Of a stretch of 64,000 bases of DNA, positions 1-64,000 are shown in pieces. The notes below the pieces were generated by a model. It was not told where the DNA came from. It searched no databases and was given only the letters and a program-made list of their open reading frames with translations. This stretch comes from Cytobacillus gottheilii (lineage in GTDB: Bacteria; Bacillota; Bacilli; Bacillales; Cytobacillaceae). The stretch lies in the NCBI RefSeq assembly GCF_900166665.1, contig NZ_LT800494.1:834673-898672 (forward strand), given 5' to 3'. Made by a program: the position numbers and the translations under genes. The stretch's first letter is position 1, and each line of letters opens with the position of its first letter.

Positions 1-565
1 CAACATTTGTAAGTCCGTCCACATAAATAATGGCTACCCGTGTTTTAGACATACTTCCAATCGTGACTTCTTCACATACTAATTCCTTTATTGGCAGCCT
101 TTTTCTAATTAAGTTTAAATTTTGCCCTAATGATTCAACGAATGCCTCTTTTGGACCAATAACAGAGAATTCTATTTCAGGCTGGGTTATGCTGCGGACA
201 ATTTCTTTCTGGGCTGCAATAAATGCAAAACAATCTGGCTGCCTTTCCGATCGCACTAAAACATAACCGTTAAATAGCTTCTGCTCAATTTTTGAAAAAT
301 CATCACTAATTTCAATATCTGTTACAGGAACAATTTCTTTTAAATCCCGAATTGTTTTAAATTCACCCTCCAATAAAAAAGGAAGGGCGTCTTTTTGAAG
401 AATTTGCTCATCGACTAGTGATGTCATAAATGTGAAGCTAAATTTCATTTCATGTTTTTGATTAATATAATAACTTTTCTTATAATCAGCAGACTTACAC
501 AGTGATGTTTCCCAGTTTTTTTCATCTTGAGTTTTAGAGAAATGCTTTTTAAACCAATTTTTCAT
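1..565 (-). CDS. GerA-family spore germination protein, N-terminal part (cut by window edge)
   Basis: Read on the minus strand, an open frame starts at ATG 565-563 after a GGTGATCC ribosome binding site and runs off the left edge, giving about 188 residues. The protein begins MKNWFKKHFSKTQDEKNW. It contains stretches typical of the soluble N-terminal half of A subunits of nutrient germinant receptors, such as DQILQKDALPFLLEG-like text and VAIIYVDGLTN at the edge. Family knowledge: these proteins sit in the spore inner membrane with B and C subunits and trigger germination. The membrane half and any B/C partners lie outside the window. Family assignment is good; the exact receptor type (GerA, GerB, GerK or other) cannot be told. 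Confidence 0.85.
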   Translation of the reverse strand, partial: MKNWFKKHFSKTQDEKNWETSLCKSADYKKSYYINQKHEMKFSFTFMTSLVDEQILQKDALPFLLEGEFKTIRDLKEIVPVTDIEISDDFSKIEQKLFNGYVLVRSERQPDCFAFIAAQKEIVRSITQPEIEFSVIGPKEAFVESLGQNLNLIRKRLPIKELVCEEVTIGSMSKTRVAIIYVDGLTNV

Positions 566-667
566 AGGATCACCATTTGTTTTGGCATAGGCTTATTCTT
601 ACCGGAAATGGAAAACTTATGAATGGAATTTTAAATTGATTACATTGAATGAGAGGGAGGAAGGAAA

Positions 668-834
668 TAAAAAAAGAAACCCGTTGGCAGCGGATTTCTT
701 TTTGATATGAAACTCCTTTACGAAAGAGGGGGGTAAGGGAGTTGCAAACTTGGTGTAATGTTGTCTGTCTATTGAAGCTGTTGACGAGCAATGCAGCTTC
801 AATTACACTGTAAATGAAAATCATTTTCATTTAT
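668..834 (-). ncRNA. Candidate Fur-controlled small RNA, FsrA-like in design
   Basis: A consensus promoter on the minus strand predicts a transcript starting near 834 and ending at a rho-independent terminator (stem about 673-701, T tract about 668-675). No ORF with a ribosome binding site lies in it. It folds into three domains. In the first, an outer stem (AGTGTAAT with ATTACAC) encloses a perfect 10-bp stem ATTGAAGCTG/CAGCTTCAAT. The second is a stem AACTCC/GGAGTT with an inner TTAC/GTAA pairing that presents the loop CCCCCTCTTTC. The third is the terminator. Two Fur boxes flank the promoter. Known comparison: B. subtilis FsrA is a Fur-repressed sRNA with C-rich stretches that pair with G-rich Shine-Dalgarno regions. 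This RNA is about twice FsrA's length, so identity with FsrA is inference. Confidence 0.7.
815..829. promoter_or_regulatory. Fur box overlapping the sRNA start
   Basis: TGAAAATCATTTTCA matches the Bacillus 7-1-7 Fur consensus (TGATAATNATTATCA) and is the core of a perfect 21-bp palindrome at 812-832. It lies immediately downstream of the minus-strand -10 element, where a bound repressor would block transcription. Confidence 0.8.
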
Positions 835-840
835 GGGTTT

Positions 841-869
841 ATCATAATATAAACCTTAGAAGGTGTCAA
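841..869 (-). promoter_or_regulatory. Sigma-A promoter for the minus-strand small RNA
   Basis: On the minus strand, TTGACA (869-864) is followed by a 17-bp spacer and TATGAT (846-841). This is a near-perfect vegetative promoter with a predicted start near 834. One Fur box overlaps the start site and another lies just upstream of the -35 element. Confidence 0.8.
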
Positions 870-877
870 CTAATAAT

Positions 878-892
878 TGAAAATGATTATCA
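878..892. promoter_or_regulatory. Second Fur box, upstream of yusU
   Basis: TGAAAATGATTATCA differs from the 7-1-7 Fur consensus at one position. It lies about 10 bp upstream of the minus-strand -35 and 25 bp upstream of the yusU start codon, so it could act on both divergent units. Confidence 0.75.
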
Positions 893-917
893 AGATCATT
901 TAGGGGGTATATAGTAG

Positions 918-1166
918 ATGGATAAACAATTGAAGGAACAGTTAGATGGATTGCTTGAAAAATATACAGAGCTATTAATTGGAGATACAAGTTTAGAAAA
1001 TCAGAGTAAAGTGGAAGCATGGATTCTCTATTCTTTTATAGCAAAATCAATGCCCCCGCTCGTCAAACATTGGAATGCCACTTATCCTGAGGGGAAAGAA
1101 GCGATTAAAAAGGTTATTGAAGAAATTAAACAGCTAAACGAAGAACATAAAGAGAGCAATAAATAG
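918..1166 (+). CDS. yusU: YusU-like DUF2573 family protein
   Basis: 82 residues, acidic and helical, with no membrane segment or metal motif. ATG follows AGGGGGT with a workable spacing. The sequence (MDKQLKEQLDGLLEKYTELL..., then SKVEAWILYSFIAKSMPPL) resembles B. subtilis YusU. Gene order also fits, because yusN and fadM follow in the same relative order. In B. subtilis yusU sits beside the siderophore ATPase gene yusV. No yusV is present here, but Fur boxes precede the gene, which links it to iron. The molecular function is unknown. Confidence 0.75.
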   Translation: MDKQLKEQLDGLLEKYTELLIGDTSLENQSKVEAWILYSFIAKSMPPLVKHWNATYPEGKEAIKKVIEEIKQLNEEHKESNK

Positions 1167-1295
1167 CGAGTGCGGCTATTAAGGGGGCAAGAGGTAAAAG
1201 TTCTCCATAAGAAAATCAGATAGGATATCTCTTAAGTCGGAAAAGAAATTCAGCAATCAGACCCTGTCTAACAAAACGCACTATAATGCCATCCT

Positions 1296-1325
1296 ATAAA
1301 AAGCCGTACCATCATTGATACGGCT
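1296..1325 (-). terminator. Terminator of the coat-gene pair
   Basis: The minus strand reads AGCCGTA(T)C, a loop around AATGATG, then G(G)TACGGCTTTTTA. This is an 8-9 bp stem followed by a T run, directly after the 1333-1680 gene. Confidence 0.75.
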
Positions 1326-1332
1326 AAAGTAT

Positions 1333-1680
1333 TTACTGCAGTGTATTTCCGCCATTGCCATATGGGAATTGGCTTGAGTATCCTTGGAATTGCTGAAACG
1401 ATTGCTGCAGCTTTTGAGGTTCTGCGGCTTCAAGCTTGTACCAGCCTTTTTGGAACATTAGGTTATAGAGATTGCGCTGTTCATTTTGCGTGTCAGTGAA
1501 GATATTGAGCACATCCTGATAGAGAGCCTGATGACTAGCTTCATTTAGAAAAGTACAATACGAATCTGTCATGTACTTTTCCATCGTCAGCAGATCACTT
1601 GTGAAATCACGATCATTCATTTGCGGAGTTTTAGGAATTTGAGTTTCTGGATTTTGTACCTTTTGCTGATTCTGGTTCAT
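1333..1680 (-). CDS. CotF-like spore coat protein
   Basis: 115 residues with a Gln/Asn-rich, low-complexity N-terminus (about residues 1-20) and tail (PYGNGGNTLQ). The core is helical (DFTSDLLTMEKYMTDSYCTFLNEASHQALYQDVLNIF) and matches the CotF/coat-F domain fold: short helices with LxxEK and Hxx-Lxxxv patterns. A GGGAGG ribosome binding site precedes the ATG. It follows the 1696-1968 gene by 15 bp, so the two are probably one sporulation operon ending at the 1296-1325 terminator. Expected location is the spore coat. A paralogue relation between the two genes is inferred from shared architecture. Confidence 0.75.
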   Translation of the reverse strand: MNQNQQKVQNPETQIPKTPQMNDRDFTSDLLTMEKYMTDSYCTFLNEASHQALYQDVLNIFTDTQNEQRNLYNLMFQKGWYKLEAAEPQKLQQSFQQFQGYSSQFPYGNGGNTLQ

Positions 1681-1695
1681 TATTATACCTCCCAG

Positions 1696-1968
1696 TTATT
1701 GCTGCATGCCAGCAGGTGGCTGATTTTGCTGATTCAAATGACTAAGAATCCGCTCATAATGCTGTTGATGCATTTGTCCGCATCGTTCCATGGCTGCTTT
1801 GATTTCTTGGTCCTGACATTGTGAAGCATAGAAGTGAGCTTTTTTCATAGCCAGTAAGTTCCATGAAAGCATATCTGTTAAGTATAAAGAATCTTTTGAA
1901 GATATGATTTGCGGAGGCTGAGGCATGATCGTTTGCCCATATTGTGTTCCCATATTTTGCTGCTGCAT
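1696..1968 (-). CDS. yusN: YusN-like CotF-family spore coat protein
   Basis: 90 residues with a Gln-rich start (MQQQNMGTQYGQ) and a Gln/Pro-rich end (NQQNQPPAGMQQ) around a helical core, SLYLTDMLSWNLLAMKKAHFYASQCQD. The core is characteristic of small coat proteins of the CotF type. The ATG lies 8 bp after GGAGG. Another ATG four bases earlier opens a different frame that does not look protein-like. The position next to fadM matches yusN in B. subtilis. First gene of the two-gene coat operon. Confidence 0.75.
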   Translation of the reverse strand: MQQQNMGTQYGQTIMPQPPQIISSKDSLYLTDMLSWNLLAMKKAHFYASQCQDQEIKAAMERCGQMHQQHYERILSHLNQQNQPPAGMQQ

Positions 1969-2288
1969 TCATAATCCCTCCAACACGAAAGAAGTTTTGT
2001 TCGCGATTATCTTTCCACATCAAATTGTAATTATGCAGGTATATCAATTCGACATTTTTTTTACATAGTTATTTTCAGAATATTTAAAAGATGATAAAAT
2101 AAAAGAGGTCAGGCTGTCTGCACGATTACTAAAATTGGTAAAGTGATACAAACGATACTCCTCCGAATGCTTCAGCTTTGACAGACCCATGTTTTTATCA
2201 AGCTATAAGGAGAAGTTTAATCTGCTGACTTTCCTATAGGTTTTTAAAAGATGTTATATCAAATCTATGACATTCGAGGAGGAACTGA

Positions 2289-3197
2289 ATGATGACGATG
2301 TTAAGAGATGTTTTTTTATTTTTATCAAAAAATAAAAGATTAAGCATGCTTGGTAAAAAATATGGTTTTCGTTTCGGTGCCTCGCGTTTTATTGCAGGGA
2401 AAAACATAGCAGAAGCCATACAAGTCATAAAAGAACTGGATAGAAAAGGATTAGCAGTTACAGTAGATTGCCTTGGAGAATTTGTTGACAATGAAGCAGA
2501 AGCAAACGAAGCGGCCAGTCATATGGTGAGACTAATTAAGACGTTGGGAAAAGAGTCACTAGATGCGGAGATTTCTGTCAAACTAACATCACTAGGACTA
2601 GATCTGTCGAATGAAATTGTTCTAAGAAACATGCGACGTATCCTAGAGACAGCAGAACAGCATCAGATTTTTGTAACCATAGATATGGAAGATTCTTTAC
2701 GATGCCAGCAGACATTGCAAATATATAAATTGCTCAAATCGACGTTTAAAGATATTGGTACTGTCATTCAAGCTTACTTACACAGGACAATAGAAGACAT
2801 GCAGCAATTAGAACATTATTCTCCCAATCTGAGATTGGTAAAAGGTGCATATAAAGAATCACCTGAAGTAGCACTTTCGGAAAAGCAGGCAATTGATGAA
2901 AATTTTAAACGAATTATTGAAATTCATTTGCGAAATGGCCATTATACGGCAATTGCTACACATGATGATCGCATTATTGAATATACAAAACAGCTTGTGA
3001 GAAAATATCAGATCCCTCATAGTCAGTTTGAATTTCAACTGCTTTATGGTGTTAGAGTGGACCGGCAGCTTGAGCTTAGCCGTCAAGGATATAAAGTGCG
3101 CCTCTATGTCCCGTTTGGGGATGATTGGTTTGGCTACTATATGAGGAGAATGGCTGAGTATCCAGCAAATGCTTTTACAAATAAAAAAAGGCTATAA
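2289..3197 (+). CDS. fadM: Proline dehydrogenase (FadM/PutB family)
   Basis: 302 residues, the usual length of the single-domain Bacillus enzyme. It oxidises L-proline to pyrroline-5-carboxylate using FAD. Visible family features are the barrel strands KGLAVTVDCLGEF and EISVKLTSLGLDL, FVTIDMEDS, the LRLVKGAYKE segment with its lysine, FEFQLLYGVR near residue 245, and the C-terminal VPFGDDWFGYYMRR substrate-binding helix ending in the typical RR. Start is ATG 2289 after GAGGAGG; a second ATG follows directly. It precedes the fad operon as yusM does in B. subtilis, but no FadR box is seen here, so its control may be separate. Confidence 0.92.
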   Translation: MMTMLRDVFLFLSKNKRLSMLGKKYGFRFGASRFIAGKNIAEAIQVIKELDRKGLAVTVDCLGEFVDNEAEANEAASHMVRLIKTLGKESLDAEISVKLTSLGLDLSNEIVLRNMRRILETAEQHQIFVTIDMEDSLRCQQTLQIYKLLKSTFKDIGTVIQAYLHRTIEDMQQLEHYSPNLRLVKGAYKESPEVALSEKQAIDENFKRIIEIHLRNGHYTAIATHDDRIIEYTKQLVRKYQIPHSQFEFQLLYGVRVDRQLELSRQGYKVRLYVPFGDDWFGYYMRRMAEYPANAFTNKKRL

Positions 3198-3471
3198 GTA
3201 AAATAGCAGGAATTCCTCTGCTCCAAAAGGAGTGTAAATAATATTTCTATAAGACAGGCTGTCTGCAAACGCTCGCTTTCTTAGGTCTGATAAAAAGACT
3301 CTATATTACAGCTAACTTTAAGAATGGGCAAGCGTTTTAAACAGCCTGAAAACGTTCAATTCGTCATTAGGTTCCTTACAGCTTTGTTTTTTACCAAAAG
3401 ACATACTGATTTCAATGTAGGGAGAGCAATAGAGTTCTTACGTTGTTTTGTCTTTTCGATTAGCTGTAAAA

Positions 3472-3603
3472 CTATTTTTTGTATTGATTATTTTGGCTAT
3501 TCACCTTGCCGCCCCCATCTTCTTCCACGGTTGGACCGGCATTCCCCTTAATGCTTGCAGCACTTACTCCTGCTTTTGAAGGATTCTTCTTTCTTCTCGC
3601 CAT
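3472..3603 (-). CDS. YuzL-like small basic protein
   Basis: 43 residues: MARRKKNPSKAGVSAASIKG, then an acidic Glu-Glu-Asp-Gly linker and a Gln/Asn-rich tail. ATG at 3603 follows a perfect AGGAGGTGAT ribosome binding site, which is the strongest evidence that this short frame is real. The KKNPSK-GVSAA pattern is recalled from the YuzL family of tiny Bacillus proteins of unknown role. Size and composition also resemble minor small acid-soluble spore proteins, so a spore role is possible. It is divergent from fadN. Confidence 0.65.
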   Translation of the reverse strand: MARRKKNPSKAGVSAASIKGNAGPTVEEDGGGKVNSQNNQYKK

Positions 3604-3708
3604 ATAAATCACCTCCTATATAGCTTAGCTTTCATATGAACTAAATTGCGTTACTTTTAAAATGAATATACTCGTTTATAAATTTTTTCATTTTTCGGCT
3701 ATTAATGA

Positions 3709-3737
3709 TTGCGTAAATTTTGCAAATATTTTATTAT
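3709..3737 (+). promoter_or_regulatory. Possible fad operon promoter
   Basis: TTGCGT, 17 bp, TATTAT. This is the best -35/-10 pair seen upstream of fadN. It lies about 47 bp before the FadR box, so a closer promoter cannot be excluded. Confidence 0.4.
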
Positions 3738-3783
3738 TATAATTAACAGAACACATTCAGTGATCTTTTTTTTGAAGTAAAAA

Positions 3784-3801
3784 TGAATGATTGTTCATTC
3801 A
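3784..3801. promoter_or_regulatory. FadR operator of the fad operon
   Basis: TGAATGATTGTTCATTCA is a near-exact copy of the Bacillus FadR site (TGAATGAMTANTCATTCA). It lies 26 bp before the fadN start. In the family, long-chain acyl-CoA releases FadR and derepresses beta-oxidation genes. Confidence 0.85.
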
Positions 3802-3826
3802 AAACGTTCTAAAGGGGGAAGTAAAG

Positions 3827-6211
3827 TTGATTCAGCAAATTAAAAAAGCAGCTGTACTTGGATCAGGTGTAATGGGATCAGGTATTGCAGCGCATCTTGC
3901 CAATATCGGAATTCCGACCTTATTACTTGATATTGCTCCGAAGGAATTAACAGAGGCTGAAAGTGCCAAAGGACTCAAATTAGAAGATCGTGCTGTCCGC
4001 AATCGTATTAGTGAAACAGGAAGACAAAAGCTGCTGAAGCAAAAACCAGCACCTTTTACAGCTAAGAAAAATATCAGTTTGATAGAAGCTGGGAATTTTG
4101 AAGACGATATGGAACGGTTAAATGAGGTTGACTGGATCATTGAAGTGGTCGTAGAGAATTTAGCAATTAAAAAGCAAGTGTTTGATCTTGTTGACCACTA
4201 TCGAAAGCCTGGAAGTATAGTCAGCTCAAACACGTCAGGCATTTCGGTTGAGAAGATGGCAGAAGGCCGTTCAGACGATTTTAAGAAACATTTTCTAGGG
4301 ACCCATTTCTTCAACCCGCCGCGATATTTAAAGCTCCTTGAAGTGATACCGACAGCAGAAACAAATCCAGAAGTTCTTTCCTTTATGAAAACATTTGGCG
4401 AAGATGTTCTCGGAAAAGGTGTTGTTGAAGCAAAAGATACGCCGAACTTTATTGCCAATCGCATAGGAACGTATGGGTTGCTCGTAACGGTTCAGGAAAT
4501 GCTGAATGGCGGCTATAGCGTAGGAGAAGTAGATTCAGTCACAGGCCCGCTCATTGGCAGACCGAAAAGTGCAACATTCAGAACACTTGATGTCGTAGGG
4601 TTAGATACATTCGCACATGTTGCCAAAAATGTATTTGATCAGGTAGATGGTGCCGAGAAAAAGGTATTTGAAATACCCGATTTTATACAAAAGATGCTGG
4701 AAAATGGCTGGTACGGAAGTAAATCTGGTCAAGGCTTTTATTTGAAGCAAGGGAAAGAAATACTTGAATTAAATCCAGAGACATTGGAATATATCCCTCG
4801 TCAAAAATTAAAAACCGCAGCTGTAGAGATGAGTAAGCAGCAAAAAGGAACAGCGAATAAAATGAAAGCGCTTGTATACGCTGATGATCGTGCCGGTCAG
4901 CTGCTTTGGAATATACTAAGCCCCGTTTTCGCCTATTCTGCACAATTGTACGGTGAAATTGCAGATGATCTACAAGCTATAGATTCTGCAATGAAATGGG
5001 GATTTGGCTGGGAGTTAGGTCCGTTTGAAGCCTGGGATGCCCTTGGAGTTGAAAAAGCTGTTCAGAAAATGAAAGATTCAAACATAGATGTTCCGGCATG
5101 GGTAACGGACATGCTCGCAAAAGGATTTACTTCCTTCTATAAAGAGGAAGATGGAGATCTCTTCTTTTATCATGATGGGGAGTATCAGCCTGTTCAAGAG
5201 AACGAAAAGGTCATTAACCTAAAACGCCTGAAAAAGAAAAATGGCGTCATTAAAAAGAATACTGGTGCTAGCCTAATCGATCTTGGAGATGGTGTAGCCT
5301 TGCTGGAATTCCACTCGCAAAGCAATGCCATTGGACTAGATATTCTGCAGATGATCAATTTTGCTGTTGATGAGGTTGAAAAGAATTACAAAGGACTTGT
5401 AATCGGAAATCAAGGAAAGAACTTCTGTGTTGGTGCCAATCTTGGCATGATTTTAATGGAAGCACAGGACGACAATATTTACGAATTGGATATGGTTGTA
5501 AGACACTTTCAAAATGCCATGATGAAAATTAAATATAGTTCAAAACCTGTAGTCGCAGCTCCATTTGCGATTGTATTAGGAGGAGGAGCAGAGGTTTGTC
5601 TGCCTGCTGCACATATCCAGGCATCGAGTGAGACTTACATGGGACTAGTTGAAGCTGGTGTCGGCCTGATCCCTGGCGGAGGAGGCAATAAAGAGCTTTA
5701 TATCAAGCATTTAAGCAGCATGCCTAATGGAGTTGACTACGATCTTCAGCAGGTTGCCAATCGAGTGTTCGAAACGATTGCGATGGCTAAAGTCTCTACC
5801 TCTGGTGAGGAGGCAAGAGAAAATAATTTCTTGAATAGCGCAGATGGAGTAAGTGTGAATGGAGACCATTTACTTTATGATGCCAAACAAGCTGTCATTT
5901 CTCTTCATTCACAAGGATATACAGCGCCAGCTCGCAGAAAAGTGCCAGTCGTAGGGGAAACAGGCTATGCAACTCTACTATTAGGTGCACAATCAATGGT
6001 TCGCTCAGGATATATATCAGAGCATGATTTAAAGATTGCCAAAAAGCTGGCTTTTGTCATTGCTGGCGGCAAGGTGCCGTACGGAACAGAGGTTGATGAA
6101 CAGTATTTGCTGGATTTAGAACGAGAAGCCTTTTTAAGTCTTGTAGCTGAACCGAAATCTCAGCAGCGCATGCAGCATATGCTTTTAAAAGGTAAACCGC
6201 TTCGTAATTAA
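3827..6211 (+). CDS. fadN: 3-hydroxyacyl-CoA dehydrogenase / enoyl-CoA hydratase FadN
   Basis: Bifunctional beta-oxidation enzyme, 794 residues with TTG start 3827 after AAAGGGGG. An in-frame TTG at 3791 lies inside the FadR operator and lacks a ribosome binding site. The N-terminus carries the NAD-binding motif LGSGVMGSG (residues 11-19), followed by the GTHFFNPPRYLKLLEVIP segment of the dehydrogenase. The C-terminal crotonase-type domain shows GNQGKNFCVGANLGM near residue 525 and the oxyanion-hole region VLGGGAEVCLPA near 583. It hydrates enoyl-CoA and oxidises the hydroxyacyl-CoA to ketoacyl-CoA, the substrate of FadA encoded next. First gene of fadN-fadA-fadE. Confidence 0.95.
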   Translation: MIQQIKKAAVLGSGVMGSGIAAHLANIGIPTLLLDIAPKELTEAESAKGLKLEDRAVRNRISETGRQKLLKQKPAPFTAKKNISLIEAGNFEDDMERLNEVDWIIEVVVENLAIKKQVFDLVDHYRKPGSIVSSNTSGISVEKMAEGRSDDFKKHFLGTHFFNPPRYLKLLEVIPTAETNPEVLSFMKTFGEDVLGKGVVEAKDTPNFIANRIGTYGLLVTVQEMLNGGYSVGEVDSVTGPLIGRPKSATFRTLDVVGLDTFAHVAKNVFDQVDGAEKKVFEIPDFIQKMLENGWYGSKSGQGFYLKQGKEILELNPETLEYIPRQKLKTAAVEMSKQQKGTANKMKALVYADDRAGQLLWNILSPVFAYSAQLYGEIADDLQAIDSAMKWGFGWELGPFEAWDALGVEKAVQKMKDSNIDVPAWVTDMLAKGFTSFYKEEDGDLFFYHDGEYQPVQENEKVINLKRLKKKNGVIKKNTGASLIDLGDGVALLEFHSQSNAIGLDILQMINFAVDEVEKNYKGLVIGNQGKNFCVGANLGMILMEAQDDNIYELDMVVRHFQNAMMKIKYSSKPVVAAPFAIVLGGGAEVCLPAAHIQASSETYMGLVEAGVGLIPGGGGNKELYIKHLSSMPNGVDYDLQQVANRVFETIAMAKVSTSGEEARENNFLNSADGVSVNGDHLLYDAKQAVISLHSQGYTAPARRKVPVVGETGYATLLLGAQSMVRSGYISEHDLKIAKKLAFVIAGGKVPYGTEVDEQYLLDLEREAFLSLVAEPKSQQRMQHMLLKGKPLRN

Positions 6212-6256
6212 TGAGAAGTTTCATAGATTCATAACAGATGAAAGTGAGGGAATAGC

Positions 6257-7432
6257 ATGAGAGAAGCTGTTATTGTTGCTGGTGCACGGACACCGGTAGG
6301 AAAGGCGAAAAAAGGAAGCCTTGCTGCCGTGAGGCCGGATGATCTCGGTGCACTGGTTGTAAAAGAAACACTAAAACGTGCCGGCAATTACGAAGGAAAC
6401 ATAGACGATCTGATCATTGGCTGTGCGATGCCGGAAGCAGAACAAGGAATGAATATGGCAAGAAATATAGGAGCATTAGCGGGTTTGCCGCATACAGTTC
6501 CAGCTATAACGATTAATCGTTATTGTTCATCAGGACTTCAATCGATTGCATATGCAGCCGAAAAAATTATGCTTGGAAATGCAGATACCATTATAGCAGG
6601 CGGCGCAGAGTCGATGAGCTTAGTGCCGATGATGGGACATGTGGTTCGTCCAAATGTAAAACTGGCGGAAAATGCACCTGAATATTATATGAGCATGGGG
6701 CATACAGCAGAAGAAGTAGCAAATAAATACGGTATATCCCGTGAAGACCAGGATGCCTTTGCTGTCCGCAGTCACCAAAGAGCAGCCAAAGCGCTTCAAG
6801 AGGGAAAATTTAATGATGAAATTGTTCCGGTAGATGTAACCAGGCGGACTGTTGGCGATGATCATAAGTTAATAGAAAAGCAGTTTCAATTTACTCAAGA
6901 TGAAGGAGTCCGTTCTGAGTCTACGGTTTCAACTTTGGCAAAACTTCGTCCAGCCTTTTCGGTAAAAGGAACAGTTACAGCAGGAAATTCATCTCAAACA
7001 AGTGATGGAGCAGCGGCTGTAATGGTAATGGATCGGGAGAAGGCTCAGGGATTAGGATTATCGCCAATGGTGAAGTTTAGAAGTTTTGCAGTTGGAGGAG
7101 TTCCACCAGAGGTAATGGGAATTGGTCCAATTGTAGCGATTCCAAAGGCTTTAAAGCTTGCTGGATTAGAGCTAAGCGATATCGGCCTATTCGAATTGAA
7201 CGAAGCATTCGCCTCTCAGTCGATTCAGATCATTCGTGAGCTTGGATTGGATGAGGAGAAGGTTAACGTCAATGGAGGCGCCATTGCTCTTGGTCACCCG
7301 CTAGGCTGCACAGGCACCAAACTAACACTTTCATTAATACATGAAATGAAACGGCGCAATCAGCAATTTGGTGTTGTTACGATGTGTATTGGCGGAGGAA
7401 TGGGCGCAGCGGGAGTATTTGAATTAATTTAA
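6257..7432 (+). CDS. fadA: Acetyl-CoA C-acyltransferase (thiolase) FadA
   Basis: 391 residues, the normal thiolase length. It performs the thiolytic cleavage that ends each beta-oxidation round, releasing acetyl-CoA. Catalytic residues are visible: nucleophile Cys90 in NRYCSSGLQ, His near 347 in [10 protein letters not shown], and Cys near 377 in [10 protein letters not shown]. The NEAFA motif is also present. ATG follows GTGAGGG. The gene lies 45 bp after fadN with no terminator between, in the FadR-controlled operon. Confidence 0.96.
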
Positions 7433-7491
7433 GGACATAGGATCTAGCAGTATACATTTTAAAAAAAATAGAAGCTGAATGGAGGATAACA

Positions 7492-9276
7492 ATGTCAAAC
7501 CAAACCGAAAAAGCGATTAAAGGCGGAAGCTTTTTAATTGAAGATGTCTCATATGAAAATGTGTTTACACCAGAGGACTATACAGACGAACAAATTATGA
7601 TTGCCAAAACAACAGAGGAGTACGTAATCAACGAGGTGCTTCCAGAAGTCGAGCATCTTGAAAACCATGAATTCGAACGCTCTGTAAAGCTATTAAAACA
7701 AGCTGGAGAACTTGGACTGCTTGGAGCAGATGTGCCTGAAGAATACGGCGGACTTGGTCTCGATAAAATTAGCTCCGCTTTAATTGCTGAAAAAATGTCT
7801 CGTGCCGGCGGATTCTCTATTTCTCACGGAGCACATGTTGGAATTGGTTCTCTGCCAATCGTGCTATTTGGAAATGAAGAGCAAAAACAAAAATACCTTC
7901 CTCCCCTTGCAACTGGAGAAAAGCTCGCAGCTTATGCTTTAACTGAGCCTGGCTCTGGATCAGACGCATTGGGAGCAAGAACAACGGCTAAACTGAACGA
8001 AGAAGGAACTCATTATGTGTTAAATGGTGAAAAACAGTGGATCACAAACGCTGGTTTTGCAGATGTATTTGTTGTATATGCCAAAATTGATGGAGAACAC
8101 TTTTCAGCCTTTATTGTCGAGAGAGAATATGAAGGTGTGTCTGTTGGACCAGAAGAAAAGAAAATGGGGATTAAGAGCTCATCAACACGAACATTAATCC
8201 TTGAAGATGCGCTTGTGCCGAAAGAAAACCTGCTCGGTGAATATGGAAAAGGTCATATTATTGCGTTTAATATTTTAAATATCGGCCGTTATAAATTAGG
8301 TGTAGGAGCTGTTGGTGCATCTAAGCGGGCATTTGAGGTAACGGTAGAATACACAAACCAGCGCCAGCAGTTTAAAACGCCTATTTCCCAATTTAACTTA
8401 ACAAAAGAGAAGTTTGGTACAATGGCTTCCAAATTGTATGCGGCAGAAAGCTCTGTTTATCGAACAGTAGGTTTGTTTGAAGACCGCATGAGCAGATTGA
8501 CAGAAGAAGAAGTAAAGGATGGCAAAGAAGTAGCGAAATCGATTGCTGAATATGCAATTGAATGCTCATTAAATAAGTTTTTCGCAACTGAAGTCCTCGA
8601 TTATGTAGCTGATGAAGGTGTCCAGCTTCATGGCGGCTATGGTTTCATGGCTGAATATGAAATTGAAAGAATCTATCGTGATTCAAGAATCAACCGCATC
8701 TTTGAAGGGACAAATGAGATTAACCGTTTGTTAGTTCCTGGCACCTATTTGCGTAAAGCGTTCAAAGGCGAGCTGCCATTATTCCAGAAAGCACAAGCGC
8801 TTCAAGAGGAGCTAATGATGCTGATGCCTGAAGAGCCGGGTGACGAACCACTTGCACAGGAAAAATATTTAGTGAAAAACGCTAAGAAAATTGGCCTTCT
8901 GGCAGCTGGTTTAGCGGCACAAAAATATGGAAAAGAACTAGAAAAAGAGCAAGAAATTTTAGTCAATGTCGCTGATATCGTATCAAATGCTTATGCAATG
9001 GAATCGGCTGTTCTGCGTACGGAAAAAGCCATTGCGGCAAAAGGGGCAGAGAAAAACAACCAGAAACTTCTTTATACGCAAATCTTCTGTCAGGAAGCAT
9101 TTAACGAAATTGAGCAAATTGCAAAAGAGACACTTGTGGCAGTCGAAAATGGTGATGGACTGCGTATGATGCTCTCAGCACTGCGGAAATTCACTCGTCA
9201 TACTCCTGTTAACGTGGTCGCTAAGAAACGCGAAGCATCAGAGAAAATTATTGACGCTGAGCGCTACGTGCTTTAA
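7492..9276 (+). CDS. fadE: Acyl-CoA dehydrogenase FadE
   Basis: 594 residues, the long Bacillus FadE type with an extra C-terminal helical domain beyond the usual 380-residue core. It oxidises acyl-CoA to trans-2-enoyl-CoA with FAD. Family signatures include AYALTEPGSGSDALGARTTA near residues 145-165, QWITNAGFADVFVVYAKI, and QLHGGYGFMAEYEIERIYRD with RINRIFEGTNEINRLLV, which contains the catalytic-region glutamate. ATG follows GGAGGA. Third gene of the operon, followed by a terminator. Confidence 0.95.
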   Translation: MSNQTEKAIKGGSFLIEDVSYENVFTPEDYTDEQIMIAKTTEEYVINEVLPEVEHLENHEFERSVKLLKQAGELGLLGADVPEEYGGLGLDKISSALIAEKMSRAGGFSISHGAHVGIGSLPIVLFGNEEQKQKYLPPLATGEKLAAYALTEPGSGSDALGARTTAKLNEEGTHYVLNGEKQWITNAGFADVFVVYAKIDGEHFSAFIVEREYEGVSVGPEEKKMGIKSSSTRTLILEDALVPKENLLGEYGKGHIIAFNILNIGRYKLGVGAVGASKRAFEVTVEYTNQRQQFKTPISQFNLTKEKFGTMASKLYAAESSVYRTVGLFEDRMSRLTEEEVKDGKEVAKSIAEYAIECSLNKFFATEVLDYVADEGVQLHGGYGFMAEYEIERIYRDSRINRIFEGTNEINRLLVPGTYLRKAFKGELPLFQKAQALQEELMMLMPEEPGDEPLAQEKYLVKNAKKIGLLAAGLAAQKYGKELEKEQEILVNVADIVSNAYAMESAVLRTEKAIAAKGAEKNNQKLLYTQIFCQEAFNEIEQIAKETLVAVENGDGLRMMLSALRKFTRHTPVNVVAKKREASEKIIDAERYVL

Positions 9277-9284
9277 GAGGTGTG

Positions 9285-9311
9285 CTCCCTTCAATATGGA
9301 GGGAGTTTTTT
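9285..9311 (+). terminator. Terminator of the fad operon
   Basis: CTCCCT ... AGGGAG hairpin followed by TTTTTTAT, 8 bp after the fadE stop. The 200 bp up to yusI hold no convincing gene. Confidence 0.85.
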
Positions 9312-9511
9312 ATATGAAGCTAATTGCTAAACATCCTCATCTAACTGGTCAATTCACTGTTATTTCTAGTTGGAGGGGATATATTAATCAATCCTTGGGA
9401 CTTAGCTAGATACCTAATTTGTTATGAAAAACAGGTCATTTATGATACTATTCTTTTGAAGATAATAGTTTTAACACTAGCAAGGATATGTTAAGATTGG
9501 TGGTGAAATAT

Positions 9512-9871
9512 ATGGCGCATACATTTTATTGGTACCCTAAATGTGGTACATGCCGTAATGCAAAAAAATGGCTTGATGAGCATCAAATTTCTTATGAAGC
9601 AATACATATTGCCGACAATCCGCCTTCTCGCGATGAGCTTGCAGAGCTTTATCAAAAAAGCGGATTAGAGCTAAAAAAATTCTTTAATACAAGTGGCATG
9701 AAGTATCGTGAGCTTGGCTTAAAGGATAAAGTAAAAACCGCATCTGAAGATGAGCTTTTGGACATCTTAGCTTCAGACGGAATGCTCATCAAAAGGCCAA
9801 TTCTAACCGACGGATCAAAGGTGACGGTTGGTTTTAAAGAAGATGAGTATGCAAAAACGTGGCTCGCTTAA
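9512..9871 (+). CDS. yusI: ArsC/Spx-family protein YusI
   Basis: 119 residues of the thioredoxin-fold arsenate reductase-like family. The start chosen is ATG 9512 after GGTGGTGAAA; an upstream in-frame ATG at 9488 lacks a site and would add an unconserved tail. The active-site motif CGTC (Cys11, Cys14) follows the first strand, and FFNTSGMKYRELGLKDK plus LIKRPIL are typical of the YusI/Spx/ArsC group. Its true substrate is unknown, and the family also contains regulators such as Spx. It lies between the fad operon and gcvH as in B. subtilis. Confidence 0.88.
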   Translation: MAHTFYWYPKCGTCRNAKKWLDEHQISYEAIHIADNPPSRDELAELYQKSGLELKKFFNTSGMKYRELGLKDKVKTASEDELLDILASDGMLIKRPILTDGSKVTVGFKEDEYAKTWLA

Positions 9872-9939
9872 CCAAAGATTTACGTACCGGGAGCTATAAA
9901 AGCTTATACTGGTTTAATTTCAGAACGAGATCAAATTTG

Positions 9940-10110
9940 AATAGTGTCTAGCAGCAGAGCAAGGCGCTTGCACTTTTCTAAGTGTCTAGTTCCAGCGCCT
10001 AGCCCCTCGAGGTCTTAAGTCAATTCAGCCTAAAGGTCAAAGAACGACCTTCAGTCTGGCTCGCCTTAAGCTTGTCGGGGCTGAGCAAGGCGCTTGCACT
10101 TTTCTTTAGA
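9940..10110. repeat. Bacillus-type intergenic hairpin repeat with internal direct repeat
   Basis: The stretch between yusI and gcvH contains a GC-rich palindromic block (about 9986-10085) with arms CTAGCCCCTCGAGG and GCTTGTCGGGGCTGA around a further AAGGTC...GACCTT hairpin. A 23-bp sequence beginning GAGCAAGGCGCTTGC occurs exactly twice, at 9957-9979 and 10083-10105. From memory, similar blocks occur between genes in many Bacillus genomes; this is recollection, not a search result. No coding potential seen. Confidence 0.65.
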
Positions 10111-10142
10111 TCATAGATACACATACAAATGGAGGGATAGTA

Positions 10143-10526
10143 ATGAGTGCACCAAAAGAATTACGATATTCAAAAGAGCATGAATGGGTTAAAACAGAGG
10201 GAGAAAAAGTCCGTATTGGAATAACAGACTTTGCACAATCTGAGCTTGGTGACATCGTATTTGTTGAGCTTCCAGAAGTGGGCGATGAATTAAAAGTCAA
10301 CGAACCTTTCGGCAGTGTGGAATCTGTAAAAACAGTTTCTGAACTATATGCACCAGTAAGCGGTAAAGTTGTCGAAGTCAACGAAGAATTAAGCGACAAT
10401 CCAGAATTCGTAAATGAATCTCCATATGAAAATGCTTGGATGGTAGTAGTAGAGCTGTCAGATGCTAGTGAAGTTGACAGCCTGATGGATTCTGAGCAAT
10501 ATGATGAAATGGTTAAAGAAGATTAA
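10143..10526 (+). CDS. gcvH: Glycine cleavage system H protein
   Basis: 127 residues, the standard length. Carrier of the lipoyl arm that shuttles the aminomethyl group in glycine cleavage; in Bacillus it is also the lipoyl relay for other complexes. The lipoylated lysine is Lys63 in [18 protein letters not shown] follows GGAGGG. It stands alone, with no gcvT or gcvP nearby, as in B. subtilis. LipA, which builds the lipoyl group, is encoded at 36.2 kb in this window. Confidence 0.97.
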
Positions 10527-10535
10527 TATAAGCGG

Positions 10536-10564
10536 AGCCAGCCTTTTTAAGGGCTGGCTTTTAT
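10536..10564 (+). terminator. gcvH terminator
   Basis: AGCCAGCC loop GGGCTGGCT followed by TTTATT, 9 bp after the gcvH stop. Confidence 0.8.
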
Positions 10565-10728
10565 TATATGCTTTTTGCATTTCTAATAGAGAAAACATTA
10601 AAAACATCGAATGTTTTCTCCGTGCCTTCTAAAAGGAATATTACACATTTGTATAGAATAGTGAATATAGTACATAAAATATACAAATTAGGGCGGCAAT
10701 ATAATCCTACTACTCCAAGGTGATGAAT

Positions 10729-11085
10729 ATGTTTGATTACAATTCTGAAAAGGTTATTATTGTGGAAGGTACTTCTGATAAACGAAAAGTGAAGGACATT
10801 ATTCGAGAACCGGTTGAGATCATCTGCACCAATGGCACTATTAGCGTTACAAAGCTGGATGAACTGATTGATGAGTTATTTGATAAGGATGTATATATAC
10901 TGGTAGATGCTGATGATGCGGGTGAAAAACTGAGAAAGCAGTTTAAGCGTGAAATGCCAGAAGCGGCCCATCTTTATATTGATAAAATGTACAGAGAGGT
11001 TGCCACAGCACCGGTACATCACTTGGCGACCGTTCTTTTAGGTGCTAATATTGATGTTTACACAGAGTTTTTAGATAGAGGTTGA
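10729..11085 (+). CDS. yusF: Toprim-domain protein YusF
   Basis: 118 residues. It carries a Toprim fold: the Glu of VIIVEGTSDK at the first strand and the DxD-type motif ILVDADDAGEK, both metal-binding positions in primases, topoisomerases and RNase M5. ATG 10729 is chosen because AAGGTGA lies 5 bp upstream; GTG 10720 overlaps that site. The gene stops inside the translation-start region of yusE, suggesting coupling. A nuclease role is possible from the fold, but the cellular substrate is unknown. Confidence 0.85.
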   Translation: MFDYNSEKVIIVEGTSDKRKVKDIIREPVEIICTNGTISVTKLDELIDELFDKDVYILVDADDAGEKLRKQFKREMPEAAHLYIDKMYREVATAPVHHLATVLLGANIDVYTEFLDRG

Positions 11086-11090
11086 ATGTT

Positions 11091-11396
11091 ATGCTTGAAT
11101 GGACGCAACAAGAGATTGAAAATGCACTGAAAAATGATTTTTCAGGATTTATTTATTTGTACACCCCCATGTGCGGTACATGTCAAATGGCTGGGAAGAT
11201 GCTTACTGTTGTAGATGAATTATTACCAGAATCTTCAATAAGGAAGGCAGATCTTAACTATATGCCGAAACTTGCTGAGCAGTGGAATGTCGAAAGTGTT
11301 CCATGTCTTGTATTTGTTCAACATGGAGATGCGACGGAAAAAATATATGCTTTTCATTCAGTTCCATACTTATTGGAAAAAATGTCTGGCGCATAA
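11091..11396 (+). CDS. yusE: Thioredoxin-like protein YusE
   Basis: 101 residues from ATG 11091 (site AGAGGTTG); an in-frame TTG at 11082 overlaps the yusF stop. The thioredoxin fold shows FIYLYTPMCGTCQMAGK with the redox motif CGTC near residues 27-30, and the cis-proline loop VESVPCLVFV. It is cytoplasmic with no signal peptide. It forms a pair with yusF, as in B. subtilis. The physiological partner is unknown. Confidence 0.88.
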   Translation: MLEWTQQEIENALKNDFSGFIYLYTPMCGTCQMAGKMLTVVDELLPESSIRKADLNYMPKLAEQWNVESVPCLVFVQHGDATEKIYAFHSVPYLLEKMSGA

Positions 11397-11400
11397 AAAA

Positions 11401-11430
11401 ATGGCTGGGAGCGGGCTCCTAGCCTTTATT
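11401..11430 (+). terminator. yusFE terminator
   Basis: GGCTGGGAG CGGG CTCCTAGCC (one G-T pair) followed by TTTATTTTATTT. Confidence 0.8.
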
Positions 11431-11796
11431 TTATTTCAAAGGCTCTTTGGCGGATGTGTTGCTGTTTTATTATCCTTGTTGATCGAAGTGTGCTATCGCA
11501 ATGTTCAGCTGAGAATAAGAGTGGCCCAAAGGAAGGAAAAGTCTTCGCCAAGAGGAGGGCTTAGCTTCAGCCCCACCAGCATGCCGGAAAGGGATTGTCC
11601 CAGTAGTGAAATAAAAGCCTGTTATAAATCAAGAGAGGTTGCAAAATAAGCTTTCTCTATTAAATGAATATTGTTTTTTAGTAAATGTATCGTTTTATCA
11701 TCGAAATATATTTACAATTGCCGCTTTTAAGAATATTATATTTAGGGATGCGAAATATCAACCAAATTTCTAAAGAAGTCTTGAGGCGATAAGAGC
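11431..11796. other. Intergenic region without recognised gene
   Basis: Between the yusE terminator and the MFS gene. It holds a moderately GC-rich patch (about 11520-11610) lacking a ribosome binding site for any frame, then about 150 bp of very AT-rich sequence that probably carries the promoter for the next gene. The GC-rich patch might be a degenerate intergenic repeat; I could not match it to anything else in the window. Confidence 0.5.
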
Positions 11797-13059
11797 ATGT
11801 TCTATAAAGAGTGGGTACATCAAATAAAAGGCTATAATCAAAATATCCGGCATGCTTTTCTAGCCAATATTTTCACACAAATTGGTTTAGGTATTTTTAT
11901 GGTTATTTACAATTTTTATGTACGTGAATTAGGCTATTCGGATGGAATGAATGGTCAAGTGATTTCGATGACATCACTTGCAACTGCGATCATCCTAATT
12001 CCAGCAGGTTTACTAAGCGATCGGTTTGGCAGAAAAAATATTATGCTTTACGGTGCAATCGCAACAGGAGCCGTCTTAATGATCCGCAGCCTGGCGGAAG
12101 GACCGGCAATGTTATTATCCGCTGCTTTTGCAACAGGACTGACATCAGCTTTTTTACAAGTCTCCAGTATTCCGTGGCTTGCTGAAAATTCCCGAGCAGA
12201 ACAGCGGGTGCATTTATTCAGCATTCATTTTGCTATTATGACAGGCGCAAATGTTATTGGTAACCTGAGCGGCGGGCTGTTAACGGATTTCTTTTCATTG
12301 TTTATGACGCAATTGAACGGAATTCGTGTTACGCTCTTGCTCGGCGGCGTTATTTTTTTGATTGGTATCTTCCCGATTATAAAGTTTCAAGAAAGCCGCA
12401 AGGTAACAAATTCTATTGATAAATCTAAATCGAACTCCATAAAGGCTGCCTTATCGGCGAAAAAAGACAGTATGAAGATTGTCATACTTTTCGCGGTTGC
12501 ACAGTTAATTATTGGTGTTGGAGCAGGGCTAGTTATTCCTTATTTGAACCTATATTTCTCTGACAGGTTTTCTGCTTCAAACTCAGCAGTTGGTTTGATT
12601 ATTTCATTAGGGCAGGCAATGACTGCCGTAGCAATGATTATTGGGCCAAAAGTTGTTCAAAAATTTGGTGAGGTAAAAGCAGTTGTGATCCTGCAGCTAT
12701 CTTCACTGCCGTTTTTACTTTTGACTGCTTATACTGAACAGCTCTGGCTTGCAGCAGTAGGGTTTTTGTTCAGGCAGGCATTGATGAATGCGGGAAATCC
12801 AATTCAAATGTCACTAATGATGTCTAAAGTGGACGATTCAATGAAAGGTTTCGCCAGCTCAGTGAATCAGATGGTCTTTAATTTGGGCTGGGCAGTGATG
12901 GGGCCAGTATCGACAGGTATTGTCATGATATATGGCTCCTATTGGGGATATGCTACCGTCTTTACGATTACTGCAGTGTTGTATTTAATAGGCTCTATCT
13001 ATTTCTTCCTAGTATTTAAACGCTATAATCCTAAAAAAGTTGCACAAATGACAGCATAG
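11797..13059 (+). CDS. Major facilitator superfamily transporter
   Basis: 420 residues with about 12 hydrophobic segments in two halves separated by a charged loop (residues about 200-225, SIDKSKSNSIKAALSAKKDS). The MFS signature between segments 2 and 3 is seen as GLLSDRFGRKN near residue 72, with a shorter echo in the second half. It is a membrane exporter or importer of unknown substrate. ATG follows TTGAGGCGAT. The gene is not part of the usual yus order, so it may be an insertion between yusE and yusD. A terminator follows. Confidence 0.85.
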   Translation: MFYKEWVHQIKGYNQNIRHAFLANIFTQIGLGIFMVIYNFYVRELGYSDGMNGQVISMTSLATAIILIPAGLLSDRFGRKNIMLYGAIATGAVLMIRSLAEGPAMLLSAAFATGLTSAFLQVSSIPWLAENSRAEQRVHLFSIHFAIMTGANVIGNLSGGLLTDFFSLFMTQLNGIRVTLLLGGVIFLIGIFPIIKFQESRKVTNSIDKSKSNSIKAALSAKKDSMKIVILFAVAQLIIGVGAGLVIPYLNLYFSDRFSASNSAVGLIISLGQAMTAVAMIIGPKVVQKFGEVKAVVILQLSSLPFLLLTAYTEQLWLAAVGFLFRQALMNAGNPIQMSLMMSKVDDSMKGFASSVNQMVFNLGWAVMGPVSTGIVMIYGSYWGYATVFTITAVLYLIGSIYFFLVFKRYNPKKVAQMTA

Positions 13060-13097
13060 CTTGCTTTTAACTGACATATTTCTCAGGAAATAATCCC

Positions 13098-13136
13098 AGA
13101 CAATACCGTAATGGATGCGGTCATTGTCTTTTTTTT
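13098..13136 (+). terminator. Terminator after the MFS gene
   Basis: AGACAATACCG ... CGGTCATTGTCT with a long loop, followed by a run of T. Confidence 0.8.
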
Positions 13137-13224
13137 GGTTAATTTGTTGAAAAGTTTTTAAAGGATTAAGACTCAGTTCCGCGGAATAAGCTTACATAGA
13201 CTAAAGAATTTTGAGGTGTACTCA

Positions 13225-13545
13225 ATGGAACAGCTGGCTAAATCCTTTATACAAGAATTAGAGCAAAAACAGCATGTCTTTCAACTATTGCAGAATCGAA
13301 ACCTGACGGTGCATTTTCATAGCGAGACTGAACATCTATATTTACGTATTGATGGGGGAAGGGCTGATATTACTTCTCAAATGGAGTGTGAGATGGAAAT
13401 TCATGGTCCTAAAGCGACTATGACTCATCTTTTTCAGCGGAAAATAAAGCTGCGTCAAATGATGAAAGAACAGCCAATCCAAATAAGAGGCCCTTTCCGC
13501 AGTATTCTATTATTAGAAACAATTTTATATCTTGGAAAAAATTAA
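13225..13545 (+). CDS. yusD: YusD-like protein of unknown function
   Basis: 106 residues from ATG 13225, six bases after GAGGTG; GTG 13216 overlaps that site. No membrane segment or catalytic motif is evident. The pattern HFHSETEHLYLRIDGGRADI and a positively charged LFQRKIKLRQMMKEQPIQIRG helix recall small lipid-binding (SCP2-like) folds, which is tentative. Size and position just before the metN block match B. subtilis yusD. Confidence 0.65.
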   Translation: MEQLAKSFIQELEQKQHVFQLLQNRNLTVHFHSETEHLYLRIDGGRADITSQMECEMEIHGPKATMTHLFQRKIKLRQMMKEQPIQIRGPFRSILLLETILYLGKN

Positions 13546-13555
13546 TGGTTTTTGG

Positions 13556-13584
13556 TTGACTGTTTTTTTTCTGTATGCTAAAAT
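13556..13584 (+). promoter_or_regulatory. Promoter of the metY transcript
   Basis: TTGACT, 17 bp, TAAAAT, ending 26 bp before the S-box aptamer. Confidence 0.8.
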
Positions 13585-13610
13585 TTCAAACAAATATGAA
13601 AATTGAATAT

Positions 13611-13710
13611 TCTTATCAAGAGAGGTGGAGGGACTGGCCCTGCGAAACCCGGCAACCGGTTAATTACACGGTGCTAATTCCAGCAGAGCAAATGCTCTGA
13701 AAGATAAGAA
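13611..13710 (+). ncRNA. SAM-I (S-box) riboswitch upstream of metY
   Basis: All conserved blocks of the S-box are present in order: TCTTATCAAGAGAGGTGGAG, GAAACCCGGCAACC, GGTGCTAATTCC, and the closing GATAAGA that pairs with TCTTATC to form P1. When S-adenosylmethionine is bound, the downstream terminator forms and metY is switched off. Confidence 0.97.
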
Positions 13711-13724
13711 GAGTTGTGAATTCC

Positions 13725-13754
13725 AGACCCTCTTCTTCTTGAAGAGGGTCTTTT
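13725..13754 (+). terminator. S-box attenuation terminator (metY)
   Basis: AGACCCTCTTC TTCTT GAAGAGGGTCTTTT. A perfect stem in the expression platform of the riboswitch. Confidence 0.92.
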
Positions 13755-13832
13755 GCTGTTACGAAGATTCATAACAGCAAAGCCAGCATGATGATACTCA
13801 AGATGCAAACCAATTAAAAGGGAGAGATCGAC

Positions 13833-15149
13833 ATGACTGAAAGCAAAAAAAATTATCGTTTTGAAACATTGGGTATTCATGGAGGATTAGCGCCGGATCC
13901 AGTAACCGGTGCTCGGGCAGTTCCGATTTATCAAAATAATGCTTATCAATTCAAAAGTACTGACCATGCTGCAAACCTTTTTGGACTAAAGGAACCAGGT
14001 TATATTTATACACGGATACATAATCCGACTGTAAGTGTGTTCGAGGAAAGAGTTGCACTGCTTGAAGGTGGCATTGGCGCATTGGCTGTTTCAAGTGGTC
14101 AGGCTGCGATTACTTTATCTATTTTAAATATTGCTGGTGCTGGAGACGAAATTGTCGCTGCATCAAACCTATATGGTGGTACCTATAATTTATTTGCAGT
14201 AACATTGCCTAAATATGGGATAAATGTGAAGTTTGTTGATCCACAAGATCCAGAAGCTTTTAGAGAGGCAATTACGAATAAGACGAAAGCGATATTTGCA
14301 GAAACGATTGGCAATCCAAGTTTAAAAGTGCTCGATATTGAAGCAGTAGCAACTATTGCTCATGAAAATGGCATACCGCTAATTATTGATAATACTTTTC
14401 CTACTCCATATCTGTGCAGGCCGATCGAATTTGGTGCTGATATTGTGATCCACTCTGCTACCAAATGGCTACTTGGCAATGGAACAACAATGGGAGGAAT
14501 TATTGTGGATGGCGGCAAGTTTGACTGGAATTCACCGAAATTCCCAGGCTTTACGGAACCAGATCCAAGCTATCATAACTTAGTTTATAGCGAGGCGCTT
14601 GGTGAGGCAGCATATATTACAAAGGCGCGTGTTCAGCTGCTGCGTGATCTTGGGCCTGCTTTAAGTCCGCAAAATGCATTCCAATTCACTTTAGGAATTG
14701 AAACTTTACACGTACGGATGAAGGAGCATGTGGCAAATACAAAGAAAATTATCAGCTATCTCAAGAGCCATCCTGCTATAAATTGGCTCTTATATCCTGG
14801 AGACGATGATCATCCAGATAAGGCTTTAGCAGATAAATATCTGCCAAAAGGTGCAGGGTCCGTTGTTGTTTTTGGAATTAAGGGCGGAAGAGAAGCTGGT
14901 GCTGCTTTAATCAATAACCTTAATCTTTGGGCACATGTAGCCAATGTAGGTGATGCGAAAAGTTTAATTATACACCCTGCAAGCACAACCCATCAGCAGC
15001 TGGATGATGAGGCTTTAAAAATTGCGGGAGTCCCAGAAGATTTAATCCGCATATCTGTGGGAATTGAAAATGCAGAAGATCTAATTGAGGATTTAGAACA
15101 GGCAATTGAGGCGGCAACAGGAATCACAACACTTGCTGCTAAAGCTTAA
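13833..15149 (+). CDS. metY: O-acetylhomoserine sulfhydrylase (homocysteine synthase)
   Basis: 438 residues. PLP enzyme of the Cys/Met metabolism family that makes homocysteine from O-acetylhomoserine and sulfide. Visible features are [43 protein letters not shown], the PLP-phosphate/aspartate region [10 protein letters not shown], and the PLP lysine in [16 protein letters not shown]. The C-terminal [14 protein letters not shown] and [13 protein letters not shown] blocks are typical. ATG follows GGGAGAG. Control by the upstream SAM riboswitch fits the methionine role. No acetyltransferase gene (metX) is adjacent. Confidence 0.94.
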
Positions 15150-15200
15150 AGAAATTGTGATCAAGGGAAATATAAAATGTCTTGGAATTCACTTTTTTAG

Positions 15201-15230
15201 TTGACACCCTTATCATCCCCATGATATGAT
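15201..15230 (+). promoter_or_regulatory. Promoter of the metNPQ transcript
   Basis: TTGACA, 18 bp, TATGAT, about 50 bp before the second S-box. Confidence 0.75.
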
Positions 15231-15281
15231 AGCATTCGTAATTTATAAATGAATGTAAACGAATTGAATATAAATGTTTAG

Positions 15282-15389
15282 CTCTTATCAAGAGAGGTGG
15301 AGGGAAGTGCCCTATGAAGCCCGGCAACCGTCATGAAAATGAAATGGTGCCAATTCACTCAAAGCTTATGGCTTTGATAGATGAGAGAA
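15282..15389 (+). ncRNA. SAM-I (S-box) riboswitch upstream of metN
   Basis: CTCTTATCAAGAGAGGTGGA, GAAGCCCGGCAACC, GGTGCCAATTC and the P1-closing ATGAGAG are all present. It is a second independent aptamer 1.6 kb from the first, controlling the methionine ABC importer. Confidence 0.97.
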
Positions 15390-15402
15390 AGGACTTATTT
15401 TT

Positions 15403-15436
15403 AATGCCTTTCTGCTCATAACAGAAAGGCATTTTT
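15403..15436 (+). terminator. S-box attenuation terminator (metN)
   Basis: AATGCCTTTCTG, short loop, CAGAAAGGCATTTTT. Confidence 0.92.
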
Positions 15437-15581
15437 ATTTTTTGCTAGTTTTCAAGAATTGGAAAACTTAACTGGTTAAAGATATTTTAATGTGTTTTCT
15501 GAAATTGAGGAGAATGAAAGGCATTGTCCAATCAAAAACTATTGTATAGGCAATGTCAGGAATGAGAGGGTGAAACAACAA

Positions 15582-16607
15582 GTGATTTCTATAAAAAATG
15601 CAAAGAAAATATTTGCAACGAAAAAAGGGAAGGTCAACGCGGTTGATCAAGTGAACCTTGAAATTAAAGAAGGCGAAATTTTTGGAGTGATTGGCTACAG
15701 TGGAGCGGGAAAAAGTACGTTAATCCGTATGCTAAATGGATTGGAAATTCCTACTGAAGGCAGTGTAGTCGTTGCTAATAACGAAGTTTCACGCATTAAA
15801 GGCAGTGACTTAAGAAAGGCCAGACAAGAGATCAGTATGATTTTCCAGCATTTTAATCTGCTATGGTCCAGGAATGTTAGAGAGAATATTGCCTTTCCAC
15901 TTGAGATTGCCGGCGTTTCGAAGCAGGAAAGAATAAAAAGAGTGGATGAACTCATTCGTCTTGTTGGTTTAGAGGGGAGAGAGGATGCATATCCTTCCCA
16001 GCTGAGCGGTGGGCAAAAGCAAAGAGTTGGCATTGCAAGAGCACTGGCGAATAATCCTAAGGTGCTGCTGTGCGATGAGGCCACATCTGCGTTAGATCCA
16101 CAAACAACAGACTCAATTCTTGAACTGCTTGTCGATATAAATGAACGACTTGGCTTAACCATTGTACTAATTACACATGAAATGCATGTGATTCGCAAAA
16201 TCTGCCATCGTGTAGCTGTGATGGAGAATGGTCAGATTGTTGAAGAAGGACCTGTTCTTGAAGTATTTAAAAACCCAACTGCACCGATTACAAAGAGGTT
16301 TGTACAGCAAGTGACTGAACCGGAAGAGACGAAGGAAACCGTACAGCATTTACTCGACCTTTATCCTCAGGGGCAAGTCATTCAGCTGGGTTTTGTTGGA
16401 GAGGCTGCAGAACAGCCGCTTATTACGAATTTAATTCGTCATTACTCGGTTACAGTGAATATTCTGCAAGGGAAAATATCACAAACACAAAAGGGTTCTT
16501 ATGGAACATTATTTATTCATCTAGATGGGGAACAGACGGAAATTGCTAAGGCAATCGACTATATCCATTCCCAGAATATTGGAGTGGAGGTGATTTCTAA
16601 TGCTTAG
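15582..16607 (+). CDS. metN: Methionine ABC transporter ATP-binding protein MetN
   Basis: 341 residues from GTG 15582, about 9 bases after GAGGG. Upstream in-frame codons back to 15492 would add about 30 residues unlike the family. Walker A is GYSGAGKST, the signature motif is LSGGQKQRVGIARAL, Walker B is VLLCDEATSAL, and the H-loop is ITHEM. The C-terminal domain (from about residue 265) is the NIL/ACT-like methionine-sensing domain of MetN proteins. It energises uptake of D- and L-methionine with MetP and MetQ. It overlaps metP by 8 bp. Confidence 0.95.
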   Translation: MISIKNAKKIFATKKGKVNAVDQVNLEIKEGEIFGVIGYSGAGKSTLIRMLNGLEIPTEGSVVVANNEVSRIKGSDLRKARQEISMIFQHFNLLWSRNVRENIAFPLEIAGVSKQERIKRVDELIRLVGLEGREDAYPSQLSGGQKQRVGIARALANNPKVLLCDEATSALDPQTTDSILELLVDINERLGLTIVLITHEMHVIRKICHRVAVMENGQIVEEGPVLEVFKNPTAPITKRFVQQVTEPEETKETVQHLLDLYPQGQVIQLGFVGEAAEQPLITNLIRHYSVTVNILQGKISQTQKGSYGTLFIHLDGEQTEIAKAIDYIHSQNIGVEVISNA

Positions 16608-17268
16608 TTCACTCATTCCAAATGTCCAATGGGATAAAATGTGGGAAGCTACACTAGAAACATTATATATGACGGCTATATCGGTTTTTGCAACCTTTAT
16701 CCTAGGTACTATTTTAGGATTGCTGCTCTTTTTAACAGCCAAAGGAAATATTTGGGCTAATGCTCCTGTTAATAAAGTCATTAGTGCCTTTGTTAATATC
16801 TTTAGGTCTATTCCATTTATTATCTTAATTGTACTATTGGTTCCTTTTACAAAGCTGATCTTAGGCACAATGATAGGTCAAAATGCAGCATTGCCGGCTC
16901 TTATTATCGGGGCAGCGCCATTTTATGCAAGAATGGTTGAAATAGGTTTGAGGGAAATTGATAAAGGGGTTATTGAAGCAGCGAAATCGATGGGTGCTAA
17001 AACTAGCACAATTATCTGGAAAGTTCTTCTCCCTGAATCAATGCCTGCATTGGTTTCTGGTATCACTGTTACTGCTATTGCGTTAGTAGGCTATACAGCC
17101 ATGGCTGGTGTAATCGGTGCAGGCGGACTTGGAAATCTCGCTTATTTAGAAGGCTTCCAGCGCACCCGTGCTGATGTGACGCTTGTAGCAACAATTATTA
17201 TATTAATTATTGTATTTATCATCCAATTCATTGGTGATTTTATAACTTCAAAATTAGACAAACGATAG
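16600..17268 (+). CDS. metP: Methionine ABC transporter permease MetP (MetI)
   Basis: 222 residues with five predicted membrane segments. The EAA loop that contacts MetN is EAAKSMGAKTSTIIWKVLLP near residue 127-147. ATG follows GGAGGTGA, which lies inside the end of metN, implying translational coupling. Confidence 0.95.
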   Translation: MLSSLIPNVQWDKMWEATLETLYMTAISVFATFILGTILGLLLFLTAKGNIWANAPVNKVISAFVNIFRSIPFIILIVLLVPFTKLILGTMIGQNAALPALIIGAAPFYARMVEIGLREIDKGVIEAAKSMGAKTSTIIWKVLLPESMPALVSGITVTAIALVGYTAMAGVIGAGGLGNLAYLEGFQRTRADVTLVATIIILIIVFIIQFIGDFITSKLDKR

Positions 17269-17280
17269 GAGAGAAAAAAG

Positions 17281-18132
17281 ATGAAAAAATGGTTATCAAT
17301 TTTATTAGCCTTAACAGTAGCACTAATTATTTCTGCTTGCGGCACTTCTGATGAAGGTACTGAGGGAGACAATGCAGGCGGCGGAGAAGAAGCAGAAACA
17401 ACAACACTTAAAGTTGGAGCTTCAAACGTTCCTCATGCTGAAATTTTAGAAGAAGCGAAACCTCTTTTAGAAGAGAAAGGCTTTGAATTAGACATCACTA
17501 CATTCCAAGATTATATCTTACCAAACCAAGCTTTAGAGGCTGAAGATATTGATGCGAACTACTTCCAGCATATCCCTTATCTTGAGTCGCAAATTGCTGA
17601 GAATGGTTATGATTTCGTAAACGCTGGCGGAATTCACATTGAGCCTATTGGTGTTTACTCTCAAAAATATGACAGCTTGGATGAACTTCCTGATGGCGCA
17701 ACAATTATTATGAGTAACTCTGTTGCTGACCATGGCCGTATTCTTTCATTATTAGAACAGCAAGGGTTAATCACGCTAAAAGAAGGCGTTGAAAAAACAG
17801 CAGCAACAATCGAAGATATCGAAGAAAACAGCAAGAACTTAGAGTTTGATACTGAATATGAAGCATCTCTTCTTCCGCAAATTTACAACAACGGTGAAGG
17901 TGACGCGGTTCTAATTAACTCTAACTATGCAATTGATGCTGGATTAAATCCAATTGAAGATTCTATTGCGATCGAAGACAAAGAATCTCCATATGTTAAC
18001 GTAATCGCTGTTCGCAGTGGAGATGAAGAAAGCGAAGCAATCAAGGCATTAGTAGAAGTTCTTCACTCACAAGAAATTCAAGATTTCATCCTTGAAAAAT
18101 ATGAAGGTGCAGTTGTACCTGTATCTGAATAA
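17281..18132 (+). CDS. metQ: Methionine-binding lipoprotein MetQ
   Basis: 283 residues with a lipoprotein signal peptide ending in ISAC (lipidated Cys20), then a Gly/Glu-rich linker and the NlpA-type binding domain: LKVGASNVPHAEILEEAKPL, FQDYILPNQALE, DANYFQHIPYL. It delivers methionine to MetNP at the outer face of the membrane. ATG follows AGGAGAG. Last gene of metNPQ. Confidence 0.96.
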   Translation: MKKWLSILLALTVALIISACGTSDEGTEGDNAGGGEEAETTTLKVGASNVPHAEILEEAKPLLEEKGFELDITTFQDYILPNQALEAEDIDANYFQHIPYLESQIAENGYDFVNAGGIHIEPIGVYSQKYDSLDELPDGATIIMSNSVADHGRILSLLEQQGLITLKEGVEKTAATIEDIEENSKNLEFDTEYEASLLPQIYNNGEGDAVLINSNYAIDAGLNPIEDSIAIEDKESPYVNVIAVRSGDEESEAIKALVEVLHSQEIQDFILEKYEGAVVPVSE

Positions 18133-18139
18133 TGTTTAA

Positions 18140-18168
18140 AAGCTCCTGTGTATGCAGGGGCTTTTTGT
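18140..18168 (+). terminator. metNPQ terminator
   Basis: AGCTCCTG TGTATG CAGGGGCT followed by TTTTTG. Confidence 0.85.
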
Positions 18169-18187
18169 TTGTCTTGATTTTGCGGCT

Positions 18188-18337
18188 GCGGATACAATTT
18201 GTGTTTGGCGGATAAAGTGCTCTTTTTGGCGAATATAAATTTTTTACGGCGGATAAATCCCATATTACAGCGGATAAATTAAAATAACGGCGGATAAATT
18301 CCATGTTACAGCGTATAAATCAAAATAACGGCTGAAA
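18188..18337. repeat. Phased 20/21-bp tandem repeat, GCGGATA type
   Basis: GCGGATA or a close variant begins at 18188, 18208, 18229 (GCGAATA), 18249, 18270, 18290, 18311 (GCGTATA) and 18331 (GCTGAA). The steps are 20, 21, 20, 21, 20, 21, 20. Longer similarity exists at 41 bp: units ending in CCATATTACA and CCATGTTACA alternate with units ending in AAAATAACG. It follows the metNPQ terminator. No open frame with a ribosome binding site uses it. The 375 bp from here to 18712 hold no other recognised element. Confidence 0.8.
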
Positions 18338-18712
18338 ACATACTTCCAACTTCTCTTAACATCCAGGACAATGGCGGTGTCAGCAAAAATCGCAGGCATT
18401 TCCTTTTGGCAAAAAACAAGAGGATTTTTCCCCCTTCTGTACCCCAATAATCACCAAGTTATCTAATGTGTAAAATCACAGCTATTTAGAACCTTGCTTT
18501 AAACAAGATTATACTTCAGCAAATAAACGAACCGACTCCTTCAAGTGACCTTCAGACTGAACCAGCGACATATATAACGATATATCAGGTTTTACCGCAA
18601 TTGTGTCGGGTATACAGTCAATGATACGATTTAAAAGTAAATAATCCGTACAGCGGAAATTTGAAAGGAATGGTTCGTTATTAACCAGCTAAACCTAAAT
18701 TATACGAGTGAA

Positions 18713-18865
18713 ATGGAAAAGGCCATGCGTGGAGCCCATGGAGTCGGATATGAGGTTTACAGCCAAAAGCATGGTGTGCGAATGGAAGTTGAAGAAAAGC
18801 GGCAAAAGGAATATGTAGAAAGTCAGCGAATGGTTGCCGATTTAGAAAGAAAAGTACATTCTTAA
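18713..18865 (+). CDS. Small hypothetical protein, start uncertain
   Basis: An open frame of at least 50 residues (MEKAMRGAHGVGYEVYSQKH, then a charged helix rich in Glu, Lys and Arg ending DLERKVHS) with normal-looking codon use and its own terminator. ATG 18713 lacks a clear ribosome binding site. The frame stays open upstream, and an ATT codon at 18680 lies 9 bases after AAAGGAA, so the protein may begin INQLNLNYTSE at a rare ATT start. Function unknown. It occupies the position of yurZ in B. subtilis but is not that family. Confidence 0.55.
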   Translation: MEKAMRGAHGVGYEVYSQKHGVRMEVEEKRQKEYVESQRMVADLERKVHS

Positions 18866-18884
18866 TGTTATATATATAGGAAGA

Positions 18885-18914
18885 AACCAGCTCAGCTTTT
18901 GAGCTGGTTTTTTT
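18885..18914 (+). terminator. Terminator after the small hypothetical gene
   Basis: AACCAGCTCA GCTT TTGAGCTGG followed by seven T. Confidence 0.9.
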
Positions 18915-19164
18915 CCATTCATGATCAATCCAGGATTTTAATTGAAAAAGTTTTAAATGATTTGATCTCTTTATTTCTTCCTATTTTCACATACATTCTT
19001 AGTCAGTCGCAGAAAATAGTCAGATAGGAATTACAGTATTGGGACGCTTCAGAAGGGAGTGAATTAACTATAGGGCATACATAGACTAAAAAGTTTTAAA
19101 AAACGAAAAAAAACTCTATAATTAGACATATTCTCACATTCGAAAGACGAATGTTCTGAAAGAG
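18915..19164. other. Intergenic AT-rich region before suf
   Basis: No gene recognised. AT-rich sequence between the preceding terminator and the suf promoter. Confidence 0.5.
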
Positions 19165-19193
19165 TTGATATCACTTTTCATTTGTTATAAGAT
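19165..19193 (+). promoter_or_regulatory. Promoter of the suf operon
   Basis: TTGATA, 17 bp, TAAGAT, about 90 bp before sufC. The leader contains a repeated GAGAATAAAA element (19200-19220) and a TTTGCGGCATAGCCGATTTA segment (19230-19249) that resembles one at 42366-42385. Confidence 0.65.
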
Positions 19194-19281
19194 TGTAATG
19201 AGAATAAAATGAGAATAAAACTAAGAGGTTTGCGGCATAGCCGATTTATACAAATCTTTCATAATTGACGGAGGTATTATT

Positions 19282-20067
19282 ATGGCAGCATCAACTTTAA
19301 CAATTAAAGACCTTCATGTTGAAATTGAAGGCAAAGAGATATTAAAAGGTGTTAATCTTGAAGTCAAAGGCGGAGAGATTCACGCAATCATGGGACCAAA
19401 CGGAACAGGGAAATCTACATTATCTTCTGCGATTATGGGTCACCCGAAATATGAAGTTACATCTGGCAGCATCGTAATGGATGGTGAAGATGTGTTAGAA
19501 ATGGAAGTAGATGAGCGTGCTCAAGCAGGTCTATTTCTTGCTATGCAATATCCAAGCGAGATTAGCGGTGTAACAAATGCTGACTTCTTGCGTTCTGCAA
19601 TGAACAGCCGCCGTGAGGAAGGAAACGAAATTTCATTAATGAAGTTTATCCGTCAAATGGATAGCAAAATGGAATTCCTTGAAATGGACGTAGATATGGC
19701 TCAGCGTTACCTAAACGAAGGATTCTCTGGCGGAGAGAAAAAACGTAATGAAATCCTTCAATTAATGATGCTTGAACCCAAAATTGCTATCCTGGATGAA
19801 ATTGACTCAGGATTAGATATCGATGCATTAAAAGTGGTTTCTAAAGGAATCAATGAAATGCGCGGCGAAGATTTCGGCTGCTTAATTATTACTCACTATC
19901 AGCGTCTTCTTAACTATATTACGCCTGATCATGTACACGTAATGATGCAAGGCCGCATTGTAAAATCCGGTGGCCCTGAGCTGGCACAGCGTTTAGAGGC
20001 AGAAGGATATGACTGGATTAAAAAGGAACTTGGCATCGAAGACGAAACAGTTGGGCAAGAAGCGTAA
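19282..20067 (+). CDS. sufC: Fe-S cluster assembly ATPase SufC
   Basis: 261 residues. ABC-type ATPase that is cytoplasmic, not a transporter, and partners SufB and SufD. Walker A is GPNGTGKST, the signature is FSGGEKKRNEI, and Walker B is IAILDEIDSGLDID, with the LDEIDSGLD form typical of SufC. ATG follows GGAGG. First gene of sufCDSUB. Confidence 0.97.
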   Translation: MAASTLTIKDLHVEIEGKEILKGVNLEVKGGEIHAIMGPNGTGKSTLSSAIMGHPKYEVTSGSIVMDGEDVLEMEVDERAQAGLFLAMQYPSEISGVTNADFLRSAMNSRREEGNEISLMKFIRQMDSKMEFLEMDVDMAQRYLNEGFSGGEKKRNEILQLMMLEPKIAILDEIDSGLDIDALKVVSKGINEMRGEDFGCLIITHYQRLLNYITPDHVHVMMQGRIVKSGGPELAQRLEAEGYDWIKKELGIEDETVGQEA

Positions 20068-20084
20068 CAGTTAGGAGGATCACT

Positions 20085-23051
<2,967 letters not shown>

Positions 23052-23116
23052 AACAAGTTTGGGATAAAATATAGCTAAAGGATGATTCCTGAGGCAAAGA
23101 ATGGAGGAATACGACG

Positions 23117-24514
23117 ATGGCAAAAAAGATGCCTGACATTGGCGATTACAAGTACGGATTTGCCGATAAAGACGTTTCCATTTTCCGATCAAAACGCGGG
23201 TTAACAAAAGAGATTGTTGAAGAAATTTCAAAAATGAAGGAAGAGCCTCAATGGATGCTGGACTTCCGCTTAAAATCATTAGAGCACTTCTACAACATGC
23301 CGATGCCGCAATGGGGCGGAGATTTAGCGTCATTAAACTTTGATGAAATCACTTATTATGTAAAGCCTTCTGAAAAGACTGAGCGTTCTTGGGATGAAGT
23401 TCCAGATGAAATCAAGCAAACGTTTGATAAGCTTGGAATTCCTGAAGCAGAGCAAAAGTATTTAGCAGGTGTATCTGCACAATACGAATCAGAGGTTGTT
23501 TACCATAACATGCAGGAAGATCTTGAAGCGATGGGAATTGTATTTAAGGATACTGACTCTGCACTTCGCGAAAACGAAGAGATTTTCAAAGAGCACTGGG
23601 CAAAGGTTATTCCGCCAACAGACAATAAGTTTGCGGCTTTAAACTCTGCTGTGTGGTCAGGTGGATCTTTCATCTATGTTCCAAAAGGGATCAAAGTTGA
23701 AACACCACTGCAAGCATACTTCCGCATTAACTCTGAGAACATGGGGCAATTCGAACGTACGCTGATCATCGTTGATGAAGGCGCACATGTGCACTATGTA
23801 GAAGGCTGTACAGCTCCTGTGTATACAACAAACTCACTTCATAGTGCGGTTGTTGAAATCATCATTAAAAAGGATGCATACTGCCGTTATACAACAATCC
23901 AAAACTGGGCAAACAATGTTTATAACCTTGTTACAAAGCGTGCAGTTTGTGACGCAAATGCAACAATGGAATGGATCGATGGAAATATCGGTTCTAAATT
24001 AACAATGAAATACCCAGCTGTTATTTTAAAAGGAGAAGGCGCACGCGGAATGACTCTTTCCATCGCACTAGCAGGTAAAGGTCAGCATCAGGATGCAGGA
24101 GCAAAAATGATTCACCTTGCACCAAACACGTCTTCAACCATCGTTTCAAAATCCATCTCGAAACAAGGCGGAAAAGTAACATACCGCGGAATCGTTCAAT
24201 TTGGACGCAAAGCAGATGGAGCACGTGCAAACATTGAGTGTGATACGTTAATCATGGATAATCAATCAACATCTGATACCATTCCATATAACGAAATCTT
24301 AAACGACAATATTTCACTTGAGCATGAAGCGAAAGTTTCTAAAGTATCTGAAGAGCAGCTGTTCTACCTAATGAGCCGCGGAATCTCTGAAGAAGAAGCA
24401 ACAGAAATGATCGTAATGGGCTTCATCGAGCCATTTACAAAAGAACTTCCAATGGAATATGCAGTAGAAATGAACCGTCTTATCAAGTTCGAGATGGAAG
24501 GATCTATTGGATAA
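23117..24514 (+). CDS. sufB: Fe-S cluster assembly scaffold SufB
   Basis: 465 residues. SufBD-family scaffold on which clusters are built. Typical blocks are [40 protein letters not shown] and the C-terminal [22 protein letters not shown] lies 11 bp after GGAGG. It closes the suf operon and is followed by a strong terminator. Confidence 0.97.
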
Positions 24515-24525
24515 TCCTGTAGATA

Positions 24526-24560
24526 AAAAGACGAACCTTCGTGGTTCGTCTTTTTTTTAT
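24526..24560 (+). terminator. suf operon terminator
   Basis: AAGACGAACC TTCGT GGTTCGTCTT followed by a T run. Confidence 0.95.
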
Positions 24561-24576
24561 CCATTTGTGGAGTTTG

Positions 24577-24665
24577 GCGAATAAATAGGTGATGTTGGCG
24601 AAAATATTTATTTAACGGCGAATAAATGCATCCTAATGGCGAAAAAATTCTTTTGAAGGCGAATA
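24577..24665. repeat. Phased 20/21-bp tandem repeat, GCGAATA type
   Basis: GCGAATA or GCGAAAA begins at 24577, 24598, 24618, 24639 and 24659. The steps are 21, 20, 21, 20, the same alternation as the cluster at 18188-18337. It lies just after the suf terminator. The remaining 300 bp up to the cad promoter hold no recognised gene. Confidence 0.8.
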
Positions 24666-24903
24666 ACCTGTTTTTACATGATCTAATCCGCTTGAATGCT
24701 GCATGAAAAATCTCTCCAAAATTCATATTAGTTCCCATATGTTGGTTGGTTGGAATGGAATATTCGAGAGGAGCGGGCAAGATAAGACTCCTATGGAGCG
24801 GAGCCGTTAGAGATGGACCATACGCCTCCTTATATAGGAAGTACTGTGTTATGGAATAACACTAGATCTTGAAAAATACCCATTAAAATAACTTATTAAT
24901 TAT

Positions 24904-24965
24904 TCAAACAATCATTTGACCATTAGAATAATTTTGCATATACTAATATTCAAATGAATGTTTGA
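24904..24965. promoter_or_regulatory. cad promoter with two CadC-type operators
   Basis: Promoter TTGACC (24916-24921), 17 bp, TATACT (24939-24944). Two dyads of identical design, TCAAA-N6-TTTGA, lie at 24904-24919 and 24950-24965, one overlapping the -35 and the other just past the -10. The second extends to ATTCAAATGAATGTTTGAAT. This matches ArsR/SmtB operator style, where the apo-repressor blocks the promoter until metal binds. Confidence 0.75.
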
Positions 24966-24981
24966 ATGAGGAGGCTATATT

Positions 24982-25350
24982 TTGAAACACGATGATATTT
25001 GCGAAGTGACTTGTGTGGATGAGGTAAAAGTAAATCGAGTCAAAAATTCTATCCAGCAGAAGGATACGATGTCTGTTGCACAAATATTTAAAGCTCTTTC
25101 TGATGATACGAGGATTAGAATTGCTTTTGCTTTATGCGAAGAAGATGAACTTTGTGTATGCGATGTTGCTAATATTGTTGGCAGCACAATGGCTACTGCG
25201 TCTCACCATTTACGTCATCTTAAAAACCTTGGTCTGGCAAAGTATCAGAAACGAGGTAAACTCGTGTATTATTCCTTGGATGACGAGCATGTCAGACAAT
25301 TGATTCAAATAGCCTTTGCACATCAGCTGGAGGGAAAGCTTCATGAATAA
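24982..25350 (+). CDS. cadC: CadC, ArsR/SmtB-family metal-sensing repressor
   Basis: 122 residues from TTG 24982 after GGAGG. The winged-helix domain has the DNA-recognition helix STMATASHHLRHLKNLGL. Metal-site cysteines fall at Cys7, Cys11, Cys58 and Cys60 (EVTC and ELCVCD), the same numbering as the Cd/Pb/Zn sensor CadC of Staphylococcus. It should repress its own operon and release on Cd, Pb or Zn. The cadA start codon lies inside its last codons, so the two are co-translated. Confidence 0.94.
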   Translation: MKHDDICEVTCVDEVKVNRVKNSIQQKDTMSVAQIFKALSDDTRIRIAFALCEEDELCVCDVANIVGSTMATASHHLRHLKNLGLAKYQKRGKLVYYSLDDEHVRQLIQIAFAHQLEGKLHE

Positions 25351-27469
25351 CTCCGAATTACAGAAAAGTGTTTACCGCGTTCAAGGCTTCACCTGAGCAG
25401 GCTGCGCGACAAAGTTCGAAAAGAACGTCAAACACCTGGATGGTGTTTCTAATGCAAATGTTAATTTTGGTGCATCTAAGCTTACTGTTTATGGTGAGAC
25501 AACGATTGAAGTACTCGAAAAAGCAGGAGCTTTTGAAAACTTAAGACTGTATCCTGAAAAACAAAAAGTTGAAGAGAAAAAGATTCCATTTTTCCAAAAA
25601 CACGGGACAGTCATCGCATCGCTTATATTCCTGTTAATAGGCTGGATGGCTGCAGAAATATCAGGTGAAAATAGCATTGTTTCTATACTAGCATATGCCA
25701 GTTCTATTTTAGTGGGCGGTTATCGGCTCTTTAAAACAGGAGTTATGAATTTATTCCGTTTAGAGTTTGATATGAAAACTTTAATGACCATTGCAGTTAT
25801 TGGTGCTGCTGTTATTGGTGAATGGGGTGAAGGTGCAACAGTTGTTATCTTGTTTGCGATCAGTGAAGCCCTCGAAACATACTCCATGGATAAGGCACGC
25901 CAATCAATACGGTCATTAATGGACATTGCTCCTAAAGAAGCTTTAATCAGAAGAGGAAATGAAGAACGCTTTATTAATGTAGATGATATTCAAGTTGACG
26001 ATATTATGATCGTTAAACCTGGACAAAAAATAGCGATGGACGGAATCGTTTTAAAAGGAGTATCATCAGTCAATCAAGCAGCTATTACGGGTGAATCAGT
26101 ACCTGTGTCAAAAACAATTGAAAATGAAGTTTTCGCGGGTACATTAAATGAAGAGGGCCTCTTGGAGGTAAAAGTTACAAAACTTGTGGATGATACTACC
26201 ATTGCAAAGATCATACAATTAGTTGAAGAAGCTCAGGCAGAACGGGCACCATCACAGGCATTTGTAGATCGCTTTGCCAGGTACTATACTCCAATCATCA
26301 TGCTGGTTGCACTTGCCGCAGCTGTTGTACCTCCTTTATTCTTCAATGGAGATTGGGAGAAATGGATTTACCAGGGATTAGCTGTTTTAGTAGTCGGCTG
26401 TCCATGTGCCCTTGTTATTTCCACACCCGTATCTATTGTAACGGCAATCGGGAATGCAGCACGTAATGGTGTTCTGATCAAAGGCGGCATTCATCTTGAA
26501 GAATTGGGAGGAATTAAAGCAATTGCCTTCGATAAAACAGGAACCTTAACAAAAGGAGTTCCTGTGGTAACGGATTACCTTCCAAATACAGATATTGATC
26601 CTGATGAACTGCTGACTATTGTTGCAGCTTTGGAAAATGGTTCACAGCATCCACTGGCTTCTGCCATTATCAAAAAAGCTGAAGAAGAAGATTTAAAATA
26701 CAAAAGTATATCGATTGAAAAATTCTTATCAATAACAGGAAAAGGAGTTACAGGCTCAATACATGGCAAAACCTATTATGTCGGCAGTCCAAGTCTATTT
26801 GAAGAAATATTAGAAAATGGGTTATCAAATGAGCAGAAGGAAACGATCTCGCAGCTTCAAGAAAAGGGCAAAACGGTCATGGCTGCCGGAACATCTGCTA
26901 AAGTTTTAGGGCTGATTGCTGTTGCTGACGAGTTGAGGATAAATAGTATAGACGTTATTCAAAAACTTCATTCATTAGGAGTTCAAAAGACCATTATGCT
27001 GACAGGAGATAATGCTGGAACTGCAAATGCAATCGGAAAACAGGCAGGTGTTTCGGATCTGAAGGCAGACTTGCTGCCGCAGGATAAATTAGCTTTTATT
27101 AAAGGTCTGAAAAGCGAATATGGCCGGGTGGCTATGGTTGGGGATGGTGTCAATGATGCTCCCGCTTTAGCAGCCTCTACTGTTGGAATTGCAATGGGCG
27201 GTGCTGGGACAGATACGGCTTTAGAAACAGCTGACATTGCATTAATGGCAGATGATCTGGAAAAACTGCCTTTTGCCGTTAAGTTGAGCAGAAGAACATT
27301 ATTCATTATTAAACAGAATATTATATTCTCTTTAGGCATTAAACTACTGGCCTTACTCTTAGTTGTTCCAGGCTGGTTAACACTATGGATTGCTATTTTT
27401 GCAGATATGGGTGCAACGCTAATAGTCACATTAAATGGTTTAAGACTGCTGCGAGTGAAGGATAAATAA
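25343..27469 (+). CDS. cadA: CadA-type P1B metal ATPase with in-frame TGA (candidate selenoprotein)
   Basis: Cd/Zn/Pb export ATPase, 708 codons plus stop, a normal CadA length. ATG 25343 follows GGAGGG at good spacing and overlaps the cadC stop. Codon 18 is TGA, and translation continues in frame to the end. The N-terminal metal-binding domain reads [21 protein letters not shown], so TGA replaces the first Cys of the CxxC motif while Cys21 is kept. All catalytic motifs are intact: TGES near 249, CPC near 353, DKTGTLT at Asp397, GDGVNDAP near 600. Without decoding of TGA only a protein from an internal ATG (for example 25646, inside the first membrane helix) could be made. The choices are selenocysteine insertion, natural nonsense mutation or sequencing error. 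Confidence 0.85.
25394..25429 (+). other. TGA codon and downstream hairpin, candidate bSECIS
   Basis: TGA at 25394-25396. A stem GTTC/GAAC (25414-25417 with 25423-25426) carries the loop GAAAA, whose first base G is 22 nt after the TGA. A lower GAC/GTC pair (25408-25410 with 25427-25429) adds a 3-nt A bulge. Published bacterial SECIS models ask for a short stem with a G in the first two loop bases, 16-37 nt after the UGA, which this meets. The stem is short, and the same codons could occur by protein constraint alone (KFEKNV). Confidence 0.4.
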
Positions 27470-27475
27470 GAGACA

Positions 27476-27502
27476 GAAGCTTCCTGAAAGGGAGGCTTCT
27501 TT
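27476..27502 (+). terminator. Terminator after cadA
   Basis: GAAGCTTCC, loop TGAAAG, GGAGGCTTC (one T-G pair) followed by a short T tract. Confidence 0.65.
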
Positions 27503-27592
27503 GCGAAAAGAGTAAGTAATGCAGGCTCATATACATATCACAAATTTTCAACCAAGAAAGATGCCAGCACTTTTCAAATGGAGGGAATATTT

Positions 27593-28225
27593 TTGAATAG
27601 AAGCTGGAATGCGATTATTTATAAATTATGGTCACCAATTTATGATCACTTCTTTAATAAAGGGATGTTTTTAAAAGCAAGAAAAGAGGTATTTAGAAAT
27701 CTAAAATACAAGAAAGGAAGTAAAATCCTGCTAGTGGGAGTGGGTACAGGTGCAGATATTCCATTTTTCTTAGATAAGGGGTACGTTCTTACAGCAATTG
27801 ATTACTCTGAAGAAATGCTGGCAGTTGCAAAAAGTAAGTTTAAGAACGAGTCCATAACGTTTAAAAAAATGGATGCGCAAAAGATGGAGTTTGAAGATAA
27901 TACATTTGATTTTATTGCAGCAAGCTTAGTTATTAGTGTTGTCCCTCAACCAGAAGATGCACTTAGCGAAATTACAAGGGTATTAAAGAAAAATGGAGAA
28001 ATCCTTATACTTGATAAGTTTGCTCCTGTAAATAAAAAACGGAATGCTGCACAAAAAATACTCCGTCCGATCATTAAATTACTAGGGACAGATATTGGTA
28101 TAGATTTTCATGCACTTCTAAAACCTTTTGAAACTCAATTAGAATTGAAAAAGGACAATGCAGTAATGCTGAACGGAATGTATAGGAAAATATTATTAGT
28201 AAAACAGCTGCCAGGCAATCAATAG
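27593..28225 (+). CDS. Class I SAM-dependent methyltransferase
   Basis: 210 residues from TTG 27593, which lies just after GGAGGG; ATG 27578 overlaps that site. The SAM-binding Rossmann fold shows motif I as LLVGVGTGADIPF, motif II acid in LTAIDYSEEM, and the D-A-Q and FDFIAASLVIS motifs of the Methyltransf_11/UbiE group. The N-terminal SWNAIIYKLWSPIYDHFF resembles membrane-lipid or quinone methyltransferases. It sits beside the cad operon but has its own site and lies past a weak terminator. The substrate is unknown. Confidence 0.82.
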   Translation: MNRSWNAIIYKLWSPIYDHFFNKGMFLKARKEVFRNLKYKKGSKILLVGVGTGADIPFFLDKGYVLTAIDYSEEMLAVAKSKFKNESITFKKMDAQKMEFEDNTFDFIAASLVISVVPQPEDALSEITRVLKKNGEILILDKFAPVNKKRNAAQKILRPIIKLLGTDIGIDFHALLKPFETQLELKKDNAVMLNGMYRKILLVKQLPGNQ

Positions 28226-28334
28226 TGGAAAGTTTGCCGGCTGTTGTTATATATATATATAAGTTATGGATTTTGATTGACTTTATAAATTTAGGTTATA
28301 TTTAATATAGAAAAATGAGAGAGGGGGATATTCG

Positions 28335-29180
28335 ATGATCACCATAGGTGTAACTGGATGGGGAGATCATGATCAATTATATACTGGCCATATTGCTGCA
28401 CGTGATAAGCTGAAGGAATATAGCGCCCATTTTCCAGTTGTAGAAGTTGATTCAGCGTTTTACGCCGTTCAGCCTGTACGAAATGCGAAAAGGTGGACAG
28501 AGGATACCCCAGACGGTTTTCAGTTTGTTGTCAAAGCGTATCAGGGGATGACAGGGCATGAACGCGGTAAGCTCCCTTTTGAGAGCAAGGAAGAAATGTT
28601 TTCAGCATTTAAAGAATCACTTCAGCCTTATATAGATCGTAATAAACTGGCGATGGTCCTTTTTCAATTTCCGCCATGGTTTGATTGCCAAAAAAAGAAT
28701 GTAGACTATCTGCGATGGTGCAAGGCACAAATGAGAAATATTCCATGTGCACTGGAATTCCGCCATCAGTCTTGGTTTAAGGAACACTTCAGGGAGAAGA
28801 CCTTGCAATTTATAAAGGATGAAGATTGGATTCATACAATATGTGACGAACCGCAGGCAGGGGAAGGATCGATTCCGATTGTACTCGCAGCACCTCGATC
28901 TGATAAGCTTCTTGTTCGTTTCCATGGCCGTAACGTCCATGGCTGGCAAAAGAAAAATCATGATAACTGGCGTGAAGTACGCTATTTGTATAATTATAAT
29001 AAAGAAGAGCTTGCACAATGGGGTGAGTATATTCGAACACTAGAACAGAAGTGTGAGCAAATTTATGTATTGTTTAATAATAACTCCGGCGGAGATGCTG
29101 CTGATAATGCTAAGCAGTTCATTGATATGCTTGGCATTGAATATAGCTGCTTAGCACCAAGACAACTCGATTTATTCTAG
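28335..29180 (+). CDS. yunF: DUF72 family protein YunF
   Basis: 281 residues, the normal DUF72 length. It is predicted as a TIM-barrel, with family blocks IGVTGWGDHDQLY at the N-terminus, YSAHFPVVEVDSAFYAVQP, ALEFRHQSW, and LFNNNSGGDAADNAKQF near the end. The biochemical role of DUF72 is unsettled. ATG follows GAGAGGGGG. yunC follows closely, as in the yunC-yunF area of B. subtilis. Confidence 0.9.
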   Translation: MITIGVTGWGDHDQLYTGHIAARDKLKEYSAHFPVVEVDSAFYAVQPVRNAKRWTEDTPDGFQFVVKAYQGMTGHERGKLPFESKEEMFSAFKESLQPYIDRNKLAMVLFQFPPWFDCQKKNVDYLRWCKAQMRNIPCALEFRHQSWFKEHFREKTLQFIKDEDWIHTICDEPQAGEGSIPIVLAAPRSDKLLVRFHGRNVHGWQKKNHDNWREVRYLYNYNKEELAQWGEYIRTLEQKCEQIYVLFNNNSGGDAADNAKQFIDMLGIEYSCLAPRQLDLF

Positions 29181-29269
29181 TGCATGGTAAGTAGGCTTTC
29201 ATAGGAGATTTTCCAGTACACTCTTTTCCTTGTCCCGTCATATGGTGTAAGGAAAGGAGTGGGGCAGTT

Positions 29270-29572
29270 ATGATGAATTTAAGTCCTATTGAAATTGGTG
29301 GACACACATTTTTAAGTGTGTCTGTGGAACTTCCAAAAACAAATTTACTTGTAGTTACAAATGATAAAGGATATATCATGTGTGGAGCATTAGATGTTGC
29401 ACTACTAAATGAAAAGCTTAAAGATCGAAAAGTGATTGCAGGAAGAGCAGTTGGCGTTAAAACCATTGAGCAATTAATTGATGCACCGCTTGAATCCGTC
29501 ACATATGAAGCAGAAAACCTTGGCATTAAAAAAGGTATGACTGGGAGAGACGCCCTTTTAAAAATGATCTAA
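29270..29572 (+). CDS. yunC: DUF1805 family protein YunC
   Basis: 100 residues. DUF1805 signature: NLLVVTNDKGYIMCGALDVALLNEKL and GRAVGVKTIEQLIDAPLESVT. Cytoplasmic, no known activity. ATG 29270 (a second ATG follows) comes after AAAGGAG. A terminator follows. Confidence 0.9.
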   Translation: MMNLSPIEIGGHTFLSVSVELPKTNLLVVTNDKGYIMCGALDVALLNEKLKDRKVIAGRAVGVKTIEQLIDAPLESVTYEAENLGIKKGMTGRDALLKMI

Positions 29573-29590
29573 TTAAAACATACAGGCGCT

Positions 29591-29618
29591 GAGGCTGCTA
29601 TTGAGCAGTCTCTTTTTC
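29591..29618 (+). terminator. yunC terminator
   Basis: GAGGCTGCT ATTG AGCAGTCTC (one G-T pair) followed by TTTTTCTT. Confidence 0.8.
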
Positions 29619-29852
29619 TTTAAGAGGCTAAATGACTGATGAGTGATAGATTTCATTTACGCAGAAAAAAAGATAATTTGCAAATTTTCTTTTGCTAGTT
29701 GCAGGAGGAATGATAATATATGATTAAGACTAATTTCCTGCCTTGTACGGTTTAACTTGAATAATGTAGACAAACATGTAAAATATTGATGACAATTTAA
29801 ACGAGAAGTGGAAATTGAATGGATAACTTATAGATGAAAAAGAGGTTTTTTC

Positions 29853-30950
29853 ATGAGATTAGTATCAACGAAATCTGCTAAAGTAGGCAGTGTACTTGGG
29901 AAATCTATATATAACGATAAAGGGAAAGTCCTCTTACATAAAGGCGTAAAGCTTGACGCAAAAATGTTATCCAGGCTGCAAAAAATGGGGATTACATATA
30001 TATATGTAATGGACGAGAGAATGAAGGATATTGTTTATAAATCCACATTGCCAGAACAGCTGCGCCGTGAAGCCATACATACCATCGAAGATACGTTTCG
30101 GCAATCAGGCAAGGCTCAAAATTTAGACAAATCCTTTGTTATTGAACAAGCTTCAAAGAATTTTGAAGTGCTAATCGACAATCTGCTGGATGAAATAAAA
30201 GGAGATCAAAACCTCATTTCAATCATGTCAGACGTTTATACATACGATCATTATATTTTCTCTCATTCGTTAAATGTAACACTATATTCTTTAGCAATTG
30301 GTTTACAGCTTAATTTTTCAAGAAAAGATTTGGAATTGCTCGGGATGGGTGCAATTTTGCATGATGTCGGAAAAATGCAGATTCCCGAGAATATTCTTTT
30401 AAAGCCAGGAAGATTAACAGAAGAAGAATTTCTTCAAATAAAAAAGCATGCTGAAGCAGGATTTGACTTATTAAGAGGAGTACATAGCGTCTCATTAATT
30501 GTGGCTCATTGCGCTTACCAACATCATGAGCGACTGAATGGAAGCGGTTATCCGCGTGGGATTTCTGGTGATGACATTCACCCTTTTGCCAAAATAATTG
30601 CAGTTGCTGATGTTTTTGACGCTGTTACATCAAATCGAATCTATCGTAATGCTATGCTTCCGCATGAAGGAATGGAAATACTATATGCAGGATCAGGTAC
30701 ATTGTTTGATGCGAAATTGATTGAAAGCTTCCGCCAATCTGTTGCTCTATACCCAGTAGGAATGACCGTGGAGCTGAATGATGGGAGAAAAGGTGTTGTC
30801 ATTAAGCAAAATATAGGCATGTGTGATCGCCCTATTGTTCGTATTTTTGAAGAGGGCGGTTCAATGATTGAGCCGTATGAATTAGATTTAAAGGAAGAAC
30901 TTTCAATATTGATTAGCGGCTGTGATACAACGTGGCAGAATGGTTCATAA
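29853..30950 (+). CDS. HD-GYP domain protein, probable c-di-GMP phosphodiesterase
   Basis: 365 residues. The N-terminal part (about 1-120) is a DUF3391-like module starting KVGSVLGKSIYNDKGKVLLHKG. The HD-GYP domain follows, with metal ligands in ILHDVGKMQIP near residue 168 and HHERLNGSGYPRG near 224, plus the AVADVFDAVTSNRIYRNA region. Both HD and GYP motifs are intact, so hydrolysis of cyclic di-GMP is likely. No membrane segment. It is absent from the corresponding B. subtilis locus. An EAL protein at 39.1 kb could act in the same signalling network. Confidence 0.88.
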   Translation: MRLVSTKSAKVGSVLGKSIYNDKGKVLLHKGVKLDAKMLSRLQKMGITYIYVMDERMKDIVYKSTLPEQLRREAIHTIEDTFRQSGKAQNLDKSFVIEQASKNFEVLIDNLLDEIKGDQNLISIMSDVYTYDHYIFSHSLNVTLYSLAIGLQLNFSRKDLELLGMGAILHDVGKMQIPENILLKPGRLTEEEFLQIKKHAEAGFDLLRGVHSVSLIVAHCAYQHHERLNGSGYPRGISGDDIHPFAKIIAVADVFDAVTSNRIYRNAMLPHEGMEILYAGSGTLFDAKLIESFRQSVALYPVGMTVELNDGRKGVVIKQNIGMCDRPIVRIFEEGGSMIEPYELDLKEELSILISGCDTTWQNGS

Positions 30951-31027
30951 TCGGGAAAATGACCTCCATTGTACATTGCTTGTTATTTTGATATAATAAT
31001 TGCAATTGAATATGAACCTTATCATAT

Positions 31028-31190
31028 CCGATGGGGTAGAGGTGCATTATTTATTAGTAAGCTGCTTGAGGATGACAACAAGGAGAGCAGCTGAAAGGGA
31101 ATATTGCCGAAGCGGATAGCTGATGTCAGCAGCTATCTCGCTGGGGTTATCTTTAAGAGAGGTAACACTGTCATTGCAGGTAAGAAAAGT
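31028..31190 (+). ncRNA. Lysine riboswitch (L box)
   Basis: The conserved L-box blocks occur in order: GGGTAGAGGTGC near 31034, GCTGAAAGGGAATATTGCCG near 31092, the AAGC...GCTATCTCGCTGGGG arm, and ACACTGTCA near 31164. The end points are approximate, because P1 pairing (GATGG with TCATT) is weak. A terminator lies downstream, so lysine binding should reduce expression of the transporter that follows. Confidence 0.9.
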
Positions 31191-31237
31191 CTTTATACAA
31201 TATTATGAAGTCTTTTTATTTGTGTTGGGTGATTCTT

Positions 31238-31325
31238 GCAATGGAGAGCTACAGGTCGTAATGGAGAAGAATAGATTATCAAGAGTGATGATAGAGATTC
31301 TCTGCCATTGCTCTTTTTATTTTGT
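31238..31325 (+). terminator. Attenuation terminator of the lysine riboswitch
   Basis: GCAATGGAGAG pairs with CTCTGCCATTGC (one bulged G) around a long internal arm, followed by TCTTTTTATTTT. Confidence 0.75.
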
Positions 31326-31372
31326 GCTCTTTGCAATGCCTCTGCCGAATTTCATTCAAGGAGGAAAAAAAG

Positions 31373-32938
31373 ATGGAAAATACACTATTTTCTTTGCTCC
31401 CGCCGCTTGTTGCGATCCTGCTCGTAATCGCAACAAGAAGGGTACTCTTATCACTTGGTATCGGAATTATTACAGCAGCAGTGGTTCTTGCTGAAATGAA
31501 CTTACTTGAAGCTGTTTCAATTCTGTGGGAAACGGTAAAAGGAATTTTCATAGATGATGGAAGCATCAATACATGGAATATGTATATTATTCTGTTTTTG
31601 ATGATTTTAGGGGTTATTACAGCGTTTATTTCAATATCAGGCGGCAGCAGGGCCTTTGGGGAATGGGCAATGAAACGAGTAAAAACCCGGGCAGGTGCCC
31701 AGGCAATTGGGGCCATTTTAGGTGTGATTATCTTTATCGATGATTATTTTAATGCTCTAGCAGTCGGGCAGATTTCCAGACCGATTACTGATCGCCAAAA
31801 GGTCTCAAGAGCCAAACTTGCTTATTTAATTGATTCAACCTCAGCTCCAATCTGCGTTGTATCGCCTGTATCAAGCTGGGGTGCTTATATTATCGCTCTT
31901 ATTGGCACAATCCTTGCTTCTCATAACTTAACAGATTACACTGCTTTTTCAGTGTTTTTGCAAATGATTCCAATGAATTTATATGTATGGACAACACTGG
32001 CAATCGTATTTATCGTTGCACTTAAAGGGATAGAGATCGGACCAATGAGGATGCATGAACTCCGTGCGATAAGAGATAACCAGGTAATGGATCCAGAAAA
32101 GCCTGCTCCAGGCAAATTGGAGGAAGATTTACCTGTTAGTCCGAAAGGAACGGTTGGTGACTTAATTTGGCCGATTATTGCTCTTGTGGCTGGTACAGTA
32201 GGGGCAATGATCTGGACAGGCTATCAGGCTGTCAAAGAAAATGCCACCATTTTAACTATTTTTGAAAACACAGATGTTTCGAAATCTCTTGTCATCGGAG
32301 GCATAATTGGATTAATAGTTACCTTGCTGTTCTTTGCAAGACAAGTAACAGTGAAAAAGGGAATTAAAGGCTCTGTTCTTTCCAAAGGAATATGGAGCGG
32401 AATCAAATCAATGCTTCCGGCTATTTACATTCTTCTTTTTGCTTGGGCAATAGTTGATTTAATTGGTCAGCTTGAAACAGGAGCCTATTTAGCAGGACTT
32501 GTAGAAAATTCAAACATGGAGGTTTCCTTTTTGCCTTTCCTCCTATTTATCATTGCTGGGGTTATGGCATTTAGTACAGGAACTTCATGGGGGTCGTTTG
32601 GGATTTTGCTTCCTATAGCAGGCGATATTGCTGCCGCAACGGATGTGAATCTGCTGCTTCCTGCAATGGCAGCTGTGCTGGCTGGAGCGGTTTTCGGCGA
32701 CCACTGTTCTCCTATTTCAGATACGACGATTCTTTCATCAACAGGTGCTGGATGCAATCATATTGACCATGTCCTTACGCAGCTCCCATATGCATTAATT
32801 TCAGCAGCAATAGCAGGCGCTGGTTTCCTTGTCCTTGGCTTTACAGGCAGCACCATTTTAAGTCTGGTAACCATTATGATATGTTTGCTCGTATTTACGC
32901 TCATAGCATCGCGCAAATTTAAATTGGACACAGCATGA
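31373..32938 (+). CDS. lysW: NhaC-family transporter, probable lysine transporter LysW
   Basis: 521 residues with 11-13 membrane segments of the NhaC Na+/H+ antiporter family; the family text IIFIDDYFNALAVGQISRPITD, SPVSSWGAY and GDHCSPISDTTILSSTGAGCNH is clear. ATG 31373 follows AAGGAGG; an upstream in-frame start at 31322 lies in the terminator. Family knowledge: NhaC-type proteins under L-box control were proposed as lysine importers (LysW). The lysine riboswitch directly upstream supports that role over simple sodium export. Confidence 0.85.
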   Translation: MENTLFSLLPPLVAILLVIATRRVLLSLGIGIITAAVVLAEMNLLEAVSILWETVKGIFIDDGSINTWNMYIILFLMILGVITAFISISGGSRAFGEWAMKRVKTRAGAQAIGAILGVIIFIDDYFNALAVGQISRPITDRQKVSRAKLAYLIDSTSAPICVVSPVSSWGAYIIALIGTILASHNLTDYTAFSVFLQMIPMNLYVWTTLAIVFIVALKGIEIGPMRMHELRAIRDNQVMDPEKPAPGKLEEDLPVSPKGTVGDLIWPIIALVAGTVGAMIWTGYQAVKENATILTIFENTDVSKSLVIGGIIGLIVTLLFFARQVTVKKGIKGSVLSKGIWSGIKSMLPAIYILLFAWAIVDLIGQLETGAYLAGLVENSNMEVSFLPFLLFIIAGVMAFSTGTSWGSFGILLPIAGDIAAATDVNLLLPAMAAVLAGAVFGDHCSPISDTTILSSTGAGCNHIDHVLTQLPYALISAAIAGAGFLVLGFTGSTILSLVTIMICLLVFTLIASRKFKLDTA

Positions 32939-32957
32939 TAAAATAACTATATAAAGG

Positions 32958-32989
32958 AGTCTTCTCAGCAAGAGTGGGAAGGCTTTTCT
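32958..32989 (+). terminator. lysW terminator
   Basis: AGTCTTC, loop, GAAGGCT followed by TTTCTTT. The 160 bp after it are AT-rich and hold no gene. Confidence 0.6.
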
Positions 32990-33150
32990 TTATTAGGTTT
33001 ATTTTTATAATTTTCTGATATATTAAGAAAGATTTCATATTGCTTGCATAGATATAAAATGAAAGGAGGGGGGACAGGAGCGGTTGAAATAGGAAAGAAG
33101 TAATCTATGAAAGCTGGAAAACAAAAAAATATTATGTCCCAAATAATGTT

Positions 33151-33179
33151 TTGACAGTAGTAGAAAAAGTATATATACT
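33151..33179 (+). promoter_or_regulatory. Promoter of the NSS transporter operon
   Basis: TTGACA, 17 bp, TATACT. Predicted start near 33186, about 95 bp before the start codon. Confidence 0.85.
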
Positions 33180-33196
33180 AGTTTTATATTAAATTA

Positions 33197-33269
33197 AATA
33201 GTCTGAAAATATAAAAAGTTCCCATTGTTCAAACGCGTGGGAACTGAAAAACAGACTATTGCAGGGGGT
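33197..33269 (+). promoter_or_regulatory. Nested stem-loop leader before the NSS transporter
   Basis: A perfect 9-bp outer stem AATAGTCTG (33197-33205) / CAGACTATT (33252-33260) encloses a perfect 8-bp inner stem AGTTCCCA (33217-33224) / TGGGAACT (33238-33245). The outer stem ends four bases before the GGGGGT ribosome binding site. There is no T tract, so translational control or mRNA stabilisation is more likely than attenuation. It matches no riboswitch class I know. Confidence 0.65.
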
Positions 33270-33279
33270 ATTATAGACT

Positions 33280-34791
33280 ATGGATAACCGTCCTCAATGG
33301 GGTACAAGAGCAGGTTTCATTTTAGCAGCAGTAGGTTCAGCTGTTGGTCTTGGGAATATTTGGCGTTTCCCGGCCGTAGCGTATGAAAATGGAGGAGGAG
33401 CATTCTTTATTCCTTATCTATTTGCTCTTCTAACCGCAGGAATTCCATTGTTAATTATGGAGTTTACGATCGGCCAGAAATATCGCGGTTCTGCTCCTCT
33501 ATCTTATGCTAGGATGAACAAAAAGTATGAATGGCTAGGCTGGTGGCAGGTTGCCATTTCGTTTGTCATTGCCACGTATTATGCAGTTATTATTGCCTGG
33601 GCTATGTCTTATGCTTATTTCTCATTTGACTTGAAATGGGGAGATGATCCTACATCATTCCTAGTTGGGGATTACCTTCAAGTTGCAGCACCAGGAGAGT
33701 TTGGCGGAATGGTGCCAGGAGTCCTAATTCCGTTAGTTATCGTTTGGATTATAACACTTGGCGTATTGTTTAAAGGTGTAAAAAAAGGGATCGAAGCAGC
33801 AAACAGAATCTTTATTCCTGCACTTGTTATTTTATTCTTATTTATCGTTATTAGAGCAGTTACACTAGATGGAGCAGCTGCTGGATTAGAATCATTCTTT
33901 ACTCCTGATTGGAGTCAGATTGCAAGCCCTAAAGTTTGGGTTGCAGCTTACGGACAAATCTTCTTTAGTTTGTCGATTGCTTTTGCGATTATGATCACAT
34001 ATTCAAGCTATCTTCCTAAGAAAACGGACATTACAAATAATGCCTTTATTACTGGATTTGCAAACTCGAGTGTCGAGCTTTTAGCTGGTATTGGTGTCTT
34101 TGCGGCATTAGGATTTATGGCTGCACAATCAGGCGTAGGTGTTAGTGAAGTTGTTTCTAGTGGTGTAGGCCTCGCATTCATGGTATTTCCGCAAATTATT
34201 AGTGAAATGCCTGCACTTAGCGGAGCGTTTGGGTCAGCCTTCTTTATCTGCTTAACTCTAGCTGGTTTGACCTCTTTAATGTCAATTGTGGAAACATTTA
34301 TCGCTGGTGTTGAAGACAAATTTAAAGTATCGCGTACAAAAGCAGTTCTGTTTGGAGGCGGCTTAGCTGCTGTCATCTCGCTTGTTTTTGCAACACGCGG
34401 CGGCTTAAACTTCCTGGATGCTGCTGACTATTTCATTAATCAATTTGGAGTAGCACTAGCAGGATTGGTGGAAGTAGTTGTCGTTGTGTGGGTAATGAGA
34501 GAACTATCAAACCTTCAGAAACACGCAAACAGCATGTCTGATATTCAATTAGGCGGCTGGTGGAAAATATGCTTAGGTTATATTACACCAATCGTTCTTG
34601 GTTACATGATGATACAAAACATTTATACAAACATTAAAGAGAATTATGAAGGATATCCTACAGGCTTCTTAATCTGGTCTGGCTGGGGTGTTGCCGTATT
34701 AGCCATTATTCTTGGTTTTGTCTTTATGGCTATTAAGTGGAATAAAGGAACATCGCTTGAAGTTCCGAAAAACAAGGAGGTATCTCAATAA
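33280..34791 (+). CDS. NSS-family sodium-dependent transporter (MetP type)
   Basis: 503 residues with 11-12 membrane segments of the neurotransmitter:sodium symporter family. The conserved helix-1 sequence GSAVGLGNIWRFPAVAYENGGGAFFIPY (residues about 15-43) forms the sodium and substrate site. The small subunit gene that follows with one-base overlap marks it as the MetP/MetS type known from Corynebacterium, which imports methionine and alanine. Substrate here is inferred. ATG follows AGGGGGT. Confidence 0.9.
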   Translation: MDNRPQWGTRAGFILAAVGSAVGLGNIWRFPAVAYENGGGAFFIPYLFALLTAGIPLLIMEFTIGQKYRGSAPLSYARMNKKYEWLGWWQVAISFVIATYYAVIIAWAMSYAYFSFDLKWGDDPTSFLVGDYLQVAAPGEFGGMVPGVLIPLVIVWIITLGVLFKGVKKGIEAANRIFIPALVILFLFIVIRAVTLDGAAAGLESFFTPDWSQIASPKVWVAAYGQIFFSLSIAFAIMITYSSYLPKKTDITNNAFITGFANSSVELLAGIGVFAALGFMAAQSGVGVSEVVSSGVGLAFMVFPQIISEMPALSGAFGSAFFICLTLAGLTSLMSIVETFIAGVEDKFKVSRTKAVLFGGGLAAVISLVFATRGGLNFLDAADYFINQFGVALAGLVEVVVVVWVMRELSNLQKHANSMSDIQLGGWWKICLGYITPIVLGYMMIQNIYTNIKENYEGYPTGFLIWSGWGVAVLAIILGFVFMAIKWNKGTSLEVPKNKEVSQ

Positions 34792-34895
34792 TGTCAGGTG
34801 TATCTATAACAGTAATGATCGTTGGGATGCTCATTATTTGGGGAGGGCTTGCTGCAAGTATAGGCAATGCCGTTTCCAAGGCTAAGAAAAAATAA
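34791..34895 (+). CDS. metS: MetS-family NSS transporter small subunit
   Basis: 34 residues: MSGVSITVMIVGMLIIWGGL, then AASIGNAVSKAKKK. One membrane helix followed by a basic tail, typical of the MetS family of tiny NSS partner proteins. ATG overlaps the transporter stop codon by one base and follows AAGGAGG, so translation is coupled. In Corynebacterium the small subunit is needed for transport. Confidence 0.9.
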   Translation: MSGVSITVMIVGMLIIWGGLAASIGNAVSKAKKK

Positions 34896-34915
34896 ATACG
34901 TGCATTTTCATCTTG

Positions 34916-34957
34916 AGGAGATTCATTTAGCCTATGCGGCTAGTGAATCTCCTTTTT
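34916..34957 (+). terminator. Terminator of the NSS operon
   Basis: GGAGATTCATTTAGCC TATGC GGCTAGTGAATCTCC followed by TTTTT, a 16-bp stem. A second inverted repeat (34976-35010, AAGCAGCTCC/GGAGCTGCTT) sits between it and lytH and may end lytH transcripts. Confidence 0.92.
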
Positions 34958-35023
34958 AATTGGACTTTTCAATGCAAGCAGCTCCTGCCTAATGGTATGG
35001 AGCTGCTTCAAAAAATTAACATC

Positions 35024-36007
35024 TTACTTTTTACGCTTTCTCTCTTGCCGTTCCCACATCTTTAAGTGGGGATATGGATCATAGGACCATTCTGTAATGC
35101 CATTGTCCTTATACATTCCATAATGAAGATGGGGCGGAAATTTTCCAGATGTTCCTGGGGGGCCATATCCAGAACTGCCGACTCCGCCAATCATCATACC
35201 CGGTTCAACGATCTGACCGACTTTTAAGTCCTTTGCAAAGCCGCTTAAATGGGCAAAGTAATGATAGTTATTGTTAATATCGCGGATTCCTATTCTCCAT
35301 CCGCCATACTTGTTCCAGCCCTTCATTTCCACAATTCCATAGGAGGTTGCCCGAACAGGAACACCGTATCCAGCGAAGATATCAGTTCCTTCATGAATTC
35401 TGCGGCCGCCCCATCCCCTCGCATCTCCCCAAGTATTTCGGTAGCTGTATGTGCTGTGCAAAGGAACAGGAAAGGCGTGTTCGTCTAAGTTTAACCGTCC
35501 GTACTGTTTGTAAATATCGGCTTTCCCCATTATAATCCGGACTGCTTTATCTCGTTTATAGTAATTCCATAAGCCAATCTTTAGATTTTCATGATCTGTT
35601 CCATAAGCCAGGAGGAGTTTGGCGAAAGAATATAGTACATCTTCGTCACTCTTAAGACTTGCTTTTCCATCTCCATCACCATCTGTGCCTATTCCATTAA
35701 ATAGGGCAATTGAGTTAGGGTTTTCATCTTGCTTGTCAGGATTTAACAAGCCTGTCCACTGTTCCTCTTTGAAATATATTCCAGTCATACCTTCAGCCTT
35801 TGGGATATCCCGGCGTGCTTGACGGACATTTCTTTCATATTGGTCAATGGCCGCTATATAATACCAGGGAATATTGGTGACTGCTTCCGTTCGGGTATAT
35901 AGTTCCATTCTTTTCTTATATTCATTTTCTTCTGATTCTGCAAAAGCATGTACCTGTAATGCGGCAAAACATAACACAGTATAAAAGAGAATGTTAAAAA
36001 GACGCAC
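35024..36007 (-). CDS. lytH: LytH-type M23 peptidase, spore cortex maturation
   Basis: 327 residues with a signal peptide (residues 1-24, cleaved near FAES). The M23 metallopeptidase domain has zinc ligands in RRIHEGTDIFAGYGVPV and HLHYGMYKDNG, with EMKGWNKYGGWRI between. In B. subtilis LytH (YunA) is made in the mother cell under sigma K and trims cortex peptides to L-alanine side chains. ATG follows AAAGGAGG. It is divergent from lipA, as in B. subtilis. Confidence 0.9.
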   Translation of the reverse strand: MRLFNILFYTVLCFAALQVHAFAESEENEYKKRMELYTRTEAVTNIPWYYIAAIDQYERNVRQARRDIPKAEGMTGIYFKEEQWTGLLNPDKQDENPNSIALFNGIGTDGDGDGKASLKSDEDVLYSFAKLLLAYGTDHENLKIGLWNYYKRDKAVRIIMGKADIYKQYGRLNLDEHAFPVPLHSTYSYRNTWGDARGWGGRRIHEGTDIFAGYGVPVRATSYGIVEMKGWNKYGGWRIGIRDINNNYHYFAHLSGFAKDLKVGQIVEPGMMIGGVGSSGYGPPGTSGKFPPHLHYGMYKDNGITEWSYDPYPHLKMWERQERKRKK

Positions 36008-36207
36008 AATAAACCTCCTTTCACTTTTACTTGCTTTGTTAGTTTATGAAAAAAGACAAAAAGAATAGGTCATAATTTTTGGTAATGATAAAACTGTACT
36101 ACTTGTCCTAGATGGGTGCATATGATACAGTGACAAGTGAAAGAGTATTTTGACATTACATATTGGAATTTGCGTCTTTAGGAAATTTTCAGGATGGAGT
36201 GAATGTT

Positions 36208-37125
36208 TTGGATAAAAAAGAAGAGTATTTGCGTAAGCCTGAATGGCTAAAAATAAAACTGAACACAAATGAAAATTATACTGGCTTGAAAAAAATGATG
36301 CGGGAAAACAGCTTGCACACTGTTTGTGAGGAAGCGAAATGTCCGAATATTCATGAATGTTGGGCAGTCAGAAGAACTGCTACATTTATGATTTTAGGTT
36401 CTGTTTGTACGCGCGCATGCCGTTTTTGTGCTGTTAAAACGGGCTTGCCAACAGAACTGGATCTTCAAGAGCCGGAAAGAGTAGCTGATTCGGTTGCCTT
36501 AATGAATTTGAAACATGCTGTTATTACGATGGTAGCCAGAGATGATCAAAAGGATGGGGGAGCTGCCGTATTGGCAGAAACGATTAGAGCGATCCGCAGG
36601 AAGAGCCCTTTTACAACAGTGGAAGTATTGCCATCCGATCTTGGCGGGGTTTCCGAGAATTTAAAGCTTGTGATGGATGCTAAGCCAGATATCTTAAACC
36701 ATAATATCGAAACGGTCGAAAGATTAACACCTAGAGTCCGTGCTCGTGCGAAATATCAACGTTCATTGGATTTTTTAAAGCAGGCTAAAGAAATGCAGCC
36801 TGAAATTCCGACCAAGTCCAGCTTAATGATCGGTTTGGGAGAAACAAAAGAGGAAATTATCGCTACAATGGATGATTTAAGAGCACATGATGTTGATATT
36901 ATGACGATTGGCCAGTATTTACAGCCTTCTAAAAAACATCTAAAAGTGCTTAAATACTACACGCCTGAAGAATTTAATGAGCTTAAGGAAATTGCTATGC
37001 AAAAGGGCTTTAGCCATTGTGAAGCTGGCCCGCTTGTGCGCTCCTCCTATCATGCAGACGAGCAAGTTAATGCAGCAGCAAAACAAAGACAAGCTTTGGG
37101 TGATAAACAGGTACAGCAAGCATAA
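36208..37125 (+). CDS. lipA: Lipoyl synthase LipA
   Basis: 305 residues from TTG 36208, 7 bases after GGAGTG; codons upstream to 36163 are open but unlike the family. Radical-SAM enzyme that inserts two sulfurs into octanoyl groups. Both cluster motifs are complete: auxiliary cluster Cys40, Cys45 and Cys51 ([14 protein letters not shown]), and the SAM cluster Cys67, Cys71 and Cys74 (CTRACRFC). The conserved RSSYHA serine motif near the C-terminus is present. Its products include GcvH, encoded at 10.1 kb. Confidence 0.97.
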
Positions 37126-37129
37126 TAAA

Positions 37130-37163
37130 GAAAATCAAGAGGTGGGGTGCCTCTTGATTTTTT
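37130..37163. terminator. Terminator between lipA and yutC (convergent)
   Basis: AAAATCAAGAGG, loop, CCTCTTGATTTTTT. It has T runs on both strands, so it can end both genes. Confidence 0.9.
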
Positions 37164-37166
37164 AGA

Positions 37167-37787
37167 TTAGAGATTATTTTCATTTGTTGTTTCTTGTTGT
37201 GGATCTCCTTTTTCCTTATTACCTTGTGGGGACTTCTCGATCTCTTTAATCAGTTTGTTGATGCCATATTCAGCATTTTCACTGTTGGAATCCATGGTGG
37301 CATAGCTTTCAACCGTTTTGCGTAAATTTGTATTATCACTAACATAAATATGGTACCAGCCTGGAACAACGGACATCGCCATTTTTTTTACCTGATCAGC
37401 AGTATATGAGCGGTCTTCTGTATCACTGTCATAAACAATAATGACTTCTTCGTCCGTGACGAGAGTTGATACATCATCCACGTTTGGCACCTCGGTAGAA
37501 TATTTACTGATAATATCAGCCAATTGCTCACGGTCAATTGCTGCATAATGTTCGTTACCGACATTTTCTCCTAAGACAGGGCTGCGCTGATGACGTACAT
37601 ATCCAAAATCTTCGCTTACATCATCACGGTCACCTTCAGTTCCTTGATGATACAACTCTGCACGCTGATCGTTTACATTTATAGTGTTTCCGCTTTCCTG
37701 ATAAAGGTCATTTTGTGCGGTATCATTTTGACAGCCAGTTAGAGCTGTTAGACCGCATAGACAAAGAAAAATGAATGTTTTTTTCAT
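37167..37787 (-). CDS. yutC: YutC, YhcN/YlaJ-family sporulation lipoprotein
   Basis: 206 residues from ATG 37787, following GGAGGTG; a GTG three codons earlier overlaps that site. Lipoprotein signal peptide with lipobox LTGC (Cys19). The mature domain shows YHIYVSDNTNLRK and AEYGINKLIKEIE, typical of YhcN-type proteins, and a polar tail. Relatives sit in the spore inner membrane and are made in the forespore. Next to lipA as in B. subtilis. Confidence 0.88.
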   Translation of the reverse strand: MKKTFIFLCLCGLTALTGCQNDTAQNDLYQESGNTINVNDQRAELYHQGTEGDRDDVSEDFGYVRHQRSPVLGENVGNEHYAAIDREQLADIISKYSTEVPNVDDVSTLVTDEEVIIVYDSDTEDRSYTADQVKKMAMSVVPGWYHIYVSDNTNLRKTVESYATMDSNSENAEYGINKLIKEIEKSPQGNKEKGDPQQETTNENNL

Positions 37788-37911
37788 CCTAAACACCTCC
37801 AGTACTATTAGAATTGCCTTATGTTTTATTTTTTCTCTTAGTAATTGATGGAGAATCAGTTATAATTTAAATAACGAATACAATTGAACTTGCTTCCAAA
37901 GAGGTGAAAGT

Positions 37912-38187
37912 ATGATTTGCATTAATAATTTATGTTATGAAATAGTTGAAGAGCAGCGCGATGGTTTTAATGAAGAAGCTTTTAAGGGCAGGTATAGTGA
38001 TATCTTGGCCCGATATGATTATATTGTTGGTGATTGGGGCTACGGACAGCTGAGACTGCGAGGTTTCTTTGATGACCAAAACCATAAAGCAACCTTTGAT
38101 ACAAAAATTAGTACATTAACCGAGTACTTATACGAGTATTGTAATTTTGGATGCCCTTATTTTGTGGTCAAAAAAATGAGCAAATAA
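37912..38187 (+). CDS. yutD: YutD family protein (DUF1027)
   Basis: 91 residues. Blocks FNEEAFKGRYSDILARYDYIVGDWGYGQLRLRGF and the final CNFGCPYFVVKK are typical of YutD. Function unknown. ATG follows GAGGTG. Confidence 0.92.
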   Translation: MICINNLCYEIVEEQRDGFNEEAFKGRYSDILARYDYIVGDWGYGQLRLRGFFDDQNHKATFDTKISTLTEYLYEYCNFGCPYFVVKKMSK

Positions 38188-38208
38188 ACACTGAATCAGA
38201 GTAAAGCT

Positions 38209-38240
38209 AAGCCCAAGAATTTTAATTATTTCTTGGGCTT
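38209..38240. terminator. Terminator after yutD
   Basis: AAGCCCAAGAA, loop, TTCTTGGGCTT between two convergent genes. Confidence 0.75.
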
Positions 38241-38270
38241 ATGCACTATTTATACTTTTTTTATCCAATC

Positions 38271-38561
38271 CTAGGTTTCTGTATAAGGTGGCTCTTCATT
38301 TACATCAGGATCATCATGTGTTGGGTGGGCGCCGTCCATTTGCCTTGGCAAATTTTGATGAAGCGACTTGAATTCATAATTAAAAGCGCTATAGTAACGC
38401 TGTCCTTCTTCCCACGGAGTACTTTTATTCTGCACAGGTTCTGTTGCATTAATGGGTGAACCATACGGTCCTTCTGGTAAATCTTCGGGGATCAGAAAGT
38501 TTTTTTGTGTTTCTACATTGGAAAAGTCTGTATATGCTTGCTGTTCTTTGTCAGCCATCAT
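38271..38561 (-). CDS. Small acidic protein of unknown function
   Basis: 96 residues, hydrophilic and Pro-rich, with no membrane segment: blocks NFLIPEDLPEGPYGSP, STPWEEGQRYYSAFNYEFK and QMDGAHPTHDDPDVNEEPPY. Two adjacent ATG codons follow GGAGTG. The text resembles small DUF3905-like proteins of spore formers, but I am not certain of that family. It may be co-transcribed after the DUF3055 gene upstream on this strand. Confidence 0.65.
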   Translation of the reverse strand: MMADKEQQAYTDFSNVETQKNFLIPEDLPEGPYGSPINATEPVQNKSTPWEEGQRYYSAFNYEFKSLHQNLPRQMDGAHPTHDDPDVNEEPPYTET

Positions 38562-38580
38562 GACATCACTCCAATGAAAT

Positions 38581-38605
38581 AGTAGCGGAGAAGCTCCGCT
38601 TTACT
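38581..38605 (-). terminator. Hairpin between the DUF3055-like gene and the acidic-protein gene
   Basis: AGCGGAG, 3-base loop, CTCCGCT. The T tract is poor, so termination may be partial. Confidence 0.45.
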
Positions 38606-38639
38606 ATCATTTGCAGCTTAACAAACATATATAATTGTT

Positions 38640-38906
38640 TTAAATTACCTCATAAAGAAAAGAACGAAGCTCCTGAGCATCTTCCTTTGAAAGTTGATAA
38701 ATGGTTTCAAGATAACCTTCCTCTTCTAGATCATCGCTTCCAATAATCGCATATCGGCTGCCTTGAAGATCAAGAACAAGCTGCTTTCCGTAAAAACGGT
38801 TTGATTGGGTTAATGCTAAGTCGAAGCGTTTATTTTCACCCATAAAGCTAATAAATCTTGTCTTAGTGTCTTCAAGATCATTATAAAGAAAAAAACGTTC
38901 AGACAT
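38640..38906 (-). CDS. DUF3055-like small protein
   Basis: 88 residues: MSERFFLYNDLEDTKTRFIS at the start, DLALTQSNRFYGKQLVLDLQ in the middle, acidic C-terminal helix. I recall this pattern from the DUF3055 family of Firmicutes; function unknown. ATG follows AAAGGAG. Confidence 0.75.
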   Translation of the reverse strand: MSERFFLYNDLEDTKTRFISFMGENKRFDLALTQSNRFYGKQLVLDLQGSRYAIIGSDDLEEEGYLETIYQLSKEDAQELRSFLYEVI

Positions 38907-39089
38907 ATAAATTCTCCTTTAATTCTCATAATGGCAAAACTCTTTCTATATCTTAACAGATTTGTTGCATTTTTTAGGGCAAGCTGAATAAAACAGCGGT
39001 TTTTTAATGGAAAAAACCGCTAAAGTATGCATATTATGATACAATTGAATCAAAATAAATCGATGTTTGCTTCTGAGAGGAATGGGACA

Positions 39090-40397
39090 ATGGCTGGTCA
39101 AATAATAAAAAAGGTAAAAGCGCTTTTTCAATGGGGAAAAATTTTACTCCCGCTAAATCAGCTGCGCTATTTTCCACCAAGGTTTGTTATTCGTGATCCG
39201 ATTGCAGAAGGTGTAAAAAAAGCTTTTAAAATGGATTATGAAACTGCGGTGATTGTCTATAATATTAAAAATCTGCAGGATCTTTCGGATCAGCTTGGTG
39301 AGGAAGAATATGTCCGTTTCATTAACATAATGAAAAAAACCTTTAAAAAGGTAATTGCACAGGAGGTAAATGACGATTTAATTGCTCTTCATGATTATTA
39401 TAGTGACGGTTTAGCCTTATTTATTAAAGTAAATCATAATATACATAGTGTGTCTGATATTGATAGTATCATGAAAAAAATCTTGCGCGAATCAGAAAAG
39501 ATCATGTTTGCTGAATTAGGGCAAATGAAGCCGAAATTTGAGACAGGCTATATGTTTATTCAGCGTAAGCATTATTCCATACAAGAATCTATTTACAAAG
39601 CCCATCAGCAGGCTGTAGCAATGGCAGAAAAAAGAGTGAAAACAGAATTCAATGAAATGGTGTACTCCATTAGTAAGATAATAGCTCAAAAAGATCTGCA
39701 CATCCTTGCTCAGCCGATCATTACCCTTGCAACTGGTGAGGTGAGAGCATGGGAAATGCTTACTAGAGGACCAAAGGGAACGGCATTAGAAAATCCGCTT
39801 CAGCTCTTCTCGGTTGCGAGACAAACAGGGATGCTATACAATCTCGAAATGATTGTTTTCGAGAAAATACTGCAGCAGATTATGGCAACAGGCTGCACAC
39901 AGGAAATCTTTATCAATTTTACTCCGATTACGTTAGGGAATCAGCGATTTGTCAGAGATATTAAGGGGCTTATCCGAAAGTATGATGAAATATCTCCAAA
40001 GCAAATGATTTTTGAAATCACGGAACGCGATTCAATTGAGGGGATGGACCACTTTATTTACAATATAAAGGTGCTCCGTACATTAGGCTTTAGAATTGCG
40101 ATTGATGATACCGGAGCAGGTTATGCAAGTTTAAATTCAATAAGTGAGATACTGCCGGATATCATCAAAATTGATCGAGCCGTTATTCAGGATATTGACA
40201 AAAATACCGTTAAAGAATCATTGCTGAAAGGGCTATTGCTGGTCGCAAAAGAAACAGGTTCAATTGTCGTGGCAGAGGGAATAGAGAGCAAAGAAGAAGA
40301 ATCTGTCCTTGCCCGAAATAAGGTGGACCTAGCACAAGGCTATTTATATGCACGGCCAGGTGTACTAAATAGATCTTTAGAGATTGCAATGGATTAA
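39090..40397 (+). CDS. EAL-domain protein, possible c-di-GMP phosphodiesterase
   Basis: 435 residues from ATG 39090 after GAGAGG. The first 210 residues form a GGDEF-like fold without the GGDEF motif. The EAL domain follows: the EAL signature is AWEML (Glu kept), then FINFTP, EITERDS, AIDDTGAGYASL, DIIKIDR and VVAEGIES. The metal-binding acidic residues E, N, E and DD look present, so catalysis is possible. No membrane segment. It is not found between yutD and yutE in B. subtilis, so it is lineage-specific. Confidence 0.88.
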   Translation: MAGQIIKKVKALFQWGKILLPLNQLRYFPPRFVIRDPIAEGVKKAFKMDYETAVIVYNIKNLQDLSDQLGEEEYVRFINIMKKTFKKVIAQEVNDDLIALHDYYSDGLALFIKVNHNIHSVSDIDSIMKKILRESEKIMFAELGQMKPKFETGYMFIQRKHYSIQESIYKAHQQAVAMAEKRVKTEFNEMVYSISKIIAQKDLHILAQPIITLATGEVRAWEMLTRGPKGTALENPLQLFSVARQTGMLYNLEMIVFEKILQQIMATGCTQEIFINFTPITLGNQRFVRDIKGLIRKYDEISPKQMIFEITERDSIEGMDHFIYNIKVLRTLGFRIAIDDTGAGYASLNSISEILPDIIKIDRAVIQDIDKNTVKESLLKGLLLVAKETGSIVVAEGIESKEEESVLARNKVDLAQGYLYARPGVLNRSLEIAMD

Positions 40398-40416
40398 AAG
40401 GGATAGGTGAGATAAA

Positions 40417-40854
40417 ATGTATTTTGTTGATCGGAACAAGATGGAGGAAACACTTCAGCATTTTCATAGCCAGCTCGCGCTTTTTAAGCAGCAGTCCGAT
40501 TGGACAACTCCGATTGAAAAGTCAGCATTGGAGAGAGTGACGCATATTTTGATTGAGGCGATCTTAGATACGGGCAATGCTATGATTGATGGATTTATTA
40601 TGCGTGATCCAGGAAGCTATGATGATATTATTGACATTCTTGAAGACGAAAAGGTTATTGAAAACACCATGAGCAGCGGAATGAAGGAGTTAATTTCCTG
40701 CCGTAAAATGCTTGTACAGGATTATATACATATCGATCATCAGCAGCTGCAGGCGATCTTTCAAAAAAACATACATATTTTAGAAATGTTCCCTGCAAAA
40801 ATTAGGGATTACTTAACAAACGAATTAGGACCTGTTTCAGCATTTAAAGAGTAA
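40417..40854 (+). CDS. yutE: YutE, HepT-like (DUF86) protein
   Basis: 145 residues, all-helical. DUF86/HepT features: HILIEAILDTGNAMIDGF and the RKMLVQDYIHID segment, similar to the R-x4-6-H motif of HepT ribonucleases. No MNT-type nucleotidyltransferase partner is adjacent, so a toxin-antitoxin role is not supported here. ATG follows ATAGGTGAG. Confidence 0.88.
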   Translation: MYFVDRNKMEETLQHFHSQLALFKQQSDWTTPIEKSALERVTHILIEAILDTGNAMIDGFIMRDPGSYDDIIDILEDEKVIENTMSSGMKELISCRKMLVQDYIHIDHQQLQAIFQKNIHILEMFPAKIRDYLTNELGPVSAFKE

Positions 40855-40881
40855 TGTTAAGACAACTTGGGAGGCTGTATC

Positions 40882-41646
40882 GTGAAAGACTACAAAGGAT
40901 ATATGATTGATTTAGACGGTACGATGTATAAAGGTACTGAATTAATTCAAGAAGCAGCGGATTTCGTACAGAAGCTGAAAGAGCGGAATATTCCTTATTT
41001 GTTTGTCACAAACAATTCTTCTAAAACACCTCAGCAGGTGGCTGAAAAGCTAAATGATTTCAACATTACTGCTCATCAGGATCAAGTATTTACAACGAGC
41101 ATGGCAACAGCCAATTACATTGCTGAAAAGAAGAAAGATGCTTCTGTTTATGTAATTGGAGAGGAAGGCATAAGAACAGCAATTGCGCAGCAGCATTTGC
41201 GTCATGCTGAAGAAGATGCTGATTATGTTGTAGTAGGCATTGACCGATCCATTACCTACGATAAGCTTGCGACAGCATGCTTGGCTGTCCGCAATGGAGC
41301 TCAATTTATCTCTACAAATGGAGATATTGCGCTGCCGACCGAGAGAGGGCTGCTTCCTGGAAATGGTTCGATCACATCTGTTATAACTGTTTCCACACAG
41401 ACAAATCCGATTTTTATCGGCAAACCTGAATCCATCATTATGGAGCAGGCACTAAGGGTTTTGGGGACAAACCTGGAAGAGACATTAATGGTGGGAGATA
41501 ATTATGATACCGACATATTGGCAGGCATGAATGCTGGGATGGATACATTGCTTGTGCATACAGGTGTTACAACTAAGGAACTTCTGCTTGGTTATGAAAA
41601 AAAGCCAACCTATGTGTTAGACTCACTTGCACAATGGGAGTTTTAA
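40882..41646 (+). CDS. yutF: YutF, HAD-superfamily (NagD-like) phosphatase
   Basis: 254 residues from GTG 40882 after GGGAGG. HAD class IIA phosphatase: motif I is YMIDLDGTMYKG, motif II Thr/Ser in FVTNNSSKTP, motif III Lys near FIGKPE, motif IV MVGDNYDTDILAG. Acts on small phosphomonoesters such as nucleotides in characterised relatives. Linked to yutE as in B. subtilis. Confidence 0.93.
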   Translation: MKDYKGYMIDLDGTMYKGTELIQEAADFVQKLKERNIPYLFVTNNSSKTPQQVAEKLNDFNITAHQDQVFTTSMATANYIAEKKKDASVYVIGEEGIRTAIAQQHLRHAEEDADYVVVGIDRSITYDKLATACLAVRNGAQFISTNGDIALPTERGLLPGNGSITSVITVSTQTNPIFIGKPESIIMEQALRVLGTNLEETLMVGDNYDTDILAGMNAGMDTLLVHTGVTTKELLLGYEKKPTYVLDSLAQWEF

Positions 41647-41655
41647 TAGCATAAG

Positions 41656-41688
41656 AAAAGATGGAGCTAAACCGGCTCCATCTTTTTT
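41656..41688. terminator. Terminator between yutF and yutG (convergent)
   Basis: AAAAGATGGAGC, loop, GGCTCCATCTTTTTT. Confidence 0.9.
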
Positions 41689-41708
41689 GTTATTGTTGCA
41701 ATCTTTTT

Positions 41709-42209
41709 TTATTTCTCGCCCTTTGCACTATGAGCTAGTCTGCTCGATGCTGCTGCAGCGATGGCGCCGACAATATCATCTAAAAATGTGTGGCATCTTT
41801 CTGAGTTTTTATCATTAAGCTCTTTCAAGATTCCCGGCTTCAGCTTATCGATATACCCGAAATTTGTTAATCCGATAGATCCATACACGTTCACAATAGA
41901 AAGAGCTAATATTTCATCTACTCCATATAAGCCTTCATCAATCTCAATGATGGACTGAAGCGGTTCAAGCAGTTTCTTTTCTTCTGTCAGCATATCAAGC
42001 TGGATCCCAGTTAATATGGCGTTTTGTACTTCTCTTTTCGATAAAACACGTTCTACGTTATCAGTGCATGTTTCCATTTTAAGGTTTGGATGATATTTTT
42101 CCTGGAGAAAGAAGACAAGTTCAGCGATATCGTTAATCTCTACTCCTCTTTCATGCAGCCATTTCCGGGCTGTTTTTTCGGTTAGTGTAATTTCTTTTTC
42201 TTCACTCAT
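41709..42209 (-). CDS. yutG: YutG, PgpA-family protein
   Basis: 166 residues from ATG 42209 after AAAAGGTGA. Helical fold with blocks RKWLHERGVEINDIAELVFFLQ and FLDDIVGAIAAA, the latter holding the paired Asp residues of phosphatidylglycerophosphatase A. B. subtilis YutG is assigned to this family. Whether the protein acts on phosphatidylglycerophosphate is not shown by the sequence. Confidence 0.85.
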   Translation of the reverse strand: MSEEKEITLTEKTARKWLHERGVEINDIAELVFFLQEKYHPNLKMETCTDNVERVLSKREVQNAILTGIQLDMLTEEKKLLEPLQSIIEIDEGLYGVDEILALSIVNVYGSIGLTNFGYIDKLKPGILKELNDKNSERCHTFLDDIVGAIAAAASSRLAHSAKGEK

Positions 42210-42512
42210 TGCTGTCACCTTTTCTTTTTATATTCTTTATTTATATACCCGCTTTTCCAGCAGTACACTTAATGTTGAAGGCTATTTTCTAAAAGAAAGC
42301 AGTTTGATTACTGTGTTTAAATATAAAATCCAATTTGTATTCCGCTATTAAAAACAGCAAAGGGTTTTCGGCTATAGCCGATTTAAAAAAGTGCTACTGG
42401 AAATAGTCTCTTTCCATCATATCCCTGTTGAATATACTTATTCAAGTCATAACGAAAGAATTAGCCAAATGAATCATACATATTACTATCATACGTGAAA
42501 GGAGAAAAAATT
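42210..42512. other. Intergenic region before yutH
   Basis: AT-rich, no gene. Contains the palindrome CGGCTATAGCCG (42369-42380) inside a segment similar to one upstream of sufC. Confidence 0.5.
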
Positions 42513-43520
42513 ATGATTACTAGGCTTTTAAAGGAAATGTACGGGATAAGTGCTGAAGAAGAGCTGAGGATTGGAAATTATTCAGCTTGCCGGTCTAATA
42601 ATGAATATTATATGTTAGTGCCTGCCACTCATTTGCAGGAAGAGGATATTACAGAACTGGACCAAATCGCGACACACCTTGTCAATAATGGGGAGAGGCA
42701 TGTGAGCACGTTTTTAAAGACGAAAGAAGGCAGACAGTATAGTGATTGGGAACAAGCTAAATATTGTGTCCTGGTTAATCAGCAGCTGGAAAAAAGAAAA
42801 GGAATGAAATGCGGCAGAAAGCTGGCTAAGTTTCATTATAGAGGAAGATCAGTCGCATTTCCTGTCAAAAATCTAAGTCGAATTGGACAATGGAAACAGA
42901 TGTGGGAAACGCGACTAGATCAAATGGAGAAGGTTTGGAATGAGATGCTATTCCAGGAACCTGAAAGTGAATTTGATCGTCTTTTTTTAGAATCATTCCC
43001 TTATTATATGGGCATCTGTGAAAATGCCATTCAGTTTCTTGTAGATTCTGAATTTGATGACGAACCAACAATGACGGACAGCGGTACTGTGTGTCATGCC
43101 CGCTTTACATCTAAAACCTGGTCGGGCGCTTATTATTTGAAGAATCCATTTGATTGGGTGTTTGACCATAGCACCCGCGATTTGGCCGAATGGACCCGTG
43201 AAAAATACTTTTATAATATTAAGACGTATGAACCTGAGCTAAAGCAATTCCTAAAAGAATATCAGTCGATTAGTCCGCTTTCATCGTTTTCCTGGAGATT
43301 ATATTTTTCCAGGCTGCTTTTTCCGCTTCATTATTTTGAATGTGTTGAAGCCTATTATAGTTCCACCTCGGAACAGGAGAAACACATGCTAGAAGAGCGC
43401 CTTGAGAAGTACTTGCAGCAATCAGGTGACCAGGAGCGCTTTCTAGCTGGATTCTTTGAGTTAGCGGAGGTTCCAAGTAAACAATGGAATATTGCTGTGC
43501 CAGAATGGCTGTATGTGTAA
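42513..43520 (+). CDS. yutH: Spore coat protein YutH (CotS/kinase-like)
   Basis: 335 residues from ATG 42513 after AAAGGAG. YutH belongs to the CotS group of aminoglycoside-phosphotransferase-like coat proteins, here with weak kinase motifs (AKFHYRG, CHARFTSKTW, KNPFDWVFDH). A catalytic role is doubtful. It precedes hom-thrC-thrB. Coat localisation is taken from family knowledge. Confidence 0.88.
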   Translation: MITRLLKEMYGISAEEELRIGNYSACRSNNEYYMLVPATHLQEEDITELDQIATHLVNNGERHVSTFLKTKEGRQYSDWEQAKYCVLVNQQLEKRKGMKCGRKLAKFHYRGRSVAFPVKNLSRIGQWKQMWETRLDQMEKVWNEMLFQEPESEFDRLFLESFPYYMGICENAIQFLVDSEFDDEPTMTDSGTVCHARFTSKTWSGAYYLKNPFDWVFDHSTRDLAEWTREKYFYNIKTYEPELKQFLKEYQSISPLSSFSWRLYFSRLLFPLHYFECVEAYYSSTSEQEKHMLEERLEKYLQQSGDQERFLAGFFELAEVPSKQWNIAVPEWLYV

Positions 43521-43847
43521 AGAGGCTGGGGCATAAGTAACTAACACACCTATTGAACCGAATGATAAGGAAGTGAATCTTTCTAATCATTCGGTTCTTT
43601 ATTTGTTTAACCTTTAATATTTCTAAACATGAGTGAAATGGAGCGGAGGACCCTCGACTCCTACGGGCTGAAGAGCAAAGGGTGAGACCCCGCAGGAACG
43701 GAGTGACGAGGAGGCTCAGCTTGCTCCCCGTGGAAAGCGAGGGTCCGCAGCGCAATGGAACGGGCTTGTTTAAATATCCAACAGGTTAATAAATATTCGT
43801 GTTTTAGAAATATTAATTTCGATTTGTCCCATCCTCTTTATTTTTTT
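43519..43847. repeat. Long intergenic repeat, copy 1 (about 330 bp)
   Basis: Outer ends AAAGAGGCTGGGGCA and TGTCCCATCCTCTTT form an imperfect inverted repeat followed by a T run, so it can act as the yutH terminator. Inside are a GAACCGAATGAT/ATCATTCGGTTC hairpin (about 43556-43597) and a GC-rich block with GGACCCTCG...CGAGGGTCC arms. The second copy at 48014-48297 shares most of the sequence. No transposase. From memory, this block is common between genes in Bacillaceae. Confidence 0.85.
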
Positions 43848-43916
43848 GATCGCTGTTTTTAGCAGGAATTAGATTGATTTATCCCTAATTAGACAAAAGT
43901 TTTCTAAAAATTCTTA

Positions 43917-43945
43917 TTGTCATATTAGAAATTCAATATTATAAT
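43917..43945 (+). promoter_or_regulatory. Promoter of hom-thrC-thrB
   Basis: TTGTCA, 17 bp, TATAAT, 60 bp before hom. Confidence 0.8.
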
Positions 43946-44004
43946 GTCTACTATAGAAAAACAATTGTTCTTTTTAGGTGAACATTAAAAGGGGAGAATG
44001 CTGG

Positions 44005-45303
44005 ATGAACGGAATCTCGATCGGATTATTAGGACTTGGAACAGTAGGATCAGGGGTCGTAAAAATTATCAAAAATCATCAGGATAAGCTCATGCATCAA
44101 GTAGGCTGCCCGGTTTCCATTAAGAAAATTCTTGTGAAGGATGTACATAAACAGCGCGCTGTTGAGGTTGAATCCTCCTTGATTACAACAGATCCAAATG
44201 AAGTATTAAATGATGCAGAGATTGATGTTGTTATTGAAGTTATGGGCGGTGTAGAAGAAACAAAGGAGTACTTGCTGACAGCTTTAAAAAATCGGAAGCA
44301 TGTTGTGACAGCGAATAAAGATTTGATGGCTGTGTACGGTCCAGAACTGCTTGCTGTTGCCTCCGATTACAGCTGCGATTTGTTTTATGAAGCAAGCGTA
44401 GCAGGAGGAATCCCTATTTTAAGAGGACTTGCCGATGGACTTTCCTCAGATCGTATTACGAAAATGATGGGGATTGTCAATGGCACGACTAATTTTATTT
44501 TAACAAAGATGAGCCAGCAAGGATTAGCATATGAAGATGTACTCAAAGAAGCGCAGGAGCTTGGCTATGCGGAAAGTGATCCGACCGCTGATGTAGAGGG
44601 ACTTGATGCAGCAAGGAAAATGGCCATTTTATCAACTCTTGGCTTCTCAATGAATATTGATTTGGACGATGTAAAGGTAAAAGGCATTTCAAGTATTACA
44701 GAAGAAGATTTGGCATATGGAAAGCAATTTGGCTATTGCATGAAACTGATTGGGATTGCCGAACGAGATGGTGAAAAGGTAGAGGTAAGTGTTCAGCCTA
44801 CATTGTTAGCCAAATCACATCCGCTGGCATCTGTGCAAGATGAATACAATGCAGTGTATGTGTATGGAGAGGCAGTTGGCGAAACGATGTTTTACGGACC
44901 AGGTGCAGGCAGTATGCCAACGGCAACAGCAGTTGTTTCTGATGTTGTTGGTGTTATGAAGAATATGCGTCTGGGTGTAAATGGAAAAAGTGCTGTGACG
45001 CCACAATATGAGAAAAAACTAAGGAGCGCCGATGAGATTTTTTCTAAATACTTCATGCGCATCCATGTTAAAGATGAGGTTGGTGTTTTTGCGAACATTA
45101 CAAGCATCTTTTCGGATCATCATGTCAGCTTCGAAAAAATTCTGCAGCTTCCTCTTGAAGATGAGGGTATGGCAGAAATAGTGGTTGTTACACATAAGGC
45201 AGCATTAAGCGATTATGAAAATATTCTCTTGCAGCTGCGGGATTTAGCACCAGTTCATACAATTAAAAGCTCATACCGAGTAGAGGGAAGTGTAAAGTCA
45301 TGA
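44005..45303 (+). CDS. hom: Homoserine dehydrogenase
   Basis: 432 residues from ATG 44005 after GGGGAG. Reduces aspartate semialdehyde to homoserine with NAD(P)H. N-terminal motif [14 protein letters not shown], catalytic region [21 protein letters not shown], and a C-terminal ACT domain ([19 protein letters not shown]) that normally mediates threonine feedback. First gene of the threonine operon; overlaps thrC by 4 bp. Confidence 0.97.
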
Positions 45304-46361
45304 GATGGGAAGGTTTATTAAAAACATATAAACAATATTTGCCGGTTAATGAAGAAACCCCATTGCTGACATTAAATGAAGGCAATACCCCTCTCATTCG
45401 ACTGGATAAGCTTTCTAGAGACTGGGGAGTTGATTTGTATGTAAAGACAGAGGGAGCGAATCCAACTGGCTCTTTTAAAGACCGCGGCATGGTTATGGCT
45501 GTTGCGAAGGCAAAGGAAGAAGGAAGTGAAGCGATTATTTGCGCTTCAACTGGAAATACTTCTGCCGCAGCGGCTGCTTATGCAGCAAGAGCAGGTCTGC
45601 GCTGTATTGTCGTTATTCCTGAAGGAAAGATAGCAGCGGGAAAGCTGGCACAGGCCGTCATGTACGGTGCCGAAGTTATTTCAATTGATGGAAATTTTGA
45701 TGAAGCATTATCCATTGTTCGAAATATCGCTAAAGAGGGGCAAGTGACACTTGTTAACTCTGTTAACCCGTATCGGCTTGAAGGGCAAAAGACGGCAGCG
45801 TTTGAAATATGTGACGGATTAGGTGGTGCACCTGATGTATTAGCATTACCTGTAGGCAATGCAGGGAATATCAGTGCATATTGGAAAGGGTTTAAAGAAT
45901 ACCATCAGGTCAATTCTACAGGTCTTCCGAAAATGCATGGGATGCAGGCGGCAGGAGCAGCAGCAATTGTTCACAATCGTGTATTTGAAAATCCAGAAAC
46001 AATTGCTACTGCGATTCGTATCGGAAACCCAGCCAGCTGGGATTTGGCTTCAAATGCATTACAAGAATCCAATGGGAAGATTGATGAAGTAAGTGATGAA
46101 GAGATTCTTTCCATGTACCGGAAGCTTGCTTCGACAGAAGGCATTTTTGCAGAGCCGGCTTCGTGTGCATCACTGGCAGGAGTTTATAAGCAGCTGCGCA
46201 ATGGAGAAATTGCGCATAAAACGCAAATAGTTGCTGTATTAACAGGTAATGGTTTAAAAGATCCGGACACAGCGATGACAGCCAGTCTGATTCAGCCTGT
46301 ACATCTGCCGAATGATGAAGATATTGTTGCTGCACATATTAAAGGAGCTGTCCATGTATGA
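45300..46361 (+). CDS. thrC: Threonine synthase
   Basis: 353 residues. PLP enzyme converting O-phosphohomoserine to threonine. PLP lysine is in [11 protein letters not shown] near residue 60; the phosphate loop is [16 protein letters not shown] overlaps the hom stop (ATGA). Coupled in hom-thrC-thrB. Confidence 0.97.
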
Positions 46362-47284
46362 TGGAGGGAGAAATGCTGACCATTGAAGTACCTGGCAGCT
46401 CAGCGAATCTAGGGCCAGGTTTTGATTCAATTGGATTAGCACTTAATTTATATTTAAAGCTAGAGGTAACACGATCAGAAACGTGGACAGTTGTTCCGCT
46501 TACAAGTAATCTAACAGACTTTCCGACTGATGAGAGCCATTTTATCTTTCAAATAGCCATGAAGACAGCAAAAGCATGTGGGCAGGTTCTGCCAACGTGT
46601 ACTATGGAAATATCAAGTGAAATTCCACTGGCACGCGGGCTTGGCTCCAGTGCTGCTGCAATCGTAGCAGGTATTGAGTTGGCTGATGCTCTATGTGATT
46701 TAAAATTAAGCAAACAGGAAAAGTTTAGCTTAGCTTCTGCACATGAGGGACATCCTGACAATGCAGGAGCCTCACTGTACGGCGGACTTGTCATCGGAGT
46801 CATGATGGAAAATAAGCCTGATGCAGTTGTTCTGCATGATTTGGATTTTGAAGTTGTCGCTGCGATTCCACAGGAAGAATTACTGACAAAAGAATCCCGA
46901 AAGGTTCTTCCAAGCCACTTAAAGTTCAATGAAGCAGTGAAAGCGGGGGCAGTTGGTAATGTTCTCGTTGCTGCTCTAGCAAATGGGCAATTTGAGCTGG
47001 CAGGGAAAATGATGCAGAGTGATTTGTATCATCAGCCTTACCGTAGAGAGCTGATTCCACATTTTGCTCATTTAGAGATGAAGGCAATTGAGTATGGAGC
47101 GTTTGGTGTTGCTCTAAGCGGTGCTGGTCCATCTGTTCTATGCTTTGCCCGCTCTGGAAGCTCAGCTGAATTAATTAGGAAGCTGAATGAAGAAATGCCG
47201 CTCCTGGATTTTAAGTCTTTGCGAGTTGATTATGGCGGGAGCACGGTGTACATGTCCAATGGAAATAAAAAAGCGATGTCCTAA
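46358..47284 (+). CDS. thrB: Homoserine kinase
   Basis: 308 residues. GHMP kinase that phosphorylates homoserine. Motifs: [13 protein letters not shown] at the N-terminus, the ATP loop [17 protein letters not shown], and the C-terminal [15 protein letters not shown] 46358 (AAAGGAG site, ATGA overlap with thrC) is chosen because the extra residues MMEGE match the short N-terminal extension of B. subtilis ThrB. ATG 46373, with GGAGGG before it, is an alternative. The stop codon lies in the loop of a terminator. Confidence 0.96.
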
Positions 47285-47296
47285 GACATCGCTTTT
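47267..47296. terminator. Terminator overlapping the thrB stop codon
   Basis: AAAAGCGATGTC, loop containing the TAA stop, GACATCGCTTTT. T runs on both sides, so it can serve thrB and the convergent yutI. Confidence 0.9.
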
Positions 47297-47300
47297 ATAA

Positions 47301-47540
47301 TTAGAAAACTTGTTCTACTTCTACTACGCCTGGAACCTCTTCTAAAAGAGCGCGTTCAATACCAGCTTTTAACGTAATTGTTGAACTTGGGCATGTGCCG
47401 CATGCACCTAACAAGCGAAGCTTAACAATGCCATCCTCTACATCAACGAGTTCACAGTCGCCGCCATCACGGAGAAGGAACGGACGTAATTTATCTAATA
47501 CTTCTTGTACTTGTTCATTCATAGTTGTTTGTTCTGCCAT
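47301..47540 (-). CDS. yutI: NifU C-terminal (Nfu) type Fe-S carrier YutI
   Basis: 79 residues, a single Nfu domain. The cluster-binding motif is GACGTCPSS with Cys47 and Cys50. It transfers Fe-S clusters built by SufBCD to target enzymes. ATG follows AAAGGAG. Confidence 0.95.
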
Positions 47541-47691
47541 ATGAAATCGACTCCTTTCCTACTCATATTATAATCAAATACAGAGCAAAAATCTATTATC
47601 AAACACGAATTTCCGCTCCTTGTAACTTTTTCATATGTTTCCTGTATGAACATATTGTAAAATAAAACTAAGAAAAAAAGGAGGCAGAAAG

Positions 47692-48015
47692 ATGAACCGT
47701 AAAGTCGAAGTCACGATCTATGGAGCAGAGGTGCTCTGTCCAAGCTGTGTAAACTTGCCTTCATCGAAGGAAACGTATGAATGGCTTGAGGCTGCCATAT
47801 CACGTAAATACCCGGAGCAGCCATTTACGATATCCTATGTTGATATAAATCAGCCGCCAGAAAACCAAGAAAAACAGCAATTTGCTCAAAGAGTGATTGA
47901 AGAGGATATGTTTTATCCAGTTGTTTTAATTGAAGAAGAAATTGTTGGAGAAGGAAATCCGAAGCTAAAAACGATTTATGCTGAAATGGAAAAATACGGA
48001 TATACACCGGCATAA
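47692..48015 (+). CDS. yuzD: YuzD family protein (DUF1462)
   Basis: 107 residues with a thioredoxin-like layout: first strand VEVTIYGAEVLCPSCVNLP holds a CPSC motif near residues 16-19, and EEDMFYPVVLIEEEIVGEG corresponds to the cis-proline region. A redox role is plausible but unproven. ATG follows AGGAGG. Next to yutI as in B. subtilis. Confidence 0.9.
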   Translation: MNRKVEVTIYGAEVLCPSCVNLPSSKETYEWLEAAISRKYPEQPFTISYVDINQPPENQEKQQFAQRVIEEDMFYPVVLIEEEIVGEGNPKLKTIYAEMEKYGYTPA

Positions 48016-48297
48016 AAAGAGGCTGGGACATAAGTATTTAACACAACCACAGGGAATGATTAGGGAGTGAATCTTTCTATTCATTCGGTTTTTTGTTTGT
48101 TTAATATTTAATATTTCTAAACATGAGTGAAATGGAGCGGGGGACCATCGACTCCTATGTGCTCCGAGGAGGCTCAGCTTCCTCCCCATGGAAAGCGAGG
48201 GTCTGGAGCGCAGGTAGAACGGGCTTTTGTAAACACCTAAACCTTGAAAATGAACATTCGTGTTTTACAAATAGGAATTTTGTTTTGTTTTTTTACA
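48014..48297. repeat. Long intergenic repeat, copy 2 (about 280 bp)
   Basis: Begins AAAGAGGCTGGGACATAAGT and follows copy 1 through GTGAATCTTTCT, TTTCTAAACATGAGTGAAAT, GGAGGCTCAGCTT and GAACGGGCTT. It lacks about 45 bp of the central GC-rich block and the 3' inverted end. The 85 bp after it hold no gene. Confidence 0.85.
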
Positions 48298-48382
48298 GGG
48301 TTTATTCATTCAATACAGTGGAATTATGCTTATAGGAGCTCATTATTTGTAATCAAAATGAATGGGCGACCGCTTGTTTTCC

Positions 48383-48490
48383 TCATACCTTTTCGCTGAT
48401 TGTCATAATAACACCGACTAAAACAATCACGATTCCAATTATTATTGTAATTTTGTTTCTCGTCGGAAACTCTTTAAATTTAGATCTCAT
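48383..48490 (-). CDS. Possible 35-residue membrane peptide
   Basis: ATG at 48490 after GGTGGGG opens MRSKFKEFPTRNKITIIIGI, then a hydrophobic VIVLVGVIMTI stretch and a charged end. It would be one membrane helix with a basic N-terminus. The ribosome binding site is fair, but the frame is short and no family is recognised. Function unknown. Confidence 0.5.
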   Translation of the reverse strand: MRSKFKEFPTRNKITIIIGIVIVLVGVIMTISEKV

Positions 48491-48640
48491 ACCTTGTCCC
48501 CACCGCCCTTATCTTATTTTAACGTGTGTATCAATACGTACGCAAGAAAACAACTGCAGCTCATGTACCGTTTTGGATTAAAATAATGCTACGGTATTAG
48601 GTGTACTTAAAGAAATAGGTAGTGCGATATAAAAAGCCAA

Positions 48641-48676
48641 CAAAAAAAGTGCAATCAGTTATAAATGATTGCACTT
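48641..48676 (-). terminator. yutJ terminator
   Basis: The minus strand reads AAGTGCAATCA, loop, TGATTGCACTT followed by seven T. Confidence 0.92.
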
Positions 48677-48748
48677 CTTGTTATTTAAACTATCGGTAAA
48701 GATTGCTAAATCAACATTCTATATAACTAAATATGATTGGGTGAAAAG

Positions 48749-49816
48749 TTATCCTTTATGATACTTGTACATCCACAGTATCCCCGATTTCAAAAGCCGT
48801 GCAACCCGGCCTGTGATGGCACGGTCGGCAACTAGGCCAAAGCCGTGTTTTTTTCCGAGGGAGCCGAGCACACCTTTCAGTTTAATCGTTGGCAGTGATT
48901 CTGGAAGCTCTTCACCCTTCCAGCGCTTCACAAGAATCTGTACGATTTGCTCTGCCTGCCCTTCTGCAAGCTGTGCACTAGGAGCATGAGGGAGACTTGC
49001 ACAGTCACCAACCACATAAACATGCTCATTATCAGGAAGATTGTGGTGCTTAGTAAGCACGACGCGGCCCTGCTGATCCTTTTCAACTTCTAGAGCACGG
49101 ACAATTTTATTGGGCTGAATGCCTGCTGTCCAAACGATTGCGTCCGAATGCATCGGTTCATCATGATTATATAATACATTTTCTTCTACCTTCGTAATGT
49201 TGGAACCACTGACTATTTCCACACCATGCTCAAGGAACCAATTTTCAACATAGGTGCTCAGACGCTCAGGAAAAGCAGAAAGGATATGTTTCCCGCGGTC
49301 AAATAGCTTTACATGCAGATCCGGTCGGCTTTCGTATAGCTCAGAAGCAAGTTCAACTCCGCTTAAGCCTGCTCCCACAATAGAAACCACTGATCCCGGA
49401 GCTAAATTATTCAGCTTTTGATAGGTTCTTCGCGATTTTTCAATCGTCTGGATGCTATCTGTATAAATATCAGCACCAGGAACATTGTGGTATTTATCCT
49501 CACAGCCAAGTCCTATGATTAAATCATCATATGAAACTGGCTTTTCTTCCTGCAAATATACCTTTTTTTCTGCTAGATTAATATTCGTTATTTCTCCGTA
49601 CTGAATGCGCAGCCTTGGATGCTCCGGGTAGCTGACGCGAACATGCTGATCTGATATCGTACCAGCTGCCAATGCATAGTACTCAGTCTTTAAACAATGA
49701 TAAGGTACACGGTCAATTAATGTAATTGACACATCATCTGGAAGCTGATTTGGAAGAAGACGAGCGAGTACCCGCATGCCCCCATATCCTCCCCCTAAAA
49801 TCACGAGATTTTTCAT
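48749..49816 (-). CDS. yutJ: YutJ, FAD-dependent NAD(P)H oxidoreductase (NDH-2-like)
   Basis: 355 residues with FAD motif ILGGGYGGM at the N-terminus, a second Rossmann motif SIVGAGLSGVELASEL near residue 145, and VYVVGDCASLP near the C-terminus. Similar to type II NADH dehydrogenases; B. subtilis YutJ is an orphan member. ATG follows AAAGGGG. Electron acceptor unknown. Confidence 0.88.
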   Translation of the reverse strand: MKNLVILGGGYGGMRVLARLLPNQLPDDVSITLIDRVPYHCLKTEYYALAAGTISDQHVRVSYPEHPRLRIQYGEITNINLAEKKVYLQEEKPVSYDDLIIGLGCEDKYHNVPGADIYTDSIQTIEKSRRTYQKLNNLAPGSVVSIVGAGLSGVELASELYESRPDLHVKLFDRGKHILSAFPERLSTYVENWFLEHGVEIVSGSNITKVEENVLYNHDEPMHSDAIVWTAGIQPNKIVRALEVEKDQQGRVVLTKHHNLPDNEHVYVVGDCASLPHAPSAQLAEGQAEQIVQILVKRWKGEELPESLPTIKLKGVLGSLGKKHGFGLVADRAITGRVARLLKSGILWMYKYHKG

Positions 49817-50191
49817 GGAAATTACCCCTTTGTCCGTACTAAAGAAATTGTCAGATTCGTATTTATTTGTTATTACAAAAATGAGTGGCCGAATGATTAA
49901 GTATTATGTATGCTCTATTCGGCAATAATTCTGCTATTAAGCAGTTCGGATTATATATAAGAATATGAAACATAATTCAATAAAAAGTATAACGAAATTA
50001 CGGTTAAATCACAACATATATCGGTGTATTATTCATATTAGGAAGCATAAAACGCTTACTTTAAGCTGCTATTTTTTTATAAGGCTTATTAGGTTATGCT
50101 TTTTTGAAATAATGTCGACAGCGATTGAACACAAAAGCTTGAACATGTTCATTAAAAAAGGTAGATTAGAGATTGTAGTGAGGTGAGGAAC
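49817..50191. other. Intergenic region between yutJ and yuzB
   Basis: Divergent promoter region, very AT-rich. No open frame has a plausible ribosome binding site and no structured element stands out. Confidence 0.5.
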
Positions 50192-50431
50192 ATGATTAAG
50201 CCTATTATTGAATTCTGTGTCAGTAATCTGGCAAGCGGTTCATATAAAGCATTAGAAGAGCTTGAGAAAGATTATGATCTTGATGTGATTGAATACGGCT
50301 GCCTTGGATATTGCGGAAAATGCTCTGAGCATATGTTTGCGCTGGTGAATGGTGAAGTAGTCACAGGGGATACAGCTGAGGAGCTTGTAAATAATATTTA
50401 TCAATTTTTGGAAGAGAATCCAATGTTTTAA
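50192..50431 (+). CDS. yuzB: YuzB family protein (DUF1450)
   Basis: 79 residues from ATG 50192 after AGTGAGG; GTG 50183 overlaps that site. Cysteines in IIEFCVSNL and [17 protein letters not shown] give a C-x3-C-x2-C pattern that could bind metal. Function unknown. Confidence 0.9.
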
Positions 50432-50437
50432 ATAGAT

Positions 50438-50477
50438 AAAAAGCTGGTTCCTTTTATTGGAGCCAGCTTTTCTTTTT
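50438..50477. terminator. yuzB terminator
   Basis: AAAAGCTGGTTCC, loop, GGAGCCAGCTTTT followed by CTTTTT. Confidence 0.88.
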
Positions 50478-50538
50478 AGAAAAAATATTAGAGTAAATCA
50501 AGAAAAGAAACCAATTCAGCTTTTTAGGATGAAAAGCA

Positions 50539-51225
50539 TTAAATTTTTTCCTTCATCCGCATGGTTTGCCACTGTTCACGAGCCATTGCAATAATTTTAG
50601 GCTCAGTGCTTCTTTTTTGCTGTTCTAGTACCTTGGAGAAATATTGAATGGCAATTTCTGATTGGTTCGTTCTTCTTGAAAGCTCTGCAATTAAATATAG
50701 CAATCGGATTTCAGACATTTTTGTTCCTCTAAAATCCTCATTTGTATAGGAAGCAAGGTAGTGATCAATGGCCAGTTTGAGAAAACGCTGTTCCTGCTCT
50801 TCGTTGTCCTCTAATCGATAAATCCAGGCGAGTCTCATGTTAAGACCAGCGATTGTAATTCTTTTTTCCTGCTTTAAGATCGCGCAATAAATGGCGAGCT
50901 TATAGGTCGAGATGGCTTCTTCAGTCGTTCTGTTTCCGCTGTAGCTTTTTTCTGCCCAGCGATTACAAATTTCCTTTTGGATCTGATCTTCTGTTCCCGG
51001 AGGAAATAAAGAAACAAAGTCCTCAGAAAAAGAAAAGCCGCAGGAAGGGCATGTTTGAATATAATAAAGCAAAGGGTTACCCGAGCCGGCAGAATAGCGG
51101 GGAAGAAAGTCTGAATCATATCCATCAACTTTAATAAATCGGGATCGCATCCTTTTACTGGTAAAGGCCTTCTGACATTTTATGCAATTGTATTGTTTAT
51201 CGTATGTAGCTTCGATTAAACTCAT
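50539..51225 (-). CDS. DUF2225 family protein
   Basis: 228 residues from ATG 51225 after AGGAGGAAAGG. The N-terminal domain has two CxxC zinc knuckles, YNCIKCQKAF and TCPSCGFSFSED, typical of DUF2225. The C-terminal half is helical with TPR-like repeats (STYKLAIYCAILK, SEIAIQYFSKVLEQQ). Function unknown; cytoplasmic. Confidence 0.85.
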   Translation of the reverse strand: MSLIEATYDKQYNCIKCQKAFTSKRMRSRFIKVDGYDSDFLPRYSAGSGNPLLYYIQTCPSCGFSFSEDFVSLFPPGTEDQIQKEICNRWAEKSYSGNRTTEEAISTYKLAIYCAILKQEKRITIAGLNMRLAWIYRLEDNEEQEQRFLKLAIDHYLASYTNEDFRGTKMSEIRLLYLIAELSRRTNQSEIAIQYFSKVLEQQKRSTEPKIIAMAREQWQTMRMKEKI

Positions 51226-51498
51226 ATGCCTTTCCTCCTGCATTCGACCTATTAGTTATAGTTATATAGTATCATATAAATGTGCAGAGCTGAGGAAAAA
51301 GTTCGTGGTTTATGTGTGAAAAAAGTAGCAGTTTTACATGTTGAAACAGTGAATCGCTTTATTGTATTAATTCAAAGGATCAAGCAATTTCATTAAAATC
51401 AAACTTCTTCTTTTATCATATGAACGTGATTAGTTGAGGAACATAAAATTACTGTATATACTAAAAGGAAAGGAATTAATTTTTAAGGAGGGTTTACG

Positions 51499-51861
51499 AT
51501 GAATGATGTTGTCATTTTAACGGAAGCCGCTGCTCTTCATATAAAAGATATGATGAAACATAATGAGGAGGAGAACGCATTTCTCCGTGTAGCGGTTAAA
51601 GGTGGAGGATGCAGCGGGTTATCCTACGGTATGGGGTTTACCCATGAACAAGAGGAAAAGGATCTTTTCTTCGAGCAATATGGTATACCTGTTGTAGTAA
51701 GCGCAGAAGATGCACCTATTTTAAATGGTACAAAAATTGATTTTAAACAAAGCATGATGGGCGGCGGATTTACGATCGAAAATCCAAATGCAATCGCAAA
51801 TTGCGGCTGCGGCTCATCATTTAGAACAGCAACAAACGTTGGTACACCTGAGGAATGTTAA
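51499..51861 (+). CDS. yutM: A-type Fe-S carrier YutM (SufA/ErpA family)
   Basis: 120 residues. HesB/IscA fold with the three conserved cysteines: Cys38 in GGGCSGLSY and Cys102/Cys104 in NCGCGSSF. It receives clusters and hands them to apo-enzymes, complementing yutI and the suf operon. ATG follows AAGGAGGG. Confidence 0.95.
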   Translation: MNDVVILTEAAALHIKDMMKHNEEENAFLRVAVKGGGCSGLSYGMGFTHEQEEKDLFFEQYGIPVVVSAEDAPILNGTKIDFKQSMMGGGFTIENPNAIANCGCGSSFRTATNVGTPEEC

Positions 51862-51874
51862 TCTATTCAACTAG

Positions 51875-51912
51875 AAGACCTTTGATTCTTTCGTGAATCA
51901 AAGGTCTTTTTT
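51875..51912 (+). terminator. yutM terminator
   Basis: AAGACCTTTGATTC, loop, GAATCAAAGGTCTTTTTT. Confidence 0.95.
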
Positions 51913-52002
51913 CAATATAAAGTAATGAGAATTTTTAGCAAATATTATATAATTGTGGTAATAAAGTCACTGAAAAGGTTATAGAAAGGACGAATACCAT
52001 AC

Positions 52003-52716
52003 ATGACGAAAGAGACCATACTTCTTGTAGATGATGACCAGGACATTCAAAATCTGCAAAGGCTTTATCTTCAAAAAGAAGGTTTCAGGCTGCTGTTTGC
52101 CAATTCAGGCAAAAAAGCAATTGAAATGGCGACAGAACATCAGCCAAGTTTAATCATTTTAGATGTTAACTTGCCAGATTTGGATGGTTTTGAGGTTTGC
52201 CAAAGCTTGAGACAATATACAAAAGTACCGATCCTATTTGTGACCGGCAGAAGTGATGATGTGGATACCATTTTGGGACATCGCATTGGCGGTGATGATT
52301 ATATTTATAAACCTTTTAACCCAGGGGTGCTTGTGGCGAAAGTTAAGGCGCATTTGCGACGCTACCGGGAATTAACAAGCAGGCAAAGTGAACCGTATGT
52401 TCAAGAATTACAGCAAGCACTAACGTTTGGCAATTTAGTGATCGAAAAAGAACAATGTGCAGTGAAGAAAAATGGAAAAGAAGTGACATTATCAACAAAA
52501 GAGTTCTTGCTTTTATGCTTCTTAGCTGAAAATCCGAATCGCGTATTTAGTCTAGAACACATTTTTGACCAAATATGGGGTGAAGAAAGCTTAGGTGATT
52601 ATCGTACTGTTATGGTACATATCAGTAATCTGAGAAAGAAAATTGAAAAGGATCCAAGCAAGCCGGAGCTGATCCTGACCATAAGAGGTTTAGGCTATAA
52701 ATTTAGCGGGGGCTAG
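52003..52716 (+). CDS. OmpR-family response regulator
   Basis: 237 residues. Receiver domain with acidic cluster Asp10-Asp12, phospho-acceptor Asp54 (LIILDVNLPD), Thr81 and Lys103 (YIYKPF). The C-terminal winged helix binds DNA (ISNLRKKIEKDP, TIRGLGYKF). ATG follows AGAAAGGA. The only kinase nearby is the giant hybrid protein at 52960, a natural candidate partner. Not part of the standard yut order. Confidence 0.93.
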   Translation: MTKETILLVDDDQDIQNLQRLYLQKEGFRLLFANSGKKAIEMATEHQPSLIILDVNLPDLDGFEVCQSLRQYTKVPILFVTGRSDDVDTILGHRIGGDDYIYKPFNPGVLVAKVKAHLRRYRELTSRQSEPYVQELQQALTFGNLVIEKEQCAVKKNGKEVTLSTKEFLLLCFLAENPNRVFSLEHIFDQIWGEESLGDYRTVMVHISNLRKKIEKDPSKPELILTIRGLGYKFSGG

Positions 52717-52852
52717 GAGTTGCTGCTCTGAAAAATTTGCGTATATCCTCAATCGTTAAACCCATTCTTTTTGCTTCTAAAAGGAGTACATACCATTCGT
52801 CAAATTGTTCCTTAGACATTTCAGAGTGAGTAGGTTTCATCAGTTTTTCCAT
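52703..52852 (-). CDS. SinI-like anti-repressor peptide
   Basis: 49 residues from ATG 52852 after GGAGG. The core FDEWYVLLLEAKRMGLTIED followed by IRKFF matches the SinI dimerisation domain that binds the SinR repressor (D/E-W-x2-L-x2-EAK-x3-G-x-s-x-E-e-IR-x-F). In B. subtilis SinI frees biofilm genes by binding SinR. No sinR lies next to it. It is convergent with and overlaps the response-regulator end by 14 bp, so transcripts may interfere. Confidence 0.8.
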   Translation of the reverse strand: MEKLMKPTHSEMSKEQFDEWYVLLLEAKRMGLTIEDIRKFFRAATPSPR

Positions 52853-52959
52853 TTTTAGCCTCCATTGAAAATGTTTACATTGTATTCATAGTATAAAGTT
52901 CAAAGTTTAAGTTTAGTTAAAGTGATATTAAAGTTCTTCTAAACATGAGGTGTACGTAA

Positions 52960-55900
52960 TTGGACAAATTAAATACTATTGGAGATTATGAGTTGCTTGA
53001 GATAGAAATTGAAATGCAGGACAGCGTCTTTTTTAAAGGACAATCAAAATTTGGAAAGCAGGTTTTAATCAAGACTTTAAAGAAAGAGTATCCAGACAAA
53101 ATGGAAGTTTCAGCTGCTATCCATGAATTCCATTTAAGTGAAAAAATTCAGGAAGTGATACTGCAGCCAATTGAAATACTGAAACATCATTCGGTCTATT
53201 ATTTTGTATATGAGTATTTTAATGGAATTCCTTTAGCGGAAGTATTAAAACAAACAAAAAAGCCAATGCTTGACAAGCTTAAAATAGCTCATAGTTTAGC
53301 AAATGCCCTCTCTGTCCTTCATCGGCATGGTGTTATTCACAAGAATATAAATTCCATGCAGATTCTTCTTTCAGAACCCTCATTGGCCGTTAAAATAACA
53401 GGATTAACCTATGCTACAAACTTGAAGCAAGAAAGCTATGCCTTGTCGAGTCAGCGGATTGTATTTGAGAATCATCCCTTATACATGTCACCTGAACAGA
53501 CGGGGAAAATGAATAAACCAATTGATCATCGCTCGGACTTGTATTCATTAGGAGTGGTGCTGTATGAACTATTTACCGGGAAATTCCCTTTTAATATGGA
53601 AGATCACACCAAACTTGTTCACGCACATCTTGCTAAAACACCAATTAACCCATCCTTACAACATGCTGATCTACCGGAAATGATTAGTGAAATGATTTTA
53701 AAGCTATTAGAAAAGACACCGGACAACCGCTATAAAAGTGCATGGGGGCTGCGTGAGGATTTGGACTATGCTATAAATCAATATCATGCTTTTGGTGAAA
53801 TTCCAATGAGTGCAATTGGCCAGTACGACAATGACCTCGTATTCGAGATAGCGGGAAGGTTATATGGACGGGAAAAAGAAATCACCGAAATACATAATGC
53901 TTTTTCAATCGTTGCAAATGGCGGGCGAAATGTCGTGCTCATTCCAGGTGAAGCTGGAATTGGAAAGACGGCTCTAGTAAATGAGATCCATAAACCTTTA
54001 ATAAAAGAAAAAGGTTATTTTATTTCTGGAAAGTTTGAGCAAATGAATAGAACGGTCCCGTTAGCGCCAATTCTTGCTGCTTTTCAATCTCTTATCCGGC
54101 AGTTTCTGACTGAAAATGAGGGACAAGTAGAGGTATGGAAGCGAGAAATTCAGGAGGGGTTGTCTGTTCAATCATCTATTCTGACAGCTCTTTTGCCTGA
54201 GCTTGCATGGCTGATTGGCGAGTCCAAGCATGCCAATAACCGTTCACTGCTTGATACACAGCGGCTGCAGTTATATAGTTTTCAGCAATTTATAAATATC
54301 ATTGCCACAAAAGACCATCCACTTGTCTTATTTCTCGATGATCTGCAATGGGCCGACATTGCTTCGCTTGAATGGATTGAATACATGCTAACACAAGCAA
54401 ATTGCCAGTATTTTATGATCATTGCTGCTTATCGTGAGAATGAGATTGGACAACAGCATCCTTTCAAGAAAACCTTGAATTTATTAGAAATAAAAAATGT
54501 GCCCATCTCCAGCATCCCAATCAGAAATCTTTCAAAAAAACAGGTGTCACTATGGCTGGAACAATCATTTTGTGATCAGGGAGCACACATAGCTGAGCTG
54601 TCCGTTCACATCTATCGGATCACACAAGGAAATCCTTTTTATATTCGGCAGCTGTTGAAATCGTTTGAGGATGATGGGTTTATTACGCTGCTTCCTGAGC
54701 AGCGGAAATGGAGCATCCAAGAGAAGTATAAAGAAAGTATTGCTGATGAAGATGTCCTGTCATTTTTAATCGGACGAATGGAGCTGCTGCCTTCAAATAT
54801 ACAAAGTATATTACAGCTGGCTTCATGCATTGGAAATCGTTTTGATTTGAAAACATTATCCATTATTTCTGGTGCAACGCTGGAACGAACAGCCGAACTA
54901 TTGTGGGATACTCTTGAAGCGGGTTTTATTTTGCCAGCACATGTTTCTTATAAATGGATTTATCGCGAAGAAGCTGAAGCGCTAGTAGAAGAAGAACCGC
55001 TGTATTATACTTTTTTGCATGATCGAATACAGCAGGCATTTTATGAAATGATGACAGAAGAGGAACAAGAAGCTGCGCATCTTACAATTGGGCGATTGCT
55101 ATGTATGCATGAATCTTCAATAAAAAATGATATTTTCACAATAGTTAACCATTTAAATAGGACTCAAAATAGACTAACATTGCAAGAAAAGCAGAAATTA
55201 AGAGAGTGGAATATTACAGCGGCAGAAAAGGCAAAGAATGCAGCTGCATATTCAGAAGCTCTAGCCTATTTTGAGCATGCACGTTTGTTATCTGAAGAGA
55301 CATTTATTGATGGACAAGAGGATGACTTACATTACAGGCTTATGAAAGGACTTGGAGAATGTCAGTATGTCACAAGCCAATTTTCAGCGGCGGAGCGAAC
55401 CTTTGACGAACTGCTGAGTTATACGAAAGCAAAGACAGAACAGCTTGAAATTTATAATTCTAAGATGCTTTTATATACCCATATGCACCGTGTCGAAGAG
55501 TCAATTCAAGCAGGATTAGAGGGGCTCAAGCTGTACGGAATAACATTTCCGGAGAAACTGACAAAAGGGGATGTAGCCAAGGAATTTCTTCTTGTTCGGC
55601 TAGCATTCAGTAAGAGGAAAAGGGAACAAATTCTAACACTGCCAAAGCTGAATAATGATGAAAAACTAGTGTTAAATACGATGATTACAATGAATTCGGC
55701 TGCATACCATACGGATCAGAATTTAGCTGCCATCTTAATGCTGAGAGCTGTCCGTTACACATTAAAGCATGGTATTGCCAATATTAGTGCCCTTGTTGTT
55801 AATAATTATGCACTCATTTTAAGTTCGGGGTTTAAAGACTTTCAAGGGAGTGTGATGTATGGCAAGCTGGCTCTGGAACTATCAGAGTACTTTGGTGATG

Positions 55901-58131
55901 CAGGAATTAAAGGTCGTGTTCATTTTGTATATGGAAGTTTTGTTAATCAATGGCATTCACAAATAAGTAATAATACATTACATCTTGAGAGGTCGCAGCG
56001 CTATTGCCTTGATGCCGGGAATATGCACTTGGCAGGTGCAAATAGTTCCTTTATTGTTGTATCCATGCTTTTACAGGGAGCTCAGCTTGACAGCGTTTTG
56101 AACACGGTCAACCAGCAAATTCAATTTATTAATACTATTCAATATCCGATTTCAATTGGATTTTTAAATGAACTAAAGCATTGGACGAGCTTACTGCAGA
56201 GTGAGCATCCGCAGTTTCACTGGGAGATGCAGCCTGTTTTAGATGATGATTCAGCTAAAATTATGCATTATACGATTCGGCTGCAGATGGCCTATCTATT
56301 TCAAAAACGGGACTATGCAGCTGCCATTTTACAAGAATTATGTTCTCTGGTCAACAATAGACTTACGCTTGTGATCGTTCCTGAATATTATTATTATCTC
56401 GCCTTATGGTGCATTAAGGATGCTGAAATAGGAAGAGCTTACAAGGGGGAATGGAAAAAGAGCTTAAAGAAATTACAAAAATGGGCAAAGATCTCACCGC
56501 AGAATTATAAACATAAGCTTTTATTAATACAGGCAGAGAAACTGAAAGAGTCAGAGATTATTGTAAATGCGAAATTACTGGCGTTATATGACGAGAGCAT
56601 TCGGCTTGCAGAAGAGAATGGTTTTATTCAAGACGCTGCGATTGCCAATGAATCTGCTGGGAATTATCTTAGCGGTATAGGACATAAAAAGTTGGCGCAG
56701 CCTTATTTCGAAGCTGCTTGCAGTCTTTTTGAGCAATGGGGACTTGGCTTTAAAAGAAAGCAATTAAATATAGACTACAAAAGGGAAGGTGCTCCCATCC
56801 AGTTACAGCCTCAGCAATATTATGATGTTCATGATGCACTGCAGGGTGCTGCTCAAAGTATTTCCACAGAAATCACCATGTCAAAGCTTGCCTCAAGGCT
56901 TCTTGGTGTAGCAATGGAATATGCAGGGGCAGACCGTGGGTTTATTTTATACAAAAGAAAAGATGCTTTCTTTGTAGGAGAATGCAAAAGCTTAAATGAG
57001 CCTGAAGATGAACTATACCGTGATGAGCCCATCACAGGGAAGAATCTGCTGGCTGAAAAGGTTGTTGCTTATGTGAAAGCAAGCAATGATCCTGTCGTTC
57101 TTCATCATGCAGCAGCAGATGGGCTGTTTATTAAGGATCCCTATATTATGAAAAGTAAAACGAAGTCACTTTTTTGCAATCCATTTATTCGCAAAGGTGA
57201 AGTTATAGGAGTTCTTTATTTAGAGAATAGGCAAGCAACACATGTTTTTACAGAAGAAAAAACGAAGCTGCTTTCCATACTGACAACCCAGCTATCCATC
57301 TCGATTGAAAATGTGTATGTTTATGAAACGATGGAAAAAGCTGTTGCTAAGAAAACGGAACAATTGCAGTATGCCAATCAATCGTTAGAAAAGATTAACA
57401 TGGAACTTGAAGAAGTTGAAAGAAAACGAAAACATTTTCTAGCAAATATTTCTCATGATCTTCGTACCCCTGTAAACGTGGTTGGTGGCTATTTAGAGGC
57501 AATCATGAGCGGCCTAGCCAAGGATGAGCAAGAAAAAGAGTATCTAATTGCCAAGGCATATGAAAGAGCAAATGAATTGCAGGAGCTCATACAAGATTTA
57601 TTTGAATTGTCACAGGCTGAGTCAGGACGTTTACAATTTGATATCGATTATATTCCGCTTTCTCAATTTATTGCTTATGTGCAAAATAGATATGAAAATG
57701 AGCAGCTTGGAGAACGTATGTCTTTTCGTATCGAAAATAGGATAGCGAATAAAGACATTGAAGACTATATGATCGGCGTCGATCCAGAAAGAATACGGCA
57801 GGTCTTCGCAAATTTGATTGGAAATGCCAAAAAGTATACGCAGTCTGGTGAAATTGTCTTGTCATTTAAATTACAAGACCATAAGGAATTATTAATTACG
57901 ATTAGTGATAGCGGTGTCGGGATACCGGCTGATATTCTGCCTTTTATTTTTGACCGTGATTATACCAATAGCTACGGCGACCACAAAAAGAAAGGCCATG
58001 GTCTTGGATTAAGCATCTGCAAGGAGATTATAACCGTGCATAAAGGCACAATATGGGCAGAAAGCCAGGAAGGTCATGGAACTTCTTTTTATATGACCCT
58101 CCCCCTATTTCAATTTTCTCTAGAAAATTAA
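52960..58131 (+). CDS. Giant pseudokinase / AAA ATPase / GAF / histidine kinase sensor
   Basis: 1723 residues from TTG 52960 after GAGGTG. Order: Ser/Thr-kinase-like domain (about 1-280), with the VIHKNINS loop in place of HRD and no DFG, so probably a pseudokinase; AAA_16 ATPase (about 300-560) with Walker A GEAGIGKTAL at 330 and Walker B LVLFLDDLQWAD near 457; long helical TPR-like region (about 750-1250); GAF (about 1300-1450); coiled linker; HisKA with His1499 in ANISHDLRTP; HATPase with N box NLIGNAKKY near 1620, G1 DSGVGIP near 1650, G2 GHGLGLSI near 1680. No membrane segment. The kinase end looks active. This architecture is known mainly in cyanobacteria and myxobacteria and is uncommon in Bacillaceae. 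Confidence 0.92.
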   Translation: MDKLNTIGDYELLEIEIEMQDSVFFKGQSKFGKQVLIKTLKKEYPDKMEVSAAIHEFHLSEKIQEVILQPIEILKHHSVYYFVYEYFNGIPLAEVLKQTKKPMLDKLKIAHSLANALSVLHRHGVIHKNINSMQILLSEPSLAVKITGLTYATNLKQESYALSSQRIVFENHPLYMSPEQTGKMNKPIDHRSDLYSLGVVLYELFTGKFPFNMEDHTKLVHAHLAKTPINPSLQHADLPEMISEMILKLLEKTPDNRYKSAWGLREDLDYAINQYHAFGEIPMSAIGQYDNDLVFEIAGRLYGREKEITEIHNAFSIVANGGRNVVLIPGEAGIGKTALVNEIHKPLIKEKGYFISGKFEQMNRTVPLAPILAAFQSLIRQFLTENEGQVEVWKREIQEGLSVQSSILTALLPELAWLIGESKHANNRSLLDTQRLQLYSFQQFINIIATKDHPLVLFLDDLQWADIASLEWIEYMLTQANCQYFMIIAAYRENEIGQQHPFKKTLNLLEIKNVPISSIPIRNLSKKQVSLWLEQSFCDQGAHIAELSVHIYRITQGNPFYIRQLLKSFEDDGFITLLPEQRKWSIQEKYKESIADEDVLSFLIGRMELLPSNIQSILQLASCIGNRFDLKTLSIISGATLERTAELLWDTLEAGFILPAHVSYKWIYREEAEALVEEEPLYYTFLHDRIQQAFYEMMTEEEQEAAHLTIGRLLCMHESSIKNDIFTIVNHLNRTQNRLTLQEKQKLREWNITAAEKAKNAAAYSEALAYFEHARLLSEETFIDGQEDDLHYRLMKGLGECQYVTSQFSAAERTFDELLSYTKAKTEQLEIYNSKMLLYTHMHRVEESIQAGLEGLKLYGITFPEKLTKGDVAKEFLLVRLAFSKRKREQILTLPKLNNDEKLVLNTMITMNSAAYHTDQNLAAILMLRAVRYTLKHGIANISALVVNNYALILSSGFKDFQGSVMYGKLALELSEYFGDAGIKGRVHFVYGSFVNQWHSQISNNTLHLERSQRYCLDAGNMHLAGANSSFIVVSMLLQGAQLDSVLNTVNQQIQFINTIQYPISIGFLNELKHWTSLLQSEHPQFHWEMQPVLDDDSAKIMHYTIRLQMAYLFQKRDYAAAILQELCSLVNNRLTLVIVPEYYYYLALWCIKDAEIGRAYKGEWKKSLKKLQKWAKISPQNYKHKLLLIQAEKLKESEIIVNAKLLALYDESIRLAEENGFIQDAAIANESAGNYLSGIGHKKLAQPYFEAACSLFEQWGLGFKRKQLNIDYKREGAPIQLQPQQYYDVHDALQGAAQSISTEITMSKLASRLLGVAMEYAGADRGFILYKRKDAFFVGECKSLNEPEDELYRDEPITGKNLLAEKVVAYVKASNDPVVLHHAAADGLFIKDPYIMKSKTKSLFCNPFIRKGEVIGVLYLENRQATHVFTEEKTKLLSILTTQLSISIENVYVYETMEKAVAKKTEQLQYANQSLEKINMELEEVERKRKHFLANISHDLRTPVNVVGGYLEAIMSGLAKDEQEKEYLIAKAYERANELQELIQDLFELSQAESGRLQFDIDYIPLSQFIAYVQNRYENEQLGERMSFRIENRIANKDIEDYMIGVDPERIRQVFANLIGNAKKYTQSGEIVLSFKLQDHKELLITISDSGVGIPADILPFIFDRDYTNSYGDHKKKGHGLGLSICKEIITVHKGTIWAESQEGHGTSFYMTLPLFQFSLEN

Positions 58132-58238
58132 TATGTACAAGCACATTTTTAGAATTGCTGGATGCTAGCCTTTGCAGCTTGTCCTCCTCTTACATAAGAT
58201 ACATTGTAAAACAAAATAAGAGGAAGGGAGTTGTTATT

Positions 58239-58448
58239 ATGGGATATCGCCGTAATAATGATAACGTTGCAGGGATTTTTGACGACAATTTTAAAGTGAA
58301 GGTGAATGCTCATATTGATGGCGAAGATTTTTGCCGTGCTGTTCGCCGCTGTCTGCTCAATGATCTTGTAGCTGGTGCAGAGGATGACAACAACAACGAT
58401 GACGATAGAGATTGCTGCTGTCATAAGCGCAGAAGATCTTGGATCTAA
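58239..58448 (+). CDS. Small Cys- and Asp/Asn-rich protein of unknown function
   Basis: 69 residues from ATG 58239 after AGGAAGGGAG. Folded-looking core FKVKVNAHIDGEDFCRAVRR, then an Asp/Asn run, a CCC triplet and a basic KRRRSW end. Composition recalls spore coat or exosporium proteins, but no family is recognised. It has its own ribosome binding site 107 bp after the giant kinase and its own terminator. Confidence 0.65.
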   Translation: MGYRRNNDNVAGIFDDNFKVKVNAHIDGEDFCRAVRRCLLNDLVAGAEDDNNNDDDRDCCCHKRRRSWI

Positions 58449-58453
58449 TCGAA

Positions 58454-58490
58454 AAAACTCCGGAAGGCAATAGCCTTTCGGAGTTTTTTT
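58454..58490. terminator. Terminator between the small Cys-rich gene and yumC (convergent)
   Basis: AAAACTCCGGAAGGC AAT AGCCTTTCGGAGTTTTTTT, with A run upstream and T run downstream, usable in both directions. Confidence 0.95.
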
Positions 58491-58499
58491 AAACGGTAA

Positions 58500-59498
58500 T
58501 TATTTATCGAATAATGAAGTACTGTGTAATGGCTGTACTCTTGCTTTTGGATCAATATATGATTTCGCGTTATTTACTGCTGTCGGTGCTTCACCAAAAC
58601 CGCTTGCAATCAGTTTCACTTTTCCATCATATGTTGAAATGTCACCTGCAGCATAAATGCCTTCGATGTTTGTCTCCATTTTAGAATTTACGACGATCGA
58701 ATTCTTTTCAATATTTAGTCCCCACTCTTTGATTGGACCTAATGAAGATACAAAACCATAGTTTACAATAACAGCATCCACATCAAAAACTTCTTTTTCT
58801 TTGCTTGTTACATTTTCAAGAACGACTTGATGAACACCTTCATCATTTCCAACGAGTTCAGACGGCACATAAGGTGTTTTTACTTCAACCTTTGAATTAT
58901 GAAGATTTTCAACACTGTGCTCATGCGCGCGGAACTTGTCACGACGATGAACAATCGTTACTTTTTCAGCAATCGGTTCAAGCATTAAAGCCCAGTCAAC
59001 AGCCGAATCTCCGCCGCCGAATACAACGACCTTTTTGCCCGCAAATGAATTAAGATCATCAATAAAGTAATGAAGATTTTTCCCTTCATATTGCTTAGCA
59101 CTTTCTAATTCAAGTCTACGGGGCTGGAACGCACCATTGCCGGCAGTAATAATAATTGCTTTCGTATAATGTACCTCTTTATCTGTTGTTAATTTAAATG
59201 TACCATCAGCTTGTTTTTCTAGCTGTTCAACAGCTTGTTCTAAGCAGACTGTCGGTTCAAACTTTGCCATTTGCTCTTTTAAATTATCTACTAATTCTTG
59301 TGCACGTACTTTCGGAAAGCCAGCAACATCATAGATATATTTTTCAGGGTATAATGCACTTAATTGACCGCCAAGCTGTGGCAAGCTTTCAATAATTTTA
59401 ACGGATGCCTGTCTCATACCACCATAAAAGGCAGTGAAAAGTCCAGTTGGTCCTCCCCCGATAATGGTTATATCATAAACTTTTAGATCTTCACTCAA
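58500..59498 (-). CDS. yumC: Ferredoxin/flavodoxin-NADP reductase YumC
   Basis: 332 residues from TTG 59498, seven bases after GGAGGG; an upstream in-frame ATG would add 16 unconserved residues. Thioredoxin-reductase-like FNR without the CxxC disulfide: FAD motif [22 protein letters not shown] motif [15 protein letters not shown] near residue 163, [12 protein letters not shown], and the C-terminal [13 protein letters not shown]. Nearly identical in layout to B. subtilis YumC. Confidence 0.96.
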
Positions 59499-59719
59499 AG
59501 TTAATCCCTCCAAATATGTATTTTTCACTTTCATTAATATTACCATAAATACGTCTTTTGCTCACCATTTCTTAAACTTGTAATAATTCTTTTCTGATTA
59601 ATCTAAAAATTAATAAAGTATGATTTTATCTTGAAAAACAAGTAAAAGTAGCATAATATGAAATGGGAGTACTAATGTTAATTTTCTGTGACAATTCTAG
59701 AACATTTTTTTGTCCACGT

Positions 59720-59737
59720 TCGTGAATTGAATCACAA
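59720..59737. promoter_or_regulatory. Possible Rex operator upstream of yumB
   Basis: The minus strand reads TTGTGATTCAATTCACGA, eleven of twelve matches to the Rex arms TTGTGA-N6-TCACAA. It lies about 85 bp before the yumB start, close to AT-rich promoter-like sequence (TATTTATAAAA, TAGTATAAAAT). Rex represses NADH-oxidising genes when NADH is low. Confidence 0.55.
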
Positions 59738-59823
59738 TCTTTTTTCGGTATTTATAAAATAAAATAGTATAAAATTGCGGAACATAACGTTACGCAAAAA
59801 ATTAAAAGGTGGAAGTGATAGAC

Positions 59824-61038
59824 TTGAGAAAGCCCAAAATAGTAATACTAGGTGCAGGTTACGGCGGATTAATGACTGCTACTCGCCTTCAAAAGGCTGT
59901 AGGGACAAATGAAGCTGACATCGTATTAATAAATAAAAATGATTACCATTATGAAACAACCTGGTTGCATGAAGCATCTGCAGGTACGCTTCATCATGAT
60001 CGTGTAAGATATGATATTTCTGGAGTAATTGACCGAAATAAGGTTGAATTTATTCAAGGAACTGCCGTAGAGATTAAAAAAGAGGAAAAGAAAGTAGTAC
60101 TTGAAAATGGTGAAGTTGAGTATGACTACTTAGTGGTTGCTCTAGGTGGAGAATCTGAAACATTCGGCATTAAAGGTTTAAAAGAATATGCATTCTCCAT
60201 TGTAAATGTGAATGCTGCACGCCAAATCCGCGAGCATATTGAACTGCAATTTGCAACATATCATACAGAAGAAGTGAAAAAAGACGAGCGACTTACAATT
60301 GTTGTTGGTGGAGCTGGCTTTACAGGGATTGAATTCTTAGGTGAATTAGGTAACCGTATTCCTGAGTTATGCCATGAGTATGATATTGACATTCATAAAG
60401 TTAAAGTAATCTGTGTGGAAGCTGCTCCAATGGTCCTTCCAGGTTTTGATCCAGATTTAGTAGAGTATGCTGTAGCACACCTTGAGAAGAAGGGTGTAGA
60501 ATTCCGCATCGGAACAGCTATTAAAGAAGCAACTCCTGAAGGAATTATCGTTGCTAAAGGCGAAGAAGAGCCTGAAGAGATTAAAGCTGGCACAGTTGTT
60601 TGGGCAGCAGGAATACGCGGAAATGCTATTATCGAGAAATCAGGGATTGAAGCAATGCGCGGCCGTGTAAAAGTTAATCTTGATCTGCGTGTACCAGAGC
60701 ATGAGAATATTTTTGTTATCGGTGACTGTTCACTAATGATTAATGAAGAAATTAATCGCCCGTATCCTCCTACTGCACAAATTGCGATGCAGCAAGGTGA
60801 AACATGTGCAAAAAATATTGCAGCACTTATTCATAACAAACCTCTAGAAAACTTTAAGCCAGATATTAAAGGAACAGTTTGCTCATTAGGTGAAAATGAT
60901 GCTATTGGTGTTGTCTTCGGCAAAAAGTTAGTTGGGAAAAAAGCTTCCTTCATGAAAAAAGTGGTAGATAACCGCTCATTATACATGATCGGCGGCGCAG
61001 GTCTTGTATTGAAAAAAGGTAAATTCAACGTTTTATAA
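59824..61038 (+). CDS. yumB: Type II NADH dehydrogenase YumB
   Basis: 404 residues. Start TTG 59824 is chosen because [15 protein letters not shown] aligns with the B. subtilis start [13 protein letters not shown] codons at 59809 and 59815 are in frame, and AAGGTGG lies at 59806. FAD motif [13 protein letters not shown] motif [17 protein letters not shown] near residue 165, the AQQG-type quinone motif [12 protein letters not shown], and the C-terminal membrane-attaching helix region [17 protein letters not shown]. It feeds electrons from NADH to menaquinone without pumping protons. Confidence 0.93.
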
Positions 61039-61052
61039 TAGATAGATGGGAG

Positions 61053-61082
61053 AGAGCAGACTATATAGTCTGCTCTTTTTTA
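61053..61082 (+). terminator. yumB terminator
   Basis: AGAGCAGACT ATAT AGTCTGCTCT followed by TTTTT. Confidence 0.95.
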
Positions 61083-61102
61083 ATGGTGTTTTACAAATGA
61101 GT

Positions 61103-61290
61103 TTATGCGATGTTTTTGAGCGTAGTACGGCTCTAATCATACCCTCGATAAGTAGTATCTGGATTTTGGAGTCGCGATTCTGCTCTAATTACACCTCTGA
61201 TCCCTAGTATCTGGATTTCGGAATCGCGTTTCTGCTTGCATAACACTAAAAATATAGTATTTGGATTAAGTAGTCGTATGTTTTTATTTG
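61103..61290. repeat. Degenerate tandem repeat of about 51 bp, nearly four copies
   Basis: AGTATCTGGATT or a variant begins at 61154, 61206 and 61256 (steps 52 and 50 bp), each followed by a GAGTCGCG/GAATCGCG-like segment and TCTGCT. A more diverged unit precedes at about 61103 and shares GGCTCTAAT. It lies after the yumB terminator. No coding frame is supported, and the sequence up to 61440 shows no gene. Confidence 0.75.
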
Positions 61291-61467
61291 TACCTTATTA
61301 CTCAATCAAACAGACCTGAACTCATGTCTCCTCAAATCCATTTAAGAAACCAAACTAGTTACAAAACGAATTAAGGATCTGTCTATTTCTAAGGTGGATA
61401 CCATTTTTTCCTATGTTAAAATATTTACTAAAGCAGAGCAAAAAATCTTAATTAGGGAGGAAAATAG

Positions 61468-61950
61468 ATGAGCAAGAGGGGGAACGTGTGGCTTGCCGCA
61501 GCTGGGTTAGTCATTTCAGAGAAAGGTGAATGGCTTGTAGTAAAGAAAAAATATGGAGGACTGAAAGGAATGTGGTCCATTCCTGCTGGTTTTGTTCATG
61601 AAGGTGAAACGGCAGATGCAGCAGCAGTCAGAGAGGTTTTTGAGGAGACAGGAATTTCGTGCAAGGTAAAAGGAATGATTGGCTTAAGAACAGGAGTAAT
61701 TAAAGAGGAAATCAGTGATAATATGCTCATATTTTTATTAGAGCCACTAGCAGAAAGCAACATTAAAATACAGGAAAAAGAAATTGAAGAGGCTATGTTT
61801 ATAAAGCCTGAACATATTGTTAATCAAACGCAATCCTCGATTATGCTTAAGCACTTATTAAATCGTTCAGAAGAAATCATGCAGCAGGCAATTGAAAACA
61901 TAAATCCTGGTAAGCAGTTTTCTTATACGGCATATAAACTATTTTTATAA
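61468..61950 (+). CDS. Nudix hydrolase
   Basis: 160 residues. The Nudix box is complete: GFVHEGETADAAAVREVFEE followed by TGI, giving G-x5-E-x7-REVxEExGI near residues 44-66. It hydrolyses a nucleoside diphosphate linked to another group; the substrate is not predictable. ATG follows GGGAGG. Confidence 0.9.
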   Translation: MSKRGNVWLAAAGLVISEKGEWLVVKKKYGGLKGMWSIPAGFVHEGETADAAAVREVFEETGISCKVKGMIGLRTGVIKEEISDNMLIFLLEPLAESNIKIQEKEIEEAMFIKPEHIVNQTQSSIMLKHLLNRSEEIMQQAIENINPGKQFSYTAYKLFL

Positions 61951-62105
61951 TTTTCTGATATATTGAGATAACGAAAGGTTTTCATAGCAAACAACCTTTG
62001 TATGCGTTTACAGTAAAGGTTTTCAGTCGATTTTACCCCTTTTCAAAAAGTCAGATCCTTGATATATTATCAGAAAATTCAGTGGTAAGAGGAGATGACA
62101 GCGCA

Positions 62106-62231
62106 ATGAAATCGAACAGCTACGATACAAAAAATTGTCCATATTGTTCAGGAAAGGGTTATTTTCAACTCATACTTGGCGGATCAGAAACATGCTCCTG
62201 CTGCGGTGGATCAGGAAAGAAAAAAGACTAA
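62106..62231 (+). CDS. yuiA: YuiA-like small zinc-ribbon protein
   Basis: 41 residues from ATG 62106 after GAGGAG. Two CxxC pairs in DnaJ-like CxxCxGxG repeats: NCPYCSGKGYFQ and TCSCCGGSGKKKD, which should bind one zinc. Function unknown. Position before yuiB and yuiC matches B. subtilis. Confidence 0.85.
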   Translation: MKSNSYDTKNCPYCSGKGYFQLILGGSETCSCCGGSGKKKD

Positions 62232-62271
62232 CTATAAAGATAAATTTGACTATAAAATGGTGTTTCAGTAG

Positions 62272-62295
62272 AGCTCTCAGATTGAGGGCTTTTTG
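62272..62295 (+). terminator. yuiA terminator
   Basis: AGCTCTCA GAT TGAGGGCT followed by TTTTG. Confidence 0.7.
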
Positions 62296-62476
62296 TTTTG
62301 CAGATGTTCAAGTGAACAATACCCCTTATTGTGGAGACAATTTTGGTATAACCAGTCGTATTCTAGATTCTTTAAATTTAAGCTAGTGAAATCTCCCTTT
62401 CTTCCCAATTATAGTTGACGATATTCTACTCTTTTCAGTACACTAAATATTGATGTGCTAAGGGGGACAAATACTA

Positions 62477-62800
62477 ATGCAGATGACGATATTTGTATTG
62501 CCAATTTCAATGCTTTTATTTTTCGTATTATTTTTTGGAATCGGTTTTATTTTGAATATGCTTTTAAGAATGTCTTGGATTATGGCCATAATTTATCCAG
62601 TTGTAGCTATTTTAATTATTGATCAAGTGCGTTTTATAGAATATTTTACCAACACGGGGTTTGCTTTCTCAGATCTTGGTACAGAATTATCAAGTTTGGC
62701 CATGGCTGATATATTGATTTTAAGCAGTGGGATGGCTGGTGCCATCGTAGCTGGCATCACGATTAAATTGCTGCGCAAAAAGGGATATCGTATGTTTTAA
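62477..62800 (+). CDS. yuiB: YuiB family membrane protein
   Basis: 107 residues with three membrane helices (about 5-27, 32-50, 75-98) and a basic C-terminus KLLRKKGYRMF. Function unknown. ATG follows AAGGGGG. Same neighbours as B. subtilis yuiB. Confidence 0.88.
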   Translation: MQMTIFVLPISMLLFFVLFFGIGFILNMLLRMSWIMAIIYPVVAILIIDQVRFIEYFTNTGFAFSDLGTELSSLAMADILILSSGMAGAIVAGITIKLLRKKGYRMF

Positions 62801-62856
62801 TACTCTGGGTCAAAACACTGTTGTTGTTGTTTTGAGGTCAACTTAACAAGCAAATA

Positions 62857-62896
62857 AAAAGCAGTCCAACTCTAAAGAGAATTGGACTGCTTTTTA
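62857..62896 (+). terminator. yuiB terminator
   Basis: AAAAAGCAGTCCAA, loop, TTGGACTGCTTTTTAT. Confidence 0.95.
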
Positions 62897-63283
62897 TTAC
62901 GGCTTTTCATAAGTGTGGTGTAGCATAATCTTTTAGCGCATTTTCAGTGTGTCGGAATATAAATGGGGAATTCATGTAATGAAAACCAATAGGCGCAAAA
63001 ATTTCTGTTACATGTGCCGTTTATTTTTCCATGAATGCAATATAATAAAGCTTGCTTAACAAATTCCCTGGTAAGTAAGCGAAATATCCCGATAAAAAGG
63101 GTGGTTCATTATAATTTTGAACTTTAAAACCATTATTAAATATGCATAAAAAAGCTGAAAAGATAGACTTTTACTATTGTTCAATAATTTGAAAATAAGA
63201 AATTTTTTCGTTTACTCTCTTAACTTATGAATATTTTCTGCTCAGATGGGAAATGAATATGGTTGGGAGGAGTGAAATTTAGT
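62897..63283. other. Intergenic region before yuiC
   Basis: AT-rich, no gene seen; probably contains the yuiC promoter. Confidence 0.5.
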
Positions 63284-63988
63284 ATGAATACATTAAAAAA
63301 TTGGACAAGACGTATTGTAATGAGCATTTTAGTTATGGCTGCAACATTAACGACGTTTGAAACGATTTCAGGAGTAGAGGCACGAGAGGTTGCTGAAGTG
63401 GCAGCTGAAAATAATGAATATTCCCTAATGGACAAGGTAACTCATACATTTAAATCGGTTGGAGTAGCTTTTAAAAAATTGCAATTGGCAACAGTAGGGG
63501 AATCGCAAATTTCATCAAGTGAACCAGTTGTGGGAGCACCGCCAACTTTGGAAGAGTCGATTGACTGGTCACAATATCAGCGAAAAAATGTCATTGCAAC
63601 AGGTTATACTGCTTACTATGAATCAACAGGAAAACACCCTGATCACCCAGGTTTTGGTATTACATATTCAGGTGTTAAAGTGAAGCGTGATCTATACTCA
63701 ACAGTTGCTGCTGATCTAAATGTATTTCCGATTGGTACGATATTATTCATTCCAGACTACGGATATGGTGTAGTTGCCGATAAAGGCGGAGCCATCAAAG
63801 GAAATAAACTTGATCTATATTATGAAACGGTTGATGAAGTATATGAACACTGGGGTAAGAAAACGCTAGACGTCTATGTGGTCAAAATGGGCGATGGCTC
63901 CTTAACTGAAGAAGAACTTACGGCACTAAATGAGAATGAATCCATGCAGGTATTCCGTCAGGCGTATATTAAATCTGCTGAAGAATAA
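63284..63988 (+). CDS. yuiC: YuiC, 3D-domain protein (lytic-transglycosylase-like)
   Basis: 234 residues from ATG 63284 after GGGAGGAG. The N-terminal hydrophobic segment (about 9-35, ending GVEA) is a signal peptide or anchor. The C-terminal 3D domain, a double-psi beta barrel named after its three aspartates, contains [30 protein letters not shown] and [19 protein letters not shown]. Related Sps/MltA-type domains act on peptidoglycan, and B. subtilis YuiC resembles a stationary-phase muralytic enzyme. Confidence 0.9.
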
Positions 63989-64000
63989 TAGGATAGAACA

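Follow-up and report, generated by a model that had tools for sequence, protein, structure and literature searches.

The cadA-type gene of Cytobacillus gottheilii described here has an in-frame UGA at codon 18 that is very probably read as selenocysteine (Sec), the first residue of a U-x-x-C site at which the metal exported by the encoded P-type ATPase is likely bound. The first-pass annotation had proposed this gene as a candidate selenoprotein, and the proposal is supported by the conservation of the TGA, the presence of the Sec machinery in the genome and the covariation of hairpins located behind the codon. Sec-type CadA is a kind of protein already known as a prediction, and the present analysis extends it to many more relatives of Bacillus.

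The cad operon and its predicted metal-binding site

The DNA analysed is a stretch of 64,000 nucleotides (the window) whose coordinates are used below; the cad genes, motifs and hairpins positioned in it lie on the + strand. The gene for the cadA-type heavy-metal P-type ATPase, a predicted selenoprotein, spans 25343..27469 (708 codons). Its ATG (25343) overlaps the stop codon of cadC (25348-25350) and is preceded by a likely ribosome-binding site, GGAGGG (25329..25334), as stated in the first-pass annotation. Apart from a single in-frame TGA at codon 18 (25394..25396), the predicted Sec codon, the frame is open up to the TAA at 27467-27469. The full-length frame with its catalytic motifs claimed initially was thus recovered, TGES, CPC (26399..26407), DKTGT (26531..26545) and GDGVNDAP being all present in the product. 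We take CPC to be the transmembrane metal site and DKTGT to be the phosphorylation motif. Profile searches gave 611 bits for TIGR01525 (cut-off 346.25) and 531 bits for the cadmium-family model TIGR01512 (cut-off 313.5), and the top full-length solved relatives are 4umv (zinc-transporting ATPase) and 7qbz (cadmium P-type ATPase). Family membership suggests that the product exports Cd, Zn or Pb.

The N-terminal heavy-metal-associated (HMA) domain (residues 7-74; 25361..25564) was delimited by its match to the solved domain 2aj0/2aj1, a “Probable cadmium-transporting ATPase” (E 3.2e-24). The TGA is aligned with the first Cys of the CxxC motif of that structure, which reads GLSCTNC. The Cys-type paralogue of the same genome (L018) reads GFTCANC and has TGT at the matching codon. 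Because both have Cys there, Cys is the residue expected at codon 18, in agreement with the earlier reading of this position.

The cadC-like gene (24982..25350), which overlaps cadA, codes for an ArsR/SmtB metalloregulator (NF033788, 93.8 bits; cut-off 55). The inverted repeat TTCAAATGAATGTTTGAA found upstream from it (24949..24966, no strand assigned) is a likely operator that we take to resemble known cad operators, and a similar repeat is found in front of the operon of the same-genome Cys paralogue. The neighbourhood of Sec-type cadA genes was searched for a conserved partner pointing to the substrate, and cadC alone was general, adjoining cadA at 52 of 55 loci. The methyltransferase gene downstream of the window's cadA is not diagnostic because its relatives were found at 11 Sec-type and two Cys-type loci. 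An insertion in cadA suspected from a long match span at three loci (L096, L101, L118) was rejected, the span being accounted for by a CopA-like ATPase gene downstream of cadA. The region directly upstream of the cad operon (19282-24514) is presumably a suf operon for iron-sulfur cluster assembly. The window also carries two SAM riboswitches and one lysine riboswitch above the Rfam cut-offs (13610-13710, 15282-15387, 31029-31259).

In the mechanism that we propose, transcription of the cadC-cadA operon would begin when metal releases the CadC-like repressor. The hairpins right after the UGA would recruit SelB with Sec-tRNA-Sec, the codon being decoded as Sec and not as a stop, and the ion of a soft metal, namely Cd, Zn, Pb or Hg, would be captured by the selenolate/thiolate pair for the CPC site in the membrane. 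If selenium or SelB were lacking, translation would end after a peptide of 17 residues, and the Sec-type pump should therefore depend on selenium. The Cys-type CadA encoded by the same genome (C4:4530583) would be selenium-independent, possibly providing a second pump.

Sec could also be inserted and act as a redox or oxidative-stress switch, in which a reversible Se-S bond with Cys21 gates the pump, rather than as a metal ligand. U-x-x-C is a redox-like motif, and most known Sec residues are redox-active catalysts. The motif is found, however, in an HMA domain, a metal-binding type of domain, and the Cys relative of known structure comes from a cadmium ATPase; the regulator of the operon is a metalloregulator. 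The passages of PMC13188914 that were covered leave these roles open too, while suggesting that Sec may bind metal as a ligand in other selenoproteins linked to transport. We regard a redox switch as rather unlikely and keep metal binding as the probable role of the U-x-x-C site.

Selenocysteine machinery and its co-occurrence with the UGA

The source genome (G000) is 4.78 Mb long, with completeness rated at 100% and contamination at 5.36%, and codes for a tRNA-Sec with anticodon UCA, above the Rfam cut-off, and for selA, selB and selD, each above the curated cut-off. The search for selA, selB, selC and selD, set beforehand as a check of the Sec assignment, found all of them. The tRNA-Sec gene (L017:7859-7955) is not clustered with selA, selB or selD; it precedes a gene (L017:6578-7663) that looks to us like a nitric-oxide-synthase oxygenase, an assignment which we assume. 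The selD gene has one in-frame TGA of its own (A-G-TGA-G-C; L028:1531-1533). Another is found in an FdhA-like gene (EHQARI-TGA-HS; L177:1924-1926) whose match of 210 bits is under the cut-off of that model. These are probably two further selenoprotein genes, so that the genome has, counting the cadA-type gene, at least three probable ones. A six-frame scan of the window inspected by eye, covering TGAs near Cys or Gly in long read-through frames, yielded no other plausible candidate.

Among the 36 genomes of the genus, a TGA copy of cadA is found in 25 of the 33 that have selB versus none of the three that lack it (Fisher p 0.023, kinship ignored). In the sample of the family (151 genomes), the matches listed include a TGA copy in at least 96 of 129 selB-positive versus 4 of 22 selB-negative genomes (p 8e-7, kinship ignored); the TGA was located within the gene only in fetched copies, and all 23 new family loci (23/23) have it at the same codon. 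A search for tRNA-Sec in 14 picked genomes was positive in four (G010, G019, G045, G101) and negative in ten, which include the three selB-negative genomes of the genus.

The four selB-negative genomes with a TGA copy count against the rule of co-occurrence. Completeness is 66% in two of them (G101 and G151), and a tRNA-Sec gene is found in G101. In the two others (G106 and G134, 99-100% complete) neither selB nor tRNA-Sec was found above the thresholds used; their copies (L169 and L170) have the TGA at the same codon as the window's cadA. The selB-negative status of G134 and G151 was derived by subtraction and not from a named listing. The G106 and G134 copies look like recent transfers. That of G106 equals the copies of G019, G137, G064 and G143 in score, identity and coverage, and its printed stretch is identical to the one of G019 (L171). 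It was probably transferred recently into a lineage unable to read UGA as Sec, and its match to four other genomes suggests spread by a mobile element.

Ordinary readthrough of the UGA, or its decoding as an amino acid other than Sec, would likewise yield the full-length protein. Such decoding is very improbable: Cys, the usual partner of Sec, is found at this position in homologues, the UCA tRNA-Sec and selABD are present, and the TGA copies co-occur with selB. Insertion of Sec is the reading followed below.

Conservation of the UGA and the hairpins behind it

In the same-genus genomes, 52 CadA matches were identified at E <= 1e-240, with one TGA in 30 and no stop in 22; the position was read in 30 fetched loci only, of which 23 have the TGA at the codon and seven have Cys. 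Among the best 80 of 569 confirmed loci, which are those named, 52 have TGA at the position of codon 18 and 28 have Cys only. Titles of TGA-bearing records include Neobacillus, Cytobacillus, Mesobacillus, Robertmurraya, Rossellomorea, Peribacillus, Fictibacillus and Litchfieldia. The nearest relative, C. gottheilii FJAT-2394 (L033/L064), codes for a 97% identical protein with the same TGA; because it is a separate assembly, a base-call error is effectively excluded.

The class-wide sample of 299 genomes has a CadA match at E <= 1e-230 in 110. The TGA is present in 23 rows from 23 genomes (one row also has a TAG), two rows have only other stops and the rest are stop-free. All 23 TGAs (23/23) are at the same codon as that of the window, while the three stop-free rows fetched as controls all have Cys there. 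Four TGA rows belong to the window's family and 19 to 15 other family-level groups. The comparison with relatives called for initially therefore found the TGA to be kept at each of these scales.

Two tandem hairpins follow the UGA and are predicted, from the fold and from pair counts in alignments, to be parts of its SECIS element. Hairpin 1 (GTTC-GAAAA-GAAC, 25414..25426) is the short hairpin that the first-pass annotation had spotted, with a G-first loop that starts 22 nt after the TGA. Hairpin 2 (AAACACC-TGGAT-GGTGTTT, 25430..25448) is longer and located just behind it. Their conservation was assessed on 57-base segments, 55 distinct ones of Sec type (A1) and 33 of Cys type (A2). The helices of 4 bp and 7 bp are paired in 98.0% of the cells of the Sec-type alignment, with four pairs changed on both sides, compared to 37-54% when partners are slid by 1-3 columns as a control and 60.6% in the Cys-type alignment. 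In hairpin 1 GTTC/GAAC is replaced by GTTT/AAAC in two Robertmurraya and by ATTC/GAAT in Bacillus sp. cl95, all at synonymous sites; in hairpin 2 CACC/GGTG is replaced by CGCC/GGCG in one clade. Both hairpins are recovered by RNAalifold unaided.

In the larger set the element was scored as intact when all four pairs of helix 1 and the inner five pairs of helix 2 were formed. All 74 distinct Sec-type segments have both helices intact, compared to none of the 37 Cys-type ones; these counts are not probabilities as the rows are related and not independent. Random synonymous recoding of the Sec-type segments forms both helices in a mean of 14.6% (maximum 20.4%). Helix 1 alone forms in 17 of the 37 Cys-type segments, which indicates that it is in part a by-product of the encoded protein sequence. 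Sec-type genes vary least at synonymous sites in codons +6 to +10 and +13 to +15 counted from the TGA, as well as at +2, and mostly to an ordinary degree further away. The folding energy of the region after the TGA is ordinary (z -0.97; 33 of 200 shuffles fold as well), unlike codon conservation and hairpin covariation, which exceed chance.

The cautious option of the first-pass annotation, a single nonsense mutation or base-call error turning TGT or TGC, one base away from TGA, into a stop and leaving a pseudogene in one strain, has a negligible probability: the same TGA is found across many species and assemblies in which the rest of the 700-codon frames is open, and compensatory changes keep the hairpins.

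Lineage differences and relation to known selenoproteins

In the other family-level groups, the 19 TGA copies differ in the structure that follows the codon. Both hairpins are intact in three of them (L207, L208, L214) and helix 2 is not formed in 16 (L183, L194, L198-L206, L209-L213). These 16 copies have a stem in another register, columns 14-19 pairing with columns 25-30, with 90.6% of cells paired and three compensated pairs, a stem favoured over slid controls by having been picked on inspection of these same 16 sequences. It is complete in 11 copies, lacks the outer pair in one and the inner two pairs in four. Elsewhere at most three of its six pairs are found in the Sec type of the window's family and at most two in the Cys type. 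Comparison of the sequences indicates that the recoding signal at this one codon likely differs between lineages. Four of the copies (L198, L199, L203, L206) fold a further strong hairpin whose loop is GGT or GTT; the predicted fold of L206 differs.

The history of Sec/Cys exchange was followed in a CadA tree of 119 distinct proteins (88 Sec, 31 Cys) with the codon masked. Five changes are needed, all of them forced by starred branches, in a tree that was built by a quick method, is unrooted and has eight long-branch rows flagged. Cys copies are nested in Sec groups. L101 (record title Robertmurraya korlensis PF24B2) stands beside the Sec copy L118 (R. korlensis NBRC 107688); its codon is TGC, helix 1 is kept and four of the five inner pairs of helix 2 are formed. 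L090 and L091 stand beside the Sec copy L080. Helix 1 is kept in L091, with 3/5 inner pairs of helix 2, and L090 has 3/4 and 3/5 pairs in the two helices. The nested Cys copies look like Sec-to-Cys reversions with a decaying element, judging from these sequences, and a recent reversion is likely in the case of L101 versus L118. Sec-to-Cys reversion was already described for other families in the passages covered of PMC1794560. The Cys paralogue of the window's genome (L018) also sits among Sec copies. Three records in the tree are titled Chryseobacterium sp. ISL-80 (L138), Paenibacillus sp. BSR1-1 (L070) and Paenibacillus sp. FJAT-29882 (L091), and their cadA genes group with Mesobacillus, Neobacillus and Peribacillus copies; they may be mislabelled or mixed records, or transfers.

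We give about an even chance to a broader reading, in which Sec in the metal-capture domain of a cadmium pump would be a heavy-metal ligand and not a redox catalyst, and metal export would be selenium-dependent across much of the Bacilli. The signal would have been replaced at least once by an unrelated one, between the tandem two-hairpin SECIS of the window's family and its neighbours and a single 6-bp stem in another register elsewhere, and in other lineages the codon would have returned to Cys, with decay of the element.

A selenoprotein family COG2217/TIGR01525 (example ABB15669.1) is already predicted in the passages covered of PMC2398784, PMC5029168, PMC9312934 and PMC13188914. Likened through those listings, the window's gene is of the same kind, a TIGR01525-type ATPase with UGA first in CxxC and common Cys homologues; their main-text passages name no member from Bacillaceae. 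The “notable variation” announced in the first-pass annotation thus stands as far as the Sec reading is concerned, but its kind was in print beforehand. Searches of the open-licence literature (main texts, long lists being partly covered) recognised no paper on a Bacillaceae Sec-type CadA, nor did they meet its breadth in Bacilli, the covarying two-hairpin element, the different stem at the codon or the Cys reversions. Cys-type CadA Cd-Zn-Pb ATPases (TIGR01512; 2aj0/2aj1) share domain order, CPC, catalytic motifs and a cadC gene in front, but lack the TGA as first ligand codon and the conserved hairpins behind it. The window's element agrees with the bacterial SECIS as presented in the passages covered of PMC1088965, a stem-loop directly after the UGA with a G in a small loop, and differs from it by the two tandem conserved hairpins in the window's family and three other groups and by the other register in 16 copies from further groups. 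The UxxU metal-binding (seleno)protein NF041115 has a Sec-containing HMA-like metal-binding domain of the same superfamily. It is a free small protein (model length 74) while the window's domain is part of a pump, and the cadA-type product misses its cut-off (28.5 vs 95 bits).

A pump with conserved Sec where the metal is captured would allow the role of Sec as a ligand to be probed in living cells and would link heavy-metal resistance to selenium supply. Comparisons could draw on natural pairs, namely the Sec- and Cys-type CadA of one genome (L032, L018) and the close R. korlensis pair (L118, L101). One codon followed by different stems according to the lineage is also a natural experiment on SelB recognition in Gram-positive bacteria. 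Sec-type cadA genes would be cut short by gene callers that treat UGA as a stop. Two RefSeq CDSs from two Cytobacillus plasmids (WP_082919471.1 and WP_252222689.1), listed in the gene table without a Sec note, already span the TGA, which was confirmed in both.
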